From Prochlorococcus sp. AG-409-J16 (GTDB taxonomy: Bacteria; Cyanobacteriota; Cyanobacteriia; PCC-6307; Cyanobiaceae), in assembly GCA_003215655.1 (NCBI GenBank), contig QCKB01000006.1:1-64000 (forward strand): a stretch of DNA of 64,000 nt. The letters run 5' to 3'. The translations under genes were made by a program, and so were the position numbers. The notes beneath the pieces are model-generated. The model did no database searches and was not told the DNA's origin. It saw nothing but the letters and a program-made list of their open reading frames with translations. Positions 1 through 64,000 of this stretch are shown one piece after another. Every line of letters begins with the position of its first letter. The stretch's first letter is position 1.

Positions 1-139
1 TTTTGAAAATGCTTTGAAGCTACTTGCTCTATGTCTGGTTTATAAAAGGCCCAAGAACGAGTTATCACTTGGATCTGAAGGAATACAAGATCTAAAAGGA
101 CTTCTGTACAGTTTTCAAGATGCAACAGAGCCTCCCTAG
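1..139 (+). CDS. 3' end of an unidentified gene (partial)
   Basis: A reading frame is open from the left edge (first full codon at base 2) to a TAG at 137-139, giving about 45 residues ending in SFQDATEPP. The start lies outside the window. The fragment has a leucine-rich stretch followed by a charged C-terminus and I do not recognise the family. It precedes the small membrane-protein gene at 207 on the same strand. Confidence 0.5.
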   Translation, partial: FENALKLLALCLVYKRPKNELSLGSEGIQDLKGLLYSFQDATEPP

Positions 140-206
140 CAGAAGCCCTTCTCGTTTATAAGTACCGGAATATAAAAACAAGGCTATTTTAAAGCCCCTT
201 TTATTG

Positions 207-410
207 ATGATTGATTTAAACCACATCATTGATTTCGCAACACAACTTCCTCACCCATCTGACATCGGTTTAATCAAGCCCTCAGGAGGTTTCAACCTTG
301 CAGCAGCTCTCTGCGGCTTAGGTGCAGTATTTGGAATGACACAATTCCTTTACTACTCTGATGATTCAAAAAGAATTGATCCCTGGGCAAAACCAGAAAA
401 CTATGAATAA
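207..410 (+). CDS. Small single-membrane-span protein, copy 1 of a tandem pair
   Basis: This encodes 67 residues from ATG 207; a TTG lies one codon earlier. The N-terminus MIDLNHIIDFATQLPHPSD is almost the same as that of the protein at 650-826, so I place the start at this ATG. A soluble N-terminal half with a KPSGGF motif (about residues 24-29) is followed by one hydrophobic segment (about 30-50) and a polar tail. The gene ends before a clear hairpin terminator at 458-486. The two copies lie beside the pcb antenna gene, which suggests but does not show a thylakoid role. The family is not one I can name. Confidence 0.7.
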   Translation: MIDLNHIIDFATQLPHPSDIGLIKPSGGFNLAAALCGLGAVFGMTQFLYYSDDSKRIDPWAKPENYE

Positions 411-457
411 GAGCTAACTGAGCAGTTATCTCAATAGGCCAAACAAAAGGCTTTAAA

Positions 458-486
458 GGGTAGGGCTAAAATCCCTACCTTTTTTA
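458..486 (+). terminator. Rho-independent terminator after small membrane protein 1
   Basis: GGTAGGG (459-465) pairs with CCCTACC (473-479) around a seven-base loop, followed directly by seven T residues. It sits about 50 bases after the stop codon at 408-410. Confidence 0.85.
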
Positions 487-649
487 TTGGGCTTTTTTCC
501 CTTTAAAAACCCCACTCCCATAGACATGAAAAGGCCTTAATGAGTCTTTGGAATGGCACTTATACCTTATTTTATTTTGCAAGGTGCAACTGAAACGACC
601 AGATCCTTCGCATAATGAGTTATAAAAGCTGGACTTACTCATTCACTTA

Positions 650-826
650 ATGATTGATTTCACGCATATCATTGATTTCGCGACCCAATTACCACATCCA
701 TCAGATATTGGATTGGTCAAGCCATCAGGTGGATTCCAATTCCTACCAGCACTATTTGGACTTATCGCGCTTGTTCAAGTAAGTCAGTTCATCTATTACG
801 GTAAAAACGATCCAGGTGATGCCTAA
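650..826 (+). CDS. Small single-membrane-span protein, copy 2 of a tandem pair
   Basis: ATG 650 to TAA 824-826 gives 58 residues. The first half (MIDFTHIIDFATQLPHPSD, then IGLVKPSGGF) matches the 207-410 product nearly residue for residue. The membrane segment (FLPALFGLIALVQVSQFIYY, about 31-50) and the short acidic tail have diverged. Each copy has its own terminator, so they appear to be two separate transcription units made by duplication. Function is unknown. The amphipathic head plus one helix resembles many low-mass photosystem-associated subunits, but I see no match to a named one. Confidence 0.7.
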   Translation: MIDFTHIIDFATQLPHPSDIGLVKPSGGFQFLPALFGLIALVQVSQFIYYGKNDPGDA

Positions 827-860
827 TCATCTAAAGAACTAGCTTCTAGCTCTTATTAAG

Positions 861-910
861 AGAAGAAAGGGGGTAGGAAAGGCTTAAGCCTTTCCTACCC
901 CCTTTCTTCT
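861..910 (+). terminator. 50-bp perfect palindrome, probable strong terminator
   Basis: Bases 861-885 and 886-910 are exact reverse complements with no spacer, so the transcript could form a 25-bp arm hairpin with only a minimal loop. It starts 34 bases after the stop of the second small membrane gene. It is followed by T-rich but not uniform T sequence, so terminator function is inferred. The core shares the GGTAGG/CCTACC element with the terminator at 458-486. Confidence 0.7.
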
Positions 911-1020
911 GAGAGCCCTCCTTTCTTTAAGTGCTCATCTTTATAGGATCAGAAAATCTTTTTAAAGAAGAAACTTCAATTAAAAATCTAAGCATAATTA
1001 ATTCAGCCAAGAGAGCCCAA

Positions 1021-1052
1021 AAAAAAAAGCCTCACCATGATGGCGAGGCTTT
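1021..1052 (-). terminator. Rho-independent terminator of pcb
   Basis: Read on the minus strand, AAAGCCTC pairs with GAGGCTTT (1045-1052 with 1026-1033), extended by CCAT/ATGG around the loop, and is followed by a run of T. It lies about 40 bases past the pcb stop codon. Confidence 0.85.
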
Positions 1053-1089
1053 CCAACTCACAGAGAGTAAATACTATCTCTAGGAACTT

Positions 1090-2193
1090 TTATCCCTTAA
1101 GAGAGACAGTCGCACTATCAAGGTTTCCAATTGCATTTGGAATACGTTTGAAATCAAAGCCCATGGCGCGCAAAGCATGCCAAAGGTGACCCTGAATAAA
1201 GAAGAAGCCTAGGTAGTAATGGACATTGGTCAACCATGCACGAGAGGTATGACCGAATGGCGCTCCATCTGTAGGAACAACAGTATCTACCCAATAAGGT
1301 GAAATACCAAACTTCAATTGAAGTGTTTCTCCATACCATTCAGTTGGATAAACAGTGGTATTAGTTGCACACCAGAAGGCAGCAATAATTGCCATCCAAC
1401 CAATCCCTGCTAAGGACCAGGACAAAATAGCCTCTGCTGAGAGAAGATTCTTACCTTTGAATTCGGTGTATTCACCAAGGATTCCAGATCCCATCTTGGT
1501 AGCAATGTGATGAGCACCACCAAGGATTTGAGCAAATGCCAAGAAGGCATGTCCGCCCATGACGTCCTCAAGACTATCGATAGCGAGGAAATCAAACTGG
1601 TGACTCCAAATAGCAGTCAAATCTAGGTTGTAATTAACCTGACGAACTGCATCAATTGCCGGGTCATAAATGCCATGTACTCTGGCCCATTCAACAAACC
1701 AGATGTTGGCAACAGCAAAGAAAATCAGATGATGGCCAAGGATGAAAGTCTGGTTATCAGGGTTGTCCCATTCCAGTTTGTACCTAGCAGCTTGACGATG
1801 CTCTGGGCGATCATCTGCGAACAGTCCTGAACTGTTCTGAGTGTCTTCACTAAATATCAGAGAGTGCAAAAGACCAGCTCCTGAATAAACCATGGAGCAG
1901 ATCAAATGGAAAACTCCTACTAAAACAACTCCCGTTCCAGTCCAGACGACTCCCGCTTCATCGAAGCCAATTCCCATTGCAGCCAAATGAGGAATGCTTA
2001 CCATTCCTTGATGGCCCATTGGGATGTCAGGGTTGTACCGAGCTAGCTCCCATAGGGTGTTTGCACCAGCTGCAAAGCAAATCAATCCTGTGTGAGCAAC
2101 GTGTGAGCCAATAAAACGGCTCGACTTGTTGGTCACTACAGAATTACCAACCCACCATCCATAAGAGGGGTTTGGATTTCCATAGGTCTGCAT
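1090..2193 (-). CDS. pcb: Pcb divinyl chlorophyll a/b-binding light-harvesting protein
   Basis: A 367-residue member of the Pcb/IsiA/CP43 family, the intrinsic thylakoid antenna that replaces phycobilisomes in Prochlorococcus. I start it at ATG 2193 (MQTYGNPNPSYGWWVGNS) because Pcb proteins begin this way; a GTG at 2235 would add 14 unrelated residues. Six hydrophobic segments carry paired histidines, for example GSHVAHTG near residue 25, HLICSMVYSGAGLLHS near 100, and two HxxxH-type pairs near 230 and at the C-terminus (GHLWHALRAMG). It lacks the large lumenal loop that distinguishes CP43 (psbC). Whether it serves PSI or PSII cannot be told from sequence alone. Upstream lies about 600 bases of mostly non-coding DNA that should contain its promoter. 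Confidence 0.93.
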   Translation of the reverse strand: MQTYGNPNPSYGWWVGNSVVTNKSSRFIGSHVAHTGLICFAAGANTLWELARYNPDIPMGHQGMVSIPHLAAMGIGFDEAGVVWTGTGVVLVGVFHLICSMVYSGAGLLHSLIFSEDTQNSSGLFADDRPEHRQAARYKLEWDNPDNQTFILGHHLIFFAVANIWFVEWARVHGIYDPAIDAVRQVNYNLDLTAIWSHQFDFLAIDSLEDVMGGHAFLAFAQILGGAHHIATKMGSGILGEYTEFKGKNLLSAEAILSWSLAGIGWMAIIAAFWCATNTTVYPTEWYGETLQLKFGISPYWVDTVVPTDGAPFGHTSRAWLTNVHYYLGFFFIQGHLWHALRAMGFDFKRIPNAIGNLDSATVSLKG

Positions 2194-2235
2194 AATTAAG
2201 GTATGGAAGGAGAAAATACGCAATGAAGAATACAC

Positions 2236-2823
2236 TCAACTGGAGCTCTCGCGCCTAGGCCGTTCAGCATCCGTAAAGGTCTGCGGCATAAGGGTTTTGC
2301 CCTTAGGCCTCTAAGAGGTAGATAAGTAGGACAAATAGAAGCAATCGCTAGAGGCTCTATAGCCTTTATATGACTGGGTTCTTAAAGAACGGCAATCCTA
2401 AATTTTTAGGATCATTGAAGGCAAGGGAGCTTTGCAATGCGCTGATAAGGTTGTAATGAAACTAGTCCTATATGACAAGTTTGCTCGAGAGAAAGAATCT
2501 CTTTTTCTATTCAAAACACATCAAACTGAATTCTTGTGAGCGTGGTTGTCTAAATAAGGATTCAAATGATTTTGACACCATCATAAAAATGATGGTTGGC
2601 AGCCAATCAAAATATGGCTAACCAATTAAGAAGCGACAACGGAGCCAAAGGCATCTAAAAGAGTCCAAAATAAAACCATTAAGAAGAATCCAATCAAAGG
2701 CATATCCCTAAAAATACTGTTATTAGAAAAATAGAGAACTACAATATAGATTGATTGTAATTATGGGAACTAATGAAAGCGATATCACCTCTACAATATA
2801 AACATCATTGAAAAATTAGAAAA
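2236..2823. other. Long intergenic region upstream of pcb
   Basis: About 590 bases, AT-rich with short GC-richer patches around 2250-2330. It separates the divergently transcribed pcb and methyltransferase genes and must hold both promoters. The only coding candidate I see is the 25-residue frame at 2626-2703. I found no tRNA and no convincing hairpin with a T tract. Confidence 0.5.
2626..2703 (-). CDS. Candidate 25-aa hydrophobic peptide
   Basis: ATG 2701-2703 (minus) to TAA at 2626 encodes 25 residues, starting MPLIGFFLMVLFW and ending AFGSVVAS. It is essentially one membrane helix. An AGGGAT element lies immediately upstream, closer than an ideal Shine-Dalgarno. The length is typical of the tiny membrane proteins of this group, but chance cannot be excluded. 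Confidence 0.25.
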   Translation of the reverse strand: MPLIGFFLMVLFWTLLDAFGSVVAS

Positions 2824-3537
2824 ATGAGAAGGGTAGATCTCGGTTGCGGGATAAAACCAAGGAAAGGCTGGTTAAACCTTGACTGGAATATACCAACCTT
2901 TATCGTCAATGAAACTTCAGCGACTATCAGCTGGGAAGCCCCCAATGAAATACCTTTTCCAGAAAATTCAATAGATTTTGTCTACACATCACATTTTCTT
3001 GAACACTTACACCATCAAGATGCTGTAAGTACATTAAGTGAATGTTTTAGAGTACTTAAGCCAGAGGGAATTCTTAGCATAGTGCTGCCAAATGCAGGGG
3101 AGCTAATCAGAGCGTATACGAATAATGATTCCAAAACTCTTGAAAAGTATAACACTAGAGATGTGCAAGTAATGACAACACCTGCATCCTATAAACCAGA
3201 TTTTAATTATCCTGATAGAAAGAAGGAAATATCTGATCTTCTTGATATATGTGATCTATATAAACCTCTGCATACCCTAGGTAAGAATATTTTAGAAATA
3301 TCGAATGTAAAGAGAAGGGAAACCAAGCCAATAAATCCATTATTACTTTCCAATATTGATCTTATAACCGACCTTTTGCACTCTAGTGGCCATATGCAAT
3401 TATATGATCTTGATAAAATTATAAAGCAATGCACATTCACAGGTTTTCAATTCTCAAAAGAAAGAAAGTTTATTGAAGGCCTAGATCATCAGGAAAATGA
3501 CTCAATAAGTTTCTATGTCGACTTTATCAAACCTTAA
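2824..3537 (+). CDS. Small class I SAM-dependent methyltransferase
   Basis: A 237-residue protein with the Rossmann-fold methyltransferase pattern: glycine-rich SAM motif I DLGCGIKPRKGW (residues 5-16) right at the N-terminus, the post-I acidic residue in LDW, the FLEHLHHQDA block (about 57-66), and FRVLKPEGILSIVLPN (about 76-91). This is the Methyltransf_11 / predicted SAM-dependent methyltransferase (COG4627-like) layout, often found beside glycan or lipopolysaccharide genes. The substrate cannot be read from sequence. It stands alone between AT-rich gaps. Its low GC and isolation fit an accessory gene. Confidence 0.75.
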   Translation: MRRVDLGCGIKPRKGWLNLDWNIPTFIVNETSATISWEAPNEIPFPENSIDFVYTSHFLEHLHHQDAVSTLSECFRVLKPEGILSIVLPNAGELIRAYTNNDSKTLEKYNTRDVQVMTTPASYKPDFNYPDRKKEISDLLDICDLYKPLHTLGKNILEISNVKRRETKPINPLLLSNIDLITDLLHSSGHMQLYDLDKIIKQCTFTGFQFSKERKFIEGLDHQENDSISFYVDFIKP

Positions 3538-3763
3538 TCTTCAACTAATTATTTTTAGGAGTAAATAGACTTAATAGTTAAAATTTAAATAACCAACAAA
3601 TTATCGACTTAAGTGAAGGTCAAGAATGTTTAAACAATGCTTGTAAAAGCATTCTAAATCCTTCATATGAACACTACTGCATCCATAAAAAAAGACGAGA
3701 CTAAAAACACAAAGTAGCTTTGAAGAGAATCAGTACTAAGATAGGTAAAATCAAACGAAGCAA

Positions 3764-3943
3764 ATGATCCAAAGTTTTTTTGCCGTGGCATTAAATCTAG
3801 GACCACTAGAGATTGGAGCGATTTCAATATCAGTTATTGGTTTCGCAATAATGTTTGGACTTTCTTCGGCAAAAGGTGACTATCAAGGGTTAATTAAATC
3901 AACGTTAGATCAAGATGAAGCAAAACGAAAAAGCAGGAGATGA
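3764..3943 (+). CDS. Small membrane protein of unknown function
   Basis: ATG 3764 to TGA 3941-3943 gives 59 residues. A hydrophobic stretch spans about residues 3-34 (ALNLGPLEIGAISISVIGFA and beyond), followed by a highly charged C-terminal tail (DQDEAKRKSRR). Positive charges after a single span suggest an N-out/C-in protein. No family recognised. The ribosome-binding site is weak. Confidence 0.5.
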   Translation: MIQSFFAVALNLGPLEIGAISISVIGFAIMFGLSSAKGDYQGLIKSTLDQDEAKRKSRR

Positions 3944-3984
3944 CTTTAATCTTATAAAAACATTACTTGGCCTTAAACATATAC

Positions 3985-4161
3985 TCATGAGCGGTATAAC
4001 TTTTCAAGCTTCGTCCTAAATTCATCTGTATCACCATCCTTAAGGACAAACTCTTCTTGGTCTACATTTTTCATGGTCATACCAATCCACCATACCTGAA
4101 GCAATAAAAATAATACTCCAACAATGGCTAAGGCTATATAACCAAAATTCAAATCATTCAC
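3985..4161 (-). CDS. Small membrane-anchored protein of unknown function
   Basis: GTG 4161 (minus) to TGA at 3985 encodes 58 residues: a short polar start, one strong membrane helix (GYIALAIVGVLFLLLQVWW, about 7-25), then a soluble acidic/basic tail ending TKLEKLYRS. Coding character is good because the tail is balanced in composition. It resembles small picocyanobacterial hypothetical proteins I cannot name. It converges with the 3764 gene. Confidence 0.55.
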   Translation of the reverse strand: MNDLNFGYIALAIVGVLFLLLQVWWIGMTMKNVDQEEFVLKDGDTDEFRTKLEKLYRS

Positions 4162-4261
4162 TACTGAAATTAGATTTATAACAAATAATCATAGTAAAAG
4201 AAGGGTCTAGAATATAAGAAAAACAATTAATCTAGAAAATCTTATCATTTTGGTTAAAGAA

Positions 4262-4654
4262 TTAATTTTCTTTGTATGCATATTTCATCAAAATATCAAT
4301 TCCGATTACCGTTAGAGCTCCTATCTCGGTAGCTTCTAATCGAACCATAGGAGCCATTCCATCATCATATGATTGCTTCCATCTAGGTGCACATAAGCAC
4401 CATTGGTCTCCCTCCCTCAAACCTGGGAACCCAAAATCCAAGGCTGGAGTTGTAAGGTCATTACCTTGAGCCTTACTATAAGTAAGGAAAGGATCAGTTA
4501 CGACGCAACAAACGGTGTGCTGTCCTAGATCTAATACGTCAGACCTACAAAAACCATCTCGAAACCATCCAGTAAGAGGTTTACAGCTACAAAGCTCTAA
4601 AGGCTGTCCCAGAACATTCAACTGTTCTACAGGAGAAGACTTCTCTGAATCCAT
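4262..4654 (-). CDS. DUF2237 family protein
   Basis: A 130-residue protein with the hallmarks of DUF2237: NVLGQPLELCSCKPLTGWFRDG near the N-terminus, the cysteine-containing CRSDVLDLGQHTVCCVVT, the KAQGNDLTTP block, and FPGLREGDQWCLCAPRWKQS. Conserved cysteines in CSCKP, FCRSD, HTVCCV and WCLC hint at metal or redox chemistry, but the family has no established function. It ends in a short lysine/asparagine tail. The start ATG at 4654 gives a length normal for the family. Confidence 0.85.
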   Translation of the reverse strand: MDSEKSSPVEQLNVLGQPLELCSCKPLTGWFRDGFCRSDVLDLGQHTVCCVVTDPFLTYSKAQGNDLTTPALDFGFPGLREGDQWCLCAPRWKQSYDDGMAPMVRLEATEIGALTVIGIDILMKYAYKEN

Positions 4655-4817
4655 TAAGTGCGATTTTTATCTGAGAATTAAAGAATAATATAGTTTAAAT
4701 TATAATCAGAATTCAACATATAAGGAATTAGTAATATTTTAGAGTAAAAATAAAAACCCGTAATAAAAGTTTTTCGCTAAGTATCATAAATATACTAGTG
4801 AAAACTTCAGTTCAGAT

Positions 4818-4861
4818 AGATATCATCCTCGAAGTTATTATGACTTCAAGTTGATATCTTT
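4818..4861. other. Imperfect inverted repeat in an intergenic region
   Basis: AGATATCA near 4818 pairs with TTGATATCT near 4853-4861, with an inner GAAGT/ACTTC pair around TATTATG. No T tract follows, so it is not a simple terminator. It may be a structured leader of the 48-aa gene at 4948 or a chance repeat. The surrounding 4655-4947 stretch shows no convincing gene. Confidence 0.35.
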
Positions 4862-4947
4862 ACCAAGTTTGATATTTATGCCGATCTCAACATCAGATTA
4901 TCGATAGCTATTTAAATCCACTAGCGTTTAAACAACTAAAAGTTTTC

Positions 4948-5094
4948 ATGCTCAACATTCTTGAACCATTTACTGATTCTCTTGGGAATGAGCCTTTAGA
5001 GATTTTCGGCATTTCTTCAGAGGAAGAGTTAGAGATAATTCTTGCTCCTTTAATGGAGGTTGTCACAAAGGATGGAATCAAATCAATGGAATAA
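4948..5094 (+). CDS. Small acidic protein of unknown function
   Basis: ATG 4948 to TAA 5092-5094, 48 residues, acidic and amphipathic (the SSEEELEIILAPLMEVV region looks helical). It ends right before a good hairpin terminator, which supports real transcription. Family unknown. Confidence 0.5.
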   Translation: MLNILEPFTDSLGNEPLEIFGISSEEELEIILAPLMEVVTKDGIKSME

Positions 5095-5098
5095 AAAA

Positions 5099-5127
5099 AA
5101 ATGCCCTAAAGAAATAGGGCATTTTTG
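5099..5127 (+). terminator. Rho-independent terminator
   Basis: ATGCCCT (5101-5107) pairs with AGGGCAT (5116-5122) and is flanked by A-run and T-run, so it could end both the 48-aa gene (plus) and the DUF4278 gene (minus). Confidence 0.8.
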
Positions 5128-5150
5128 AAGTTTATAGTTGTTGTCAGGTT

Positions 5151-5252
5151 TCAGCGCAGGTACTGATTACCGCGATAAATCAAAACAACCTGTTCCTTAT
5201 TAGCAGCTGATTTATGCTGCTGATACTTTTGACCACGATAAGTGAGGGTCAT
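5151..5252 (-). CDS. DUF4278-type short protein
   Basis: ATG 5252 (minus) to TGA at 5151 encodes 33 residues. It opens MTLTYRGQKY and closes VLIYRGNQYLR, the duplicated xLxYRGxxY motif of the DUF4278 family, a short cyanobacterial family of unknown function. GGAG lies about nine bases before the ATG, a good ribosome-binding site. It is far shorter than most annotated genes. Confidence 0.65.
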   Translation of the reverse strand: MTLTYRGQKYQQHKSAANKEQVVLIYRGNQYLR

Positions 5253-5604
5253 TTTCGGTTCTCCGAGTTAGCTCAAGTCCCCGTTCCATGGCCTGAGTCG
5301 AACTGCGCCTCAATAGAAATCAAGGTGAACGTATTTGTAGCTGATGCTACAAAAGATATTATCGTTGAAGAAGTGCTCTTTGGCAAGCAGTCCTATTGAC
5401 GAATTTTGAATCCTCACAAAAGATTTTGACTTCGGGCCTTTCGCTTCTTGAAGGACTTGATATGAATCGTTTTTCTAAAAGTTGGCTGAGATTTTTAGCG
5501 AATTAAAAAAGAAAGTATTTCTTGGCGGACTAGCCAAGAAAACTCAAGTTATATCATGATTCTCTAGCTTTTAAGGTTCTCTCTCAATAAAGCCATCTAA
5601 AGGT
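5253..5604. other. Intergenic region with one doubtful frame
   Basis: About 350 bases. A plus-strand frame running to a TGA at 5397-5399 reads plausibly over its last 43 codons (starting ELAQVPVPWPESNCAS, ending EEVLFGKQSY). Its only ATG (5214) lies inside the DUF4278 gene on the other strand. It may be a real short gene with an uncommon start. The rest looks non-coding. Confidence 0.3.
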
Positions 5605-5778
5605 TCAAAGGGAAATATTTGGCTGATTCTCTTCGTCAGGGCCTATAAAAGTGTCCTCCTCCTCTAAGCTTGACTTTCTTTTTGATTCAAGGGCTCTCGA
5701 GAAAAGCAACCTGGCCAGTTCCTCATTACCTCGCAATCGGGCATGATGTCCCCGTTCAAGCAATTCTTCGTAACTCAT
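5605..5778 (-). CDS. Small helical protein of unknown function
   Basis: From the ATG at 5778 this gives 57 residues (MSYEELLERGHHARLRGNEE start). The first 36 residues look like a single TPR-like helical pair (RGHHARLRGNEELARLLFSR). The tail is acidic. An ATG five codons earlier is also possible. Family not recognised. Confidence 0.45.
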   Translation of the reverse strand: MSYEELLERGHHARLRGNEELARLLFSRALESKRKSSLEEEDTFIGPDEENQPNISL

Positions 5779-5899
5779 CCCTTGACTCTGCATTGAATTC
5801 TCTAGTAAATAGGGATTACAGGTTTAAATTCCTTCTTCTCCTTATTAGCAACAATTCCGGACGTCGCTCATTTCCTTAGGCTTATTGTTGGATTCTTAA

Positions 5900-6211
5900 T
5901 CATTGAGGTAACACATTTGTTGACTCCACTAGAAAATTTCGTCCTTGTAAAGTCAATTGAGCCTGGGAGTTATATACCTCTTCGTAAATTTCCTTAGTAC
6001 TTCTTCCAAGTTCGAGGTCGAGTAAATTAAGGCTAAGCCACTTGAGGTAGCCAATAAATTCTAACTCTAAAAAGATATCTATAACTTTTATCATCCCAAT
6101 ATTCAAGATGATATCGACATCAGAAGGACTTCTAATAATGGCTTTGTCCTTGATAAGGAACAATGCCAAAACATCATTTTCACATTTACTTATCGGTTTT
6201 AGCTCAGTCAA
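5900..6211 (-). CDS. Hypothetical protein, 103 aa
   Basis: A 103-residue protein without recognisable motifs. Composition (hydrophobic core FLIKDKAIIRSPSD, IIKVIDIFLELEF and a charged C-terminus) looks like a small soluble or winged-helix-sized domain. The next gene (6257) lies 45 bases upstream on the same strand, so the two may be one transcript. Start ATG 6211 has no strong ribosome-binding site. Confidence 0.5.
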   Translation of the reverse strand: MTELKPISKCENDVLALFLIKDKAIIRSPSDVDIILNIGMIKVIDIFLELEFIGYLKWLSLNLLDLELGRSTKEIYEEVYNSQAQLTLQGRNFLVESTNVLPQ

Positions 6212-6256
6212 TTGGATTTAACTGTAGAAAATTAAAAACCTAGTAATCGATTAGAG

Positions 6257-6655
6257 CTAAACGGCCTGGCGCTGCTCGTCCCATAGTAAAACCTCAAACC
6301 ACCTGCTTTTCTTTGTAAGACTGATCTTCTCTAACCCCTTGGGCGTGAGAGTGAAAATTGGCGTTCCATCAGCTGAGATATCCTTTATATCCATATTTCC
6401 CAATTGCCACATCCGCATCATCGAGATATCAATATTCAATTTCTCCCTGGCCTTACACCTTTTAGAAACATCAGAAAACCAGGCTGATAACTGATCAGCT
6501 TTGTGTAGGTTAGACTTGCAAAGCTCCATGATCGCTTCAAATATCACTGCAGAGTCAAGTGACCTTAAGGCTATTCGAGTTCTGGCATTAACAAGACTGA
6601 CCTGTTCTGGGGACACTATCCTGACCCAACTAATTAGAAGATATAACTGATACAA
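6257..6655 (-). CDS. Hypothetical protein, 132 aa
   Basis: 132 residues. The C-terminal half (about 75-125) contains TPIFTLTPKGLEKISL, which resembles the wing of winged-helix DNA-binding domains, but this is weak. The N-terminal half is helical with several arginines. It is likely co-transcribed with the 5900 gene. The start is uncertain because the first 12 residues are unusually hydrophobic. An internal start is possible. Confidence 0.5.
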   Translation of the reverse strand: MYQLYLLISWVRIVSPEQVSLVNARTRIALRSLDSAVIFEAIMELCKSNLHKADQLSAWFSDVSKRCKAREKLNIDISMMRMWQLGNMDIKDISADGTPIFTLTPKGLEKISLTKKSRWFEVLLWDEQRQAV

Positions 6656-6835
6656 AAAAAAGCAAGGTTAAATAGTTGGTACAAAGACAAGTTAACAAGA
6701 GGGAAAAGGCTTGCTAATGGAAAACAAGTGTCTGAGAAGCTAGTAGTTTTAAAATAGTTTAATATTTATGCGATTATCAAGAGTGTTAAAGGAAGCTATT
6801 AGAGCTAAGATAGAAATATGATAGGAAGAAATTAA

Positions 6836-7015
6836 ATGCAAGAAACCTTATCGGTTAACAGGTATAAATGCAAGGACTGTATCTATTTTTATGATCCTTT
6901 AAAAGGTGATTCATCCCAAGGCATTGAGCCTGGTACAGCATTTGAAGACCTGCCAGATAATTGGGTTTGTCCAGTCTGCAAGGTAGGGAAAAAGAGATTT
7001 AAAAAAGTGAATTAA
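6836..7015 (+). CDS. Rubredoxin
   Basis: ATG 6836 to TAA 7013-7015 gives 59 residues. Two CxxC knuckles, [12 protein letters not shown] (about 10-21) and [14 protein letters not shown] (about 43-56), hold a single iron in the rubredoxin fold, an electron-transfer protein. The spacing and the [15 protein letters not shown] linker are standard. It lacks the C-terminal membrane helix of the RubA protein needed for photosystem assembly in cyanobacteria, so it should be a soluble rubredoxin. Its partner is unknown. It converges with the TPR-methyltransferase gene. Confidence 0.88.
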
Positions 7016-7067
7016 ACGATCCTGTTAGATCATAGTTTAATTTTATTGCATTGAAGATAATTATTTA

Positions 7068-9293
7068 TTATTTTTTTGAAGCCCAGAACTGATACATACC
7101 TTTGAATATATCTGGGTTAATTTCTTCAAATTTTGACCAATTTCTTAATTCTAATAATTTCTTATCGTTAGGGTACATAGATTTGTATTTGTTTTTTATT
7201 TCATCTGGGATATAAAATCCCAAAAAATGTAAACTATTATTATGGAGAAGTTCGTTTATTTGAGGAAGAGTGTAGGTTTTTTCATGAACATGTAATAAAA
7301 GGTCTCTAAAGGAAGAGATCGAAAAGAAATCTAATACTCTATAGATCTTTTTGTAAATATAGTTGTTTTCAGAAATTAGCTCATTTCTTATACTCCGAAG
7401 TTGTTCCGAATTAAGATTTGATAGGTTTATTGGTAAAGTAGATCTAATATCTTTAATAAATTGCCTTGCAACAGTACTATAAAGTCCAAGCTTTAAATAG
7501 CCAGAGTCTACTAAAGTATTAGTTAAAGTTTCTAATGCTCTTGCAGGATCTTCCATATGATGCAAGACTCCACAACATTCAATTACGTCAAACTTCTTGT
7601 TCAATTTAGGAAGATCCAATATATCCATCTGTATCAAGCTAACATTGTTAATACCGTAGTCAGATATCTTTCTCTTCGAGTAACAAAGACTAGAAGCGCT
7701 TATATCAATTGCTGTTACTTGAGCATTTGAATATCTTTGGGCTTTAATAATCTGCTTACCAGTACCACAACCCGCGATAAGAACTTGTAAAGGATTTGAA
7801 TCATAGGAACTATTAACGATATTTGGCTTTATTTCTGAATTAATAACATTAAGGTAATGTATTTTATTTTCTTTTGAGAATTCTGTATAGATCCATCTTG
7901 GATAAGGATTTTGCTCATATTGTGCCTTGACATTAATTGATATTCGATTAGAGATATTGCCAACATTAGCTAGAGAACTAATAAATTTTCTTTCCTCTAA
8001 TGGTTGATGTAATTGGCAATTTAGCAACTCATTAATTTCAATATTATTAGATTTATAATTTAATAGAATAGATCTAAGGGAATCAAGAGAATATAAAGGC
8101 ATATAACTGGCAAGAATAGAAATAGGTAAATCTTGTACTTTTCCATTCTGAATTTTTCCAATAATCTTATTTATAAGATCATATTCATCTGACTTAAAAG
8201 AATAGATATACTCATTTAGGAAGCTTTGATGAGCGATTGCTATCGACACTCTATCTAAATCAATTGAAGGATCAAGTTTATAAATACCTGAAGCATATGC
8301 AAGTGTTATATCTCGCCGTAATTTCGTAAGGTAGCTTTCCCATGAAAGACTTGCAAAATTTATACATTTTAATGCTTGAAAAAACATTTTCGCTTCTGAT
8401 TCCAAATTTGAAATAGTAGAAATATAAATATATTGATTGTTATCTTTGAGTTCATTTAGCAGCATTGGTGTGTAAATAAAGTCTATAAATTTGAATAATG
8501 ACTGAAGTTCTAGATCTTTCCTAAAGATAAGTAGATTTATAAGATCTCGAATTAGCTGAACGTCAAGTTCTTGAGGGTTAATCTGAGAAATAGCTTTTGA
8601 AAGAGAAAGACAGAGTCTATGATTAGAATGATATTTGCCTAATACTTGAGAACATGTAGTGATTGCATCAAAAAAATTTCCTTGTTCTATAAATGTTGTA
8701 ATCAAAGATAAATAAGGTTCTAATTTAGAGGAATTTAAAGAAATAGCCTTCCTAGCTACTTCTACAGACTTATCTAAATTATTTTGAAGCCTATATATAA
8801 CGGAAAGATTTAAATGAGCTATCGAATTAAATTGATCCAATTCAATAGCTTTCAAGGTGAATTTCATAGCCTCCTCTAAACGATTCATCTCCAAAAGAAT
8901 AGAACCCATATTTATATTTGAATTTACTGATTCTGGGTTTAGCAATATTGCTTCTTTAGTGATTTGGTGAGCTTCTCCTAATTGACCTATAATTCGTAAA
9001 AGGTTACCTAAATTTGAGTATGCATCAACAAATTTAGGATTATATTTAATGCAAGATTCAAGTAGATTAACAGCCTTGTTCACACGGCTTGTATTTTTAT
9101 AGATACTAGCCAAGTTTAGAAGTGCCCCAGGATTCTTTTTATCTATATTAAGTATTGAATTGTAAGCCGATTCAGCTTCCTGAAGTTTACCTGATTGATG
9201 ATATTCGATTGCTTGATTAAAAAAATCAAGCACAGTGTCTCCGTCATTTACTACGGAATTATCATTCTCTTTCTTCCCGAAGCCTTTATTCAT
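7068..9293 (-). CDS. TPR-repeat protein fused to a class I methyltransferase
   Basis: A 741-residue protein. Residues about 20-250 form successive TPR repeats (for example GKLQEAESAYNSILNIDKKNP, FVDAYSNLGNLLR). A helical region without clear repeats follows to about 480. A SAM-dependent methyltransferase domain lies at about 500-620, with motif I VLIAGCGTGKQI near 505, the acidic AIDIS near 530 and VIECCGVLHHMEDP near 572. This architecture is common in marine picocyanobacteria and resembles proteins linked to glycan or O-linked sugar modification, but the substrate is unknown. It is AT-rich and unlinked to neighbours, fitting accessory DNA. Start ATG 9293 gives a charged, unstructured N-terminus. 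Confidence 0.85.
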   Translation of the reverse strand: MNKGFGKKENDNSVVNDGDTVLDFFNQAIEYHQSGKLQEAESAYNSILNIDKKNPGALLNLASIYKNTSRVNKAVNLLESCIKYNPKFVDAYSNLGNLLRIIGQLGEAHQITKEAILLNPESVNSNINMGSILLEMNRLEEAMKFTLKAIELDQFNSIAHLNLSVIYRLQNNLDKSVEVARKAISLNSSKLEPYLSLITTFIEQGNFFDAITTCSQVLGKYHSNHRLCLSLSKAISQINPQELDVQLIRDLINLLIFRKDLELQSLFKFIDFIYTPMLLNELKDNNQYIYISTISNLESEAKMFFQALKCINFASLSWESYLTKLRRDITLAYASGIYKLDPSIDLDRVSIAIAHQSFLNEYIYSFKSDEYDLINKIIGKIQNGKVQDLPISILASYMPLYSLDSLRSILLNYKSNNIEINELLNCQLHQPLEERKFISSLANVGNISNRISINVKAQYEQNPYPRWIYTEFSKENKIHYLNVINSEIKPNIVNSSYDSNPLQVLIAGCGTGKQIIKAQRYSNAQVTAIDISASSLCYSKRKISDYGINNVSLIQMDILDLPKLNKKFDVIECCGVLHHMEDPARALETLTNTLVDSGYLKLGLYSTVARQFIKDIRSTLPINLSNLNSEQLRSIRNELISENNYIYKKIYRVLDFFSISSFRDLLLHVHEKTYTLPQINELLHNNSLHFLGFYIPDEIKNKYKSMYPNDKKLLELRNWSKFEEINPDIFKGMYQFWASKK

Positions 9294-9783
9294 ACTGTTT
9301 CTATAGCTTCATTCTTAGTATTTTATTATATGCTAATACTACGATAGGGTATAGTCAATTAAAAACTATATTCCTGAAGAGTGACACCAATAATTGCAAA
9401 AAATAGAAATCAAAAAGCAAGAAATTTTAACAACACTAGAGTGGTTCATGCAAATGTATCAAAAGCCTGAATATCCCTATATAGATTAGGAAACCAAAGC
9501 TAGCTTAGGTTGAAGATAGCCGGATTTAACTGTTTTTCTCTTTAGATAACATTATCAAATACCCAATCAGAGCCTGGGAAGAACTTTTACTACCACAGCT
9601 CTTCTTTTTAACAACTGTGCATGCGCAGGAATTACGCATTGCTTAATACTTGCAGTAGCCATGGTTGCTAAATAGGAAATCAATTGAACAAAAAGTCTGA
9701 AAATGTCAGGCTTTTGGGATTAAATTATTGATTTCCCCTTATTCATATGTGAATATTTGGCAGGTTAATTAATTAAACATTTC
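9294..9783. other. Intergenic region, 490 bases
   Basis: AT-rich DNA between divergent genes. It contains one candidate short frame on the minus strand (9567-9662). No tRNA, repeat or clear terminator seen. Confidence 0.4.
9567..9662 (-). CDS. Candidate 31-aa basic peptide
   Basis: ATG 9662 (minus) to TGA at 9567 encodes 31 residues, starting MATASIKQCVIPAHAQLL and ending VVKVLPRL. It is basic, with alternating hydrophobic residues. Local base composition is GC-richer than the flanks, which is the main support. No family known and no strong ribosome-binding site. Confidence 0.3.
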   Translation of the reverse strand: MATASIKQCVIPAHAQLLKRRAVVVKVLPRL

Positions 9784-10074
9784 ATGGCTTCCATTCTGGA
9801 GATCCTTCTGGACAAGAAAACAGGGTTTCTTTCAAATTACTGCCTAGATCTAATGAATCAACCATCAAAAAGATCTACTGTCAAAGAATTAGCTCTGGTA
9901 GAAGCGGAAGAGAATCCTAGCCTGCCTACCAATGATAGGGTATTTGAGGATTGTGAAGTTACATTGAATAGCGATGAGTTAGATGAAGAGAATTATCAGT
10001 ATTTAAAAGCCTCTGTAGAAACCTCTGTAGAAATTATCGATTTAAAGCAACGACAGGAATCAGAGGCAGCTTAG
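9784..10074 (+). CDS. Hypothetical acidic protein, 96 aa
   Basis: 96 residues, strongly acidic in the second half (VEAEENPSLPTNDRVFEDCE and NSDELDEENYQY). The N-terminus (MASILEILLDKKTGFLSNYC) is amphipathic. No domain is recognised. Codon use and a clean ATG support it as a real gene. Confidence 0.55.
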   Translation: MASILEILLDKKTGFLSNYCLDLMNQPSKRSTVKELALVEAEENPSLPTNDRVFEDCEVTLNSDELDEENYQYLKASVETSVEIIDLKQRQESEAA

Positions 10075-10206
10075 TTATAAATTTACACCAATGTAATCAT
10101 AGGCTAGCTTATTTGAAGCTCTAGTCAAACAAGTAAATCAGTAAATTAATGACTTAAGATAATCTTAGAGATATTATTTATTATGAAGTGATGAAAAGGT
10201 TCCATC

Positions 10207-11590
10207 ATGCTTAGAAAGCTTATATTTACTATAGGAATATTTGGAATAATACTATTTTGTTTTGCCTCAATAAAGCATTTACTTCTTGGCAGTTCGGCCT
10301 GGGACCTAGGTATATTTGAGCAGTTCACTTGGCTAATTGCTTATAAGAGTATAAATTCAGTAAGTAGCCTTAGAGGAATATCTCCTCTTCAAGATCATTT
10401 TTTCTCTCCTCTTAATACCCATTAGTTATGTCTATAAAGTATTTCCATCAACACTAACCTTATTATTTATACAGTCATTTTCACTTGCTTGTACGCCAGC
10501 CATAGCAGGATATTACATTTACAAAAAACAGGAGTGGAATAAATTATCCATCGCTTTATTAATATCAATATTCCTGACTCCAATCATATTCCTTGCAAAT
10601 ATTGCTAACTTTCATCCTGAAGTAGTTGCTATACCATTCATGCTTATTGCAATATATGAGTCAAAAAATAGAAAATCATTCGTATATTATTTAACTTTAC
10701 TCATCTCTTTATCTGCAAAAAAATCTCAAGTTCTCTTCGGGATAGGAGTAAGTATATATTCTCTATTTAATGGAGATTATAAGAAATCTTCAATCACATT
10801 CCTAATTTCTATCTTATGGTGGAATGTAGCTCAAAAGTACTCTGCTGTAAGTGGTGATTATATTAATGATAGGTTAGGTTACCTAGGGTCAACAAAATTA
10901 GAAATTATAAATACATTGCTTACAAAGCCATGGATTGTATTTTCTGAATCACCTATTGATTCAATTTTCCTATATACACTTGGACTTGTCTTGCCATTTA
11001 TTCTACTATTTAAACTAAAATCAATACCTGCTTTAATATCATGTCTTCCTATATTTCTTATTAATTTAATTTCCTCTAACGGCTCACAAAGAGAGCTATA
11101 TTCTCAATATTCAATAAGCATCCTTCCCTTCATAGTAGTAGGATGCTCTGACTCATTAATAATATTCAAGGATCTATCAGTTAGATTGAGAAATATCTAT
11201 TACTATCTTAGTATATTTTTTGCAATTGCTAGCTTTATTGGATACTCTAGAATTGGTTATTACCATTCAAGATATTTTCCTAAACTAAAAGAATCTATAG
11301 CTTTTCATAAGGTTAAAGAGGCCATCCCTGCGAATGCATCTATTCTAACTACTGATAATTTAGCACCACACTTTGCAAATAGAGAAATGGTACAAAATAT
11401 AGAAGATAATGTCTATTACCCCTTAGATAAATACGAATATATACTCCTTCCAATTCCAAATGATAACAATCATACATATACTACAAGGTTGCAAATAATC
11501 TCAACTGCAAAGAAAATTGGAATGACCTGTATTACTCCAAATAGTTATCAAATACTCTGTCATTCTAGAAATAGTTCTATAGAAAAATAG
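10207..11590 (+). pseudogene. DUF2079 membrane protein, frameshifted
   Basis: The N-terminal part (10207-10425, 72 aa) carries SSAWDLGIFEQFTWLI and LQDHFFSPL, the signature start of DUF2079 integral membrane proteins. The frame then hits TAG. The continuation (YVYKVFPSTLTLLFIQSFSL, ANFHPEVVAIPFML, and so on) is open one base out of register from before 10400 to the stop at 11590. Joining the frames near the T-run at 10398-10403 would restore about 460 residues with eight to ten membrane spans, the normal family size. DUF2079 proteins are distantly related to polyprenol-linked glycosyltransferases. The cause may be real decay or a one-base sequence error. Confidence 0.75.
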
Positions 11591-11655
11591 CTTTAGGCAA
11601 AGAACATAAATTATAATATATTTACAATTAATATATTAATTTTTCTACATAATAG

Positions 11656-12708
11656 ATTCTACTTTTTATTAGTTGTGAGAAAATAGTTAGATTAAACTTA
11701 GGACCCATTAACAAGAATACTTTTAGAAGCGATCTTTCTCCTTGGTCAAATCCTGTAGATCCAAATATTCTTTTTCCTCTTTCGCCATATGAGGATCTAC
11801 TTTATGTATTAGGGTGGGAAGAACCCTGTGAATGGTTATCACATTGGGAGTCTAATGGTGGAATCAATATTGCATCAAGATCTTGGCCAATAGGAACAAG
11901 GTCGGACTGGGTATGGGGCATTGGCCTTCCAATCCTTACACAAATTGAAGGTCTGATCAATTCTAATAAAGATCGCAGCATATTCGGAATCTCAGGTCTT
12001 CCAGGTTCTGGTAAAACAACTCTAGGTAAATGGCTGGAAGAGGCTGCTAAGGAATTAAATTATTCTCTAAAAGTAATTTCGATGGATGATTTCTATTGGC
12101 CAGCTAATCAACTAGATAAAGCAATGTCTGGGAATCCTTGGAATGTTCCAAGAGCATTACCTGGCAGTCACTGTATTGATCTTTTGGAAAAGACTATGTT
12201 TGACTGGCTTAATAATGGAGTATTAACTTCCCCATCATTTGATAAGTCACTAAGAGAAGGGCGAGGAGATAGAAATGGATGGATAGAAGCAAAGCCTAAA
12301 GTTGTTATTTTAGAAGGATGGTTTCTTGGTTGCCATTCAAAAAATAAAAAGACTACTAAAAAGGCTTATGAATATAAATTATCTTTTCCTATAACTGAGG
12401 AGGAGAAAAAATATCGTAGATTAGTTGAATCTTCATTAGAAGGTTATCAAAAAATATGGAGAATGTTAACGTCTATCTGGCATATCAAAGCTATAGATTT
12501 CAATTCATCTTTGAAGTGGAAGATAGAGCAAGAGAATAATCTATTCAGAGAAAAGGGAGGCGCAATCCAAGGGAATGCTTTGAATTCATTTACCCGAATG
12601 ATACAAACAGCTATCCCTCAAGAGAGGCTTCAAAATATAAAAGCAAATTACGTGACAATAGTTAATCCTGATAGAAGTATATGTTGGACAGGAAAAAATA
12701 AATATTAG
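11656..12708 (+). CDS. D-glycerate 3-kinase (P-loop type), no canonical start codon
   Basis: The frame is open from base 11656 but has no ATG, GTG or TTG until 12082, which lies after the P-loop. The conserved ATP site GISGLPGSGKTTLGKWL is encoded upstream of 12082, so the protein must start earlier. Further blocks are SMDDFYWPANQLDKAMSGNP, RALPGSHCIDLL, DKSLREGRGDR and VVILEGWFLGC, all typical of plant-type glycerate kinase, which makes 3-phosphoglycerate from photorespiratory glycerate. A GTG at 11675 would enter this frame if the following A-run had one more base. Alternatively an ATT near 11707 is used. Confidence 0.8.
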   Translation: MLLFISCEKIVRLNLGPINKNTFRSDLSPWSNPVDPNILFPLSPYEDLLYVLGWEEPCEWLSHWESNGGINIASRSWPIGTRSDWVWGIGLPILTQIEGLINSNKDRSIFGISGLPGSGKTTLGKWLEEAAKELNYSLKVISMDDFYWPANQLDKAMSGNPWNVPRALPGSHCIDLLEKTMFDWLNNGVLTSPSFDKSLREGRGDRNGWIEAKPKVVILEGWFLGCHSKNKKTTKKAYEYKLSFPITEEEKKYRRLVESSLEGYQKIWRMLTSIWHIKAIDFNSSLKWKIEQENNLFREKGGAIQGNALNSFTRMIQTAIPQERLQNIKANYVTIVNPDRSICWTGKNKY

Positions 12709-12780
12709 TTAATAGTAAGTACCAGGTATGAAGGCATAGTATTTAAATACTAATCTTAATTATTCTAATACGTAAAAAGA

Positions 12781-13248
12781 TTATTTTGATTGTAACCATC
12801 TCACCAAAGCCTTTTTAGGGCTAGAAATCTCAGAAAGTGACGTATAGAAATAATCCTGCCAGTTTGAGGCAGGTAACCCAGAAAAAATCATGAGATTAAG
12901 AGGATATTCTTCTGAATCACTACAGCGACGAAAATCATCTCGAAACAAAAATGTTGGCTTATCTAATGCAATTGCAATACCTAACTCAATCATTACCCCT
13001 TCATCTGGAGGCGTTCCATTTACTACTGCAAAAATTGCGTCAGCTTGCTTGACATCATTGAGATCCGAAATAGCTACTTTATGAGCCCATCCAGGTTTAG
13101 AAAAATTGACCTGACCATTTCGAGAAAACGGTTCCCAAACCTCAGCACCTAAGCCATTCAAAGTTGAAACAAACTTAGGTAATAACATCTCTTTCCACTG
13201 ATTGGAAAATCCATAAGGAGAAGCCAAGTAAATAGTCTTGCTGGTCAT
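12781..13248 (-). CDS. Nucleoside 2-deoxyribosyltransferase-like protein
   Basis: From ATG 13248 this gives 155 residues (MTSKTIYLASPYGFSNQW). The family features are the IYLASPYGF loop, LGAEVWEPF, the ADAIFAVVNGTPPDEGVMIELGIA block, whose DEG...E includes the glutamate used as nucleophile in this family, and a C-terminal aromatic region. Such enzymes swap or hydrolyse the base of deoxynucleosides. The start at 13272 is also possible but would overlap the upstream gene by 17 bases. It follows the phosphoribosyltransferase gene directly, so the two are likely one operon acting on nucleobases. Confidence 0.8.
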   Translation of the reverse strand: MTSKTIYLASPYGFSNQWKEMLLPKFVSTLNGLGAEVWEPFSRNGQVNFSKPGWAHKVAISDLNDVKQADAIFAVVNGTPPDEGVMIELGIAIALDKPTFLFRDDFRRCSDSEEYPLNLMIFSGLPASNWQDYFYTSLSEISSPKKALVRWLQSK

Positions 13249-13255
13249 TGCATAC

Positions 13256-13645
13256 TCACTGGTAGCGGTCATTCTGATAATTGATCTTATCTTTATCTAC
13301 TGATTCTTGATCTTCCCAAGGGAACACTAGCCACTGTTCAGGATCGCAGAATTCAACTGCTTCCCACCATTCAGGTGAAGACTTACTTAACCAAACAAAT
13401 ATAGTTATATCAGGAATTTGTCTAAACGTGCTAAGGGTTAAACCTGTCTCATAAACATCATCAACAATAAGTGAGCCTGGCTTTGGTTTATCTAGAAATG
13501 GAATCTTCAGTGAATGACTTATTGCAACTGCCAAGCAGAGACCTCCTCTAGGGATACCGTAAACACCAGTAAACTTTTTATACTTGCATCTATCTGAAAT
13601 TTTCTCTACACAAAGATTAAATTCATTCCAGCTAAGAATTCTCAT
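13256..13645 (-). CDS. Phosphoribosyltransferase family protein
   Basis: A 129-residue protein with the PRPP-binding signature SLIVDDVYETGLTL (about residues 58-71, DD followed by ETG) and the PRPP loop precursor VYGIPRGGLCLAVAIS (about 28-43). It is shorter than ordinary purine or pyrimidine PRTases and has an unusual C-terminus rich in tryptophan and acidic residues (SPEWWEAVEFCDPEQWL). It probably transfers ribose-5-phosphate to or from a base, but the substrate is unclear. It lies immediately upstream of the deoxyribosyltransferase gene and 16 bases after the DUF1499 stop codon region. Confidence 0.8.
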   Translation of the reverse strand: MRILSWNEFNLCVEKISDRCKYKKFTGVYGIPRGGLCLAVAISHSLKIPFLDKPKPGSLIVDDVYETGLTLSTFRQIPDITIFVWLSKSSPEWWEAVEFCDPEQWLVFPWEDQESVDKDKINYQNDRYQ

Positions 13646-13661
13646 TGAGATTTACCGAAGA

Positions 13662-14075
13662 TCAAATGCTTTGATTCGTTGTAAGCCTATAGGCTAATTC
13701 ATCTATTCTTTTCTGATTAACACCATTATCACCAATACCTACTCTCGATTCAGACCTCACTTGAACAATTTTCTTATCGGGAATAACTTGTATCTCAAGA
13801 TCATCAACATAACGCATCCATTTAGTTGTTGCTTCTGCGTGTATATATGAATCACTCACTTCAACAACCTCAGTTCTTGGAGTATTGCGAACTACTTTTA
13901 AAACTTTGCTAAATGCTTCTAAAGGATCACTAACCTGCCATTCAACTCGAACACAATGAGTTGTAACTATGCATTCCGGCAGTGATTCTTTCTGAATACT
14001 CGCAAAGACAGCCTGTACACTAAAGAAAATTACAACTAAGAAAGTTAGGAAAGAAGTAAATAATTGGCTCTTCAT
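13662..14075 (-). CDS. DUF1499 family secreted protein
   Basis: 137 residues from ATG 14075 (MKSQLFTSFLTFLVVIFFSV), which begins with a signal peptide ending near AVFA. The ATG 14 codons earlier would place extra polar residues before it. The mature part contains SDPLEAFSKVLKVVRNTPRT, YIHAEATTKWMRYVDDLE and VRSESRVGIGDNGVNQKRI, the characteristic DUF1499 blocks. Function is unknown. The protein should sit in the periplasm or thylakoid lumen. It is the first gene of a probable three-gene minus-strand run with the PRTase and deoxyribosyltransferase. Confidence 0.85.
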   Translation of the reverse strand: MKSQLFTSFLTFLVVIFFSVQAVFASIQKESLPECIVTTHCVRVEWQVSDPLEAFSKVLKVVRNTPRTEVVEVSDSYIHAEATTKWMRYVDDLEIQVIPDKKIVQVRSESRVGIGDNGVNQKRIDELAYRLTTNQSI

Positions 14076-14163
14076 CAAAGGTAATTGGCAATTAGAAAAA
14101 AAAGAATGACTAATCATTTAATAACTATATACCAAAATTGCTTGCCAAACAAACATTAAAAAT

Positions 14164-14240
14164 AGACAAACAAAGTAAAATTACTCAGAACAGGAGTAAG
14201 CCTCCTATTGAGAGTAATTTTACTGTTCGCTTGTCTTTTT
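14164..14240. terminator. Large hairpin, probably bidirectional terminator
   Basis: AGACAAACAAAGTAAAATTA and the bases up to 14186 pair with 14212-14236, with a separate AGGAG/CTCCT tip. T runs flank on the plus side and A runs on the other. It lies downstream of the small hli-cluster genes (minus strand) and upstream of the DUF1499 gene, so it most likely ends the hli-cluster transcript. Confidence 0.7.
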
Positions 14241-14248
14241 AAAAGTCT

Positions 14249-14434
14249 TTAAAGAGGTCTGCCAGTTATCAAATTATGAAAAGAAGGATTTAACCAATAA
14301 AAAGAGACAAATAACATTAATAAGATGTTCAAGCCAAAAATAGAGGATGACATTAGAAAAAATACTGCCCTATCTTTATTTAGATTTAGATCTATCTCAT
14401 TTGATTCACTCTGAACCTCTTGTTTTGTATTCAT
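14249..14434 (-). CDS. Small single-span membrane protein at the end of the hli cluster
   Basis: 61 residues from ATG 14434 (MNTKQEVQSESNEIDLNLNK). An acidic soluble head is followed by one long hydrophobic helix (AVFFLMSSSIFGLNILLMLF) and a short tail ending ITGRPL. It lacks the ExxNGRxAM chlorophyll-binding motif of Hli proteins. Its start lies four bases after the stop of the 14439 gene, so it is co-transcribed with the hli group. I do not recognise the family. An upstream ATG at 14476 would overlap that gene. Confidence 0.6.
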   Translation of the reverse strand: MNTKQEVQSESNEIDLNLNKDRAVFFLMSSSIFGLNILLMLFVSFYWLNPSFHNLITGRPL

Positions 14435-14438
14435 CAAG

Positions 14439-14612
14439 CTAAATCCTACAACCAAGATTAATTTGCTCATGGTCAAACATTCTACCTAGCCTTAAAGCTG
14501 TAGCCTCTTCACATCTAGAGAATGAATATTGATTTGAAGTTATCCAAATCAACTCCTCCTCAGAAATGACTCCTGATGTCACAGCTTTAAGAAATAATTT
14601 TCCAATGCTCAT
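14439..14612 (-). CDS. Small conserved-looking protein in the hli cluster
   Basis: ATG 14612 (minus) to TAG at 14439 encodes 57 residues: helical and polar (MSIGKLFLKAVTSGVISEEE then RCEEATALRLGRMFDHEQIN). It seems a soluble protein, resembling short picocyanobacterial hypotheticals. It lies between an hli gene and a small membrane-protein gene on the same strand with tight spacing, so it belongs to that transcript. Function unknown. Confidence 0.6.
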   Translation of the reverse strand: MSIGKLFLKAVTSGVISEEELIWITSNQYSFSRCEEATALRLGRMFDHEQINLGCRI

Positions 14613-14704
14613 TGATAAAGACCAAAAAACTATTTTGAGTAGATCTGTTGTAAATCCTTTTTGAGATTTGCTTTAAAGGCTTAAATGGATTTAATTCCAT
14701 ACCT

Positions 14705-14812
14705 TTAAAATATGCCAGGAATAATTTGACCTGTGAATGCATAAGTAGAAATAGCAGCAAAGATTCCAATCATTGCCCAACGGCCATTTTGTAGTTCGGC
14801 GTTTTCATTCAT
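14705..14812 (-). CDS. hli: High-light-inducible protein, 35-aa short form
   Basis: ATG 14812 (minus) to TAA at 14705. The 35 residues contain NAELQNGRWAMIGIFAAIST, the chlorophyll-binding motif of one-helix Hli proteins, and the TGQIIPGIF C-terminus shared with other copies. Hli proteins bind chlorophyll and carotenoid and protect photosystems during assembly or light stress. This one is nearly all helix, among the shortest possible. It is co-oriented with three other hli genes. Confidence 0.85.
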   Translation of the reverse strand: MNENAELQNGRWAMIGIFAAISTYAFTGQIIPGIF

Positions 14813-14873
14813 GATTTTTTAAGTGATTGAATAGTTAAGTTAGTTTGAAAAAATGAGCTTCTCGAATGACTTA

Positions 14874-15017
14874 TTAGATAAGCCCAGGAGAAACAACATC
14901 TACTGTTAGATAGACACCAAATGTGAGAACGAAACCCAGCATTGCGGCTCTTCCTAGAAGTACGTCGATGGAAACGTTGTCCATGAGGGATTTACTAGAA
15001 TTAGAAGAAGATTTCAT
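14874..15017 (-). CDS. hli: Divergent Hli-like protein
   Basis: ATG 15017 (minus) to TAA at 14874, 47 residues. The helix DVLLGRAAMLGFVLTFGVYL retains GRxAMxGF but lacks the usual E-x-x-N before it, and the end is DVVSPGLI rather than TGQIIPG. Its ATG overlaps the stop of the upstream hli gene by one base (TGATG on the minus strand), so translation is likely coupled. Probably a one-helix pigment-binding protein, with altered ligands. Confidence 0.75.
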   Translation of the reverse strand: MKSSSNSSKSLMDNVSIDVLLGRAAMLGFVLTFGVYLTVDVVSPGLI

Positions 15018-15220
15018 CAGAATATTCCTGGGATAATTTGACCTGTGGTCAGGTATGCGCCGATAGCTGCAATAAATCCAACCATTGCCCAGCGGCCATT
15101 GGCTTTTTCAGCCTCTACCGAATAGCTTGTGTAGTTTTCTACAACTTCAGGGCGGGCTTCAGTCGCGAAAATGTTTTGGCGACCGCCTGCTTCAGATGTA
15201 ACGAAAGAAGATGATGACAT
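15017..15220 (-). CDS. hli: High-light-inducible protein, 67 aa
   Basis: 67 residues. A 35-residue polar N-terminus precedes the canonical VEAEKANGRWAMVGFIAAIG helix and the TGQIIPGIF end. The ExxNGRxAM motif supplies chlorophyll ligands, and these proteins act as dimers in the thylakoid. It lies 12 bases after the 47-aa hli gene and overlaps the next by one base. GAGGAAT just before the ATG is a fair ribosome-binding site. Confidence 0.9.
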   Translation of the reverse strand: MSSSSFVTSEAGGRQNIFATEARPEVVENYTSYSVEAEKANGRWAMVGFIAAIGAYLTTGQIIPGIF

Positions 15221-15232
15221 AATTAATTCCTC

Positions 15233-15376
15233 TTAAACAACTCCAGGAATGATCTGACCTGTAGTTAGGTATGCACCTACAGCAGCAAAAAAACCAAGCA
15301 TTGCGGCCCATCCATTGATGCGCTCTGCAAGAACCTTTTGAGGCTCAACGCCTTTAACTTGTGTAGCTGGTTTCAT
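15233..15376 (-). CDS. hli: High-light-inducible protein, 47 aa, first gene of the cluster
   Basis: ATG 15376 (minus) to TAA at 15233, 47 residues: a short polar lead, then VLAERINGWAAMLGFFAAVG and the shared YLTTGQIIPGVV end. ERINGWAAM matches ExxNGxxAM, the Hli chlorophyll-binding motif. As the most upstream gene of the minus-strand group its promoter should lie in 15377-15500. Confidence 0.88.
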   Translation of the reverse strand: MKPATQVKGVEPQKVLAERINGWAAMLGFFAAVGAYLTTGQIIPGVV

Positions 15377-16332
15377 ATAAAGAAAAGAGTTAAGAAACGG
15401 TAGAGGTCAGACTACGTCGACCTGTGAAGAACTGTAACACATAGTGTTGCAGAGTGTGAAGGCCGTTCCTGGTAATCTTCCCTGATTCAAGTAAATTCTT
15501 ATTCAAATGTCTTTTCATTACAGGATTAGTTAGACTTGCATTTTATTTTTATTTAGGCACAAAAGAAGACTATTTCATAGTTTCTTCAAAAAATATATGA
15601 TCTTATATATAAATAGGGCCATAATATACGCATATATTCCATTCCTAATAGTTTTTACAACTTGCAGTAAAAATACGCTAGAGGTTCTTAAAATGAAATC
15701 TAGTAAAAATAATTCATACAAATATCGATATAATATGACTTTAAAACATCTCAAAATAAGGGCTATTAAACTAGTCTGAGTCTAAATAGGATAAGTCTTC
15801 ATAAATACTTTTAAGAACATCATGAGCATCATCATAATTATCAAAATATAAAGCCGTGACTTCGGCACTCTCTTCATCTTGTCCTGGAAGTACATATACC
15901 TGTCAAAGCAATGGAGTAAAGATCTGAATTGGTCAGGAAGTCCTTATGAGAAGGTCTAAACAATTTTTCACCCAAAACTTTTGCGATGTGTCGTTAGGAC
16001 TCGAATGGGACAAGAGACAGATTAATCTGTCATTTAAGCGTCTGAATGCTATTAAACACACAGGATTAGTCACGAAAGAGAAACGCTTCTTTTAGAGGAG
16101 CACATGACGCACGTTCATAAGAGAAGTGTGAGGGATATGGTTGCGATTAGCAGATATCTCAGCGTTTGCCTTTCCTTATTAAGTGTTAGCGCGAGCTAAG
16201 ATTTATTATCTATTTAATCGTCTTAGAAAGAAATGAATTCCTCAGCCACTCCTATGATTGCTAAGGTTTTATCAATAATTGAAAGCTTATCTTAAGAAAT
16301 TAAAGTATTAGTCGCTTGAAATGATTTGATGA
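15377..16332. other. Gene-poor region of about 950 bases
   Basis: Between the hli promoter and the FkbM gene. It holds an apparent remnant reading frame (15771-15902, minus), a doubtful 49-aa plus frame (15946-16095: MRRSKQFFTQNFCD to TKEKRFF) and a 20-aa plus frame (16233-16295: MNSSATPMIAKVLSIIESLS) that stops abruptly and may be another truncated gene. The rest appears non-coding. Confidence 0.4.
15771..15902 (-). pseudogene. Small protein without a start codon, probable remnant
   Basis: A clear coding stretch of 43 residues (QVYVLPGQDEESAEVTALYF, then acidic YDDAHDVLKSIYEDLSYLDSD) runs to TAG at 15771. A TGA lies directly before its first codon and no ATG, GTG or TTG occurs in frame. The beginning has been lost or shifted. 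No family named. Confidence 0.45.
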
Positions 16333-17406
16333 TTAAAAAATTTGTTTAATCGCATTTTCGCTTGGGATAAACAATATATTTTGCTCAATACTTTGCCTCT
16401 CACTAATAACTATACTCCTATAATTTAACTGAGACATTATTGAATTAATAGCGGCATTGTTTGATTTGTTTACTTCAATAAATAATGTTGGCCTAATTTT
16501 AATTAAATAATCTGTCGAATCACTTATAAAAGCCAGTTCTGCTCCGTCAATGTCTATCTTTATAAAGTCATAAGCATGGTTATCTGATGCTAGGCTATAT
16601 TCATTTATAGAGGATTGATCGGATTTAATTACAGATGCATTTGTTACCTTATACTTTTCTTCTGGAATATTATTTAATGATAAATTTGTTCTTGTTGCGA
16701 GGCAACAGCGATTATCAATATCTAAAGCATGTAAAAATCTAGATTTACATATTTTAGAGAAAAAGAGCGAATGATTTCCAATACATGAGCCAATGTCAAG
16801 AACATTTGATCCATTTGCATGAACTATCATATGTTTTAATTCATCTTCTTCAGAAAACTTCCCCATGAAATGGTCCATGGCTGTATGAATTGAATGATTC
16901 GAGAATGTAGACACATGGAACCTAACTACTTCCTCATATTCTGGAAATCTTACTTCTAAGGGTTCACCCGATTTGAGCTGCTTGACTGTAAAGTCAGTAA
17001 GGTCCGAGTAATTTGGATGCATCTTTGATATCTCAAGTGCCTTGTCATGTTCTCCCATGACAAAATAAAGAAAGATTATGTTCTTGATTAATCCCTCTTG
17101 ATTACCATCATATTTTTGAAGTACAACTTGCGCTATAGATTCAGCCCTGTTGTAATTTCCCAGAAGCCAATTTATGAAAATTGCTTTAATAGATAATTCG
17201 ATTGGATACCCGGATATTCTTAGTGTCCTTTCAAGAGAGTTTGATACTGCAGGGTATTCATTTACATTCAAATGTTCAAGGCGATCTATTATCTTTTGAT
17301 AGATCCTAGTATTTTCCTTTAATTGGAAATCTAGTATTCCTAACCATGAAGCAAAATCTTTATCATTCAATCTTGATATGAAATGATAATAAAAATCCTC
17401 TCGCAT
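16333..17406 (-). CDS. FkbM-type SAM-dependent methyltransferase with helical N-terminus
   Basis: 357 residues. The N-terminal 170 residues are helical and TPR-like (YNRAESIAQVVLQKYDGNQE, MGEHDKALEISKMHPN). The C-terminal domain has SAM motif I NVLDIGSCIGNHSLFF near 200-215, the acidic HALDIDN near 228, and YDFIKIDIDGAELAF near 277-291, the signature of the FkbM family. Those enzymes O-methylate sugars or small metabolites. It stands alone among gene-poor, AT-rich DNA like the two other methyltransferases in this window. The exact substrate is unknown. Confidence 0.8.
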   Translation of the reverse strand: MREDFYYHFISRLNDKDFASWLGILDFQLKENTRIYQKIIDRLEHLNVNEYPAVSNSLERTLRISGYPIELSIKAIFINWLLGNYNRAESIAQVVLQKYDGNQEGLIKNIIFLYFVMGEHDKALEISKMHPNYSDLTDFTVKQLKSGEPLEVRFPEYEEVVRFHVSTFSNHSIHTAMDHFMGKFSEEDELKHMIVHANGSNVLDIGSCIGNHSLFFSKICKSRFLHALDIDNRCCLATRTNLSLNNIPEEKYKVTNASVIKSDQSSINEYSLASDNHAYDFIKIDIDGAELAFISDSTDYLIKIRPTLFIEVNKSNNAAINSIMSQLNYRSIVISERQSIEQNILFIPSENAIKQIF

Positions 17407-18101
17407 TTAATAAAAACTCTTTTGGGTGCGATTCAATCAAAAATTGACCAAATGTTCTACTCTCCTGGCCTAAGGAGGAAATAGAATTAATCTCTATAAT
17501 ACTTTGCTACGTGTGATTTAGTGAACAACGCGTCTAATTAATTACTAAAATGAGAGGACTCCCTCCAATTAGGAACAAAATATCAGTGGTTAGCCTCCAG
17601 ACTTTCAAGGCTGTGACTAGCTGATTGCGTTTTTACTATGCCTAGAACGTCGTCAATGTGACTTTATTCACAACAGCATAGACATTAAAACGTGAATGAG
17701 AGGTCGGAACTAGTAGCCCGTGCTCTGGGGAAGTAAAGAGGTAATTAGTTATTTACTTCGCATTCATGTCAAATTATGATTAGCTTATAGACATTGTAGT
17801 CGTCTTTCTTATGTGTTTCGGACTCAAATAAGCTTCCTTGATTAAAGAAGAAATTTAAACCTCTGAACATAAAAATCTTTTAAGGGTAATAGCAGCAGAT
17901 GAGATTTTCTTAAATATAGACAAACAGACTACTGAAATATGCTCGGTGAAAATAACACATCATTACGTATATCGTGAGCATTTTAGCTTAGAAAGGCATT
18001 AATTAATTATGATTTTTTGATACAATTAAAAGCATCATAGAGCAAATTAGCCCCTAAATATACTAGTAATATATTAATAATCATAGATACCAGGTATTCA
18101 A
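17407..18101. other. Intergenic region, about 700 bases
   Basis: I find no convincing reading frame, tRNA or T-tailed hairpin. A slightly GC-richer patch at about 17580-17740 could hold a small RNA or decayed gene, but nothing in it is diagnostic. It must contain promoters for the divergent FkbM and GPRF genes. Confidence 0.4.
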
Positions 18102-18656
18102 TTGAAAAATACTAAACCAGATTCAAATGAAGTTACAGAAATATTAATCCCGACTTTGAATGAATCTGAAACAGATGATCAATTAGAGATTGTAAACTCT
18201 GAAATTTTATTAACCACTGAGAATCAAAAATATTCTGAAACCAACTCATCAAAGGATCAAGCTGATAAGAATAAAGATCTGGAGGCTATTTTCAATTCAA
18301 TCGAAGAAGCATTTAACAAAGATAAAATAATAATGAGTTATATCTTCCCCCATCCACGAGGTTGGCTAGGGCCACGCTTTATGGCTATCTGGACTGTCCC
18401 AATACTGATAATAAGAAGATTAAGAGATTTGATGCAAAGATCAAATCCAGTAAAGCTATATTCAGAATCCAATTATGCCGTTTTAAAAGCTGAAACCATC
18501 TATACATCAACTAAAAATGCATTAGAAGGAGAAGACTCAATAAGATTTTTTGGACCTAGGTTTCTTGTCATATGGGTCCTTCCTTTTGCAATTACAGGGC
18601 TTGTTATAGATTATTTATTCATAGCCCCTCTCAATGGGCCAAGCCTATTTGGTTAG
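18102..18656 (+). CDS. Unknown membrane protein with two GPRF-x-x-IW-x-x-P motifs
   Basis: 184 residues from a TTG at 18102, with AGG eight bases upstream. Residues 1-80 are acidic and disordered-looking. Then PHPRGWLGPRFMAIWTVPIL (about 87-106) and, after a charged linker, RFFGPRFLVIWVLPFAITG (about 147-165) repeat the pattern GPRF-x-x-IW-x-x-P at the head of two membrane segments. This looks like an internal duplication. I know no family with this layout. Sequence after the second motif is hydrophobic to the end. Confidence 0.65.
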   Translation: MKNTKPDSNEVTEILIPTLNESETDDQLEIVNSEILLTTENQKYSETNSSKDQADKNKDLEAIFNSIEEAFNKDKIIMSYIFPHPRGWLGPRFMAIWTVPILIIRRLRDLMQRSNPVKLYSESNYAVLKAETIYTSTKNALEGEDSIRFFGPRFLVIWVLPFAITGLVIDYLFIAPLNGPSLFG

Positions 18657-18669
18657 TTCCAGAACGTAT

Positions 18670-18780
18670 TTATAAGTTCTCCATAGGAGTACCAAGATTT
18701 CTTTTATTCTCTATATCTTCTTTAATCTTTTTATAGCAAGTCAACTCCTCAGAATCAGCAGAGCCAAGTCCATATCCCAT
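18670..18780 (-). CDS. Candidate 36-aa protein
   Basis: ATG 18780 (minus) to TAA at 18670, 36 residues: MGYGLGSADSEELTCYKKIK then a charged stretch ending TPMENL. Balanced composition favours real coding, but no family or strong ribosome-binding site supports it. Confidence 0.35.
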   Translation of the reverse strand: MGYGLGSADSEELTCYKKIKEDIENKRNLGTPMENL

Positions 18781-18852
18781 GACTACTACTTAATAGATCT
18801 TATGCTTTCTATAAGGAGTTATAGGCATTTATCTGGATTGTCTTTGAGATTT

Positions 18853-19023
18853 CTATTTTCGATTTTTTAGTTCCTCGACAATATCATCCCATTTCTTCCC
18901 AGCTTTCTTTTCCTCAAGGCTTCTATTGAGTTTTGACAGCCATTTAACGCAATATGCCTGAAGCAAATAGAGTGCAACTAAAATAACACTTAAAAATATT
19001 ATTAGATTAACGAAGGATGGCAT
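18853..19023 (-). CDS. Small membrane-anchored coiled protein
   Basis: ATG 19023 (minus) to TAG at 18853, 56 residues. One N-terminal membrane helix (VNLIIFLSVILVALYLLQAY) is followed by a strongly charged helix (NRSLEEKKAGKKWDDIVEEL) likely facing the cytoplasm. Function unknown. It lies downstream of the DUF3721 genes on the same strand and could be co-transcribed. Confidence 0.55.
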   Translation of the reverse strand: MPSFVNLIIFLSVILVALYLLQAYCVKWLSKLNRSLEEKKAGKKWDDIVEELKNRK

Positions 19024-19077
19024 AAGGATTAGTCTTTAATTTATTTGATAAATATAAATGGATAGAGGTTTTAAAGA

Positions 19078-19512
19078 TCATTTAGTAGTGCCATGAGTTG
19101 CACATGGCATCCATAAATTACCCATTTTATGAACTCCTAAACATCCAATCTTTTTAGCTTCTGCCTCTGCCTTAGATCTAGTTGGATAGGCATATATATT
19201 CTTAAGTGGTGCAGAGTTGACATTTTCAATTGTTTGTTGAAAAGCCGTTCCTTCAGGGCTCCATACCTTAAGTCCCATAGTTGTTATTCCGACAGAAAAC
19301 AATCCCATTCCTACAATCGAGGCATTAACAACTCCCATAGCTACAACTCCAAGAGATACCACTCCCATCGGAACTATGCCAATAGTGACTATGCCCATTG
19401 GGACTATGCCGATTGATATAAACCCAAGCGGTGCTATCCCTATAGCTATCTTCTTGGGTTTACTTCCACAATGTGAGGGGCCTTCCAATTGATCCTGATT
19501 GGGAGCTTTCAT
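19078..19512 (-). CDS. DUF3721 protein with six 10-residue glycine repeats
   Basis: 144 residues. Residues about 22-82 repeat a ten-residue unit about six times (GIAPLGFISI, GIVPMGIVTI, GIVPMGVVSL, GVVAMGVVNA, SIVGMGLFSV, GITTMGLKVW), with glycine at positions 1 and 6. The C-terminal 35 residues (YPTRSKAEAEAKKIGCLGVH, then KMGNLWMPC) are a DUF3721 domain, which ends in a conserved cysteine. The repeat block could be a glycine-packed membrane or beta-solenoid region. The neighbour at 19540 carries the same domain. Function unknown. Confidence 0.75.
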   Translation of the reverse strand: MKAPNQDQLEGPSHCGSKPKKIAIGIAPLGFISIGIVPMGIVTIGIVPMGVVSLGVVAMGVVNASIVGMGLFSVGITTMGLKVWSPEGTAFQQTIENVNSAPLKNIYAYPTRSKAEAEAKKIGCLGVHKMGNLWMPCATHGTTK

Positions 19513-19539
19513 GATTTAAGAATGAAAATTATTTAATTA

Positions 19540-19794
19540 TTAATGAGAGTGTTGATGGCTTTTAGTTCCTTTTTTCTGCTGAGCTCCATTCCTGTGATGA
19601 TTTTTACAAGGCATCCACTTTTCTCCCATTTTATGGGCACCAGTACAATTAAATTGCTTAGCCGCCTTCTCCGCTTCTTCTCTGGAGTCAAATAAAGCAG
19701 GTGTGCCCTCATTTTCATAGGATTTGGAACATCCAATAACAGAAAGTCCCAAAACTAAAATTGAAAACGTTTTGAAAAGAGTGGATTTGGTCAA
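19540..19794 (-). CDS. DUF3721 putative lipoprotein
   Basis: From a TTG at 19794 it encodes 84 residues: a lipoprotein signal (MTKSTLFKTFSILVLGLSV then IGC), then FDSREEAEKAAKQFNCTGAH and KMGEKWMPC, a DUF3721 domain with its two cysteines, and a histidine-rich tail (KSHQHSH). A longer form from ATG 19866 is possible but would bury the signal peptide. It and the 19078 gene form a tandem pair of the same domain. The metal-like Cys/His pattern is suggestive only. Confidence 0.7.
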   Translation of the reverse strand: MTKSTLFKTFSILVLGLSVIGCSKSYENEGTPALFDSREEAEKAAKQFNCTGAHKMGEKWMPCKNHHRNGAQQKKGTKSHQHSH

Positions 19795-20067
19795 AACTAA
19801 TTTCTTAAATATTTTAAACTCTATAAAAAAATTCTCCTTAATGCAATATAAGTTGTTAATTCTCAAATCAATTCAAAGAGTTATCAGATACTTCTACCTG
19901 GAGGGAACACCTGGTTCCTTCTCAAAAGGCTAAGAACCTTTGCATGTAAGTCCATTCAGCTAGTCCTATCTCGCCAAATAAAAATATAATTTAATATTTA
20001 AATTATCAATCAACTGAATGATAAAGCCTGATTTATTCGCATTGAATACTTCTCAAGTAAGGTTTTT

Positions 20068-21159
20068 TTATACATTGAATAGAAATTCCATAACGTCTCC
20101 TTCCTGAACAATATATTCCTTCCCCTCACTTCTTAACCATCCTTTATTTCTTGCCTCTGCAAAAGATCCTGCCTCCAGAAGTTTCTTATAATCAATTGTA
20201 AGTGCACGAATAAAACCTCTTTCAAAGTCTGTATGAATAACACCTGCAGCTTCTGGAGCAGTCATTCCTTGTCTTATTGTCCATGCTCGCGTCTCCTTCT
20301 CACCACTAGTGAAGTAAGTACGAAGTCCCAAAAGCTTATAAGTAGCCTTGATCAAGCTATATAGCCCACCTTCTTTAACACCCAATCCAGAAAGATAGTC
20401 CTTTCTCTCGGAGTCACCCAATTCAATAAGTTCCGACTCAACCTGAGCTGAAACTTTCACGACTTCTGCTCCTTCACGATTAGCTAATTCAACCACTTCA
20501 GCCGAATATGTATTGCCCTCTGAAAGATTATTTTCGCTTAAGTTCGTAGCATAAATAATCGGTTTTTGAGTAAGCAGTCCAAGGGGACTGATCAACTTGT
20601 CTTCTTCCTTGCTCAATTCAACATTTCTTGCCGCTCCACCCTTTTCAATAAAAGCCTGGATTCTTGCTAAAGCTTCGTCCTCCATACCAGCTTCCTTATT
20701 AGCGCGAATTTGTTTCTTAAGCCTTTCACGCCTTTTTTCTATCTGACTCAGGTCAGAAAACCCTAATTCCAAATTAATAATCTCAACATCCCTAGATGGC
20801 CCAATGGTCCCAGACACATGAATTACATCGTCGTCATCAAAACAACGAACCAAATGCACAATCGAGTCAACCTCTCGAATATTGGCTAAAAATTTGTTTC
20901 CCAAGCCTTCTCCTTGACTAGCACCTTTAACAAGTCCCGCTATATCAACAAACTCCACACGAGCTGGGATAACTTCCTTGCTAGCAGAAAGCTTTGCTAG
21001 AGAACCCAATCTCTCGTCTGGGACTGAGACCGTCCCCACATTCGGTTCAATCGTGCAAAAAGGGAAGTTAGCAGCTTGAGCTTGTGCATTGGCTACTAAT
21101 GCATTAAATAAAGTGGACTTACCTACATTGGGCAATCCGATGATTCCAGCTTTCAGCAT
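20068..21159 (-). CDS. ychF: Ribosome-binding ATPase YchF
   Basis: 363 residues, the normal length for this universal Obg-related P-loop protein. G1 [15 protein letters not shown] lies at residues 8-22, [20 protein letters not shown] at about 72-91 carries the G3 region, and YATNLSE is the altered G4 that makes the family bind ATP. The C-terminal TGS-like domain holds [17 protein letters not shown] and the DFERGFIRA motif. It associates with ribosomes. Transcribed away from the HlyD-type gene. Confidence 0.97.
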
Positions 21160-21325
21160 GAGAAAATTTCTATAGCCTCTTTAAGTGGTTAAATTGCTTA
21201 GGTAAAAGTACAGCAGTGTGTCTTCTCCCTAACAGTTTTCAAACTCGAACTTCATGAGGCCATACTCACAAAAAATCGGCACACAATTCATTAAATTCTC
21301 CTATCAGGAAAGCATCTATTGAGGA

Positions 21326-22396
21326 ATGAGCGAAGCTAACTCTCATCGAAAGCGTTGGTTAGGTTTAACAACACTAGTAGTTGTTTTAACTGGTGGTGGT
21401 CTTACCTGGAACTTAAAGCCATGGGTAGCCAAAAATAAAGATCTCAGCAGCTACACAGTTTTGGCTGAAAGTGGTACTCTTCCTGGCTTGATTACAGCCA
21501 GCGGCGAGTTAAAAGCAAAAAGAACTGTAAATATCAGTCCTGATACACAGGGTTTATTAGAAAAGCTCTATGTCGAAGAAGGTGAACTAGTAAAGAAGGG
21601 GCAAGTTATCGCAAGAATGTACTTTGGGGATTATCTATATCGCTTAAACGAACTTAAAGCAGATTACGAAACCCAAAAAGCGGCATATCAGCGTAGAGAA
21701 AACCTTTTTTCACAAGGAGCAATAAGTGCAGAAGAAAAAGACGAATATAGAAATCGCTTTCTAAGAACTCAAGCTCGTCTTCAACAAAGAGAAATTGAAG
21801 GGAAAGAGCTCCTTATTCGCGCCCCTTTTAGCGGCTTAATTACAGCAAGATATGCTGAACCAGGAGCATTTGTAGCTCCAACTACCATGTCATCTTCCGT
21901 TGCAGGGTCAACAAGTACATCAATTGTTGAGCTCTCAGAAGGGCTTGAAGTCGCTGCAAAAGTTCCTGAAAGCGATATTGGCCGGATTCGTATTAATCAA
22001 ATAGCTCTAATTCGTGTTGATGCCTTCCCAGACAATCGATTCAAAGCAAAAGTAAGTGAAATTTCTCCTCGCGCAGCAAAGAATGACAATGTTACTTCCT
22101 TTGAAGTAACACTGTCTTTGATTAATCCCCCAGAGTTCTTACGAATAGGGATGACTTCTGACGTGGACTTTCAAACTGGGGAAACAGCTATCAGTACTCT
22201 TATTCCTACCGTCGCAATTGTCACCCAGAATGGCAAGCCTGGTGTATTGCTTGTCGATGAGAAAGACAGTCCAAAGTTCAAAGAGATCGAATTAGGAACT
22301 AGTAGTGGAAGTAAAACAGCAATTCTTAAAGGAGTTAATCCAGGTGAAATGATTTTCATTGACCTCCCACCTTGGGCAAAGGAAAAGAGGAAATGA
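21326..22396 (+). CDS. HlyD/RND-type membrane fusion (adaptor) protein
   Basis: 356 residues. A single N-terminal helix (WLGLTTLVVVLTGGGLTWNL, about 11-30) anchors it. The biotinyl-lipoyl halves appear at VNISPDTQGLLEKLYVEEGE (about 66-85) and LLIRAPFSGLITARYAEPGA (about 166-185), with a short coiled hairpin between. Such proteins link an inner-membrane pump (RND or MacB-type ABC) to the outer membrane. No pump gene lies nearby, so the partner is encoded elsewhere. GAGGA precedes the ATG. polA follows after 21 bases, possibly co-transcribed. Confidence 0.88.
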   Translation: MSEANSHRKRWLGLTTLVVVLTGGGLTWNLKPWVAKNKDLSSYTVLAESGTLPGLITASGELKAKRTVNISPDTQGLLEKLYVEEGELVKKGQVIARMYFGDYLYRLNELKADYETQKAAYQRRENLFSQGAISAEEKDEYRNRFLRTQARLQQREIEGKELLIRAPFSGLITARYAEPGAFVAPTTMSSSVAGSTSTSIVELSEGLEVAAKVPESDIGRIRINQIALIRVDAFPDNRFKAKVSEISPRAAKNDNVTSFEVTLSLINPPEFLRIGMTSDVDFQTGETAISTLIPTVAIVTQNGKPGVLLVDEKDSPKFKEIELGTSSGSKTAILKGVNPGEMIFIDLPPWAKEKRK

Positions 22397-22417
22397 CTTA
22401 AACTATTTGTCTCCTCT

Positions 22418-25312
22418 ATGAAAGAAATTAACGAGAAGAAAATCTTACTTTTAGTCGATGGGCATTCTCTCGCTTTCCGAAGTTTTTATGCCTTCAGCAA
22501 AGGAGGTGAGAATGGACTCTCAACACAAGACGGAAGGCCAACAAGTGTCACATATGGGTTTCTAAAAGCATTACTAGAAAATTGTAAAAACCTATCTCCA
22601 AACGCTATAACAATTGCTTTTGACACAGCAGAACCAACATTTCGGCACAAAGCTGACAAAAATTACAAAGCCAATAGAGATGTTGCACCTGATATATTCT
22701 TTCAAGATCTTGAACAACTTCAAGGAATTCTCGAACAACAATTAGGGCTGCCTATATGTATCGCTCCTGGATACGAGGCTGATGATATATTAGGAACACT
22801 TTCTGAAAAATCTGCAAATAAAGGCTGGGCAGTTCGCATCCTTTCTGGAGATAGGGATCTATTTCAACTTGTTGATGACAAAAGAGATATTGCCGTTCTA
22901 TATATGGGTGGTGGACCATATGCAAAAAGCAGTTCTCCTGCTCTAATAAATGAAGCTGGTGTAATTACAAAACTTGGTGTTTCTCCAGGAAAAGTTATTG
23001 ATCTAAAAGCACTAACAGGTGACAGTTCTGATAATATTCCCGGAGTAAAGGGAGTAGGTCCAAAGACTGCAATCAATCTTTTAAATGAGCATAGAGACCT
23101 CGATAGTATATATAAATGCTTGAATCAAATAGAAGTTGAGGGTATCCCCAGCAAGGGCTCACTAAAAGGAGCTCTTAAAGACAAATTAAAAAAAGATCGC
23201 GAAAATGCATACCTTTCTAGATTTCTTGCAGAGATTCTTATAGACATTCCCCTATCAGAAGATACTTATTTGGAATTAGGTAAGGTTAATAAAGAAGGAT
23301 TGAAATCTTCCTTAGAAGATCTGGAGTTAAATAGTTTAGTACGTAAGTTACCTGAATTCATATCAGTCTTTTCTTCAGAGAGGCCTAACAATTTTGACGA
23401 TCAAGAATCTAAAAGAGACGATACTTCTAATTCACTTTTAATAGAGCCAAAGATCATCAGCAGCATTTTAGATCTAAATAATTTGAATAAGTTGTTAATG
23501 CAATTAAAAGACTCGCTTTTACCAGTTTCATTTGATACAGAAACCACCGACATAAACCCCTTTAAAGCAGAGCTTGTTGGTCTTGGATTTTGCTGGGGAG
23601 AAGGGAAAGAAGAGCTAGCGTATATACCTATTGGTCATAATTTCAACAATGAGAAAGCAGCTAGTCAAATCCCAATTGAGACTGTTCTAAATGTATTAAC
23701 ACCCTGGATTGAGAGCAGCGAACATAAAAAAGTATTACAAAACGCAAAATTTGATCGGCTAATTCTTATGCGCCATGGAATTAGTCTTAATGGAGTAGTA
23801 ATTGACACCTTACTCGCAGATTATCTAATAGATTCGAATGCAAAACATAGCCTTGAATCATTAGCATTGAGAGAATATAATTTCAAGCCAAAGGCATTTA
23901 GTGATCTTGTAAAAAAAGGAGAAAACTTCTCCGAAGTATCAATTATTGATGCTAGTCAGTACTGTTGCATGGATGTTCATCTAACTAGAAAACTCGCATT
24001 TAGATTACGAGAGAAACTGGAAAAAATGGGTTCTAAGCTTTTAAATGTTTTAGAGCAAATAGAGCAACCTCTAGAACCTGTTTTAGCTTTAATGGAGGCT
24101 ACAGGTATAAGGATTGATATTCCTTACCTTAAAGAACTTTCTAAAGAGCTATCACAAAACCTAAACCGCCTTGAGAAAGAAGCCCATGATTTAGCAGGTT
24201 TAGATTTCAATCTCGCATCGCCGAAGCAATTAAGTGATCTACTTTTTAATCAATTAGCTCTAGACAAAAAGAAATCTAGGAAAACAAAAACAGGTTGGAG
24301 TACAGATGTAAATGTTCTAGAAAAACTAGAAAGTGAACATCCTGTTGTCAAAGTGATAATTGAACACAGGGTACTTAGCAAATTACGCAGTACATATGTA
24401 GACGCTCTCCCTCAGCTTATAGAGATAGAAACAGGAAGAGTTCATACAGACTTTAACCAGGCTGTTACTGCGACTGGACGTCTAAGTAGCAGTAATCCAA
24501 ACCTACAAAATATTCCTATAAGAACTGAATTCAGTAGACGTATAAGGAAAGCATTCTTACCTCAAGAGGAATGGATGCTTCTAAGTGCAGATTATTCACA
24601 AATTGAACTCCGAATACTTGCCCACTTATCTGGCGAAGAGGAACTGAAAGTTGCATATAAAAAAGGAGATGACGTTCACTCTTTAACCGCACGAATTCTG
24701 CTAGAAAAAGAAGACATCAACGAAGAAGAGCGAAGACTAGGTAAAACAATAAACTTTGGAGTTATTTATGGCATGGGGGCCCAAAGATTTGCAAGGTCAA
24801 CAGGGCTAAGTCAATCACAAGCCAAAGAATTTCTTGCCCTATATAAAAAACGCTACCCAAAAGTATTTTCATATTTAGAGCTTCAAGAAAGATTAGCTCT
24901 GAGCCAAGGCTATGTAGAAACCCTTATGGGGCGCCGTAGAGCGTTTCACTTCAACGAGAATGGACTAGGGAGGCACTTAGGCAAGGACCCCTTCGAAATA
25001 GACCTCGACATGGCACGCCGAGGAGGCATGGAGGCCCAACAACTTCGCGCGGCAGCAAATGCACCTATTCAAGGCTCATGTGCAGACATCATCAAAGTTG
25101 CAATGGTTAATCTTCAAGAAAAGATCACTGCCAAAAACCTACCTGCACGACTGCTACTACAAGTCCATGACGAACTTGTATTAGAAGTAAAGGCTGATGC
25201 AATAGAGGAAGTTAAAACCCATGTAGTTAATACTATGGAAAATGCACTCGCCCTAGATGTTCCATTAGTTGTTGAAACAGGTTATGGCGGCAACTGGATG
25301 GAAGCAAAATAG
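22418..25312 (+). CDS. polA: DNA polymerase I
   Basis: 964 residues with three domains. The 5' nuclease spans about 8-300 ([43 protein letters not shown]). The proofreading exonuclease spans about 355-545, starting [12 protein letters not shown] near 370, so the exonuclease I aspartate and glutamate are present. The polymerase covers 570-964, with motif [21 protein letters not shown] near 720, motif [14 protein letters not shown] near 770 and motif [14 protein letters not shown] near 912. It functions in repair and Okazaki-fragment processing. Its end is 49 bases before the cysS start. Confidence 0.98.
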
Positions 25313-25361
25313 TGAGCAATCAACCGTGGACCTAGGCTCAAAACCAGGACTTACAAAAAAA

Positions 25362-26858
25362 ATGTCCTTACGGCTATATAACACTCTGAACAGACGCACG
25401 GAAACTTTCCGCCCATTAATTCCAGGCCAAGTAAGTATTTATTGCTGTGGAGTGACGGTATATGACCTTTGCCATCTTGGGCATGCAAGGAGCTACATCG
25501 CTTGGGACGTTCTTCGCAGATATCTGATATGGCTTGGATATCAAGTTACCTTCGTCCAAAATTTCACTGATATTGACGACAAGATTCTCAACCGGGCTTC
25601 CAAAGAAGGCTGCACAATGAATGAAGTAAGTGAACGAAATATTCTTTTATTCCATAAAGACATGGACGAACTGCAAATAATGCGCCCCGACAAGATGCCC
25701 CGTGCTACAAGTTGTCTGAATCAAATACGTTCACTAATAGAAGAGCTAGAACAAAAGGGTGCTGCATACTCTATTGAAGGAGATGTTTATTTCTCAGTAA
25801 AAGCTAAGAAAGATTATGGGAAATTAAGCGGGCGTGATCTGAATGATCAAATTGAAAATGCAGATGGTCGAGTTAGAGAAGAAGAGGGCCTAAGAAAAAC
25901 AAACCCTTTTGATTTTGCTCTTTGGAAAAGCGCCAAACAAGGGGAAACTAGCTTTCCCTCTCAATGGGGCCAAGGACGACCAGGTTGGCATATTGAATGT
26001 TCAGCAATGGTTCGCCAAGAGTTAGGAGAAACAATTGACATTCACCTCGGTGGAGCAGACCTTGTATTTCCGCATCATGAAAATGAAATAGCCCAGTCAG
26101 AGACTGTCACTGGAAAGCCTTTAGCTAATTACTGGCTCCATAACGGAATGGTAAATGTAAAAGGTCAAAAAATGAGTAAATCATTAGGCAACTTCACAAC
26201 AATTAGAGCCTTGCTTGACAGTGGCATAACGCCAATGACTCTAAGGTTTTTTATTCTACAAGCACACTACAGGAAGCCTCTTGACTTTACAGAAGATGCT
26301 CTTAAATCTGCAGCCAATGGATGGAAAGGACTTAACACAGCGTTAAGTATTGGCATCACTTATAGTGATCACTTAAAATGGCCAAAAGAAGAAATAACAG
26401 CACTAAATTCACATAAAAACTCAGAAATTAGTGAACAAAAAGAAATATCTTTATTAAGGGATAGATTTACAAACGCAATGAATGACGACTTAAATTCTTC
26501 TCTTGCATTAGCAGTTCTTTTTGATATTGCCAGACCACTACGTTCATTGGCAAATTCCCTAGAAAGAGATAAAAATGCTATAGGAGGGAAAAATAATCTA
26601 GCCTACTTTCACCATTGGAAACTCCTAGTGGAACTGGCTAATACACTTGGTTTGAAATCAGAATTAGAAACAAATAATTCTTTCAATAAATATGATGATG
26701 AAACAAAAGAACAAATTACCTATGCAATCGAAACACGAAGAGAAGCCAAGTCAAGACGAGATTTTGCTACAGCAGACAAGATTCGAAATGAGCTTAAAGA
26801 GATGGGAGTTGAATTAATTGACAAACCCAATGGAAAAACAGATTGGATAAAAACATAA
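25362..26858 (+). CDS. cysS: Cysteinyl-tRNA synthetase
   Basis: 498 residues from ATG 25362 ([16 protein letters not shown]). A longer frame from 25269 would overlap polA and adds nothing conserved. The class I signatures are [18 protein letters not shown] (HIGH-like, about 35-52) and [12 protein letters not shown] (KMSKS, about 266-277). The zinc-binding cysteines and histidines appear in [15 protein letters not shown] and WHIECSAM with [15 protein letters not shown]. It charges tRNA-Cys. Probably in one transcript with polA. Confidence 0.97.
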
Positions 26859-26888
26859 ATGAAAAATATCTTTAGCTCAGTATTTATC

Positions 26889-28217
26889 TCAAGTCCATTT
26901 ATGAATCAAGTCAACAAAGCTAACTATTAGTCCAAATGCTATTACAGGTGGAGATATCCAACGAAGCATAAACTTAAGGCAGCTTCTAATCCCAATAGAA
27001 GTTCCACATAAAGCAAGATCCTCATCAAATTTTCTAGGAACAACCCAACCAAGCAAAACAGACAAAAGAAAGCCTCCGAAGATCAAAAGAAGTCCTCCAA
27101 AAATCGCATCCATCATTCCCAATACCTCAAGATCAAACGCAGCAGGCAGGCCAACTACAAATATCACCCCTACAGAAGTCCAAACCGCCAAACCCCTTCT
27201 CCATCCAAGGCGGTCAATCAATGATGAGACAGGCACCTCAAGAAGAGATATTGAAGATGTAATTGCTGCTATATATGCCAATGCAAAAAAGACAACTGCC
27301 ACTACCCGACCACTAAGGCCTAAAGAAGACAATCCTGTAGGCAAAGAGATAAAAAGAGTCCCAACAGTGGATGAACTGACTAAATCTTTTAGCCCAAAAC
27401 TCATTACGACAGGAAAGGTGACCATCCCAGCTAAAAGGCCTACAGCAGTATCCATTCCCGCTACAGCAACTGCCTCTTTCGGTAATCGGTTGCGCCGATC
27501 TAAATAAGCCGAATAAGCCAAAATACAACCTATTCCTGTTCCAATAGAGAAAAATGCCTGTGTAAAGGCATTACGAACAGTAGTTGGATTCAAAAGTTGA
27601 TGAATATCCCATCGCAGAAGAAAAGTTCTATACCCTTCAAAGGCGCCTGTAAGTGTTGATGCCCAACAGGCTAAAACAATTAACAAGGTAAAAAGTAAAG
27701 GCATACACCAACGAGTCAGCTTCTCAATACCTCCTCCAATACCAGCTGCAACAACAAATCCTGTCAAAACGAGGCTAATCATTTGCCCAAGCAAAACACT
27801 ATTTCCTCCACTAACTGCCCCAAAAAAGGCTTCTGCTTCATTCATGTCCGCTGGTAAACCAACCAACAATGAGTGCAGAAGCGTGTGCCCAGTCCACCCC
27901 ATCAAAACCGCGTAGAAGGCAAGAATCCCGCATGAGGCCAAAACAAAAAGCCAACCCATTGGCTGCCATCTATCTCCCGCAATATTTCGTGGAGCAAGAA
28001 ATGGACTATTCCCTGTACTTCTACCTAAAACCATTTCTGCAACCAATACAGGCAAACAAACCAAAAGGACTATTACTACGTAAAGAAACAAAAAGGCAGC
28101 CCCACCTCCCTGAGAGGCCCTATAGGCAAAACCCCAAAGATTTCCAAGACCTACTGCGCTGCCTGCAGCTGCAAGCACAAAACCAGTTCCAGAGTGCCAA
28201 CGTTCTCTAACTGCCAT
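26889..28217 (-). CDS. Sodium-dependent transporter, NSS (SLC6) family
   Basis: 442 residues, about eleven membrane segments. The N-terminal GTGFVLAAAGSAVGLGNLWG is the unwound helix 1 motif that forms the sodium and substrate sites in LeuT-like transporters, and FFSIGTGIGCILAYSAYL matches helix 6. Members import amino acids or related compounds with sodium. The substrate cannot be told. Eleven rather than twelve helices is common in bacterial members. It is divergent from dxr, with about 95 bases between. Confidence 0.93.
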   Translation of the reverse strand: MAVRERWHSGTGFVLAAAGSAVGLGNLWGFAYRASQGGGAAFLFLYVVIVLLVCLPVLVAEMVLGRSTGNSPFLAPRNIAGDRWQPMGWLFVLASCGILAFYAVLMGWTGHTLLHSLLVGLPADMNEAEAFFGAVSGGNSVLLGQMISLVLTGFVVAAGIGGGIEKLTRWCMPLLFTLLIVLACWASTLTGAFEGYRTFLLRWDIHQLLNPTTVRNAFTQAFFSIGTGIGCILAYSAYLDRRNRLPKEAVAVAGMDTAVGLLAGMVTFPVVMSFGLKDLVSSSTVGTLFISLPTGLSSLGLSGRVVAVVFFALAYIAAITSSISLLEVPVSSLIDRLGWRRGLAVWTSVGVIFVVGLPAAFDLEVLGMMDAIFGGLLLIFGGFLLSVLLGWVVPRKFDEDLALCGTSIGIRSCLKFMLRWISPPVIAFGLIVSFVDLIHKWT

Positions 28218-28311
28218 GGCTTGACCTCGCCTTAAAGGAGAATTAATTAAAAATTAGACCTTTAAAGATTAATCCCTGAAATGGGAGACTGGGCTTACTT
28301 GCCTGAACACT

Positions 28312-29547
28312 TTGAAAGCTATCAGCGTGCTGGGCTCAACCGGATCAATCGGTACGCAGACCCTTCAAATCGCAGAAGAGTTTCCAGAGCAATTCAGAGT
28401 AGTTGCTCTAACTGCAGGCAGCAATCTCAATGTGCTGGTTGAGCAAATTCAAAAACATAATCCTGAAGTCGTTGCCATTGCAGACAAAGCCTTAATCCCT
28501 GAATTAAAAGATCGCTTAAGAGCCCTATCGACAGATCAATCTATAAATGTCTCCCCTGAAATTCTTGGGGGCCCTGAAGGACTTAATACAGCAGCGTCAT
28601 GGGACCATGCTGATCTTGTTGTTACAGGCATCGTCGGTTGCGCTGGTCTACTACCGACACTTTCAGCCATCAGAGCAGGCAAAGATCTCGCACTTGCAAA
28701 CAAAGAAACTCTTATTGCAGCAGGACCAGTTGTTCTTCCAGAACTTAAGCGGAGTGGCAGCCGTCTACTTCCTGCAGATTCTGAACATTCAGCCATTTTC
28801 CAATGCCTCCAAGGGACTCCCTGGGCTGAGAATGCCCGTCTTTCGACAGGGATCCCAAACCCAGGCCTTCGTCGCATCCAGCTAACAGCCTCTGGTGGAG
28901 CCTTTAGAGATTGGTCAGCAGAAGAAATGGAAACCGCAACTATTGAAAAAGCCACTAGTCATCCCAACTGGAGCATGGGGCAAAAAATAACAGTAGATTC
29001 CGCCACGCTTATGAATAAGGGACTTGAAGTAATAGAGGCTCACTACCTTTTCGGCGTGGACTATGAGCACATAGAAATAATTATCCATCCACAAAGCATT
29101 ATTCATTCAATGGTTGAGCTAGCAGATTCATCTGTGTTGGCTCAACTTGGATGGCCAGACATGAAACTTCCAATTCTTTATTGCATGAGTTGGCCTTCAA
29201 GACTAGAAACTCCTTGGCGAAGGCTCAAACTCACAGAAATTGGACAAATAAGCTTTCGCGAACCTGAGAATTCAAAATACCCTTGCATGGGGCTTGCTTA
29301 TGCAGCTGGTCGAACGGGGGGCACAATGCCTGCAGTATTAAATGCAGCAAACGAAGAAGCTGTTGCTCAATTTCTAAAGAAAAAAATTCACTTTTTAGAC
29401 ATTCCTGTAGTAATAGAGAAAGTTTGTGAAAACCATAAAAAGGACCTAACTCAAACTCCTAATCTCGATGAAGTTCTTGCTGTTGATAGTTGGGCAAGAA
29501 ATGCTGTTATTGAGCAAGTCAAAATAGGAATGCGTCGTATTCCATAA
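28312..29547 (+). CDS. dxr: 1-deoxy-D-xylulose 5-phosphate reductoisomerase
   Basis: 411 residues from a TTG start at 28312. The NADPH-binding [20 protein letters not shown] is at the N-terminus. Metal-site residues lie in [15 protein letters not shown] and [16 protein letters not shown], and the substrate lysine/asparagine lie in ALANKETLI. This is the second step of the MEP isoprenoid pathway, feeding carotenoids, chlorophyll phytyl and quinones. The small ferredoxin-like gene follows 15 bases later, perhaps co-transcribed. Confidence 0.97.
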
Positions 29548-29561
29548 GCTAAAAATACTTT

Positions 29562-29927
29562 ATGAATATTCTTATAAACCATCACATCCTTTTATGCGCC
29601 ACTCCAACTAATGCTTCATGCTGCGACTTATCAATTGGTTCAGAATGTTGGAAGCATTTAAAACATCTTTTACGTAAATTTGATCTTGAAAATCCACAAA
29701 GACCTAAAGGTATTGTACTAAGGAGCAAAGTTGACTGCCTCCGAATTTGTAACAACGGTCCCATAATGTTGATTTGGCCAGATGGAACTTGGTATGGAAA
29801 TATTACACCCGAGAAGATAGACGAAATTATAGTTAAACATATTATTAATGGTAATGCCATAGAAGACTGGATTATTAAAAAAACTCCATTTTCATCTACA
29901 TCTAACTATGTAGAATCAATATCCTAA
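29562..29927 (+). CDS. Thioredoxin-like [2Fe-2S] ferredoxin domain protein
   Basis: 121 residues. Cysteines at about 12, 20, 21 and 29 in the first part and the pair DCLRICNNGPIM (about 58-69, C-x3-C) match the Shethna-type thioredoxin-like ferredoxin fold, which is dimeric and binds a 2Fe-2S cluster. LIWPDGTWYGNITPEKIDEI is the usual ending. The last 12 bases overlap the end of the convergent hydrolase gene. Its partner enzyme is unknown. Position after dxr may be relevant since MEP-pathway enzymes downstream need ferredoxin, but that is inference. Confidence 0.8.
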   Translation: MNILINHHILLCATPTNASCCDLSIGSECWKHLKHLLRKFDLENPQRPKGIVLRSKVDCLRICNNGPIMLIWPDGTWYGNITPEKIDEIIVKHIINGNAIEDWIIKKTPFSSTSNYVESIS

Positions 29928-31031
29928 ATAATTAAACCACTTGACAACTAATTGATCCCCCCAACAACCATCTACTCCATGAAAACCATTATGGCCTCCT
30001 TTTTTTGTTAACAATACTTTGACCTTTGATTCACTATATTTTGCGAGTTTTAAAGATAGTTTTCTGGCACCATCTACAGGAACCCAAGGATCATCTAAAG
30101 ACTGTAAGATTAAAGTTGGAGGCATTAAACTATGATTTTCAGATAAATGAACTAATGGAGAAGCTCTTTCATAATAACTATCTACACTTTCGTAACCCCA
30201 ACGAGGTGCCGTTATTGTCGAATCAAACTCTCGAATTGTTTTAGGAGGCCCATTGCCTTTATAGGTGTTTACTAGAGATTGTTTTTCTGCTGGAGAGATT
30301 CCAAATGGATCAGACAATGTTTGCCTAATTAACCTCTTCAAAAGCCAACGTTGATATATAGAGTTCCGAGCCCTTTCAATAGAAAGACTCGACTCTAATA
30401 AGTCTAGAGGACTACTTGTACAAACCAATCCATCCAATAAATTTTTACCTCTATCATTTTGATTGCATTTCTCCAGGCAAGCATTTAGCAAAATAGTGCC
30501 GCCTAGAGAGATTCCGACTCCAAGCAAAGGTACAGAAGATTTAGGAATAAAAGTATTCATTTCTAAAGACCTACATAAATCCCTAGCTATCACAAAGACT
30601 TGTTTTAGATCGCTATTGCACTGCGCTGCATAAGTCCCACCTGCAAGATGCCTTCCTGGGTCTGCACCACGAAGATTTAATCGCAAAACTGCAAAACCTG
30701 AACTCTGAAGAAGTATCGCCATACGTCGTAAACCAGCTCTTTTACTTGATCCACCTAAACCATGAATCATTAAGACTAATCCCCGGATACTTTCCTTTTC
30801 AGGTGGCAAATCTAATAAGGCTAATAAATAACCACTCCCAAGAGAGCCACCAGGTAATTCCTCAACAGGAATTCGAATAGATTTAGCTGTTTCTACAGGT
30901 AATTCCTCAGCCCTAAATGTATCTCTAAGAGTCTGTAAATCGCCCCCTATCCAGGGTAAACGCTGTCGAAAATAATTTAATCCAATATCATTTAGGAATT
31001 CATAATTGAATTCATCCTTTCTTCCCAACAC
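29916..31031 (-). CDS. YheT-type alpha/beta hydrolase
   Basis: 371 residues of the COG0429 (YheT) group. It has the oxyanion motif LMIHGLGGSSKRAGLRRM, LNLRGADPGRHLAGGTY, the nucleophile elbow LLGVGISLGGTILLNACL (GISLGG), and late aspartate and histidine in LQSLDDPWVP and KKGGHNGFHG. Function in cyanobacteria is unknown, and the substrate may be an ester or lipid. Its start overlaps the pntB stop by 20 bases, so it is probably translated from the pnt transcript. Confidence 0.88.
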   Translation of the reverse strand: MLGRKDEFNYEFLNDIGLNYFRQRLPWIGGDLQTLRDTFRAEELPVETAKSIRIPVEELPGGSLGSGYLLALLDLPPEKESIRGLVLMIHGLGGSSKRAGLRRMAILLQSSGFAVLRLNLRGADPGRHLAGGTYAAQCNSDLKQVFVIARDLCRSLEMNTFIPKSSVPLLGVGISLGGTILLNACLEKCNQNDRGKNLLDGLVCTSSPLDLLESSLSIERARNSIYQRWLLKRLIRQTLSDPFGISPAEKQSLVNTYKGNGPPKTIREFDSTITAPRWGYESVDSYYERASPLVHLSENHSLMPPTLILQSLDDPWVPVDGARKLSLKLAKYSESKVKVLLTKKGGHNGFHGVDGCWGDQLVVKWFNYLGY

Positions 31032-32445
31032 CCAACTCCTTTAATTCAACAAGTAGATCTCCGAGTACTTTCTTAGCATCACCAAAGACCATAGAAGTAT
31101 TTGTCATTTCAAACAAATCATTTTTAATTCCTGAATACCCCGCACTCATTCCTCTTTTGACAACAAATACAGTTTGAGCTTCTTGGACATCAAGTACTGG
31201 CATTCCATAAAGAGGAGAAGAAGAATCATTCTTTGCTTGCGGGTTTACTACATCATTAGCGCCGAGAACCAAAACAACATCAACAGCTGGAAACTCCGGG
31301 TTAATTACATCCATCTCAAGCAATTGTTCATAAGGAACGTCTGCTTCTGCAAGTAGGACATTCATATGACCTGGCATCCGACCTGCAACAGGGTGAATGG
31401 CATAACAAACTTTAATTCCGCTTGTTTCTAATGCTCTTGTGACTTCTCTAAGAGTGTGCTGAGCCTGAGCAACTGCCAACCCATATCCAGGTACTACGAC
31501 TACACGTTCGGCAGCCTCAAGGGTCAAAGCACATTCCTCAACTGAGCATGAAGTGATATTTATATATTCCCCTCCACTATCAGCAACTGAACCAGCTCCA
31601 AGTGCACCTCCAAACAAAACCGAAGTTAAAGACCTGTTCATCCCATTGCACATAACTTGGGTAAGTATTAATCCCGCCGCACCAACCATTGCTCCAGCGA
31701 CGATTAAAAGCTGACTTCCCACAACGAATCCAGCTGCAGCCGCGGCAACACCCGAATAGCTATTTAGGAGTGAGATAACTACTGGCATATCGGCTCCACC
31801 TATAGCCAATGTGACTCCTATACCTAGAAGACTGGAGCTAATAACTAATAGCCAAAGGCCAGCTTCTCCCCCTCTAATAAGTTCAATTGCTGCTACCAAA
31901 GAAAGCGCAGCAAAAGCAATATTGAAAACATGACGCAACTTATTCTGCATCCAAGTAGGAGTAGAGAGCCAACCCTGCAGCTTTGCCATTGCAACAAGAG
32001 AGCCACTAAAAGTTATTGCTCCTACGAATATCGAAACGACTATCGAAAGGATCCCAATTAGATCATTATTTAAACCACCAAAGCCATCATTTATCGGGAA
32101 AAGGGCTACTCCAATTGCTACAAGTAATGAGGACATGCCTCCGCAGCCATTAAACAAAGCAACTGTCTCTGGCATGGCCGTCATTGGAACACGCTGGGCG
32201 GTAATCATTCCAAGTGAGCCGCCTAAAACTGTGCCAAAAATGATCCAAGTCCAAGCAGTAATAGGAATACCTTTGTCACCAAGAGAATTAACGAGAACGC
32301 CAACCACTGAAAGTGCCATAGCTACTGCCGCAAGACGGTTTGCATATCTCGCAGAGCGAACTTTTGAAAGACCTTTTATTCCTAAAGCAAGTAGAAGTAC
32401 TGCTAATAGATCAATTAAATATTTGATCAGAGAAGAAATAGTCAT
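31012..32445 (-). CDS. pntB: Proton-translocating transhydrogenase, beta subunit
   Basis: 477 residues. The first about 270 hold nine membrane helices. The C-terminal NADP(H)-binding domain dIII begins near 300 with VVVPGYGLAVAQAQHTLREV and includes MPGHMNVLLAEADVPYEQLL and VLVLGANDVVNPQAKND. It couples hydride transfer from NADH to NADP with proton movement across the membrane. Third gene of the pntA1-pntA2-pntB operon. Confidence 0.97.
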   Translation of the reverse strand: MTISSLIKYLIDLLAVLLLALGIKGLSKVRSARYANRLAAVAMALSVVGVLVNSLGDKGIPITAWTWIIFGTVLGGSLGMITAQRVPMTAMPETVALFNGCGGMSSLLVAIGVALFPINDGFGGLNNDLIGILSIVVSIFVGAITFSGSLVAMAKLQGWLSTPTWMQNKLRHVFNIAFAALSLVAAIELIRGGEAGLWLLVISSSLLGIGVTLAIGGADMPVVISLLNSYSGVAAAAAGFVVGSQLLIVAGAMVGAAGLILTQVMCNGMNRSLTSVLFGGALGAGSVADSGGEYINITSCSVEECALTLEAAERVVVVPGYGLAVAQAQHTLREVTRALETSGIKVCYAIHPVAGRMPGHMNVLLAEADVPYEQLLEMDVINPEFPAVDVVLVLGANDVVNPQAKNDSSSPLYGMPVLDVQEAQTVFVVKRGMSAGYSGIKNDLFEMTNTSMVFGDAKKVLGDLLVELKELGVGKKG

Positions 32446-32750
32446 TATCGATTCTCCTTATTTCGAGAAGGCTTTCGACTAAACATTGCAAGCATTCGAT
32501 CGGTAACGAGGAATCCCCCAATAACATTAAAGAGGGCAAATCCCAATGAAATTGAGGCCATGATGAGAAGAGTTGTGTTACTGCCAGCTTTGATAATCAA
32601 AGTCAAAGCTGCCAACATCGTTATTCCAGAAATCGCATTAGCTCCACTCATTAGAGGGGTATGCAAAGTTGGGGGAACCTTGCCAATTAGTTCGAGCCCA
32701 AGCAAGCTTCCAAGAAGAAGAACCCATAGTGCTTCGCTTAAAAAGTTCAT
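32445..32750 (-). CDS. pntA2: Transhydrogenase alpha subunit, membrane part
   Basis: 101 residues with three hydrophobic helices (WVLLLGSLLGLELIGKVPP, AISGITMLAALTLIIKAG, GFALFNVIGGFLVTDRML). In split transhydrogenases this part is separate from the NAD-binding domain. It ends MLAMFSRKPSRNKENR. It shares a base with the pntB start and overlaps the pntA1 stop by four bases (ATGA-type), so the three are coupled. Confidence 0.95.
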   Translation of the reverse strand: MNFLSEALWVLLLGSLLGLELIGKVPPTLHTPLMSGANAISGITMLAALTLIIKAGSNTTLLIMASISLGFALFNVIGGFLVTDRMLAMFSRKPSRNKENR

Positions 32751-33892
32751 CTATCAACTCCTCCTGGAGTAAGGACATTTGGATAACGAATAGAACCTTC
32801 ATGACTAATAAGACAACCTGAAATCAAATCATCCTCAATGTCTAAGCAAATTCGACCTTCATTAATCAATGGCTGCATAAGAGCAAATAGATTTCGAGCA
32901 TAAAGAGAACTTGCATGGTTTGGAATACTGCATGGAAGATCTTCAGCTCCTATAAGCTTCACATTATTCCTATTAACTATTTGAGCTGGTTTAGTACCTG
33001 AACAATTTCCACCCTGAGCAACTGCAAGATCGACCACTACTGCTCCAGGCCTCATTCGATCAAGCATCTCGTCAGTAATCAAACGTGGTGCCTTCTTGCC
33101 AGGGACCTGAGCTGTACATATAGCCACATCAGCTTCAGACAATTGATCTGAAAGCTTCTGTCGCTGAGCGGCAAGGAAAGCCTCTGAGACTTGTTTGGCA
33201 TAACCACCCTCCTCAGCAGGCTCCTCATCAAGATCAGGGAGGTCAATAAATCGTCCCCCAAGTGACTCAACCTGTTCCTTAACATCTGGGCGAATATCAC
33301 TTACATAAACAACAGCCCCAAGCCTTCTTGCCGTTGCAACTGCCTGCAACCCTGCAACACCTGCACCTAATACAACAACCTTTGCTGGCTGAACAGTCCC
33401 CGCAGCAGTCATAAGCATCGGGAAATACCTATCCAATGCGCCTGCCGCTATTAGAACAGCTTTATAACCAGCAATATTCGCTTGTGAAGAAAGCGCATCT
33501 GCTGACTGTGCTCGACTGATACGTGGAAGTAATTCAAGTGCTATTGCCGAAATCTTCCCATCTTCCAAAGCTGAGGCCAGAACAGAGTTCGAATAAGGCG
33601 CCAATAAACCAACTACAAGAGCCCCAGAGCTTAATTTCCCTAAAAGAGTTTTTTCAGGAGCCTGGACACAAAGCAATACCTCTGTTTGTTTCCATACCCC
33701 CGAATCACCTGGAGTAACAAGATCCGCTCCTACTAACGCAAATGAATCATCAGAGAAGCCTGCTGTGGTTCCTGCTCCTTTCTCAACGGCGACCTTGCAA
33801 CCAAGAGAAATAAACTTCTTTACCGTTTCAGGAGTAGCAGAAACACGCGTTTCGCCTGGAACTGATTCAAATGGAATTAAAAGTCTAGGCAA
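32747..33892 (-). CDS. pntA1: Transhydrogenase alpha subunit, NAD(H)-binding part
   Basis: 381 residues. Alanine dehydrogenase-like domain with PFESVPGETRVSATPETVKK at the N-terminus, the NAD-binding VVVLGAGVAGLQAVATARRL near 172-191, and the mobile loop area before RLITDEMLDRMRPGAVVVDL. It lacks membrane helices, being the soluble dI domain. First gene of the operon. Divergent from the 34016 gene. Confidence 0.97.
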   Translation of the reverse strand: MPRLLIPFESVPGETRVSATPETVKKFISLGCKVAVEKGAGTTAGFSDDSFALVGADLVTPGDSGVWKQTEVLLCVQAPEKTLLGKLSSGALVVGLLAPYSNSVLASALEDGKISAIALELLPRISRAQSADALSSQANIAGYKAVLIAAGALDRYFPMLMTAAGTVQPAKVVVLGAGVAGLQAVATARRLGAVVYVSDIRPDVKEQVESLGGRFIDLPDLDEEPAEEGGYAKQVSEAFLAAQRQKLSDQLSEADVAICTAQVPGKKAPRLITDEMLDRMRPGAVVVDLAVAQGGNCSGTKPAQIVNRNNVKLIGAEDLPCSIPNHASSLYARNLFALMQPLINEGRICLDIEDDLISGCLISHEGSIRYPNVLTPGGVDR

Positions 33893-34015
33893 GAAAAGAA
33901 AACTTCGTCCATGGCGAGATTAATGGGTCAACGTTCATTTTCCGAGACCTTTTCAGAAAAAAAGGTTTTCAAAACCTATCTTTTAGCTAATAAAGAAGTA
34001 CTGATTCTTTTTTTA

Positions 34016-34594
34016 ATGGGCCTAACCGCTATCGAATGTCCTGACGGGATTTGCCACAGCCATCACGGAGGGCATGCTGTTGATCGAACAACTATGCAAC
34101 AAAAGCTAAAAGGGCATGGGAGAGAGTGGTGCGAGAGGCTAGCTGAAAGGATCTACGAAATGTCTGTAGATACCTTTTCCCAAACTGTCATGCCAAGTCT
34201 CCATTCCTCAGGCTGGCAGAGACGACATTTAGATTGGGAATTCAAGCTCAAAGAAAATGGTTCTGAGCCTGACGAGGCCTTAGTCGAGGGGATAATCAAT
34301 GCGACAGAAAGCTTTCTTCGCAGCAGCGAGGTACATAGGCTTTTTATTCAAGAACTAGTTCAGGGAACTTTTGCTGAAGCGACTGAAAATACGCTCCAAG
34401 CAAAAGCTGTTAGAAAAATCATCGAAAAAGAGCTCCTTGAAATGCTAAAAAGCCAAAAAGAAGATCTACTTAATCGAATTGCAGAAGAGCTTGCAAGTGA
34501 AACTAATGGAAACTTCGAAACAGCAAAAAGAGCTGCAAATGATGGACTAATAGAAATCGAACGACTTCTTCTAAATCACACAGAGGCAATCTAA
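34016..34594 (+). CDS. Conserved cyanobacterial protein of unknown function
   Basis: 192 residues from ATG 34016 (MGLTAIECPDGICHSHHGGH). A frame from ATG 33911 adds 35 residues that do not look conserved. The Cys/His-rich start ECPDGICHSHHGGHAVDRTT could bind a metal. The rest is helical (REWCERLAERIYEMSVDTFS, ATESFLRSSEVHRLFIQELV) with an amphipathic C-terminus. I do not know a function. No neighbour is co-oriented within 250 bases. Confidence 0.65.
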   Translation: MGLTAIECPDGICHSHHGGHAVDRTTMQQKLKGHGREWCERLAERIYEMSVDTFSQTVMPSLHSSGWQRRHLDWEFKLKENGSEPDEALVEGIINATESFLRSSEVHRLFIQELVQGTFAEATENTLQAKAVRKIIEKELLEMLKSQKEDLLNRIAEELASETNGNFETAKRAANDGLIEIERLLLNHTEAI

Positions 34595-34844
34595 ATAAAT
34601 ATCTAATAAGACGTTAAATTGATACAATTTTAATATTAATTTAAGGCGCCCAGCCTAGGATATGCCAATATTCTGATCATTTTTCTAATAAGGCGATCAA
34701 TTGGAATTTACATTACATAAAGTAAATCGGGGAATACCACCCTATTTACTCTATAAGGATGCAATTTCTCATAGGAAAAGGTAAAAAGGCCTAACTCCGT
34801 TTTTATAGCCATCTCAAATTATTCATTTAACTTTTCCACAAGTC
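34595..34844. other. Intergenic stretch before the helicase
   Basis: About 250 bases, AT-rich. It contains no reading frame I trust and no T-tailed hairpin. It should carry the helicase promoter. Confidence 0.35.
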
Positions 34845-34852
34845 ATGCTGGG

Positions 34853-36250
34853 GTAATCATTCAGCCAAGAGTCTGGCAAAGACAACTGATCAATCTCCTA
34901 AGAAGGCGTTTAGAACAAAATCCCAAACAATTAATAGATGTATTGATTCATGCTGGTCCTGGAGCTGGGAAGACTTTAGGAGCTCTTCTAAGTTTCAAGA
35001 AGATGAAAGAAGAAGGCCGCTTATCAAGATTCCTAGTCTTTTGCCATAGAACATCAATAATGTCCCAATGGAACAAAACCGCTAAATCAATCGGATTAAA
35101 TCTAAAAGAATGGGAACTAATTCAAGATCAACCAGAGCTCCTCAAAGAGGCTGATGGATGTCTAATTACCTATCAAGGTGCTGGGCAAAAAATCAGAATT
35201 CTTAATCAAGGATTAAGTATCTGGGTTGGAGAAAAAATCTTATCTATAGCAGACGAGGCTCATCATCTAGGAGTTAATCCAGACGAACCAGAAGGTCCTG
35301 TTTGGGGGAAAACTTTTCTTGAATTAACCAAAGCTTGTCGTTTAAGGATGGGGCTAACTGGAACACCTTTTAGAGCCGACAATCTTGCTTTTTGTGCTGC
35401 AAGGCGTATTCAAATCCAAGCAGAAGGTGAAATTTTTGAACAAATCAGTCCAGACCTTTGTGTCGAACCTCGTCAATTAATTAAAGAAGGAGATGTTCGC
35501 CCATTGGAATTTAGATTCCAAGACGGTTGGGTCGAACATAGTCAACCAGGCAAGCCAGATATAGATATCTCACCACTTTCCAAAGAACATAGAGAAGCAT
35601 GGAGAGCTAGAAACCTTCGCCGAGCAATTCGTCTCTCTGACACAAGTAGCATTGCCTCTCAACTTCTAATTAAATCAAGTCGCCAACTAAAAAAAATCAG
35701 GCTGCAGCATTCAAATGCTGCTGGCTTAGTAATCGCCAGAAACATTGAACATGCCAAAGCCATTGCCCATATGCTTAGAGAAGATGGCGATGTTGTTGAA
35801 CTAATACATTCCCAGGACAAAGATTCAAGAGAACGTTTAGCTGCATTCCAAAGCAGTAAAGCCCATTGGCTAGTAAGTGTTGATATGTGCTCAGAAGGGT
35901 TTGACGCTCCAAGAATTCGAGTAGTGGCTTATCTAACAACTGTTGTAACCCGTAGCAGGTTCCTTCAAGGCATCACGAGGGCTGTTCGGATGGCATCAGA
36001 TAGAACAGATTTAGAGCCTGTCCCAAGACACCCCTCCTATGTATTTGCCCCTGCAGATCCACTCCTTATGAGCTATGCAAAGGGTTGGTCAATCACAAGT
36101 CCATATCTAATCAAAGGGAATCAGATAATCACAACATCAGAAAATCCCTCTAAATTCTCTCAAAGTCCACAGCTTCCGATGGAAGCAATAAATGATGCTG
36201 CTGGGAAAGTGATAAATGTCAAGACTGCCGAATTACCATTTTTTTTGTAA
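34853..36250 (+). CDS. Superfamily 2 DEAH-box helicase, start codon disturbed
   Basis: The conserved core starts IHAGPGAGKTLGALLSFKKM (Walker A), preceded in the same frame by QPRVWQRQLINLLRRRLEQN, which is typical Q-motif-like sequence. Later motifs are SIADEAHHLG (DEAH), LTGTPFR, VSVDMCSEGFDAPRIRVV and FLQGITRAVRM. The only canonical start in frame is TTG 34943, after the Q-motif. ATG 34845 would read MLG and join this frame if the GGGG at 34850-34853 had five G. So the 5' end is either shifted or uses a rare codon. About 465 residues when extended. Role in DNA or RNA unwinding unknown. Confidence 0.75.
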   Translation, partial: VIIQPRVWQRQLINLLRRRLEQNPKQLIDVLIHAGPGAGKTLGALLSFKKMKEEGRLSRFLVFCHRTSIMSQWNKTAKSIGLNLKEWELIQDQPELLKEADGCLITYQGAGQKIRILNQGLSIWVGEKILSIADEAHHLGVNPDEPEGPVWGKTFLELTKACRLRMGLTGTPFRADNLAFCAARRIQIQAEGEIFEQISPDLCVEPRQLIKEGDVRPLEFRFQDGWVEHSQPGKPDIDISPLSKEHREAWRARNLRRAIRLSDTSSIASQLLIKSSRQLKKIRLQHSNAAGLVIARNIEHAKAIAHMLREDGDVVELIHSQDKDSRERLAAFQSSKAHWLVSVDMCSEGFDAPRIRVVAYLTTVVTRSRFLQGITRAVRMASDRTDLEPVPRHPSYVFAPADPLLMSYAKGWSITSPYLIKGNQIITTSENPSKFSQSPQLPMEAINDAAGKVINVKTAELPFFL

Positions 36251-36370
36251 CCAAATTGCCAAGTTTCATGTAGGGATAATTCTTTTTGTAGAGAAAAGTT
36301 CGAATTTGGTAAAAATACCCCCCAAGGAAGTACCACCTAGATGCAATCATGTCGCAATTGGGGACAAATT

Positions 36371-36616
36371 ATGGATGCAACTACTGAAAGGCGTATTAGC
36401 GTCGCAAGCTGTTGGGCTACATCCCGAATGGCAGTATTAGACTGCCATGAGAGATATGAAGACAGTTACGCCATTACCCAAGAATTCAGGGAATGGATAA
36501 CTTGTCTTGGGGATCATCCTGAACAATTGGAGGACTCAGTTCTTCTAGTCCCAATTTTTTCTTGCGATCTAAGTATCGACCAAGCAAGCGATACCGACGA
36601 ACTACTCGAAATCTAA
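36371..36616 (+). CDS. Hypothetical protein, 81 aa
   Basis: 81 residues from ATG 36371 (MDATTERRISVASCWATSRM), with GGGGAC close upstream as ribosome-binding site. A longer frame begins at 36341. The protein has no recognised domain. SWATSRMAVLDCHERYEDSY-like middle and an acidic C-terminus (SIDQASDTDELLEI) suggest a small soluble protein. It lies between the helicase and NTRC genes on the same strand. Confidence 0.55.
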   Translation: MDATTERRISVASCWATSRMAVLDCHERYEDSYAITQEFREWITCLGDHPEQLEDSVLLVPIFSCDLSIDQASDTDELLEI

Positions 36617-36735
36617 AGAAAACATTAAATAAGCCTCTCTTGTTTTTAAACTTCCATAACTCCAATTTTTTCTTTGTTATCCGCTATTGAGAAACATTCA
36701 AAAGATTATTAAGGTTAAACATTAATTCCTCGAAG

Positions 36736-38133
36736 ATGAGGATGAACATCAATTCCACTGGTTCCAAAGAAAAAACAGAAAACCTAGTAATTATTGGCTC
36801 TGGGCCTGCTGGCTATACAGCAGCTATCTATGCAGCAAGAGCAAACTTAGAGCCACTTTTAATAACTGGCTTTCAAAAAGGTGGTATCCCTGGTGGTCAA
36901 CTCATGACTACCACTTTTGTAGAGAACTTCCCAGGCTTCCCCAATGGTGTCATGGGACCTGAACTAATGGATCTGATTAAAGATCAAGCATTGCGCTGGG
37001 GGACAAGGTTAATTGAGGAAGATGCAAACTCTATTGAACTAGCTGATAGGCCCTTTCTAATAAAAACCGATTCTTCTTCTATTAAAAGTCACGCATTAAT
37101 AATCGCCACTGGTGCTAGAGCAAACCGGCTAAATCTTCCAGAGGAAGAGAAGTTCTGGGGGCACGGAATTAGTGCATGCGCAATATGTGATGGAGCCACA
37201 CCTCAATTTCGCGACGAGACCCTTGGCGTAGTTGGCGGAGGTGACTCTGCATGCGAAGAAGCCGTATTTCTAACAAAATATGGAAGCCATGTAAATCTTT
37301 TCATTCGCTCAGAGTCTCTAAAAGCAAGTGCTGCTATGGCAGATCGAGTAAAGGGCAATCCCCAAATCAACTTGCACTGGAATACCGAAGTCATTGGTCT
37401 AAAAGGGGATAACTGGTTAACAGGCCTCCAAGTGAAATGCAGAAAAACTGATCAAGAAAAATCTATATCCCTTAAGGGTCTCTTTTATGCCATTGGCCAT
37501 ACACCTAATACCGATTTATTCAAAGGCCAACTAGCTCTAAATCAAAATGGCTATCTCATTACTGAGCCAGGGCGCCCAGAAACTTCAATTGAAGGTGTTT
37601 ATGGAGCAGGAGACGTTGCAGATCCTGAATGGCGCCAAGGCGTTACTGCAGCAGGAAGCGGCTGCAAAGCTGCCTTAGCGGCTGAACGTTGGCTTAGTAA
37701 AAATAATCTATCCAAATTGCATATTCGCTCCTCAAAAGAGCCATCACCTACCCAAACGACTAAAAAAACAGAAGATTCATCTGAATTGAACTACAGCCCA
37801 GAAAAGTTTTGGCAAAAGGGAAGCTATGCATTAAGAAAGCTATACCACGAAAGTAAAAAGCCCCTATTAGTTGTCTATACCTCACCTAACTGTGGCCCAT
37901 GTTATGTTCTCAAGCCTCAACTAAAAAGAGTCCTCGATGAATTAGAAGGCAAAGCATATGGAATCGAAATCGATATCGAAAACGATCAAGAAATAGCAAA
38001 ACAAGCAGGCATAAATGGGACTCCAACTATTCAATTATTCGCAAATAAATCCCTAAAAAAACAATGGACTGGGGTCAAGCAAAGAAGTGAATTTCTTGAA
38101 GCAATCAAAAATCTTCTCGAATTTGGAGAATAA
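36736..38133 (+). CDS. trxB: NTRC-type thioredoxin reductase-thioredoxin fusion
   Basis: 465 residues. The reductase domain (about 15-330) has FAD motif VIIGSGPAGYTAAIYAARAN, active site SACAICDGATP (C-x2-C near 138), NADPH motif LGVVGGGDSACEEAVFL and FAD motif YGAGDVADPEWRQGVT. A linker leads to a thioredoxin domain with YTSPNCGPCYVLKPQL (CGPC near 390). This NTRC architecture is a thioredoxin system for 2-Cys peroxiredoxin and photosynthesis enzymes in plants and cyanobacteria. ATG 36742 is an alternative start. The infA-like gene converges. Confidence 0.95.
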   Translation: MRMNINSTGSKEKTENLVIIGSGPAGYTAAIYAARANLEPLLITGFQKGGIPGGQLMTTTFVENFPGFPNGVMGPELMDLIKDQALRWGTRLIEEDANSIELADRPFLIKTDSSSIKSHALIIATGARANRLNLPEEEKFWGHGISACAICDGATPQFRDETLGVVGGGDSACEEAVFLTKYGSHVNLFIRSESLKASAAMADRVKGNPQINLHWNTEVIGLKGDNWLTGLQVKCRKTDQEKSISLKGLFYAIGHTPNTDLFKGQLALNQNGYLITEPGRPETSIEGVYGAGDVADPEWRQGVTAAGSGCKAALAAERWLSKNNLSKLHIRSSKEPSPTQTTKKTEDSSELNYSPEKFWQKGSYALRKLYHESKKPLLVVYTSPNCGPCYVLKPQLKRVLDELEGKAYGIEIDIENDQEIAKQAGINGTPTIQLFANKSLKKQWTGVKQRSEFLEAIKNLLEFGE

Positions 38134-38138
38134 AGCTT

Positions 38139-38408
38139 TTACCGACGCCTTGGTCCCCCAGGGCGATTACCACCACCAGGCCTCCCTCCTGACCCAGCAT
38201 TTCTCTCTCTATATGTAATCCGGCCCCTTGTGAGGTCGTATGGACTTATTTCGACAAGGACCTTGTCACCTGCTAGCAACTTGATTCTGAATTTTGTGAG
38301 CTTGCCTGCGGCCCTACACAAACACTGATGGCCAGCGGGTTGTTCAAGGGTGACCAAATAAAAACCATTACCTTGCTCCTTTTCTATCACTCCTGAGGTT
38401 TCTATCAT
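38139..38408 (-). CDS. infA: IF-1-like protein (S1/OB fold) with Gly-Arg tail
   Basis: 89 residues. The C-terminal core LLAGDKVLVEISPYDLTRGR and ITYRER is identical in pattern to bacterial IF-1, with the OB fold upstream (GNGFYLVTLEQP). In place of the usual HISGKMR stretch it has HQCLCRAAGKLTKF, and it continues into a tail of glycine, proline and arginine (GGRPGGGNRPGGPRRR) absent from standard 72-residue IF-1. It may be a second IF-1 paralog or an RNA-binding relative. The normal infA would sit in the ribosomal operon, outside this window. Confidence 0.8.
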   Translation of the reverse strand: MIETSGVIEKEQGNGFYLVTLEQPAGHQCLCRAAGKLTKFRIKLLAGDKVLVEISPYDLTRGRITYRERNAGSGGRPGGGNRPGGPRRR

Positions 38409-38605
38409 GCGTAATAAGCATTATTTATTTTTCAATTTTAGTTGTATAGGTGCCACAAAAAACTATCAGGATTAAAAAAGCCAAAAATCATTTATCCCAT
38501 TTATTCAAATAAACAGGTATTAGAAGCTATTTGTTCTTTACAAAGAAAATAAACCTGCACCTATAGTCTCAACGGATCCATTCATTCTTCTCACTTCCTT
38601 TTCGC

Positions 38606-38821
38606 TTATCCAAGAACCTCTTTAAGCTCTCGAACTGTCTGCCATTGACCGTAGTAATAGTTAGCGGTAGCTCTTCTTTCAGGATCATCTAGGTTGTCGA
38701 AGGCATCAAACCCAAGACTTACCCATAGCTCGTGCCCGCAAGTTCGATCTAGCTCATTTTTGGCTTCATTAGACAAATTTTCTAGCCGCCGCTGAAGGCT
38801 TTTCAATTGAAAGGCAGACAC
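38606..38821 (-). CDS. Hypothetical protein, 71 aa
   Basis: 71 residues, helical and polar: QLKSLQRRLENLSNEAKNEL coiled region, then GHELWVSLGFDAFDNLDDPE and an aromatic YYYGQWQ. Looks like a genuine small soluble protein; family unknown. Together with the ycf39 gene it is on the minus strand, 58 bases apart. Confidence 0.6.
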   Translation of the reverse strand: MSAFQLKSLQRRLENLSNEAKNELDRTCGHELWVSLGFDAFDNLDDPERRATANYYYGQWQTVRELKEVLG

Positions 38822-38878
38822 CTAAGAGAAAGCAAATATCTATCTATAGTACAAATAAACTACGGATGCGCCAGTGCT

Positions 38879-39844
38879 CTAAAAAGGAAGTTTCTTTTTA
38901 GCATCTTTATCTAAATCAGCTTCCATTTCTCTAAGCCGGCTTAAAATCATTGAGTAATACTCTCTTATGTAGCCCTCCAAGGTTGTCGTATCTGATTGAT
39001 CAAGGCCAAAAAGAGAATAAGTCTTATCCATTGGCGCATCTAAACAATCCCCACCTCCAGTTACTGCAGCAAATGCAAGCCTATCGGCCACATTTACTGT
39101 GGGCTCAAAAAAAGAAACTAAGCTTTGAGTAACTCCAATCAAAAAAGGAGAAACCCTTATTACCTTTGCCTCTTTACTGCAAGATCTCTCACACAACTTC
39201 ACCACTTCACTTGGATTCCAGGCTTTTGGACCAACGACTGGAAAGCTCTGACGAATAGTTTCAGATCGCTCTAAAGCTGCTACAGCAAATCTTGCAACAT
39301 CTTGAGTATTCATATAAGCAATAGAAGTTGGGCTACCGCTTACCCATACTGTCTGACTCTCAAGAACAGGAATCGCAAACTGCCCTATAACACCCTGCAT
39401 AAAAGCAACACCTTGCAAAATGGTGTAATCAAGAGAGGAGTCAGCCAATAAACGCTCAGTACAGAATTTGATGTCCATGAGTGGGACATCTTCCCGATAC
39501 TTCTCAGCTGCAAGAAGCGAAAGAAAAACAACTCGCCTAACACCTACCTCATCACAAGTTCTAAAAAGATTTAGCTTTCCATCCCAATCAGTTGTGTAAA
39601 CACTCCTTGGATCATCAGGCCTGCTAGTTGCTGCATCAATGACGGCATCAACTCCCTCAAGGGAATACTTCAGTTCATTAGTGTTCAGCAAATCACCTCG
39701 GGTGAGCTCACATCCCCACTCTTGAAGAAAAGCTGCTTTGCGTGGATTACGGACCATGCAACGAACTTGATAACCAGCATCTATGGCTCGCTTAGCAATC
39801 TGTCGTCCAACAGTTCCGGTCCCACCAATAACTAGAACCTGCAT
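38879..39844 (-). CDS. ycf39: Ycf39-type NAD(P)-binding protein
   Basis: 321 residues of the atypical short-chain dehydrogenase family. It opens MQVLVIGGTGTVGRQIAKRA (NADP-binding TGxxGxxG), continues GYQVRCMVRNPRKAAFL and VRRVVFLSLLAAEKY, and lacks the classical YxxxK catalytic tyrosine. Ycf39 helps deliver chlorophyll to newly made D1 in PSII assembly, in partnership with Hli proteins in cyanobacteria. petM is 60 bases upstream on the same strand, and this ycf39-petM arrangement fits a photosynthesis cluster. Confidence 0.9.
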   Translation of the reverse strand: MQVLVIGGTGTVGRQIAKRAIDAGYQVRCMVRNPRKAAFLQEWGCELTRGDLLNTNELKYSLEGVDAVIDAATSRPDDPRSVYTTDWDGKLNLFRTCDEVGVRRVVFLSLLAAEKYREDVPLMDIKFCTERLLADSSLDYTILQGVAFMQGVIGQFAIPVLESQTVWVSGSPTSIAYMNTQDVARFAVAALERSETIRQSFPVVGPKAWNPSEVVKLCERSCSKEAKVIRVSPFLIGVTQSLVSFFEPTVNVADRLAFAAVTGGGDCLDAPMDKTYSLFGLDQSDTTTLEGYIREYYSMILSRLREMEADLDKDAKKKLPF

Positions 39845-39903
39845 AAGTATCTTCTTCGTTACGACTCTGGAGCCTATATCGGCCTAAACCAGATCGCGTG
39901 AAA

Positions 39904-40002
39904 TTAATCTCCTTGAAACTTCAATAGGACTGCTCCACCTATAAGACCTATGGGTATGAGTACCCAAAAGGTAGCAGCGATGCCAAAAATTTCGGAAGCC
40001 AT
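39904..40002 (-). CDS. petM: Cytochrome b6f complex subunit 7 (PetM)
   Basis: ATG 40002 (minus) to TAA at 39904 encodes 32 residues. [20 protein letters not shown] and [11 protein letters not shown] match PetM almost residue for residue. It is a single-helix small subunit of cytochrome b6f, needed for complex stability. The gene is too short for usual gene finders. It directly precedes ycf39. Confidence 0.95.
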
Positions 40003-40329
40003 TTCTAAGTGTTGAACGAAAAGTCGTTTTAAAGGACCTTAACTAATATTTTTACAGACCAATCGACTGAAACGCTTTTTAAAGCTAGCCCATTAGGAAT
40101 CCTCATATTTCTTCCTAAGAGCGAGTAGCCATAAAAACAAAGGTTTTATGGCTCAACTAACCCCCCATTGAGGTAAAAGATAAATAGCTCTCTATTCGCC
40201 GAATCATGGCAATAGGCCAGATCGCAAAAATCTATCCCTGATTTCAAAATTCTTGATTGAGAATAAACAGCCTTTATTAATTCCTCGTTTTAGCGATAGT
40301 GCCTTAAGGGTTTAACAAATCTCTTTTGG
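40003..40329. other. Intergenic region with a hairpin
   Basis: About 330 bases between the divergent petM and hydrolase genes. GCCATAAAA (40128-40136) pairs with TTTTATGGC (40144-40152). It is a strong short hairpin with no T tract beyond, so it may be a structured RNA or regulatory element rather than a terminator. No coding frame supported. Confidence 0.4.
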
Positions 40330-41304
40330 ATGGAACCAAACTCTCCGAGATCAATGCCCAATGACAACCCAAATCCAGACTGGGGCGAATCAAATTTTTG
40401 GCAATGGCAAGGCTTCTCTTGCCATTGGCGAGTCATTGGCACAGAGAACACAAGACCATTGGTATTTCTTCATGGCTTCGGAGCAAGTACTGAACATTGG
40501 CGTCACAACGCCTTCCCTTTTGCTAAAGCAGGTTTTAGGGTTTATGGAATAGATTTAATTGGATTCGGAAAGTCTGATCAACCTGGGGTAAAGGAGATCA
40601 AACGTCTAGATAATCACCTTTGGGCAAGACAAGTAACTGCATTTCTCCAAGAAATTGTTGAGACTAATAAAAGAGGCAAGGCTGTACTTATAGGTAACTC
40701 CTTAGGAAGCTTGACTGCACTAACTACAGCAGTAATAAGACCCGAAATAGTTGCTGCAGTAATAGCTGCTCCTTTACCTGACCCAGCTTTGATGAACCCG
40801 ATGAGTTTCGATCAAACACATTGGATGAAGAAGCTCAAAACCTTTTTAGTTCATTTATTTTTCTACTTGTTTCCACTTGAATTACTTATACCAATAATTT
40901 CCCGAACATCTCTTTTAAAGATTGCTCTTCAATCTGCATACTTCAAATCAATAACCTTCGATAAAGATCTTTTGAGACTTGTTTCGCAACCCGCCAAAAG
41001 AGCAACTGCTCCTCAATCTCTTCGTGCAATGTGTATAGGTATGAGCCTAAGACCAAGAGAATTTACCGCTCCTCACCTTTTAGAGGTTCTTAGCAATAGA
41101 TCGTCCAGACAACCTTTCCTAATGATTTGGGGGTGTAATGACAATTTCGTGCCTCTAATGCTTGGGCAAAAGCTGCAACGACAACATCCTTGGCTTAGCT
41201 TGTATGAAATGAAATCAACAGGGCACTGCCCTCACGATGAATCCCCTCAAGAATTCAACAAAAAAGTGCTCAGCTGGCTTGATCTTAATTCAGTGATTAA
41301 TTAG
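40330..41304 (+). CDS. Alpha/beta-hydrolase family protein
   Basis: 324 residues. The hydrolase fold is indicated by [20 protein letters not shown] (oxyanion hole), [14 protein letters not shown], nucleophile elbow [15 protein letters not shown] (GNSLGS), the acid in [15 protein letters not shown] and the histidine in [15 protein letters not shown]. Related cyanobacterial proteins are annotated as pheophytin dephytylase-like or haloalkane-type hydrolases, but I cannot tell the substrate. It ends with TAG whose final G starts the ilvH GTG alternative start. Confidence 0.88.
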
Positions 41305-41312
41305 TGAAAATT

Positions 41313-41843
41313 ATGAAACACACCCTTTCAGTTTTAGTGGAAGATGAATCTGGAGCTCTAAGCCGCATAGCAGGATTATTTGCCCGAAGAGGATTCAATA
41401 TTGACAGCCTTGCTGTTGGTCCAGCAGAAGCTTCAGGCCAATCACGCTTAACAATGGTGGTCGAAGGAGATGACCACACTCTCGAACAAATGACAAAACA
41501 CCTAGATAAATTGGTCAATGTTCTCCAGGTTCTTGATCTGTCAAGGCGCCCAGCTGTTGAAAGAGAATTAATGCTTTTGAAAGTATCTGCCCCTGCTTCT
41601 CAACGCAGTGCAATTTTTGATCTGGTTCAAGTTTTTCGGGCCAATGTAGTTGATGTAGCAGATGAAGCATTAACCCTTGAAGTGGTTGGCGACCCAGGGA
41701 AACTGGTGGCGTTAGAAAAGTTACTCAATCCATATGGAATTCTTGAAATTTCCCGTACTGGGAAAATTGCTTTAGAAAGAGCATCAGGAGTAAATACTGA
41801 ACTGCTTAAAGCCTCAAATAGTGGCGGCAGATTCCCCGCTTAG
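41313..41843 (+). CDS. ilvH: Acetolactate synthase small (regulatory) subunit
   Basis: 176 residues from ATG 41313; a GTG three codons earlier overlaps the previous stop. The N-terminal ACT domain has [37 protein letters not shown] and [17 protein letters not shown]. The C-terminal domain follows. It binds valine and activates IlvB for branched-chain amino acid synthesis. Follows the hydrolase gene with no gap. Confidence 0.96.
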
Positions 41844-41863
41844 AAAATAAATGGCTGTATTGC

Positions 41864-42580
41864 TCATAGCTTCTTACCTTCAAGGAACCTAATTTTTAAA
41901 ATTCTGTCTCCCTCTTTAATTAAATCAATAACTTCAAACCCTTTAATTACTTGCCCAAAAACCGCAAATCGGCCGTCTAGTTCTGGTAATGCTCTTAATG
42001 CTATATAAAACTGGGCGCTTCCAGAATCAAGACTCTGAGATCTTGCCATTGCTAAAGAGCCCTTTTGATGTCTCAACTGCAATTGTGAAAGCTCATTTGG
42101 ATCTGTAGTTAATCTTCCATATCTTGGCTGGACTTCAGTTTTTAACTTTATCTCTAAAGGAATAAAGCGAGGTCTTCCTGTTTTTGGATCAATAAAGCTC
42201 CCTTTCCCATATTGCCTTTCTGGAGTATTGGGATCATTTGAAAAAGGGTCTCCTCCTTGTAAAACAAAAGGGACAGGTTCCCTAACGACCCTATGGAAAA
42301 CAGTGCCGTCATATGCACCATTGACAACTAAATCTATGAAATTACCTGCAGTAACAGGAGCAGCGTCACCATCCAATTCAAGGATCATTTCACCCTTATC
42401 TGTAATCACACGCAAAGCTGCTTTACCTTGAAGGCATGGACTATCTAAAACTGAACAAATATTGGGAATGACCTTTGTATTAGAGGTTCCACAAGCAGAA
42501 AGGAATGAGAGGGAAATTAGAGCCCCAAAAAGAAGCTTATTTCTAATGAAAAAGAAGATAGGTAATTTCTCTAATTTCAC
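41864..42580 (-). CDS. Cyclophilin-type peptidyl-prolyl isomerase, lipoprotein
   Basis: 238 residues. The signal [19 protein letters not shown] ends in a lipobox (LSAC, cysteine near 29). The cyclophilin domain follows: [44 protein letters not shown], and [26 protein letters not shown]. It should fold proteins in the periplasm or thylakoid lumen. Its ATG overlaps the ycf4 stop by four bases, so the two are translationally coupled. Confidence 0.92.
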
Positions 42581-43152
42581 ATCCCTTCAAGATTCACCCC
42601 AATAAAGCGAGCCAACTCGGCCCCTTCTCTTTCCAACTGATCAATAGGAGTTGGAGAACCCACTCCAGACAATGGAACATCTTTTCGCCCATTAACTCTC
42701 AAACAAATCCTCCTACGGGGATTAAGCCCTTCTCGTAATTCCATCTTCACTGCTTTGACATCACTTAACTTGATTTCAACTGAGATTTCTTTAAAAAATC
42801 CTCTACGAGAAATTGTTACAAGTCCTCTTTTCTTATCAAATAGGTTTTTCCCAGCCCCAAAGTCGATGACTATCAACAGAAATAAGTAAATAGCTAAAAA
42901 AGCTGCTGCAATGCCATATAGCCCTAAAACCAGTCCCTGCGGAACAAAAATCATGCTTGAAGGATGACCAAGTGGCAAAAGATCTTTGCCTAAATAGCTT
43001 GAGAAAGAGGCAAGGATGAACCCAACTCCTCCGATAGTGACCATTAAACAAACAAAATAATTTGAAAACCGACGCGATCCCAAAACCAATTGTTCAAAAG
43101 GCTTTTGAACAGCTGTACTTGGATCAGGTTTTCCCTTAGGATCAGTTGACAT
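42577..43152 (-). CDS. ycf4: Photosystem I assembly protein Ycf4
   Basis: 191 residues. Two membrane helices near the N-terminus ([39 protein letters not shown]) follow a short cytosolic lead with SRRFSNYF, which is the Ycf4 signature. The C-terminal part ([39 protein letters not shown]) is soluble. It is a thylakoid assembly factor for PSI. It runs away from psbD, so the two share an intergenic control region of about 190 bases. Confidence 0.95.
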
Positions 43153-43342
43153 AACAGGAATAATGAGGGATCCATTGTCCCTCTAAAACAAGCAAAAACA
43201 ACATTGCCAAACAGGACACTAAAACGAAGAAGCAATACAAGGGGTTTCAGGTCTAGGTCATATTTCCCCAAATACGCCTCAGAGATTGTTAAGGTCACCG
43301 GTATCCCCAGCTATGCGGGGCATCCGCACCACTTTTTCTTCC

Positions 43343-44398
43343 ATGACGATCGCTGTAGGAAGCGCTCCTCAAAGAGGATGGTTTGACATCCTTGATGACT
43401 GGCTAAAGCGTGACCGATTCGTTTTTGTTGGTTGGTCCGGTCTTCTCCTATTCCCAACTGCCTATCTGGCAATCGGGGGATGGTTTGTCGGAACAACTTT
43501 CGTTACCTCCTGGTACACCCACGGTGTAGCCAGCTCTTACCTGGAAGGCTGCAACTTCCTTACCGCCGCTGTAAGCACCCCTGGTGATGCCATGGGTCAC
43601 AGCCTTTTATTGCTCTGGGGCCCCGAAGCCCAAGGTGATTTCGTGCGCTGGTGTCAGTTAGGCGGCCTATGGAACTTCGTTGCCCTGCATGGTTCCTTTG
43701 CACTGATCGGCTTCATGCTGCGTCAGTTCGAAATTGCTCGTTTGATAGGAATCCGTCCTTACAACGCACTTGCCTTCTCTGGTCCAATCGCTGTATTTGT
43801 AAGCGTTTTCTTGATGTACCCACTAGGGCAGCACAGCTGGTTCTTTGCTCCCTCTTTTGGCGTCGCAGCAATTTTCCGCTTCATCCTTTTCATTCAAGGT
43901 TTCCATAACTGGACCCTGAACCCATTCCACATGATGGGTGTTGCTGGCATCCTCGGAGGAGCACTTCTATGTGCAATCCACGGTGCGACAGTACAAAACA
44001 CTCTTTATGAGGATGGCGATCAAAGCAGCACTTTCAGAGCATTTGATCCAACCCAGGAAGAAGAGACCTATTCAATGGTCACTGCCAACCGTTTCTGGAG
44101 TCAAATCTTCGGTATTGCCTTCTCAAATAAGCGCTGGCTTCACTTTTTCATGCTTTTCGTGCCTGTAATGGGCATGTGGGCTCCATCTATTGGCATCGTT
44201 GGACTCGCAGTCAACCTGCGCGCATACGATTTCGTTAGCCAAGAGATAAGAGCTGCAGAAGATCCTGAGTTCGAAACCTTCTATACCAAGAACATTCTCT
44301 TGAATGAAGGAATGCGCGCTTGGATGGCAGCAGCTGACCAGCCACACGAAAACTTTGTATTCCCTGAAGAGGTATTGCCCCGTGGAAACGCCCTCTAA
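43343..44398 (+). CDS. psbD: Photosystem II D2 reaction-centre protein
   Basis: 351 residues from ATG 43343 ([20 protein letters not shown]); frames begin upstream at 43286 but D2 always starts here. The five-helix core includes [20 protein letters not shown] and [19 protein letters not shown] with the chlorophyll/iron histidines and tyrosine TyrD region. It pairs with D1 to bind the electron-transfer cofactors. It ends GNAL with the last 17 bases overlapping psbC. Confidence 0.98.
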
Positions 44399-45767
44399 TA
44401 ACGCCCTGTTAAGACGCGAGGGACAAGACCTCGAATCCACAGGGTATGCCTGGTATGTAGGCAACGCACGTTTGATCAATCTTTCTGGGCGCTTACTTGG
44501 CGCCCACATAGCCCATGCAGGACTAATGGTCTTCTGGGCAGGAGCAATGATGCTCTATGAGGTGAGTCATTTCACCTTTGACAAGCCAATGTGGGAGCAA
44601 GGTCTAATCCTCATGCCTCACGTAGCCACATTTGGTTACGGCATAGGTACTGGTGGAGAAGTTACCGATATCACTCCCTTCTTCAATGTTGGTGTTATTC
44701 ACCTAATCAGTTCAGCAGTTCTAGGTCTTGGCGGTGTTTATCACTCACTTGCTGGCCCTGAGAAACTAGAAGATATTTCTCCTTTCTTCTCTCAAGACTG
44801 GCGTGATAAAGACCAGATGACCAAGATCCTTGGTTATCACCTAATTATCCTAGGTATAGGTTCATTAGCCTTCTCAGCCAACTGGATGTTCATTGGTGGT
44901 GCTTATGACACTTGGGCCCCAGGAGGTGGAGAGGTCAGACTGATTAGTCCAACTCTTAACCCAATTCAAATTCACGATTGGCTTTCAAGGACTCCATGGG
45001 GTGGTGGTGGTTGGATAGTTGGTGTGAACTCAATGGAAGACATTGTCGGAGGACATATTTACCTCGGCATTGCTCAAATCATTGGTGGTCACTTCCATAT
45101 CCTTACTAAGCCTTTTGGATGGGCAAGAAGAGCATTTATCTGGAATGGTGAGGCTTACCTTAGTTACGCCTTAGGTGGACTATGTGTAGCCAGTTTTGTT
45201 GCATCAACCATGGTTTGGTTCAACAACACTGCTTATCCTTCAGAGTTCTATGGTCCAACAAACGCTGAAGCCTCTCAGGCTCAAAGTTTTACTTTCCTAG
45301 TTCGCGACCAAAGGATCGGTAACAATATTGGTACCACCATGGGTCCTACAGGACTAGGTAAATACCTAATGCGCTCTCCTACTGGAGAAATCATTTTTGG
45401 TGGAGAGACTATGCGTTTCTGGGATTTCCGTGGTCCTTGGCTTGAGCCATTACGTGGTCCTAATGGACTTAGCTTAGATAAGCTTCAAAACGATATTCAG
45501 CCTTGGCAAGTTCGCCGAGCAGCTGAATATATGACTCATGCACCAAACGCTTCTATCAACTCTGTTGGTGGAATCATCACTGAGCCAAATGCGGTTAACT
45601 TTGTGAACCTAAGACAGTGGTTGGCATCTGCCCATTTCTTCCTAGGTTGGTTCACCTTTATTGGCCATCTCTGGCATGCTGGCAGAGCTCGTGCTGCTGC
45701 TGCTGGTTTCGAAAAAGGTATTGATCGCAAGACCGAGCCCGCTCTAGCGATGCCTGACCTTGATTAA
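44382..45767 (+). CDS. psbC: Photosystem II CP43 antenna protein
   Basis: 461 residues from GTG 44382 ([20 protein letters not shown]), the conserved psbC start within psbD. It has six helices with [20 protein letters not shown], the long lumenal loop ([40 protein letters not shown], with the arginine that touches the manganese cluster) and the C-terminal [17 protein letters not shown]. It is an inner PSII antenna. Ends 30 bases before a terminator. Confidence 0.98.
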
Positions 45768-45795
45768 GAGTTAGGTCCAACTATCTTTAATCCTT

Positions 45796-45828
45796 TAAAC
45801 CCTCGCCTAAAAACGAGGGTTTTTTTTG
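45796..45828 (+). terminator. Rho-independent terminator of psbDC
   Basis: AACCCTCG (45798-45805) pairs with CGAGGGTT (45814-45821) and is followed by a run of eight T. Confidence 0.92.
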
Positions 45829-45879
45829 CAAAAAAATCTTTTTAGGAATATTTTTCTTAGAGCTCATTAGAGATTAATT

Positions 45880-46503
45880 TTATAATGGAAGAGATCTCAT
45901 TGCATTCCTTAACCAAGGCAAACTAAGACCGATCACATTGCTATAGCAACCATTTAAAGAACGAATAAAAACTCCGCCACGCCCTTCCAATGAAAAACAT
46001 CCTGCACAATTAAGAGGTTCTCCTGTCTCTACATATTTCTTTATTTCCAACTTAGTTATATCCGAAAAATTAACTTCTGTAGTAACTACATCACTCAGCC
46101 AAGCCAGGGGCGCCTCTTCATTAGTTTGACTACGCTTATAACGCCTAGATAATAAAAAATGTCCTGTATGTAATAACCCATTGCTATTGGAAATTTTCTC
46201 CAAGCGCTCAATTGCATGATTCGCATTTAAAGGCTTGCCATAAACCTCACCATCTAACTCAAAAACCGAATCACAACCCAAAACCAGAGTTATTTCATCA
46301 GGCCAAGACCCATCTCCTTGTAATGCAAGTAATTTTGCAGAAACAGCTTTTGCTTTTGCTTCTGCAAGTATCTTGACAAGCTCCCTTGGGTCATCGTGAG
46401 CAATCTCTTCTTCATTAACTCCGCTAACCATTACCTTATATGGAATACCTGCTTGATCGAGCAAATTACGACGAGCAGCCGAAGCGGAGGCAAGTATTAG
46501 CAC
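45880..46503 (-). CDS. maf: Maf-type nucleoside triphosphate pyrophosphatase
   Basis: 207 residues from a GTG at 46503 (VLILASASAARRNLLDQAGI), which fits the family start. Longer frames to 46560 are possible but add hydrophobic residues that overlap the region of the divergent gene. Motifs are SASAARR (nucleotide binding), VLGCDSVFELDGEVYGKP and SLEGRGGVFIRSLNGCYSNV, all Maf features. It hydrolyses modified or canonical nucleotides. Confidence 0.92.
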   Translation of the reverse strand: MLILASASAARRNLLDQAGIPYKVMVSGVNEEEIAHDDPRELVKILAEAKAKAVSAKLLALQGDGSWPDEITLVLGCDSVFELDGEVYGKPLNANHAIERLEKISNSNGLLHTGHFLLSRRYKRSQTNEEAPLAWLSDVVTTEVNFSDITKLEIKKYVETGEPLNCAGCFSLEGRGGVFIRSLNGCYSNVIGLSLPWLRNAMRSLPL

Positions 46504-46577
46504 AGCTATGCAATGTAAAAGCACTACTACGTAGGCTGCCATTAATAAATCCCTCTGCAAGTCTTAAATTTAAAGAG

Positions 46578-46952
46578 ATGTCTCTTCTTTCCAAAAAAAG
46601 CAAAACCAGAGCCATATCAACACTTAGATGCTTTCCCTTTAACTCCAATTTCTACTCAGATGCAAAAACTATAGGAATGAATGCTGAGTGGGTCTTTAAC
46701 AAAGCCAATATTTACTCTTCCGATATGAGCAACTGGTTCAAAAGAGCTAGTTCAGTTGAATCGGCTTTTCGATGGCTAATAAAAATTGGTGTTCTCCGTC
46801 GAGAAGTAGATGGTCAAGGCCTTACTTCTAAGATTCGACTGACTCCTTTAGGTCGTCAAATTTTGGAAGAAAATCCAGATCTAACATCAGAAAAAGCTGG
46901 TTTTGCAGAACATCTTGGTCTTTGTCTAAGTAGATATATGCCTTTCCAATGA
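46578..46952 (+). CDS. Winged-helix-like cyanobacterial protein of unknown function
   Basis: 124 residues from ATG 46578 ([20 protein letters not shown]). The central and C-terminal part looks like a winged helix: [22 protein letters not shown], then [17 protein letters not shown]. This resembles a cyanobacterial hypothetical family (Npun_F0494-like) in order of motifs, though I am not certain. Its last four bases overlap cobQ (ATGA), so the two are coupled. The longer ORF from 46440 overlaps maf. Confidence 0.7.
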
Positions 46953-48469
46953 AAGAATTTCGTACGAAACCAGCCCTAATGATGCTTGGCACATCTAGCG
47001 GAGCGGGGAAATCACTAATGACAACTGCTCTTTGTAGAGTTCTAAAACGTCAGGGGGAAATACCATTGCCCTTCAAAGGGCAAAACATGAGCAACAATGC
47101 CTGGGTTGATCGACAGGGAGGGGAAATGGCCTACTCCCAAGCTCTGCAGGCATGGGCAGCCGGTATAGAGCCAAGCTGCTCAATGAACCCAATTCTTTTA
47201 AAGCCTCAAGGAGATAGCACAAGTGAAGTGATTCACCTCGGCAAAAGTGTAGGCAAGGCAAAAGCTGAAACTTATTACGAAGAATGGTTTAAACCTGGAT
47301 GGGCCGCGATACAGAAAGGGTTAAGAGATCTTCATTCCCTTAACAGTCATGGGAGACTTGTACTTGAAGGAGCAGGTAGCCCCGTAGAAGTAAACCTTCA
47401 ACACCGAGATTTAACCAATCTTCGATTAGCAATGTTCCTTCGAGCAAGGTGCTTGTTAATTGCTGATATAGAAAAGGGAGGGGTTTTTGCTCAAATAATT
47501 GGCACACTTGCATTACTAAAACCGTTAGAACGCTCACTAATAAAAGGAATAATTATTAATCGCTTTAGGGGCAAGCAAGAACTTTTTAAAAATGGTCGAG
47601 AATGGCTTGAAGCCGAAACAGGAATCCCTATTTTAGGTGTAATGCCATATTTGAAAGAATCATTTCCACCAGAAGATTCCCTAGATCTTCTTGATCGAAA
47701 TACTAGAAATTCAAAAGCAGAAATAGAAATTGCTGTGATTAAGCTTCCTTCTATTAGCAACTTTTCCGATTTCGATGCCCTAGAAGCAGAGCCTACTGTT
47801 CAAATAAAGTGGATAGAGCTAAATGACTCTCTAGGGAAACCTGATGCCGTCATTTTGCCAGGCAGCAAACAAACAATTAAAGATCTTTTTCTTATCAATA
47901 AAAGTGGAATGAATGTTCAAATAAAAAAATTCGTTAATTCAGGCGGACATCTTTTTGGTATTTGCGGAGGTCTACAAATGCTTGGCAGAACACTTTCAGA
48001 TCCTAATAAAATAGAAGGAATTAGTAAAGTATCAAATTCAAGTATAGTTTATGGATTAGATTTTTTAGCTATTCATACAGTTTTCGAGTATAATAAATGT
48101 GTACGCCAAAGAGAAGTTATTAGCAATTGGCCCTCTCAAGCGACCTTAATTGGTTATGAAATCCATCATGGAGATAGCGAAGAAATTAACGAAGATGGGA
48201 AGGATCTTTTACCATTAACGCAAATGACAAATCTTGGCTGGACCAAGAGAGACGGCTCCCCTGAAAACGTTGCAGGAACATACCTACATGCAATTTTTGA
48301 CAATGGTCCTTGGAGGAGATTATGGCTGAATAAGCTTCGCGAAAAGAAAGGACTTAATCCTCTCACGACCAATCAACCACATCACACTCAGAAAAGAGAG
48401 CATCTCCTGAACCTACTTGCAGATGCTTTCGAAGAACACGTTGACATACAACCGCTCCTAGGAACATGA
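46949..48469 (+). CDS. cobQ: Cobyric acid synthase
   Basis: 506 residues. It opens with the dethiobiotin-synthetase-like P-loop [20 protein letters not shown], and [20 protein letters not shown] is typical of CobQ/CbiP. The C-terminal glutamine amidotransferase domain has [13 protein letters not shown] (catalytic cysteine) and [14 protein letters not shown] (histidine near the end). It amidates adenosylcobyrinic diamide to cobyric acid in B12 synthesis. The next small ferredoxin gene overlaps its stop by four bases. Confidence 0.97.
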
Positions 48470-48711
48470 AAGCCTCCTTCGTTGATATCGAATGGCCAAA
48501 TAGCCTTTATTCCAAGGTTCGTTTAGGTAGTGAATGGTTAGAAGCAGCCGAGGAGGCTGGAATAACAATTCCAACTGGATGCTTAGGAGGAAGCTGTGGC
48601 GCTTGCGAGATAGAAGTAAACGGTGAAGTCGTTCGAGCTTGCGTTAGCAAAGTAAAGTCGAATGGAGACAAGAAGATTAAAGTTAAGTTCTTCTCTGATC
48701 CATATTGGTAA
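48466..48711 (+). CDS. Small [2Fe-2S] ferredoxin, translationally coupled to cobQ
   Basis: 81 residues. The cluster cysteines are in [20 protein letters not shown] and RACV: C39, C44, C47, C59, giving C-x4-C-x2-C-x11-C. The final spacing is much shorter than in PetF-type ferredoxins (about 29 residues) and like the plant-type fold in xanthine-dehydrogenase iron-sulfur subunits. It starts with an ATGA overlap to cobQ. A soluble electron carrier; partner unknown. Confidence 0.85.
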
Positions 48712-48802
48712 GAAGTTAATATTTATAGAATAAGCTTTAATCTCACTTCTTTAAATCTATTTACTGTCTAATTAAAATAACTTTCATTTTATTCCTAAAC
48801 AT

Positions 48803-50017
48803 ATGTTACCCCATTTTCTTATTGGACTTGAAGGAGGATCATTAATCTGCATCAGTTATCTTTTAATAGGTTTATCTCAAACCTTTAAGAATGCTTCATA
48901 TTTAAAACCTTTAAGCAAGAAAAACTCTAATCGAGAAAATACAACATTAACAATTATTGTTCCTACATATAATGAAGAAAATAATATTGAGGGCTGCTTA
49001 TCTAGCATCCTTTCCAATGAAGAGCCCTGTTCATATTGGAAAGTTGTTCTAGCTGATGATGAATCCACTGATAAAACTATTCAAATTGGACAATCCTTAA
49101 AAGAACAACTGCAAATATCAAACAATAGGCTTGAGATATTTAAGGCTGGACCAAGACCAAAGAATGAAGGATGGGTTGGGAAAAACTGGGCCTGCGCAAA
49201 GGCAATGGAAAGAATAAATAGTGATTGGGTTTTATTTATTGATGCAGATGTAAAGCTCAAAAAAGACGCATTAAAGCGTGCTCTAAACCATGCAATTGAA
49301 GAAGAAGCAGACCTCCTAAGCTTGGCTCCAAAACTTCAATGCGGATGTATTGCTGAGTGGATGGTTCAACCAATAATGGCATGCCTTCTGGGATTGGCCT
49401 TTCCTATAAAAAAGATAAACCTATCAACAAGCCAAGCCGCTTTTGCGGCTGGTCCATTCATGCTCTTTAAACGAGCTTCTTATGAGGCAATTGGAGGACA
49501 TAAGGACGTAGCAGGAGAAGTTATAGAGGATCTTTTACTCGCTCGTAAAATAAAATCATCAGGTTTTACTCTTAGATATCTGCTTGGGCTAGATGCAATA
49601 GAAGTAAGAATGTATCCTGACTTTGCCTCTTTATGGGAAGGTTGGAGTAAAAATTGGTTCCTAGGAACAGAAAGAAATATTGCGAAAGCACTTTCAGCAT
49701 CGTTTATTGCCTTCTTAATCTTCTCGGTACCTTGGTTAGCTTTGCCAACATCTTTTATAAGCATTAAAGCAATATCTAACCATCAGACCTTGTCATTAAT
49801 TGCATTTGGATTATCTTTAATAAATATAGGCTTACAATTAAGGCTAAGACTTTGGATTAGAAAAGAATTTGATCTGCCTATCAAATTTTGGTGGCTTATG
49901 AGTGCAGGAGGAGTGATCCTATTATTCCTTGGCCCTAACTCAATATTCAGAAGCATTACTGGTTATGGATGGACCTGGAAAGGGCGAAAACTTAGGCCAA
50001 AAAATACAAGCTCCTAA
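48803..50017 (+). CDS. Family 2 glycosyltransferase, membrane-bound
   Basis: 404 residues. An N-terminal hydrophobic helix (FLIGLEGGSLICISYLLIGL) precedes the GT2 domain: TLTIIVPTYNEENNIEGCLS, LADDESTDKTIQ, LFIDADVKLKKDALKR (DAD), VAGEVIEDLLLARKI (ED). The C-terminus has three or four helices (AFLIFSVPWLALPTSFISI onward). The layout matches HpnB/CruC-type enzymes that glycosylate hopanoids or carotenoids, but the acceptor is a guess. Starts at ATG 48803. Confidence 0.85.
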   Translation: MLPHFLIGLEGGSLICISYLLIGLSQTFKNASYLKPLSKKNSNRENTTLTIIVPTYNEENNIEGCLSSILSNEEPCSYWKVVLADDESTDKTIQIGQSLKEQLQISNNRLEIFKAGPRPKNEGWVGKNWACAKAMERINSDWVLFIDADVKLKKDALKRALNHAIEEEADLLSLAPKLQCGCIAEWMVQPIMACLLGLAFPIKKINLSTSQAAFAAGPFMLFKRASYEAIGGHKDVAGEVIEDLLLARKIKSSGFTLRYLLGLDAIEVRMYPDFASLWEGWSKNWFLGTERNIAKALSASFIAFLIFSVPWLALPTSFISIKAISNHQTLSLIAFGLSLINIGLQLRLRLWIRKEFDLPIKFWWLMSAGGVILLFLGPNSIFRSITGYGWTWKGRKLRPKNTSS

Positions 50018-50054
50018 TAATATAAAAACAAAAGTCACATCCAAACAATTCCCA

Positions 50055-50171
50055 TTACCAAGGCAAGTCCCAACCCAACTGACCCAAAAGCCATACTCCA
50101 AAAGCAACCTTTAAACCAGTAGCCAGCAAACCCCAACCCAAGAGTTGTTTCTTAGTTAAACCAAAAAGCAT
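50055..50171 (-). CDS. Candidate 38-aa hydrophobic protein
   Basis: ATG 50171 (minus) to TAA at 50055 gives 38 residues (MLFGLTKKQLLGWGLLATGL start, WLLGQLGWDLPW end). A second frame shifted by one base, ending at a TGA near 50038, also reads as a membrane peptide (SMAFGSVGLGLALVMGIVWM). At most one is real, or a frameshift joins them. Low certainty. Confidence 0.3.
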   Translation of the reverse strand: MLFGLTKKQLLGWGLLATGLKVAFGVWLLGQLGWDLPW

Positions 50172-50388
50172 TGCTTCCGTAGTCTTTTTCAATAACTAGA
50201 AAATATTATAGTTTTTCGAATAAGAAATCGGGAAGTCGACCAGTTAGAGATCGAACAAGGGAAAGCCCCCTGAATAGATCTTCTAGTAGCAATAATAAAA
50301 ACTCAGTTAACAAAAAAGGCAATCATCAAAAATATTCTTGAAATCTAATCAAAGTAAAGACGTTTTATAGTTAAAAATAAACAAGAAA

Positions 50389-50435
50389 AACTAGCAAGTT
50401 TGATTGAGGAGTCAACCCTATCAAACTTGCTAGTT
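50389..50435 (-). terminator. Rho-independent terminator of the pentapeptide-repeat gene
   Basis: AACTAGCAAGTTTGA (50389-50403) and TCAAACTTGCTAGTT (50421-50435) form a 15-bp stem. On the minus strand the arm is followed by T-rich sequence (complement of 50381-50390). It lies about 30 bases after the 50468 stop. Confidence 0.88.
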
Positions 50436-50467
50436 AAGGAAAAATTCAACCAATCTGTGGCTAAGAA

Positions 50468-51016
50468 CTAAGTCCCTGGATTGAACTTGTTCTCCGATTG
50501 TGAAGCAGGAACATAATTTCCAGCGATGCCATCACAATCAAGGCTTTCAAATGTTTTGCCACTTGCTCTCTGGCAAAGAGACTTTTTCTGAGGCAAATCA
50601 AGAACTGCCTCAGTGAAGTCAGTTCCCTCAATAACAGCATCATTGAAAACGCTCTTCAAGAGTTCTGCACCACTGAGATCAGCTCCAGACAAGTCAGCAT
50701 TATCAAATCTTGTGGCATAAGCGATTACGTTCTTTAGGTTCGCTCCGCGGAGATTTGCATTCCGAAGAGTAGATACGCTGAAAAATGATCCGCTTAGGTC
50801 GGATTCACTTAGATCAGCTCCCGAAAGATCGTATTTAACAAACTCACTATTGGGCATTTTTTGACCATGAAGGTCCCTATCGATACCAGGGTCTACCGTG
50901 TCAGTGGGATAAAGAGCCGCCACTGGCATCGCGCTAATAGTTAGGCCAACTATTACTGGCAACAAGATTAGAAGTCTTGCAAGGGATCGTTGCAGGGAAG
51001 AAATTAGAGAGACCAT
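50468..51016 (-). CDS. Secreted pentapeptide-repeat protein, probably thylakoid lumenal
   Basis: 182 residues. A signal peptide (LARLLILLPVIVGLTISAM, cleavage near PVAA) leads to an A(D/N)LxX pentapeptide region: SGADLSESDLSGSFFSVSTL, NANLRGANLKN, NADLSGADLSGAELLKSVFN, about 14 units. These form a right-handed quadrilateral beta helix. Two cysteines (SLCQRASGKTFESLDC) near the end may form a disulfide. It resembles the lumenal pentapeptide proteins (TL17-like) of plants. Function unknown. Confidence 0.88.
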   Translation of the reverse strand: MVSLISSLQRSLARLLILLPVIVGLTISAMPVAALYPTDTVDPGIDRDLHGQKMPNSEFVKYDLSGADLSESDLSGSFFSVSTLRNANLRGANLKNVIAYATRFDNADLSGADLSGAELLKSVFNDAVIEGTDFTEAVLDLPQKKSLCQRASGKTFESLDCDGIAGNYVPASQSENKFNPGT

Positions 51017-51269
51017 TGAGGACGCCAGCGACTGACAGAAGCACCGTACAAGACCATTCTTTCACGGGGTGGGATTACCTCCTGCGAGGAATCACGAACT
51101 GTTGCACCGTTATTTAAAATAATTCAGGATTTTTAGATGAAATCTAGTCAGGGACTGGATTCTCTGGAATTAGGGATATTCGACAAAATTCACGTTTAAA
51201 GCGGAATTCATTAGTAAATGAGTTCGCAACGAGCAAATTAAGGAGTTTTTTCTGACCAAATTCAACAAA

Positions 51270-51342
51270 TGGAGCCAAGGAGACTCGAACTCCTGACCCC
51301 CTGCATGCCATGCAGGTGCTCTACCAGCTGAGCTATGGCCCC
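51270..51342 (-). tRNA. tRNA-Ala (anticodon GGC)
   Basis: 73 bases on the minus strand. Acceptor GGGGCCA pairs with TGGCTCC (one G-U), D arm GCTC/GAGC, anticodon stem CCTGC/GCAGG around loop ATGGCAT whose centre GGC reads alanine GCC/GCU, and T arm GAG-TTCGAGT-CTC. CCA is not encoded after the discriminator A, as is common in this group. Confidence 0.96.
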
Positions 51343-51406
51343 ATAAAAAGCGGTAATGTCTCTAGACACTTACCACAACTAAAAATTATCTTACACGTAA
51401 GAAAAA

Positions 51407-52021
51407 TTAGATTTGGCGCCAAACTGCAAGAAGCCTTCCCTGAACTTGTATTTGATCAGCTGGAACCTCAATAGGATCATAAGCAGTATTAGCAGCCTCA
51501 AGTCTTACCAAAGGTCCACTCCTATAAAAATGCTTAAGAGTAGTTCCGCTTCCTAAAACAAGTGCACTCACAACTGTGCCATCTCTTAATCGCGAGGGCT
51601 CTTGAACTGGCTCCATAAGAACAACATCTCCATCTGCAATATGGGCATCGACCATTGAATCCCCATTAACAGTCAAAGCAAAAAGTCCTCTTGTTTCCAA
51701 TACTGGGCCTAAATCCAACCGCTCCTGCACATCATCAAAAGTTTCAACTAATCCTCCAGCAGCAACAGAACCCAAAACTGGAATGCCACTTAATAGGCCA
51801 TCAACAAGCTGCAAAGTTCGCGCCTGTCCCTCCTGCCAAGTAATCCAACCTTTTTCCTGAAGATGACGTAAACGACTTTGAATAGGAGCAGGAGACCTTA
51901 ACCCCATTGCTTTCATCATCTGTCTTATCGAGGGACTGTGATGATGAGTTCCTATGTAACCAGCCAACCATTCATAAAGCTCCTGCTGAGCAGGAGTAAG
52001 GGTTTCTTCAGGAAAGGCCAC
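51407..52021 (-). CDS. lexA: LexA-type transcriptional repressor
   Basis: 204 residues. The N-terminal winged helix has LTPAQQELYEWLAGYIGTHH and SPSIRQMMKAMGLRSPAPIQ. An Ala-Gly cleavage site (LGSVAAGGLVE, about 81-91) is followed by the serine protease domain TVNGDSMVDAHIADGDVVLM and the catalytic lysine in LGSGTTLKHFY. It should repress SOS-type genes in DNA damage, though in some cyanobacteria LexA has other roles. No operator could be recognised confidently. Downstream of it is the tRNA-Ala. Confidence 0.95.
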   Translation of the reverse strand: MAFPEETLTPAQQELYEWLAGYIGTHHHSPSIRQMMKAMGLRSPAPIQSRLRHLQEKGWITWQEGQARTLQLVDGLLSGIPVLGSVAAGGLVETFDDVQERLDLGPVLETRGLFALTVNGDSMVDAHIADGDVVLMEPVQEPSRLRDGTVVSALVLGSGTTLKHFYRSGPLVRLEAANTAYDPIEVPADQIQVQGRLLAVWRQI

Positions 52022-52082
52022 CTTCAGTAATTCATATGTTCTTCAATACAGGTGTACCTATATATATCGGTTTTCGCAAGTT

Positions 52083-53039
52083 TTAAAGCCCTCCCAGAAC
52101 TGCTGCTAACAGCGCTTGTTGAACATGCAGTCGATTTTCGGCTTGATCAAAGACCCTACTAGCTTCTCCCTCTATTACATCTGAAGAGATTTCTTCTCCC
52201 CTATGTGCAGGGAGGCAATGCAAAACAATCGCTCTGGGATCTGCCTCATTTAAAAGTTTTCTATCAAGGCAAAAGTTCTTAAAAAGCTTCATGCGTTCCG
52301 CTCTTTCTGCTTCTTGCCCCATAGAGGCCCAAACATCTGTATATAAAGCCTGAGCACCTTTGGCTGCCTCCAAAGGATCAGAAACGACTTCTATAAGAGC
52401 ATCATTCGTAGCAATCTCCCTAGCTTTCTGAACAACCTGGATATTGGGTTCAAAACCCTTTGGCGAACTAACCCTTACGTTTACACCCAACAATGCCCCA
52501 CAAAGCATCAATGAATGGGCGACATTATTTCCATCTCCTACATAAGCCAAAGTTTGTCCAATAAGAGAACCAAATTCTTCTTGAACAGTCATGAAGTCAG
52601 CCAATGCCTGACATGGGTGTTCAAGATCAGTTAAAGCATTCAAAACAGGAATAGAAGCCCACTTGGCATAATCCAAAAGTTCCTTCTGCGCAAAGGTTCT
52701 AACAGCAATCACATCACAAAATCGACTTAAAACACGCGCCGTATCTTCTAAAGGTTCTCCTCTTCCTAATTGAGTTAGTTGAGGATTTAGATCCACAGTT
52801 TGGCCTCCAAGTCTTGCCATTGCGACCTGAAAACTCACTCTTGTCCTGGTAGAAGCCTTGGTAAAAATCAAACCAAGAACGCGATTACCTAAATCGATCC
52901 TTCTCTGCCCCCCCTTTAACTGCTTAGCCAACTCAAGCAATGAAAAAGTTTCAGAAGAGCTCAAATCAGCCGATGAAACAAGGTCATTGCCTTTTAAAGC
53001 AGAAAGGACTGCAGCGACACCCTTTGATTTATCTGTCAT
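52083..53039 (-). CDS. argF: Ornithine carbamoyltransferase
   Basis: 318 residues. Carbamoyl-phosphate site FTKASTRTRVSFQVAMARLG (STRTR), EHPCQALADFMTVQEEFG, the ornithine loop WASMGQEAERAERM, and HCLPAHRGEEISSDV (catalytic cysteine in HCLPAH). It forms citrulline in arginine synthesis. Start ATG 53039. ftsH lies 58 bases upstream on the same strand. Confidence 0.97.
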   Translation of the reverse strand: MTDKSKGVAAVLSALKGNDLVSSADLSSSETFSLLELAKQLKGGQRRIDLGNRVLGLIFTKASTRTRVSFQVAMARLGGQTVDLNPQLTQLGRGEPLEDTARVLSRFCDVIAVRTFAQKELLDYAKWASIPVLNALTDLEHPCQALADFMTVQEEFGSLIGQTLAYVGDGNNVAHSLMLCGALLGVNVRVSSPKGFEPNIQVVQKAREIATNDALIEVVSDPLEAAKGAQALYTDVWASMGQEAERAERMKLFKNFCLDRKLLNEADPRAIVLHCLPAHRGEEISSDVIEGEASRVFDQAENRLHVQQALLAAVLGGL

Positions 53040-53097
53040 TGGGGAAGCTTCAAAATGCCTCTATCTGAGATAAATACTTATCTCATCAAGCCAAAAA

Positions 53098-54978
53098 TTA
53101 TATCGAAGAAACAAGATCTTTAGGTAGAACGCTTTCCTCAAGCATCTTCCTAAGATCTTCTCCTTCTATAACTTCCTTTTCCAAGATTCTCTGCGAAATA
53201 GTCTCAAGCAGAGAAAGGTTATGGCGAAGAATTTTCAGCGCATTCTCATGAGCATCATCAACCAAGCTTCTAACTTCCTTATCAATCGCCTGGGCAGTGG
53301 CATCACTAACTACTCTTCTAGGGTTGTTGTTTCCGCCTAAAAATTGACCGCCTCCTTGTTTGTCATAAGCCAAAGGTCCCAATATCTCACTCATTCCATA
53401 TGTACCTACCATTTGTTCAGCTAAGTCAGTAGCTCGCTGGAGATCATTAGCTGCACCAGTCGTAATTTTGCCAAAAACTATTTCTTCCGCAGAGCGTCCA
53501 CCTAAAAGAGTAGCTATCTGTCCCTGGAGATCTTGTTTCGAATTTAAGAAACGTTCCTCTGTAGGAAGTTGCAAGGTATAACCAAGCGCACTCATTCCTC
53601 TAGGCACTATTGAGATCTTTGCAACTTTGCTGCCACCTGGCATCAAATGGCCAACAATTGCATGACCTACTTCATGGAAGGCAACTACTTTTTTCTCATC
53701 TTCTTGTAAAACACGACTCTTCTTCTCAAGACCGGCAACAACACGCTCTATTGCCTCATTTAAATCTTGCTGCTCAACTTGAGTTCGTTTACCTCGTGCT
53801 GCAAGCAAAGCAGCTTCATTAACCATATTTGCAAGATCAGCTCCAGCAAATCCACTTGTAGCCTGAGCAATTTGATCTAGATCTACCTTCTCAGCAAGTT
53901 TGACCTTCTTTACGTATATCTGGAGAATAGTCTTACGGCCTGATAAGTCAGGACGATCAACAAGCACTTGTCTGTCAAATCTTCCTGGGCGTAATAAAGC
54001 CGCATCTAGAACCTCTGGTTGGTTAGTAGCTGCAAGAACTATTACTGGCTTATCTGTAGAAGAAAAACCATCCATTTCAGTTAAAAGCTGATTAAGAGTC
54101 TGCTCACGTTCATCGTTACCCCCAACAACTCCCATTGAACCAGATCTGCTTTTACCAATTGCATCGAGCTCATCAATGAAAATTATGCATGGAGCTTTCT
54201 TTTTAGCCTGTTCAAATAAATCCCTAACTCGCGCAGCACCTGCTCCTACAAAAAGTTCTACAAACTCAGAACCAGAAATAATGAAAAACGGTACTCCAGC
54301 CTCACCAGCTACTGCTTTAGATAGCAATGTTTTTCCTGTGCCGGGAGGACCCACCAAAAGGACTCCCTTAGGAATCCTTGCACCTATATCTGTATATCTT
54401 TGAGGTGTCTTAAGAAAGTCAACTATTTCAGTAAGCTCATCTTTTGCTTCATCAACCCCTGCAACATCATCAAAAGTAACTCTCGACTCTTCATCAGGGA
54501 CATAAACCTTTGCCTTGCTCTTAGTAAAACTCAATGCACCTTGAGCACCCCCTCCACCCATTGACCTCCTTGCAAAAAACTGCAGAACAAGGATAAAAAT
54601 CAGAGGAGGAACAACCCAGCTAAGAATAGTAGTGAAAATATTGGGCTTCTTTGGAGGAGCAGCAGCAAATTCAACTCCTTTGGTTTCCAACCTCTGAGGA
54701 AGGTCCATATCAAAAATTGGAGTTGTTGCAAGTACTGCCGGGGCTCCTTCTTCAGGCTTGGACAACTCGTATCGAATTTGATCTTGAGTTATATATGCGC
54801 GTTTCACATCCCCATCATTGACCTGGTTAATAAAAAGCGAATACGGGACTCTTGGAACCTGCATCCCTTGATTAGGCACAAAGCTACTGATAAGCAGCAA
54901 TACTCCAAACCCAATTAGCAAAAGATTGATCAGACCAAATCTTCGGTTAGGTTGGTTTTCATCCTGACGTATCGCCAT
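53098..54978 (-). CDS. ftsH: ATP-dependent zinc metalloprotease FtsH
   Basis: 626 residues. Two membrane helices ([17 protein letters not shown] and [20 protein letters not shown]) flank the lumenal part. The AAA domain has [20 protein letters not shown] (Walker A), [14 protein letters not shown] (Walker B) and the arginine finger region, and [10 protein letters not shown] is the zinc-binding metalloprotease site. The hexamer degrades damaged D1 and other thylakoid proteins. Several ftsH copies exist in these genomes, so the specific paralog cannot be told here. Confidence 0.97.
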
Positions 54979-55200
54979 GGGAGCAAAAACTTAATTGGCA
55001 ACAAGCTAGAGCGCAATATCTCCAAGCGTTTCCAAAAACTGGTGTGAGAACCGAACGTAAAGAAATCTTGAATCAAGAAAAACAAAGAACCACCAGGGCA
55101 ATTCACTTATTGAAATCAAATAATAAGAAAATAAAAAAACCTACCTAGACCCTTCAAAACAACTATCTCCTTTAATTATTTGAGCGCCTGCTGGAAAAAT

Positions 55201-56313
55201 CTAAGGAGGGGGGGCAAACACATCGCAAGGTAGCGAGCCTATTGCTAGCAAATCCATTCCTATTGTCTTAAAGGAAAGGTCATTGAGCACCAAAGCTGCA
55301 TCCATAGAGCTAATACCAATTTCTGCCAATGGTGTTCGTGCTGAAATTCCTCCCAATATCTTTGGAGCCATAACAACTGCTAGCTCTTGAACACAACCTT
55401 GCTTTATAGCTGCTGTAGCTAGTGAAGGGCCACACTCCCAAAGGATCCGATTACATCCTTTTTTTGCAAGTGCATTCATAAGATCAAGAGGCTCACATGC
55501 GTCCAAAGGAAGTCTTTCAACACTTTTTGGTATTTGGGAATTACGTCCTTTATCAAATTCAGGACCATGTGCAATAAGCGTTTGTGCAGCAGCTAAATCC
55601 CAAAGCTTTGCCTCCTTTGGCAAATCCATACTCCTAGTAAGGACTACTCTGATTGGCTCGCATTCACTATTCCCGCGACTTGTCAACAAAGGATTATCTG
55701 TTCTTAAAGTCCCCCCTCCAATAACCACCGCATCACAGTTCCCACGTAGTTGATGCACCCAATCTCGAGATTGATCACTACTAATCCATTTACTCTCTCC
55801 ATTCTTTAGTGCTGTTCTTCCATCAAGACTCATTGCCCATTTCAATATTCCCCATGGGCGGCCATAACGAACTCTATGCAAAAATGATCTATTTTGATGC
55901 GCCGCTTCCGCGGCTAACACACCTGTAATTACTTCAATCCCAGCTTCTCTTAATTTGGCAACACCAGAACCAGCAACCCGAGGATCTGGATCATTAATAG
56001 CAATTACTACTCTAATTATTTCTGCTGCCAAAATCGCCTCAGTACATGGAGGAGTTAGGCCCTTATGACAACAGGGCTCAAGAGTAACTATTAATGTTCC
56101 ACCTATAGATTTTTCCTTGGCTTGTCTAAGAGCCAAGACTTCTGCATGTGGCTCGCCAGCTCGAGAATGAAAGCCTTCTCCAACCAAAGAGCCTTGCTTA
56201 TCAAGTACTACAGCACCAACCATTGGATTCGGGCTGGTATTCCCATCTGCAAGAGATGCCAATTGCAATGCTCTTAGCATCCAATACCGATCTGATAAAT
56301 CAAAGGTTTTCAT
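55201..56313 (-). CDS. ribD: Bifunctional riboflavin biosynthesis deaminase/reductase
   Basis: 370 residues from ATG 56313, whose A overlaps the previous stop (TAATG). The deaminase domain has GEPHAEVLALRQA (HAE) and LEPCCHKGLTPPCTEAIL (zinc cysteines), at about 45-95. The reductase domain starts near 150 with RPWGILKWAMSLDGRTALKN and includes ILWECGPSLATAAI. It does steps two and three of riboflavin synthesis. Coupled to the DUF3122 gene. Confidence 0.96.
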   Translation of the reverse strand: MKTFDLSDRYWMLRALQLASLADGNTSPNPMVGAVVLDKQGSLVGEGFHSRAGEPHAEVLALRQAKEKSIGGTLIVTLEPCCHKGLTPPCTEAILAAEIIRVVIAINDPDPRVAGSGVAKLREAGIEVITGVLAAEAAHQNRSFLHRVRYGRPWGILKWAMSLDGRTALKNGESKWISSDQSRDWVHQLRGNCDAVVIGGGTLRTDNPLLTSRGNSECEPIRVVLTRSMDLPKEAKLWDLAAAQTLIAHGPEFDKGRNSQIPKSVERLPLDACEPLDLMNALAKKGCNRILWECGPSLATAAIKQGCVQELAVVMAPKILGGISARTPLAEIGISSMDAALVLNDLSFKTIGMDLLAIGSLPCDVFAPPP

Positions 56314-56825
56314 TAAGTAGAAAAGTTTTCCAGCAAATAGCGCCACTCACCAACCAAATATGGCGGTATAGGCAGCTCAGTAAAGGCTCCTTTCAAATGA
56401 AGTCTTAATGGACGATTTTTAGTCAAATCTTCTAGTAAAGGCATTAGATCAAATTCAGCCGCTGCTTGACGAGGATCCATAGCCAATTTTGGATTTAAAA
56501 GGGTCAAATCATCAAGCTTCCAGTGCCGACGCCCAGAGTCGACTTGTAATTGAGTGGGATGATCCAACCGAACTCTCCCAGGAAAGCCAACTATTCTCAA
56601 AACCAAATCTCTAACTTGATCATCCTTTCTATAAACAACCAACTGCCAACTTTGATAATCCAAATCTCTAACACTCTCCAAACTCCTTTCTAAAGGCTTT
56701 GCATCATTGATTTCATTAACTAGTAGTTCTGCATACGTTGGCAATGCGTTCATCAACAATAGAAGAGCTAATGTCAAAAAAACAAAAAGGTTCTTATTAC
56801 TATTCATAGGATTAATGAAAAACAT
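56313..56825 (-). CDS. DUF3122 family secreted protein
   Basis: 170 residues. Signal peptide (LFVFLTLALLLLMNALPTYA, about 13-32) then the DUF3122 domain with DYQSWQLVVYRKDDQVRDLV, LRIVGFPGRVRLDHPTQLQV and EFDLMPLLEDLTKNRPLRLHL. A cyanobacterial family of unknown function, predicted outside the cytoplasm. It overlaps the ribD start by one base. Confidence 0.88.
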   Translation of the reverse strand: MFFINPMNSNKNLFVFLTLALLLLMNALPTYAELLVNEINDAKPLERSLESVRDLDYQSWQLVVYRKDDQVRDLVLRIVGFPGRVRLDHPTQLQVDSGRRHWKLDDLTLLNPKLAMDPRQAAAEFDLMPLLEDLTKNRPLRLHLKGAFTELPIPPYLVGEWRYLLENFST

Positions 56826-56941
56826 CGATTTACAAGGAATTTTCTAAAGACAAGATCCCTTTGCGAGTTCTTTACAAGCTTTAGAATGCTTTCTTACAAA
56901 CCTTTGAAAAGTCATTTTTGTAGGTTTCAATTTTAAAAGCC

Positions 56942-57211
56942 TTAGCCCTCTGAAGGCTGCTCTGCATCAATCAATGCGTCGATAGTTACAGCAGAACGGA
57001 CCAATGATTGATATCTCTTCAGTATCCTTCTATTTCTATCAAGCCACCTAGCAGGGTCCTGAGGTTTTTGGAGAGTTGAACTTTGTTCTATTTCTGGTGT
57101 TTCTGCATCCAACAAATCCAAGTCACCTTGCTGATTAATAAAGGCCACAACAAGCTGATGAAGTCTATTACGACGATCATCCAAGAAAGAATCTGACTTT
57201 TTAGTTTGCAT
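56942..57211 (-). CDS. Hypothetical cyanobacterial protein, 89 aa
   Basis: 89 residues, helical and charged: RRNRLHQLVVAFINQQGDL, then a flexible stretch, and RWLDRNRRILKRYQSLVRSA near the end. No known domain. It is the first gene of the minus-strand group leading to ribD, and diverges from cobL with about 65 bases between. Confidence 0.65.
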   Translation of the reverse strand: MQTKKSDSFLDDRRNRLHQLVVAFINQQGDLDLLDAETPEIEQSSTLQKPQDPARWLDRNRRILKRYQSLVRSAVTIDALIDAEQPSEG

Positions 57212-57276
57212 GTTTCATTTTAAAAACAGGTCTATCCAATCAAGTAAATAACCTTCCAGACAAGTCTCAAAAAAAT

Positions 57277-58584
57277 ATGGCCTCAGAATCCCCTATAAAC
57301 CATCCCCCTATCCAGGTAATAGGAACAGATGCTGCTGGCATAGGAAAACTTTCGCCTCACATGCAAAATCTTTTACTTGAGGCAGAAGTAATTGCAGGTC
57401 CTAAAAGGCTTTTAGAACAAATCCCAATTTGGTGGGAAAGACATACCCAAAAAAAGGCCTTACCGAAACTTATTTCAAGTGACCAAGTAAATGAGCTCCT
57501 CGGATATTTACGGCAAAAAAATAACCACGCAATCATTTTGGCAAGTGGAGACGCCTTATGGTTCGGAATTGGCAGACTGCTATTAGAAAATTTCCCTAGA
57601 GACCTTCTTGAGTTTCATCCAGCTCCTTCTTCACTCCAAATTGCATTCGCTCGTCTTGGCCGACCTTGGCAAGATGCAACCTGGATAAGTCTTCATGGCA
57701 GAGACCCATCACCTCTCGCAAAAAAATTACAACAACATCCAAGTGCTCTTGCAGTTCTTACAGATCCAGTAGGTGGAAGTGTAGAAGTAGTTCGAAAAAT
57801 AATTAAAGCCTCTGGATTAGAGGATGCTTATTCAGTTTGGCTATTTGAACAACTAGGTCACCCCGACGAAAGGATTAGTCAAATAAGACCTAACCATCCA
57901 CTCCCACCAGATATAAATCAACTAAATCTTCTAATCCTGCTAAGGAAAGAACCAGAAACGAATCTAAATCCGAACTCAACTCTCATTGGTTTAGAAGATG
58001 GGATTTTTCTTCAAAACAAAGATCGACCAGGACTAATGACAAAAAGAGAAGTTCGGGTTCAACTTCTTGCAGATTTAGAACTTCCAGAAGAAGGCGTTCT
58101 TTGGGATATTGGTGCTGGTGTAGGAAGCGTAGGGCTTGAAGCCTTGCGTTTAAGGCCGAAACTGAAATTAATGGCTGTTGAGAAAAGGGGCGGAGGAGAA
58201 GCTGTAATCAAGAAAAATGCTGCCCGCCTAAACGTTATTCCTTCAGCAATCTTTGAACAAGATGCTCTTGCTCTTCTCGAGAGCTCTCAGTTACCAAAAT
58301 CCCTAGTCCAGCCAGATCGAGTATTACTTGGAGGCGGTGGAAGTCAGCGTACTGATCTATTAAAAGCTGTTCTTAAAAGGCTCAAGCCAAATGCAGTTAT
58401 TGTTATTCCTCTTGCAACCGTAGAAGCTTTAACTGAGCTTAAGCCTCTAATAGAAAATTCTGGATTAATCATTAGTGTTACCCAACACCAATCATGGAGA
58501 GGGCTGCCTCTTAGTGATGGAACGCGTTGGTCACCTATGAATCCTGTAATTATCCTAAAAGGAAAATACAAACAGAGAAATTGA
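57277..58584 (+). CDS. cobL: Bifunctional precorrin-6Y methylase CobL (CbiE-CbiT)
   Basis: 435 residues. The CbiE domain (about 10-210) has IQVIGTDAAGIGKLSPHMQN and AIILASGDALWFGIGRLLLE. The CbiT domain (about 240-430) has GVLWDIGAGVGSVGLEALRL (SAM site) and RVLLGGGGSQRTDLLKAVLK. Together they methylate at C-5 and C-15 and decarboxylate precorrin-6B in B12 synthesis, linking with cobQ in this window. It ends in a lysine-rich tail. Confidence 0.95.
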   Translation: MASESPINHPPIQVIGTDAAGIGKLSPHMQNLLLEAEVIAGPKRLLEQIPIWWERHTQKKALPKLISSDQVNELLGYLRQKNNHAIILASGDALWFGIGRLLLENFPRDLLEFHPAPSSLQIAFARLGRPWQDATWISLHGRDPSPLAKKLQQHPSALAVLTDPVGGSVEVVRKIIKASGLEDAYSVWLFEQLGHPDERISQIRPNHPLPPDINQLNLLILLRKEPETNLNPNSTLIGLEDGIFLQNKDRPGLMTKREVRVQLLADLELPEEGVLWDIGAGVGSVGLEALRLRPKLKLMAVEKRGGGEAVIKKNAARLNVIPSAIFEQDALALLESSQLPKSLVQPDRVLLGGGGSQRTDLLKAVLKRLKPNAVIVIPLATVEALTELKPLIENSGLIISVTQHQSWRGLPLSDGTRWSPMNPVIILKGKYKQRN

Positions 58585-58628
58585 TTTTTAGAAATTTTGT
58601 TTAAAAATTAGAGCCTAAATATCTATAT

Positions 58629-59564
58629 CTATTGCCTCTCTGGCTTTGCTACATGAGGCAAACCCCAACCTAATTTATTTCGAAGTACCTGAAAGAATTC
58701 ATGATCAACCAACCTCACGAATCTTACAGGGTGCTCACTTCTTCGAATTAACACTCGATCTTCTGGCCATACATAACATCCAGCACATCCATCAACAACC
58801 ATCATCAACCTTTCAGGAGTAGCAGGGAAAACAGTTACAGGCTCTTGATCACTAAAAACCAAAGCCCTTGAAGCCAAAGAATGAGGAGCAATTGGTGCAA
58901 GCTGCAAAACAGGGCAATCAGGAGTTATTACGGGGCCACCTGCACTAAGCGCATAAGCAGTTGACCCAGTAGGAGTTGACAAGATGACACCGTCAGCCGA
59001 TATATCAACTGGGGCATGACGTCCAATAGCTATTTCAAAATGGCACATGCTTGTAAGTGGCTCACGATGTAATGCCATTTCATTTAGAGAGAGAGCTTCC
59101 CATCTACGCTGATCGCCTCGCATAACGCTCACCACAAGGCAAGAGCGTTCCTCAATTGTCCACTTCTTGGTCAAAACCTGCTCAATAACGCGCTCAAGGT
59201 CTGCCAGATATGCCTCTGCCAAGAATCCAAGATGACCTGTATTGATAGTGAGAATAGGAACTTCCACAGGGGCTGTTTGTCTTGCCGCTGAAAGAACAGT
59301 GCCGTCTCCTCCTAGAACTATCGCCAGTGCCATAGAAGAATCAAATCCATCGGGCACACATGCGTTGTAGCCAAGCATGCGCATGTGCTGATCTGGATTA
59401 GCAAATCCAACCATGCCTCCGGAGCTACTTGTTCGAACAACTTCATGACCAGCTTTCTCAAGCTTGTCTTGAATAGTTAAAGCTGTCTGAACTGCTAGCT
59501 CCTTACCGTCATTAACTATCAGTCCTACGCGACGAGTCACTATCGCGTTAGACAAAGAACTCAT
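58629..59564 (-). CDS. ppnK: NAD kinase
   Basis: 311 residues. [19 protein letters not shown] (GGDG motif), [20 protein letters not shown], and [20 protein letters not shown] (substrate and metal loop) identify it. It phosphorylates NAD to NADP, complementing the pnt transhydrogenase. Picocyanobacteria carry more than one such gene, so this may be one of two. Confidence 0.96.
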
Positions 59565-59636
59565 TTACTTTAATAAAGTTTTAGTGAAATCAGCTAAAAA
59601 CTTATCAAGCTCCCCTCCTAAAAAAACAACCTTTCC

Positions 59637-60644
59637 CTAAAACTGCTCTAAAAAACGTAAATCGCTTGTATAAAGCCTTCTTATGTCATCAATTCCATGT
59701 CGAACCATACAAAAACGTTCTACTCCTAAACCCGCCGCAAAGCCTGACCACCGATCAGGATCAAGATTCAAACCTTCCAAGACTGCTGGATCAACCATTC
59801 CACATCCCATAACCTCCAACCAACGACCTCGCCATTGAACATCTACTTCAACAGAAGGTTCTGTAAAAGGGAAATAACTTGCTCTAAAACGCACTGGAAG
59901 ATCCCCAAAAAATGCTTTTAAAAAAGCCATAACAGTTCCTCTCAAGTGACTAAAATCCAATCCCTCATCAATTGCAAGAACTTCAACCTGATGAAACACA
60001 GGTGAATGGGTAGCATCTACTGCATCGCGTCTATAAACCCTCCCAGGAGCAACTATTCTCACAGGAGGAGGATTTTCTTCTAGATAACGTATTTGAACAG
60101 GAGATGTATGCGTTCTAAGCAGTAAATTACCTTCTAAATAAAAGGTATCTTGCATATCTCTTGCGGGATGATCTTCGGGAATATTTAGAGCTGAAAAATT
60201 ATAATGATCAGTCTCAATCTCAGGGCCTTCAGCTACTGCATAACCTAATCCACAAAAAAGATCGACAATATGCTCCTTAGTAGTAATTAAAGGGTGTCTA
60301 TGACCAGAAGGTATTCCAATCGGAGGTGTAGTTACATCAATGGTCTCAGCTTCTAAAAGATCTGCTAAAGCCTCAGATTTGACTGTTTGCAACCTCTCCT
60401 CTAAAAGCTTTTGGAACTGGTCCTTAAGCAAATTCGCACGTTGTCCAACTAAAGGTCTTTCATTACCTGGAAGTTTGCCCATCGCACCAAGTACTGCTGA
60501 AAGTCTGCCCTTTTTCCCAAGCAAATTGACTCGCAATTTTTCAAGGGCTTCAGTCTCAGTTGCAGACTCAATTTCACGAGCAACATCAGACTCAAGGAGT
60601 TCAAGCTGATCGATCAGCTCTTTTAATGAAATAACTTCTCTCAC
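59637..60644 (-). CDS. pheS: Phenylalanyl-tRNA synthetase alpha chain
   Basis: 335 residues. N-terminal helical coiled coil, then class II catalytic domain with [59 protein letters not shown] and [20 protein letters not shown] (motif 3). It forms a heterotetramer with PheT. Divergent from surE, start ATG at 60644. Confidence 0.97.
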
Positions 60645-60715
60645 AGAAATTTGACCTGAAGTAAAGACTTTAGGCAGCGATGGCGACTAAGTTCCTCTGA
60701 GTGTTTCTCGTCACA

Positions 60716-61525
60716 ATGCCTCCGCTGCGGATTTTGATCAGCAATGACGATGGGGTTTTTGCTGAGGGCACTAGAAGTCTCGCCGCTGCTGCAGCAAAAC
60801 ATGGACATCAAGTGACAGTGGTGTGTCCTGATCAAGAAAGATCTGCAACTGGCCATGGGTTAACACTACAAGCGCCTATAAGGGTCGAAAGAGCTGACGA
60901 GCTATTTGCGGAAGGAGTTACTGCTTGGGGCTGCAGTGGCACCCCTGCAGACTGCATCAAGCTTGCGCTTTTTGAATTGCTCCCGGATAGACCTCATCTG
61001 GTTCTATCAGGAATAAACCATGGTCCAAACCTTGGTACAGATGTCTTTTGTTCAGGGACTGTTGCAGCTGCACTGGAAGGAGCATTAGAAGGATTACCTT
61101 CACTAGCAGTAAGTATTACTTGTTTCCAATGGCGAGATTTCAAATTCGCGAGTGAACTAGCAATGAACGTCGCTGAAAGCGCTTTGAAGAAAGAATGGCC
61201 AGAAAGTCTTCTCTTAAATCTCAACATTCCACCCTGCGAGCCCAAAGAGATGGCTCCATTACGATGGACCAGACTTTCTATAAGACATTACGAAGAGCAA
61301 TTCAGCAAAAGGAAAGATCCTCGAGGGAACACTTATTTCTGGCTCGCAGGTGAAGCTGTTAAGGACCTTGAATCTGTAGGTGATGGTCCTCTTAACTGGC
61401 CTAGTGATGTAGCACAAATAGACAAAAATGGTCCTTCAATAACACCAATCCAACCTGACTTATTTTGGCGAAGAGGGATTTCAAAACTCCCTCAAATAGA
61501 AATTGGAGGTCAACTTGTTCTGTAA
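60716..61525 (+). CDS. surE: 5'/3'-nucleotidase SurE
   Basis: 269 residues from ATG 60716 ([20 protein letters not shown]), since an ATG-less earlier extension to 60701 adds only five residues. ISNDDGV holds the metal aspartates, and [20 protein letters not shown] holds the asparagine and following metal residue. It is a phosphatase on nucleoside monophosphates. It converges on the DUF3611 gene with 16 bases overlap. Confidence 0.96.
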
Positions 61526-62106
61526 ATACGTTGAAGTAGCCATAGCGAAAAAATCAGCCCTAATAAATGCGCAAAAAGGACTTGAGTATTGCTTAAAACT
61601 GAAAGCATCTCTAAAGACGTTATTGGGTAGTTGTCCATAGCGGCTGTCCCTGCACCAATTGATATCCCAGGAGCTTGCATCGATGCCTGCACAAATAAGG
61701 CACCTGCTAAAGATTGATATCCCACAGAAGAAAAAACCAAACCTAATAAATCAATAATCAAGCCTCGCTTTATCAGACGGCTAGTCTCACCCCTTCCTGG
61801 TCTAGGAGAACTCTTTAGAGCCCTCCCAGTGAGCACTATTTGCCAGCCATGCCAAAGGCTATAGAGCAAAAAGAAAAACGAAAGGGTAGTAAGTGAAAGG
61901 CCAGGCCCCAGACCTAAAGCTCTCTCAGAGTTCCTAGCCAAACTGCTCCCTACATTGTTGAAAAGCAACACACCAATAACAACAACACCAAGAGTTGTCT
62001 GAATCCAGAAACGAATCCAGCCCATTCTGCGCATTCCTAACGAAAGCAACTGAAAATCAAGTCGATCAACCATCACGTTTAACCGGCGGTCGTTCAAACT
62101 TGCCAT
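61510..62106 (-). CDS. DUF3611 family membrane protein
   Basis: 198 residues, four hydrophobic segments: [58 protein letters not shown], and [18 protein letters not shown]. The pattern of LLIKRGL and [18 protein letters not shown] is typical of DUF3611, a plant and cyanobacterial thylakoid/envelope family with no settled function. Divergent from ribF. Confidence 0.85.
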
Positions 62107-62133
62107 CTAAGCGCACAATTTGCACGCAATCCT

Positions 62134-63078
62134 TTGATTCCCCTTTGCTCCCCTCAGGAAGCACTTACTCCAACTTCACTAGCTCTTGGCAGCTTTGATG
62201 GCCTTCATGCAGGCCATCGTCAAGTAATTGAAGCAGCAGTAAAAAATGCTCCTGGAATAACAACAGTCGTAAGCTTTTGGCCTCATCCAAGAGAAGTCCT
62301 TTATGGAGAAACACGCCTCAGGCTTGATCTTCCCTCTGAAAAGACCTCTCTACTCGCACCACTTGGAATTAAACAACTCGTATTAGTTCCTTTCGATCTG
62401 TTACTAGCAAAACTTGATGCAGAAACGTTCGTAGAAAAAATGCTTATAGGAACTCTTAAAGCTCAACGTATTTCAGTAGGGGAAAACTTTCGCTTTGGAA
62501 AAAATCGACATGGTGACGCTCAAACACTTAAAACAATCGCTAATCATTCAGGTGTTGAGGTTGAAATTCTCCCCATACTCGAAGATCAAGAAGGAAGAAT
62601 GAGCAGCAGTCGAATTCGCTCAGCTTTAGAACATGGTGATGTCGATTCAGCAAAAGCCCTTATGGGTAGGCCTTATTGCTTTGTTGGGAAAGTTGTAAGT
62701 GGTCGAGGTCTTGGTCGAAAAATTGGTTGGCCAACTGCAAATTTAGAAGTAGATGGAAGAAAGTTCCTTCCAAGACTTGGGGTTTACTCAGCATTTGCAT
62801 GGATAAACAACAAAAATGTCCCTATACCTGCAGTAATGAACTTAGGGCCACAGCCAACTGTTGATCCAAAGTCACCTTCAGCTGTGGAAGTTCACTTAAT
62901 TGACCAAGAAATAGACCTGAAAAATAGCGAATTAAAAATAAAGCCTATAAAAAGACTTCGGAGTCAAAAAAGGTTCGAAAATATTGAGGCGCTTATTCTT
63001 CAAATTGAAAAGGATGTGGACTTGGCTCGTTCAAGCTTAAAAAGTCTTGAAGAATACGGAGATCAAGCAATTGGATAA
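62134..63078 (+). CDS. ribF: Bifunctional riboflavin kinase/FAD synthetase
   Basis: 314 residues from TTG 62134. Adenylyltransferase domain with SLALGSFDGLHAGHRQVIEA (HxGH), SVGENFRFGKNRHGDAQTLK, and SSSRIRSALEHGDVDSAKAL. Kinase domain from about 185 with GRKIGWPTANLEVDGRKFLP (GxPTAN) and GVYSAFAWINN. It completes FAD synthesis, complementing ribD. The C-terminus overlaps the small 63063 frame. Confidence 0.96.
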   Translation: MIPLCSPQEALTPTSLALGSFDGLHAGHRQVIEAAVKNAPGITTVVSFWPHPREVLYGETRLRLDLPSEKTSLLAPLGIKQLVLVPFDLLLAKLDAETFVEKMLIGTLKAQRISVGENFRFGKNRHGDAQTLKTIANHSGVEVEILPILEDQEGRMSSSRIRSALEHGDVDSAKALMGRPYCFVGKVVSGRGLGRKIGWPTANLEVDGRKFLPRLGVYSAFAWINNKNVPIPAVMNLGPQPTVDPKSPSAVEVHLIDQEIDLKNSELKIKPIKRLRSQKRFENIEALILQIEKDVDLARSSLKSLEEYGDQAIG

Positions 63079-63152
63079 GCATTTGCCAAGCCCCAGACTA
63101 TGAAGACTCCTATCCCCCCTAATAAAACGATTCCCCAAATCAAAATTTTCAT
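63063..63152 (-). CDS. Small hydrophobic protein, 29 aa
   Basis: ATG 63152 (minus) to TGA at 63063, 29 residues: one membrane helix (KILIWGIVLLGGIGVFIVWG) and a short tail. It overlaps the ribF end by 16 bases. Length and shape are typical of tiny membrane peptides in these genomes. The overlap weakens the call. Confidence 0.4.
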   Translation of the reverse strand: MKILIWGIVLLGGIGVFIVWGLANAYPIA

Positions 63153-63221
63153 AGTGTCCTCAAAACCACTGATCTCCATATATATGGAGGATCCGAATGT
63201 GCCAAAACTGACATTCAATCA

Positions 63222-64000
63222 ATGAATATAAAGCCCCAAGAAGAGCCTGTAGTTGCTCAGCTAATAGATGCAAACCTGGATAGAGCACGAGAAGGGCTCA
63301 GAGTCGTTGAAGAATGGTGCAGATTCTCATTAACCAATAAAAACCTAGTAATCACTCTTAAAGATTGGCGACAGCAATTAGGTCGGCATCACCATAAAAT
63401 CTATAAACAAGCTAGAAATACTTCTTCCGACCAAGGACTAGGACTTGCTCATCCTGCTCAAAGAGATCGTCATACCCCCGAACATATAGTCCTAGCCAAT
63501 TGCGCTCGAGTTCAAGAAGCGCTTCGCGTACTAGAGGAGTTTGCAAGAAAAAACAATCCCGAACTTGCCAAATGTGCAGCAAATATTAGGTACAATCTTT
63601 ATGATTTAGAGGTAAAAATAATAAAAGGAAATAATACTTTCAAGCGGAAAAAAAGGCTGGCAGAATGCAAGATATGCCTAATAACTTCACCTCAAAAAAA
63701 TCTTATCAAAAAAGTAACCGAGGCCCTTGAATCTGGCATAAACATGGTTCAATATAGAGATAAAATAAGTACTGATCTTGAGAAATTCAATATCGCGACA
63801 AAGCTAGCTAATCTGTGCAAGAAAAATGACTCCTTATTCATAATCAATGACCGCATTGATCTGGTTATAGCAGTAAAAGCTGATGGGGTTCATTTAGGCC
63901 AGGATGATATCCCAACATATAAAGCAAGGAGTATTCTTGGAACAGAATATTTAATAGGTCGTAGCACACACTCAATAGAGCAATTGAAAAACGCCGAGGA
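63222..64000 (+). CDS. thiE: Thiamine-phosphate synthase with N-terminal extension, partial
   Basis: From ATG 63222 the frame is open to the right edge, so the C-terminus is outside. The first 130 residues (VAQLIDANLDRAREGLRVVE, NCARVQEALRVLEEFARKNN) are the extra helical domain found in cyanobacterial ThiE. The TIM-barrel follows with CLITSPQKNLIKKVTEALES, GINMVQYRDKIS (pyrophosphate site) and IINDRIDLVIAVKADGVHLG, typical of ThiE. It joins the thiazole and pyrimidine halves of thiamine. Confidence 0.95.
   Translation, partial: MNIKPQEEPVVAQLIDANLDRAREGLRVVEEWCRFSLTNKNLVITLKDWRQQLGRHHHKIYKQARNTSSDQGLGLAHPAQRDRHTPEHIVLANCARVQEALRVLEEFARKNNPELAKCAANIRYNLYDLEVKIIKGNNTFKRKKRLAECKICLITSPQKNLIKKVTEALESGINMVQYRDKISTDLEKFNIATKLANLCKKNDSLFIINDRIDLVIAVKADGVHLGQDDIPTYKARSILGTEYLIGRSTHSIEQLKNAE

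Follow-up and report, generated by a model that had tools for sequence, protein, structure and literature searches.

What two very short proteins with almost the same N-terminus do beside an antenna gene is the question raised by the start of contig C6 (QCKB01000006.1) of Prochlorococcus sp. AG-409-J16, whose first 64,000 nucleotides are the window analyzed here. The two genes lie just to the right of the contig edge, preceded by window positions 1–206, and a first-pass annotation made from the letters alone had read them as paralogous small membrane proteins with a conserved head, a variable anchor and a thylakoid role near pcb. The features concerned are these:

207–410, plus strand: headed small membrane protein, subtype A, 67 aa, tail FGMTQFLYYSDDSKRIDPWAKPENYE (ORF, genome match, alignment)
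445–497, plus strand: hairpin with U-run, likely the subtype A terminator (RNA fold −20.2 kcal/mol, z −2.6)
650–826, plus strand: headed small membrane protein, subtype B, 58 aa, tail QVSQFIYYGKNDPGDA (ORF, genome match, alignment)
861–910, no strand assigned: perfect inverted repeat with a 23-bp stem, separating subtype B from the convergent pcb gene (RNA fold −45 kcal/mol on the plus and −44.4 kcal/mol on the minus strand, z about −9.5)
1024–1054, minus strand: terminator-like hairpin and T-run 3' of pcb (simple scan and RNA fold)
1090–2193, minus strand: pcb antenna gene, chlorophyll a/b-binding (TIGR03041, E 5e-159; tree)

Both small open reading frames are present where they had been annotated, and the neighbor is, as claimed, a true pcb gene. 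Residues 1–29 of the two products are identical at 26 of 29 positions (differing only at 4, 5 and 23) and residues 30–52 at 9 of 23, which bears out the description of a nearly identical N-terminus followed by a divergent helix and tail. When the 207–410 protein was searched against its own genome, the 650–826 protein was the sole other match at that sensitivity (E 1.4e-19), and the similarity between them is far above chance. The separate terminators that had been proposed can also be placed: likely in the hairpin at 445–497, which the simple terminator scan missed, and probably in the stem at 861–910, which has no classic U-run and would serve in both directions, for subtype B and for the convergent pcb gene ~260 bp away. 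At −45 kcal/mol the latter repeat is unusually strong for a terminator.

The head of the pair (pN 0.066, pS 0.76) differs sharply from the helix (pN 0.42, pS 0.80), the same pattern is seen in most other pairs, and synonymous sites of the window pair are saturated in both regions; the window-pair head is thus under purifying selection at the protein level and is not the product of recent conversion, while the helix is freer, as the annotation's conserved head and variable anchor had implied. A lower head pS of 0.35 in one other pair (L082) suggests that conversion may occasionally operate. Across 84 distinct sequences eleven head residues after M1 are invariant (A11, Q13, L14, P15, H16, P17, D19, G21, K24, P25 and G28), and 44 subtype A sequences show hardly any variation in the tail YSDDSKRIDPWAK. 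An AlphaFold2 model from a 30-sequence alignment (mean pLDDT 74.8) predicts an amphipathic helix at 4–13, an extended stretch and a membrane-length helix at 31–51; a Foldseek search of this model against the PDB gave no match, as expected for one helix.

Both window proteins belong to what is here called the Pcb-linked headed small-protein family, a name and a set of criteria defined in the present analysis: a head of the form MIDx[ST]Hx2DFATQLPHPSD[IL]Gx2KPSGGF followed by one transmembrane helix. In all, 91 distinct headed proteins were collected. Subtype A comprises the 207–410 product and its like, with tail YYSDDSKRIDPWAKPENY; subtype B comprises the 650–826 product and the SQFHWYARDxNDPxxF forms; subtype E has a short tail and often stands in tandem with subtype A; and subtype C, of 106 aa, has a second helix. 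Subtypes D and C0 are headless, in one-helix and two-helix forms, and AG-409-J16 itself has headless members at C1:541789 and C15:9176. Since headless relatives are present in other Prochlorococcus, high-light strains included, the head is probably a module added to a headless form, and the helix domain with its GGF..xAAxxG motif would be the older and wider part of the family.

The small proteins have no family in Pfam, NCBIfam or PHROGs, where they gave chance matches only, and searches of the PDB by sequence and by profile found no resembling chain in any entry; the annotation's failure to name a photosystem subunit therefore stands. Relatives were found in 80 of 400 genomes of the taxonomic family, and a genus-only search added no further genome. 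All named records among them are Prochlorococcus save one labelled as an uncultured Synechococcaceae MAG, and when 291 genomes from all over the phylum were searched with a profile, matches came from genomes of the same family only, plus one marginal match (E 0.004) inside a 476-aa frame. By these searches, of the kind the annotation had suggested, the small-protein family is restricted to Prochlorococcus. Homologues confined to non-photosynthetic contexts, a lack of conservation beyond this genome and an exact match to a known subunit, any of which was to count against the annotation, were not what was found. In the open-licence papers found by locus tags and pcb arrays, headed small proteins are not described. 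A phage auxiliary gene reading was rejected, as no homologue could be confirmed in phage or viral contigs: IMG/VR viral contigs contain no confirmed relative, and phage records gave only weak chance matches and no PHROG match. Weak matches in EF-G-region frames of high-light genomes (L150, L151, L153) were likewise set aside as chance, these frames lying on the opposite strand of a long translation-factor gene.

Conserved linkage to pcb, the other check that had been suggested, is strong. Seven closed genomes, each representing its own genus, contain 16 headed genes; 13 of these have a pcb gene no more than 1.5 kb away, where 0.2 are expected (nominal binomial p 1e-22, a value inflated by shared ancestry), and all 16 have one within 4.3 kb. 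Subtype A is within 0.5 kb of pcb in 14/14 closed genomes, which are related by descent, and sits inside a run of pcb genes in most of the loci fetched. Headed genes of subtypes B, C and E occupy several other array positions and also adjoin isolated pcb genes away from the main array (SS120 1343950, G039 27531, MIT9211 1308766), so that one inherited adjacency is insufficient to explain the linkage; it may still come in part from gene duplication within recombining arrays. (SS120, MIT9211 and MIT9313 are what we take genomes G010, G077 and G070 to be.) Each closed genome has 1–5 small genes and 6–8 pcb genes. In SS120 the order is pcbD, small B, pcbB, small D, A, E, pcbH, and another small B gene stands 75 bp away from pcbE; this order combines the protein accession order of PMC2644788 with the coordinates used here, the matching of names to positions being our own. 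For headless two-helix relatives in closed genomes, the distance to any pcb is 90 kb to 1 Mb, and the wider family is thus not strictly antenna-bound. In the genome of the window, a different pcb gene is cut off by the end of contig C9 (G000:C9:56585-57193 = L165:6586-7194), and C6 opens just left of the small genes; the AG-409-J16 array was therefore probably split, and its left part lost, in an assembly gap.

The distribution of the headed proteins follows that of the expanded pcb complement. Among 131 near-complete genomes, with pcb counted by TIGR03041, headed proteins occur in 22 of the 23 genomes with at least four pcb genes and in 0/108 with at most two. The sole exception, G145, is a 7-contig assembly in which four pcb genes were found; its closed congeners have seven. 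No headed gene was present in the high-light genomes searched (the g18 genomes, of low pcb content, are those taken here to be high-light strains). High-light strains and MIT9313 have pcbA with no headed protein, and Pcb function is thus not dependent on one. The headed family tracks the published history of the antenna, in which pcb expanded in the LLVII grade, was kept in later low-light clades and was lost in high-light ones (PMC11559063); the text of that paper does not mention small or hypothetical proteins.

Which Pcbs the small genes adjoin bears on which photosystem they might serve. In a tree of 62 Pcbs they adjoin 0 of 9 in the clade of IsiA and MIT9313 PcbB and 0 of 8 pcbA-like rows; all their neighbors but one fall among the expanded Pcbs, and that one is MIT9313 pcbA, next to which stands a doubtful relative of 30 aa. 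The window pcb is itself in an expanded Pcb clade, together with the gene at 1344168 of SS120, which is assigned to PcbE by matching name to position. According to a review, the photosystem I (PSI) ring is formed by PcbG in SS120 and, under iron stress, by PcbB in MIT9313, and PcbA is an antenna of photosystem II (PSII) in MIT9313 and MED4 (PMC8635728). The IsiA/MIT9313-PcbB clade also contains the SS120 genes that we assign to PcbC and PcbG. Because the small genes never adjoin the clade that contains the PSI-ring Pcbs, an association with PSI appears less likely, and the Pcb phylogeny, the one line of evidence on this point, suggests an association with expanded PSII-type Pcbs. The earlier interpretation is partly supported: its pcb linkage, kept head, freer anchor and lack of a named subunit stand, joined by restriction to Prochlorococcus, and its PSI version has lost ground.

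Taken with the several subtypes per genome, the kept head and variable helix and the location among expanded Pcbs are best fitted by accessory subunits or assembly factors. The reading preferred here, held with somewhat better than even confidence, is that the products of the window genes are paralogous thylakoid proteins of low molecular mass, working for the expanded Pcb antenna (of PSII type) in low-light Prochlorococcus as accessory subunits or assembly factors. Each protein would consist of the head (a short amphipathic helix and LPHPSD.G..KPSGGF), a single transmembrane helix and a tail characteristic of its subtype; the head may dock on a partner common to all paralogues, for example a shared Pcb or PSII-core surface, the helix and tail may fit a particular neighboring Pcb, and the small proteins, acting either as stoichiometric linkers or as assembly factors, would then place or stabilize Pcb subunits of the PSII type. 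A narrower version is offered tentatively, in which the headed proteins form a class of antenna subunit not yet described, one whose origin coincided with the expansion of pcb at the base of LLVII and the later low-light clades; each subtype would be dedicated to particular expanded PSII-type Pcbs and fixed by the shared head to one common docking site.

A strictly transient role, with the head bringing in a shared biogenesis partner while the helix recognizes a nascent Pcb for assembly or chlorophyll loading, would account for the kept head and variable helix, for small genes being fewer than pcb genes in closed genomes and for separate transcription with own terminators; however, the strictly kept subtype-specific tails fit a structural role at least as well, and no biogenesis gene was seen beside the small genes. 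This alternative is considered rather unlikely. That the family is instead a set of membrane proteins, thylakoid or other, unrelated to the antenna and multiplied as hitchhikers in recombination-prone pcb arrays is judged unlikely. Such arrays are indeed tandem and rearranged, headless relatives lie far from pcb, and high-light strains retain a headless relative away from pcb; but passive multiplication does not sit well with the headed genes found at isolated pcb genes away from the main array, with the absence of any headed gene from the high-light genomes searched, or with the strong selection on head and tail.

A very improbable reading takes the head, which ends in KPSGG before variable sequence, for the double-glycine leader of a bacteriocin or prochlorosin-like precursor with a variable product. 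Such leaders have hydrophobic residues at −4, −7 and −12 before GG, but the head has P at both −4 and −12, so that only −7 fits; no Nif11 or GG-leader family was matched in Pfam or NCBIfam, the GG is part of the helix motif in headless relatives, and whereas product peptides vary, the tails of subtype A hardly do.

Among known systems, the proposed antenna proteins resemble PsbK, PsbZ, Psb30, PsaI, PsaJ and the like in having a single short transmembrane helix, in their 40–70 residues and in that the chlorophyll proteins they seem to serve belong to the CP43 superfamily; they differ from these low-molecular-mass photosystem subunits in their long kept N-terminal head, their multiple copies, their confinement to Prochlorococcus and their lack of a Pfam, NCBIfam or PDB match. 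HLIP/Scp proteins are small one-helix proteins of thylakoid type that are multi-copy in Prochlorococcus. The small proteins share the single helix and the multiple copies but, unlike HLIPs, are linked to low-light pcb arrays and in headed form are absent from high-light strains; the chlorophyll a/b-binding helix motif of HLIP/LHC proteins (ExxN/HxR) is absent from their alignment, and Pfam gave no match. The neighboring Pcb belongs to the Pcb/IsiA superfamily, as in PSI-IsiA structures and in 7ymi/7ymm with their Pcb-like chains. Its best PDB matches carry IsiA or other names, with no Prochlorococcus Pcb structure recognized among them, and no chain of those complexes resembles the small proteins. 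Low-light Prochlorococcus is a major phototroph of the deep euphotic zone with 6–8 Pcb genes. On the question of how so many Pcbs are sorted and held around its photosystems, the headed proteins, confined to expanded-Pcb genomes, located among pcb genes and bearing a strictly kept, docking-like head, are named candidates to be sought in antenna preparations. The two window proteins are probable accessory components of the low-light antenna, hitherto undescribed.

Several minor observations concern the relatives. A 30-aa ORF of MIT9313 (MIPSAAILGVLGILGFAFFFWLAVNDPADA, L194:3465-3557), 1.3 kb from pcbA, matches the headless profile weakly (bits 21, E 8e-4) and is doubtful as a family member; it recurs at an equal distance in another genome of that genus. 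A second tiny family of 45–47 aa (MNLLASFALGGFNPWAAGFGIGSLVLFGLVGLVAGPNLKNFDPDA; L156:2229-2489, L155:1770-1907, L157:2123-2332, L161:1518-1655) has no match in Pfam or NCBIfam, shares the GGFNPxAAxxG helix start and occurs in high-light and low-light genomes. Headless two-helix relatives of about 93 aa ending in AGPxxIFFPF (L128:6001-6279, L130:5878-6147, L132:5740-6024, L136:5878-6159) lie far from any pcb in several low-light genomes. The headless relative of high-light Prochlorococcus is of 41 aa (L148:3016-3138, L149:2992-3117), and in both genomes it adjoins a conserved ORF containing NYWLIIGTYRQGPGGRPEVSGITSPSLHSIPMKD (L148:3351-3629, L149:2532-2819), which adjoins a headless member in G057 (L133) as well.
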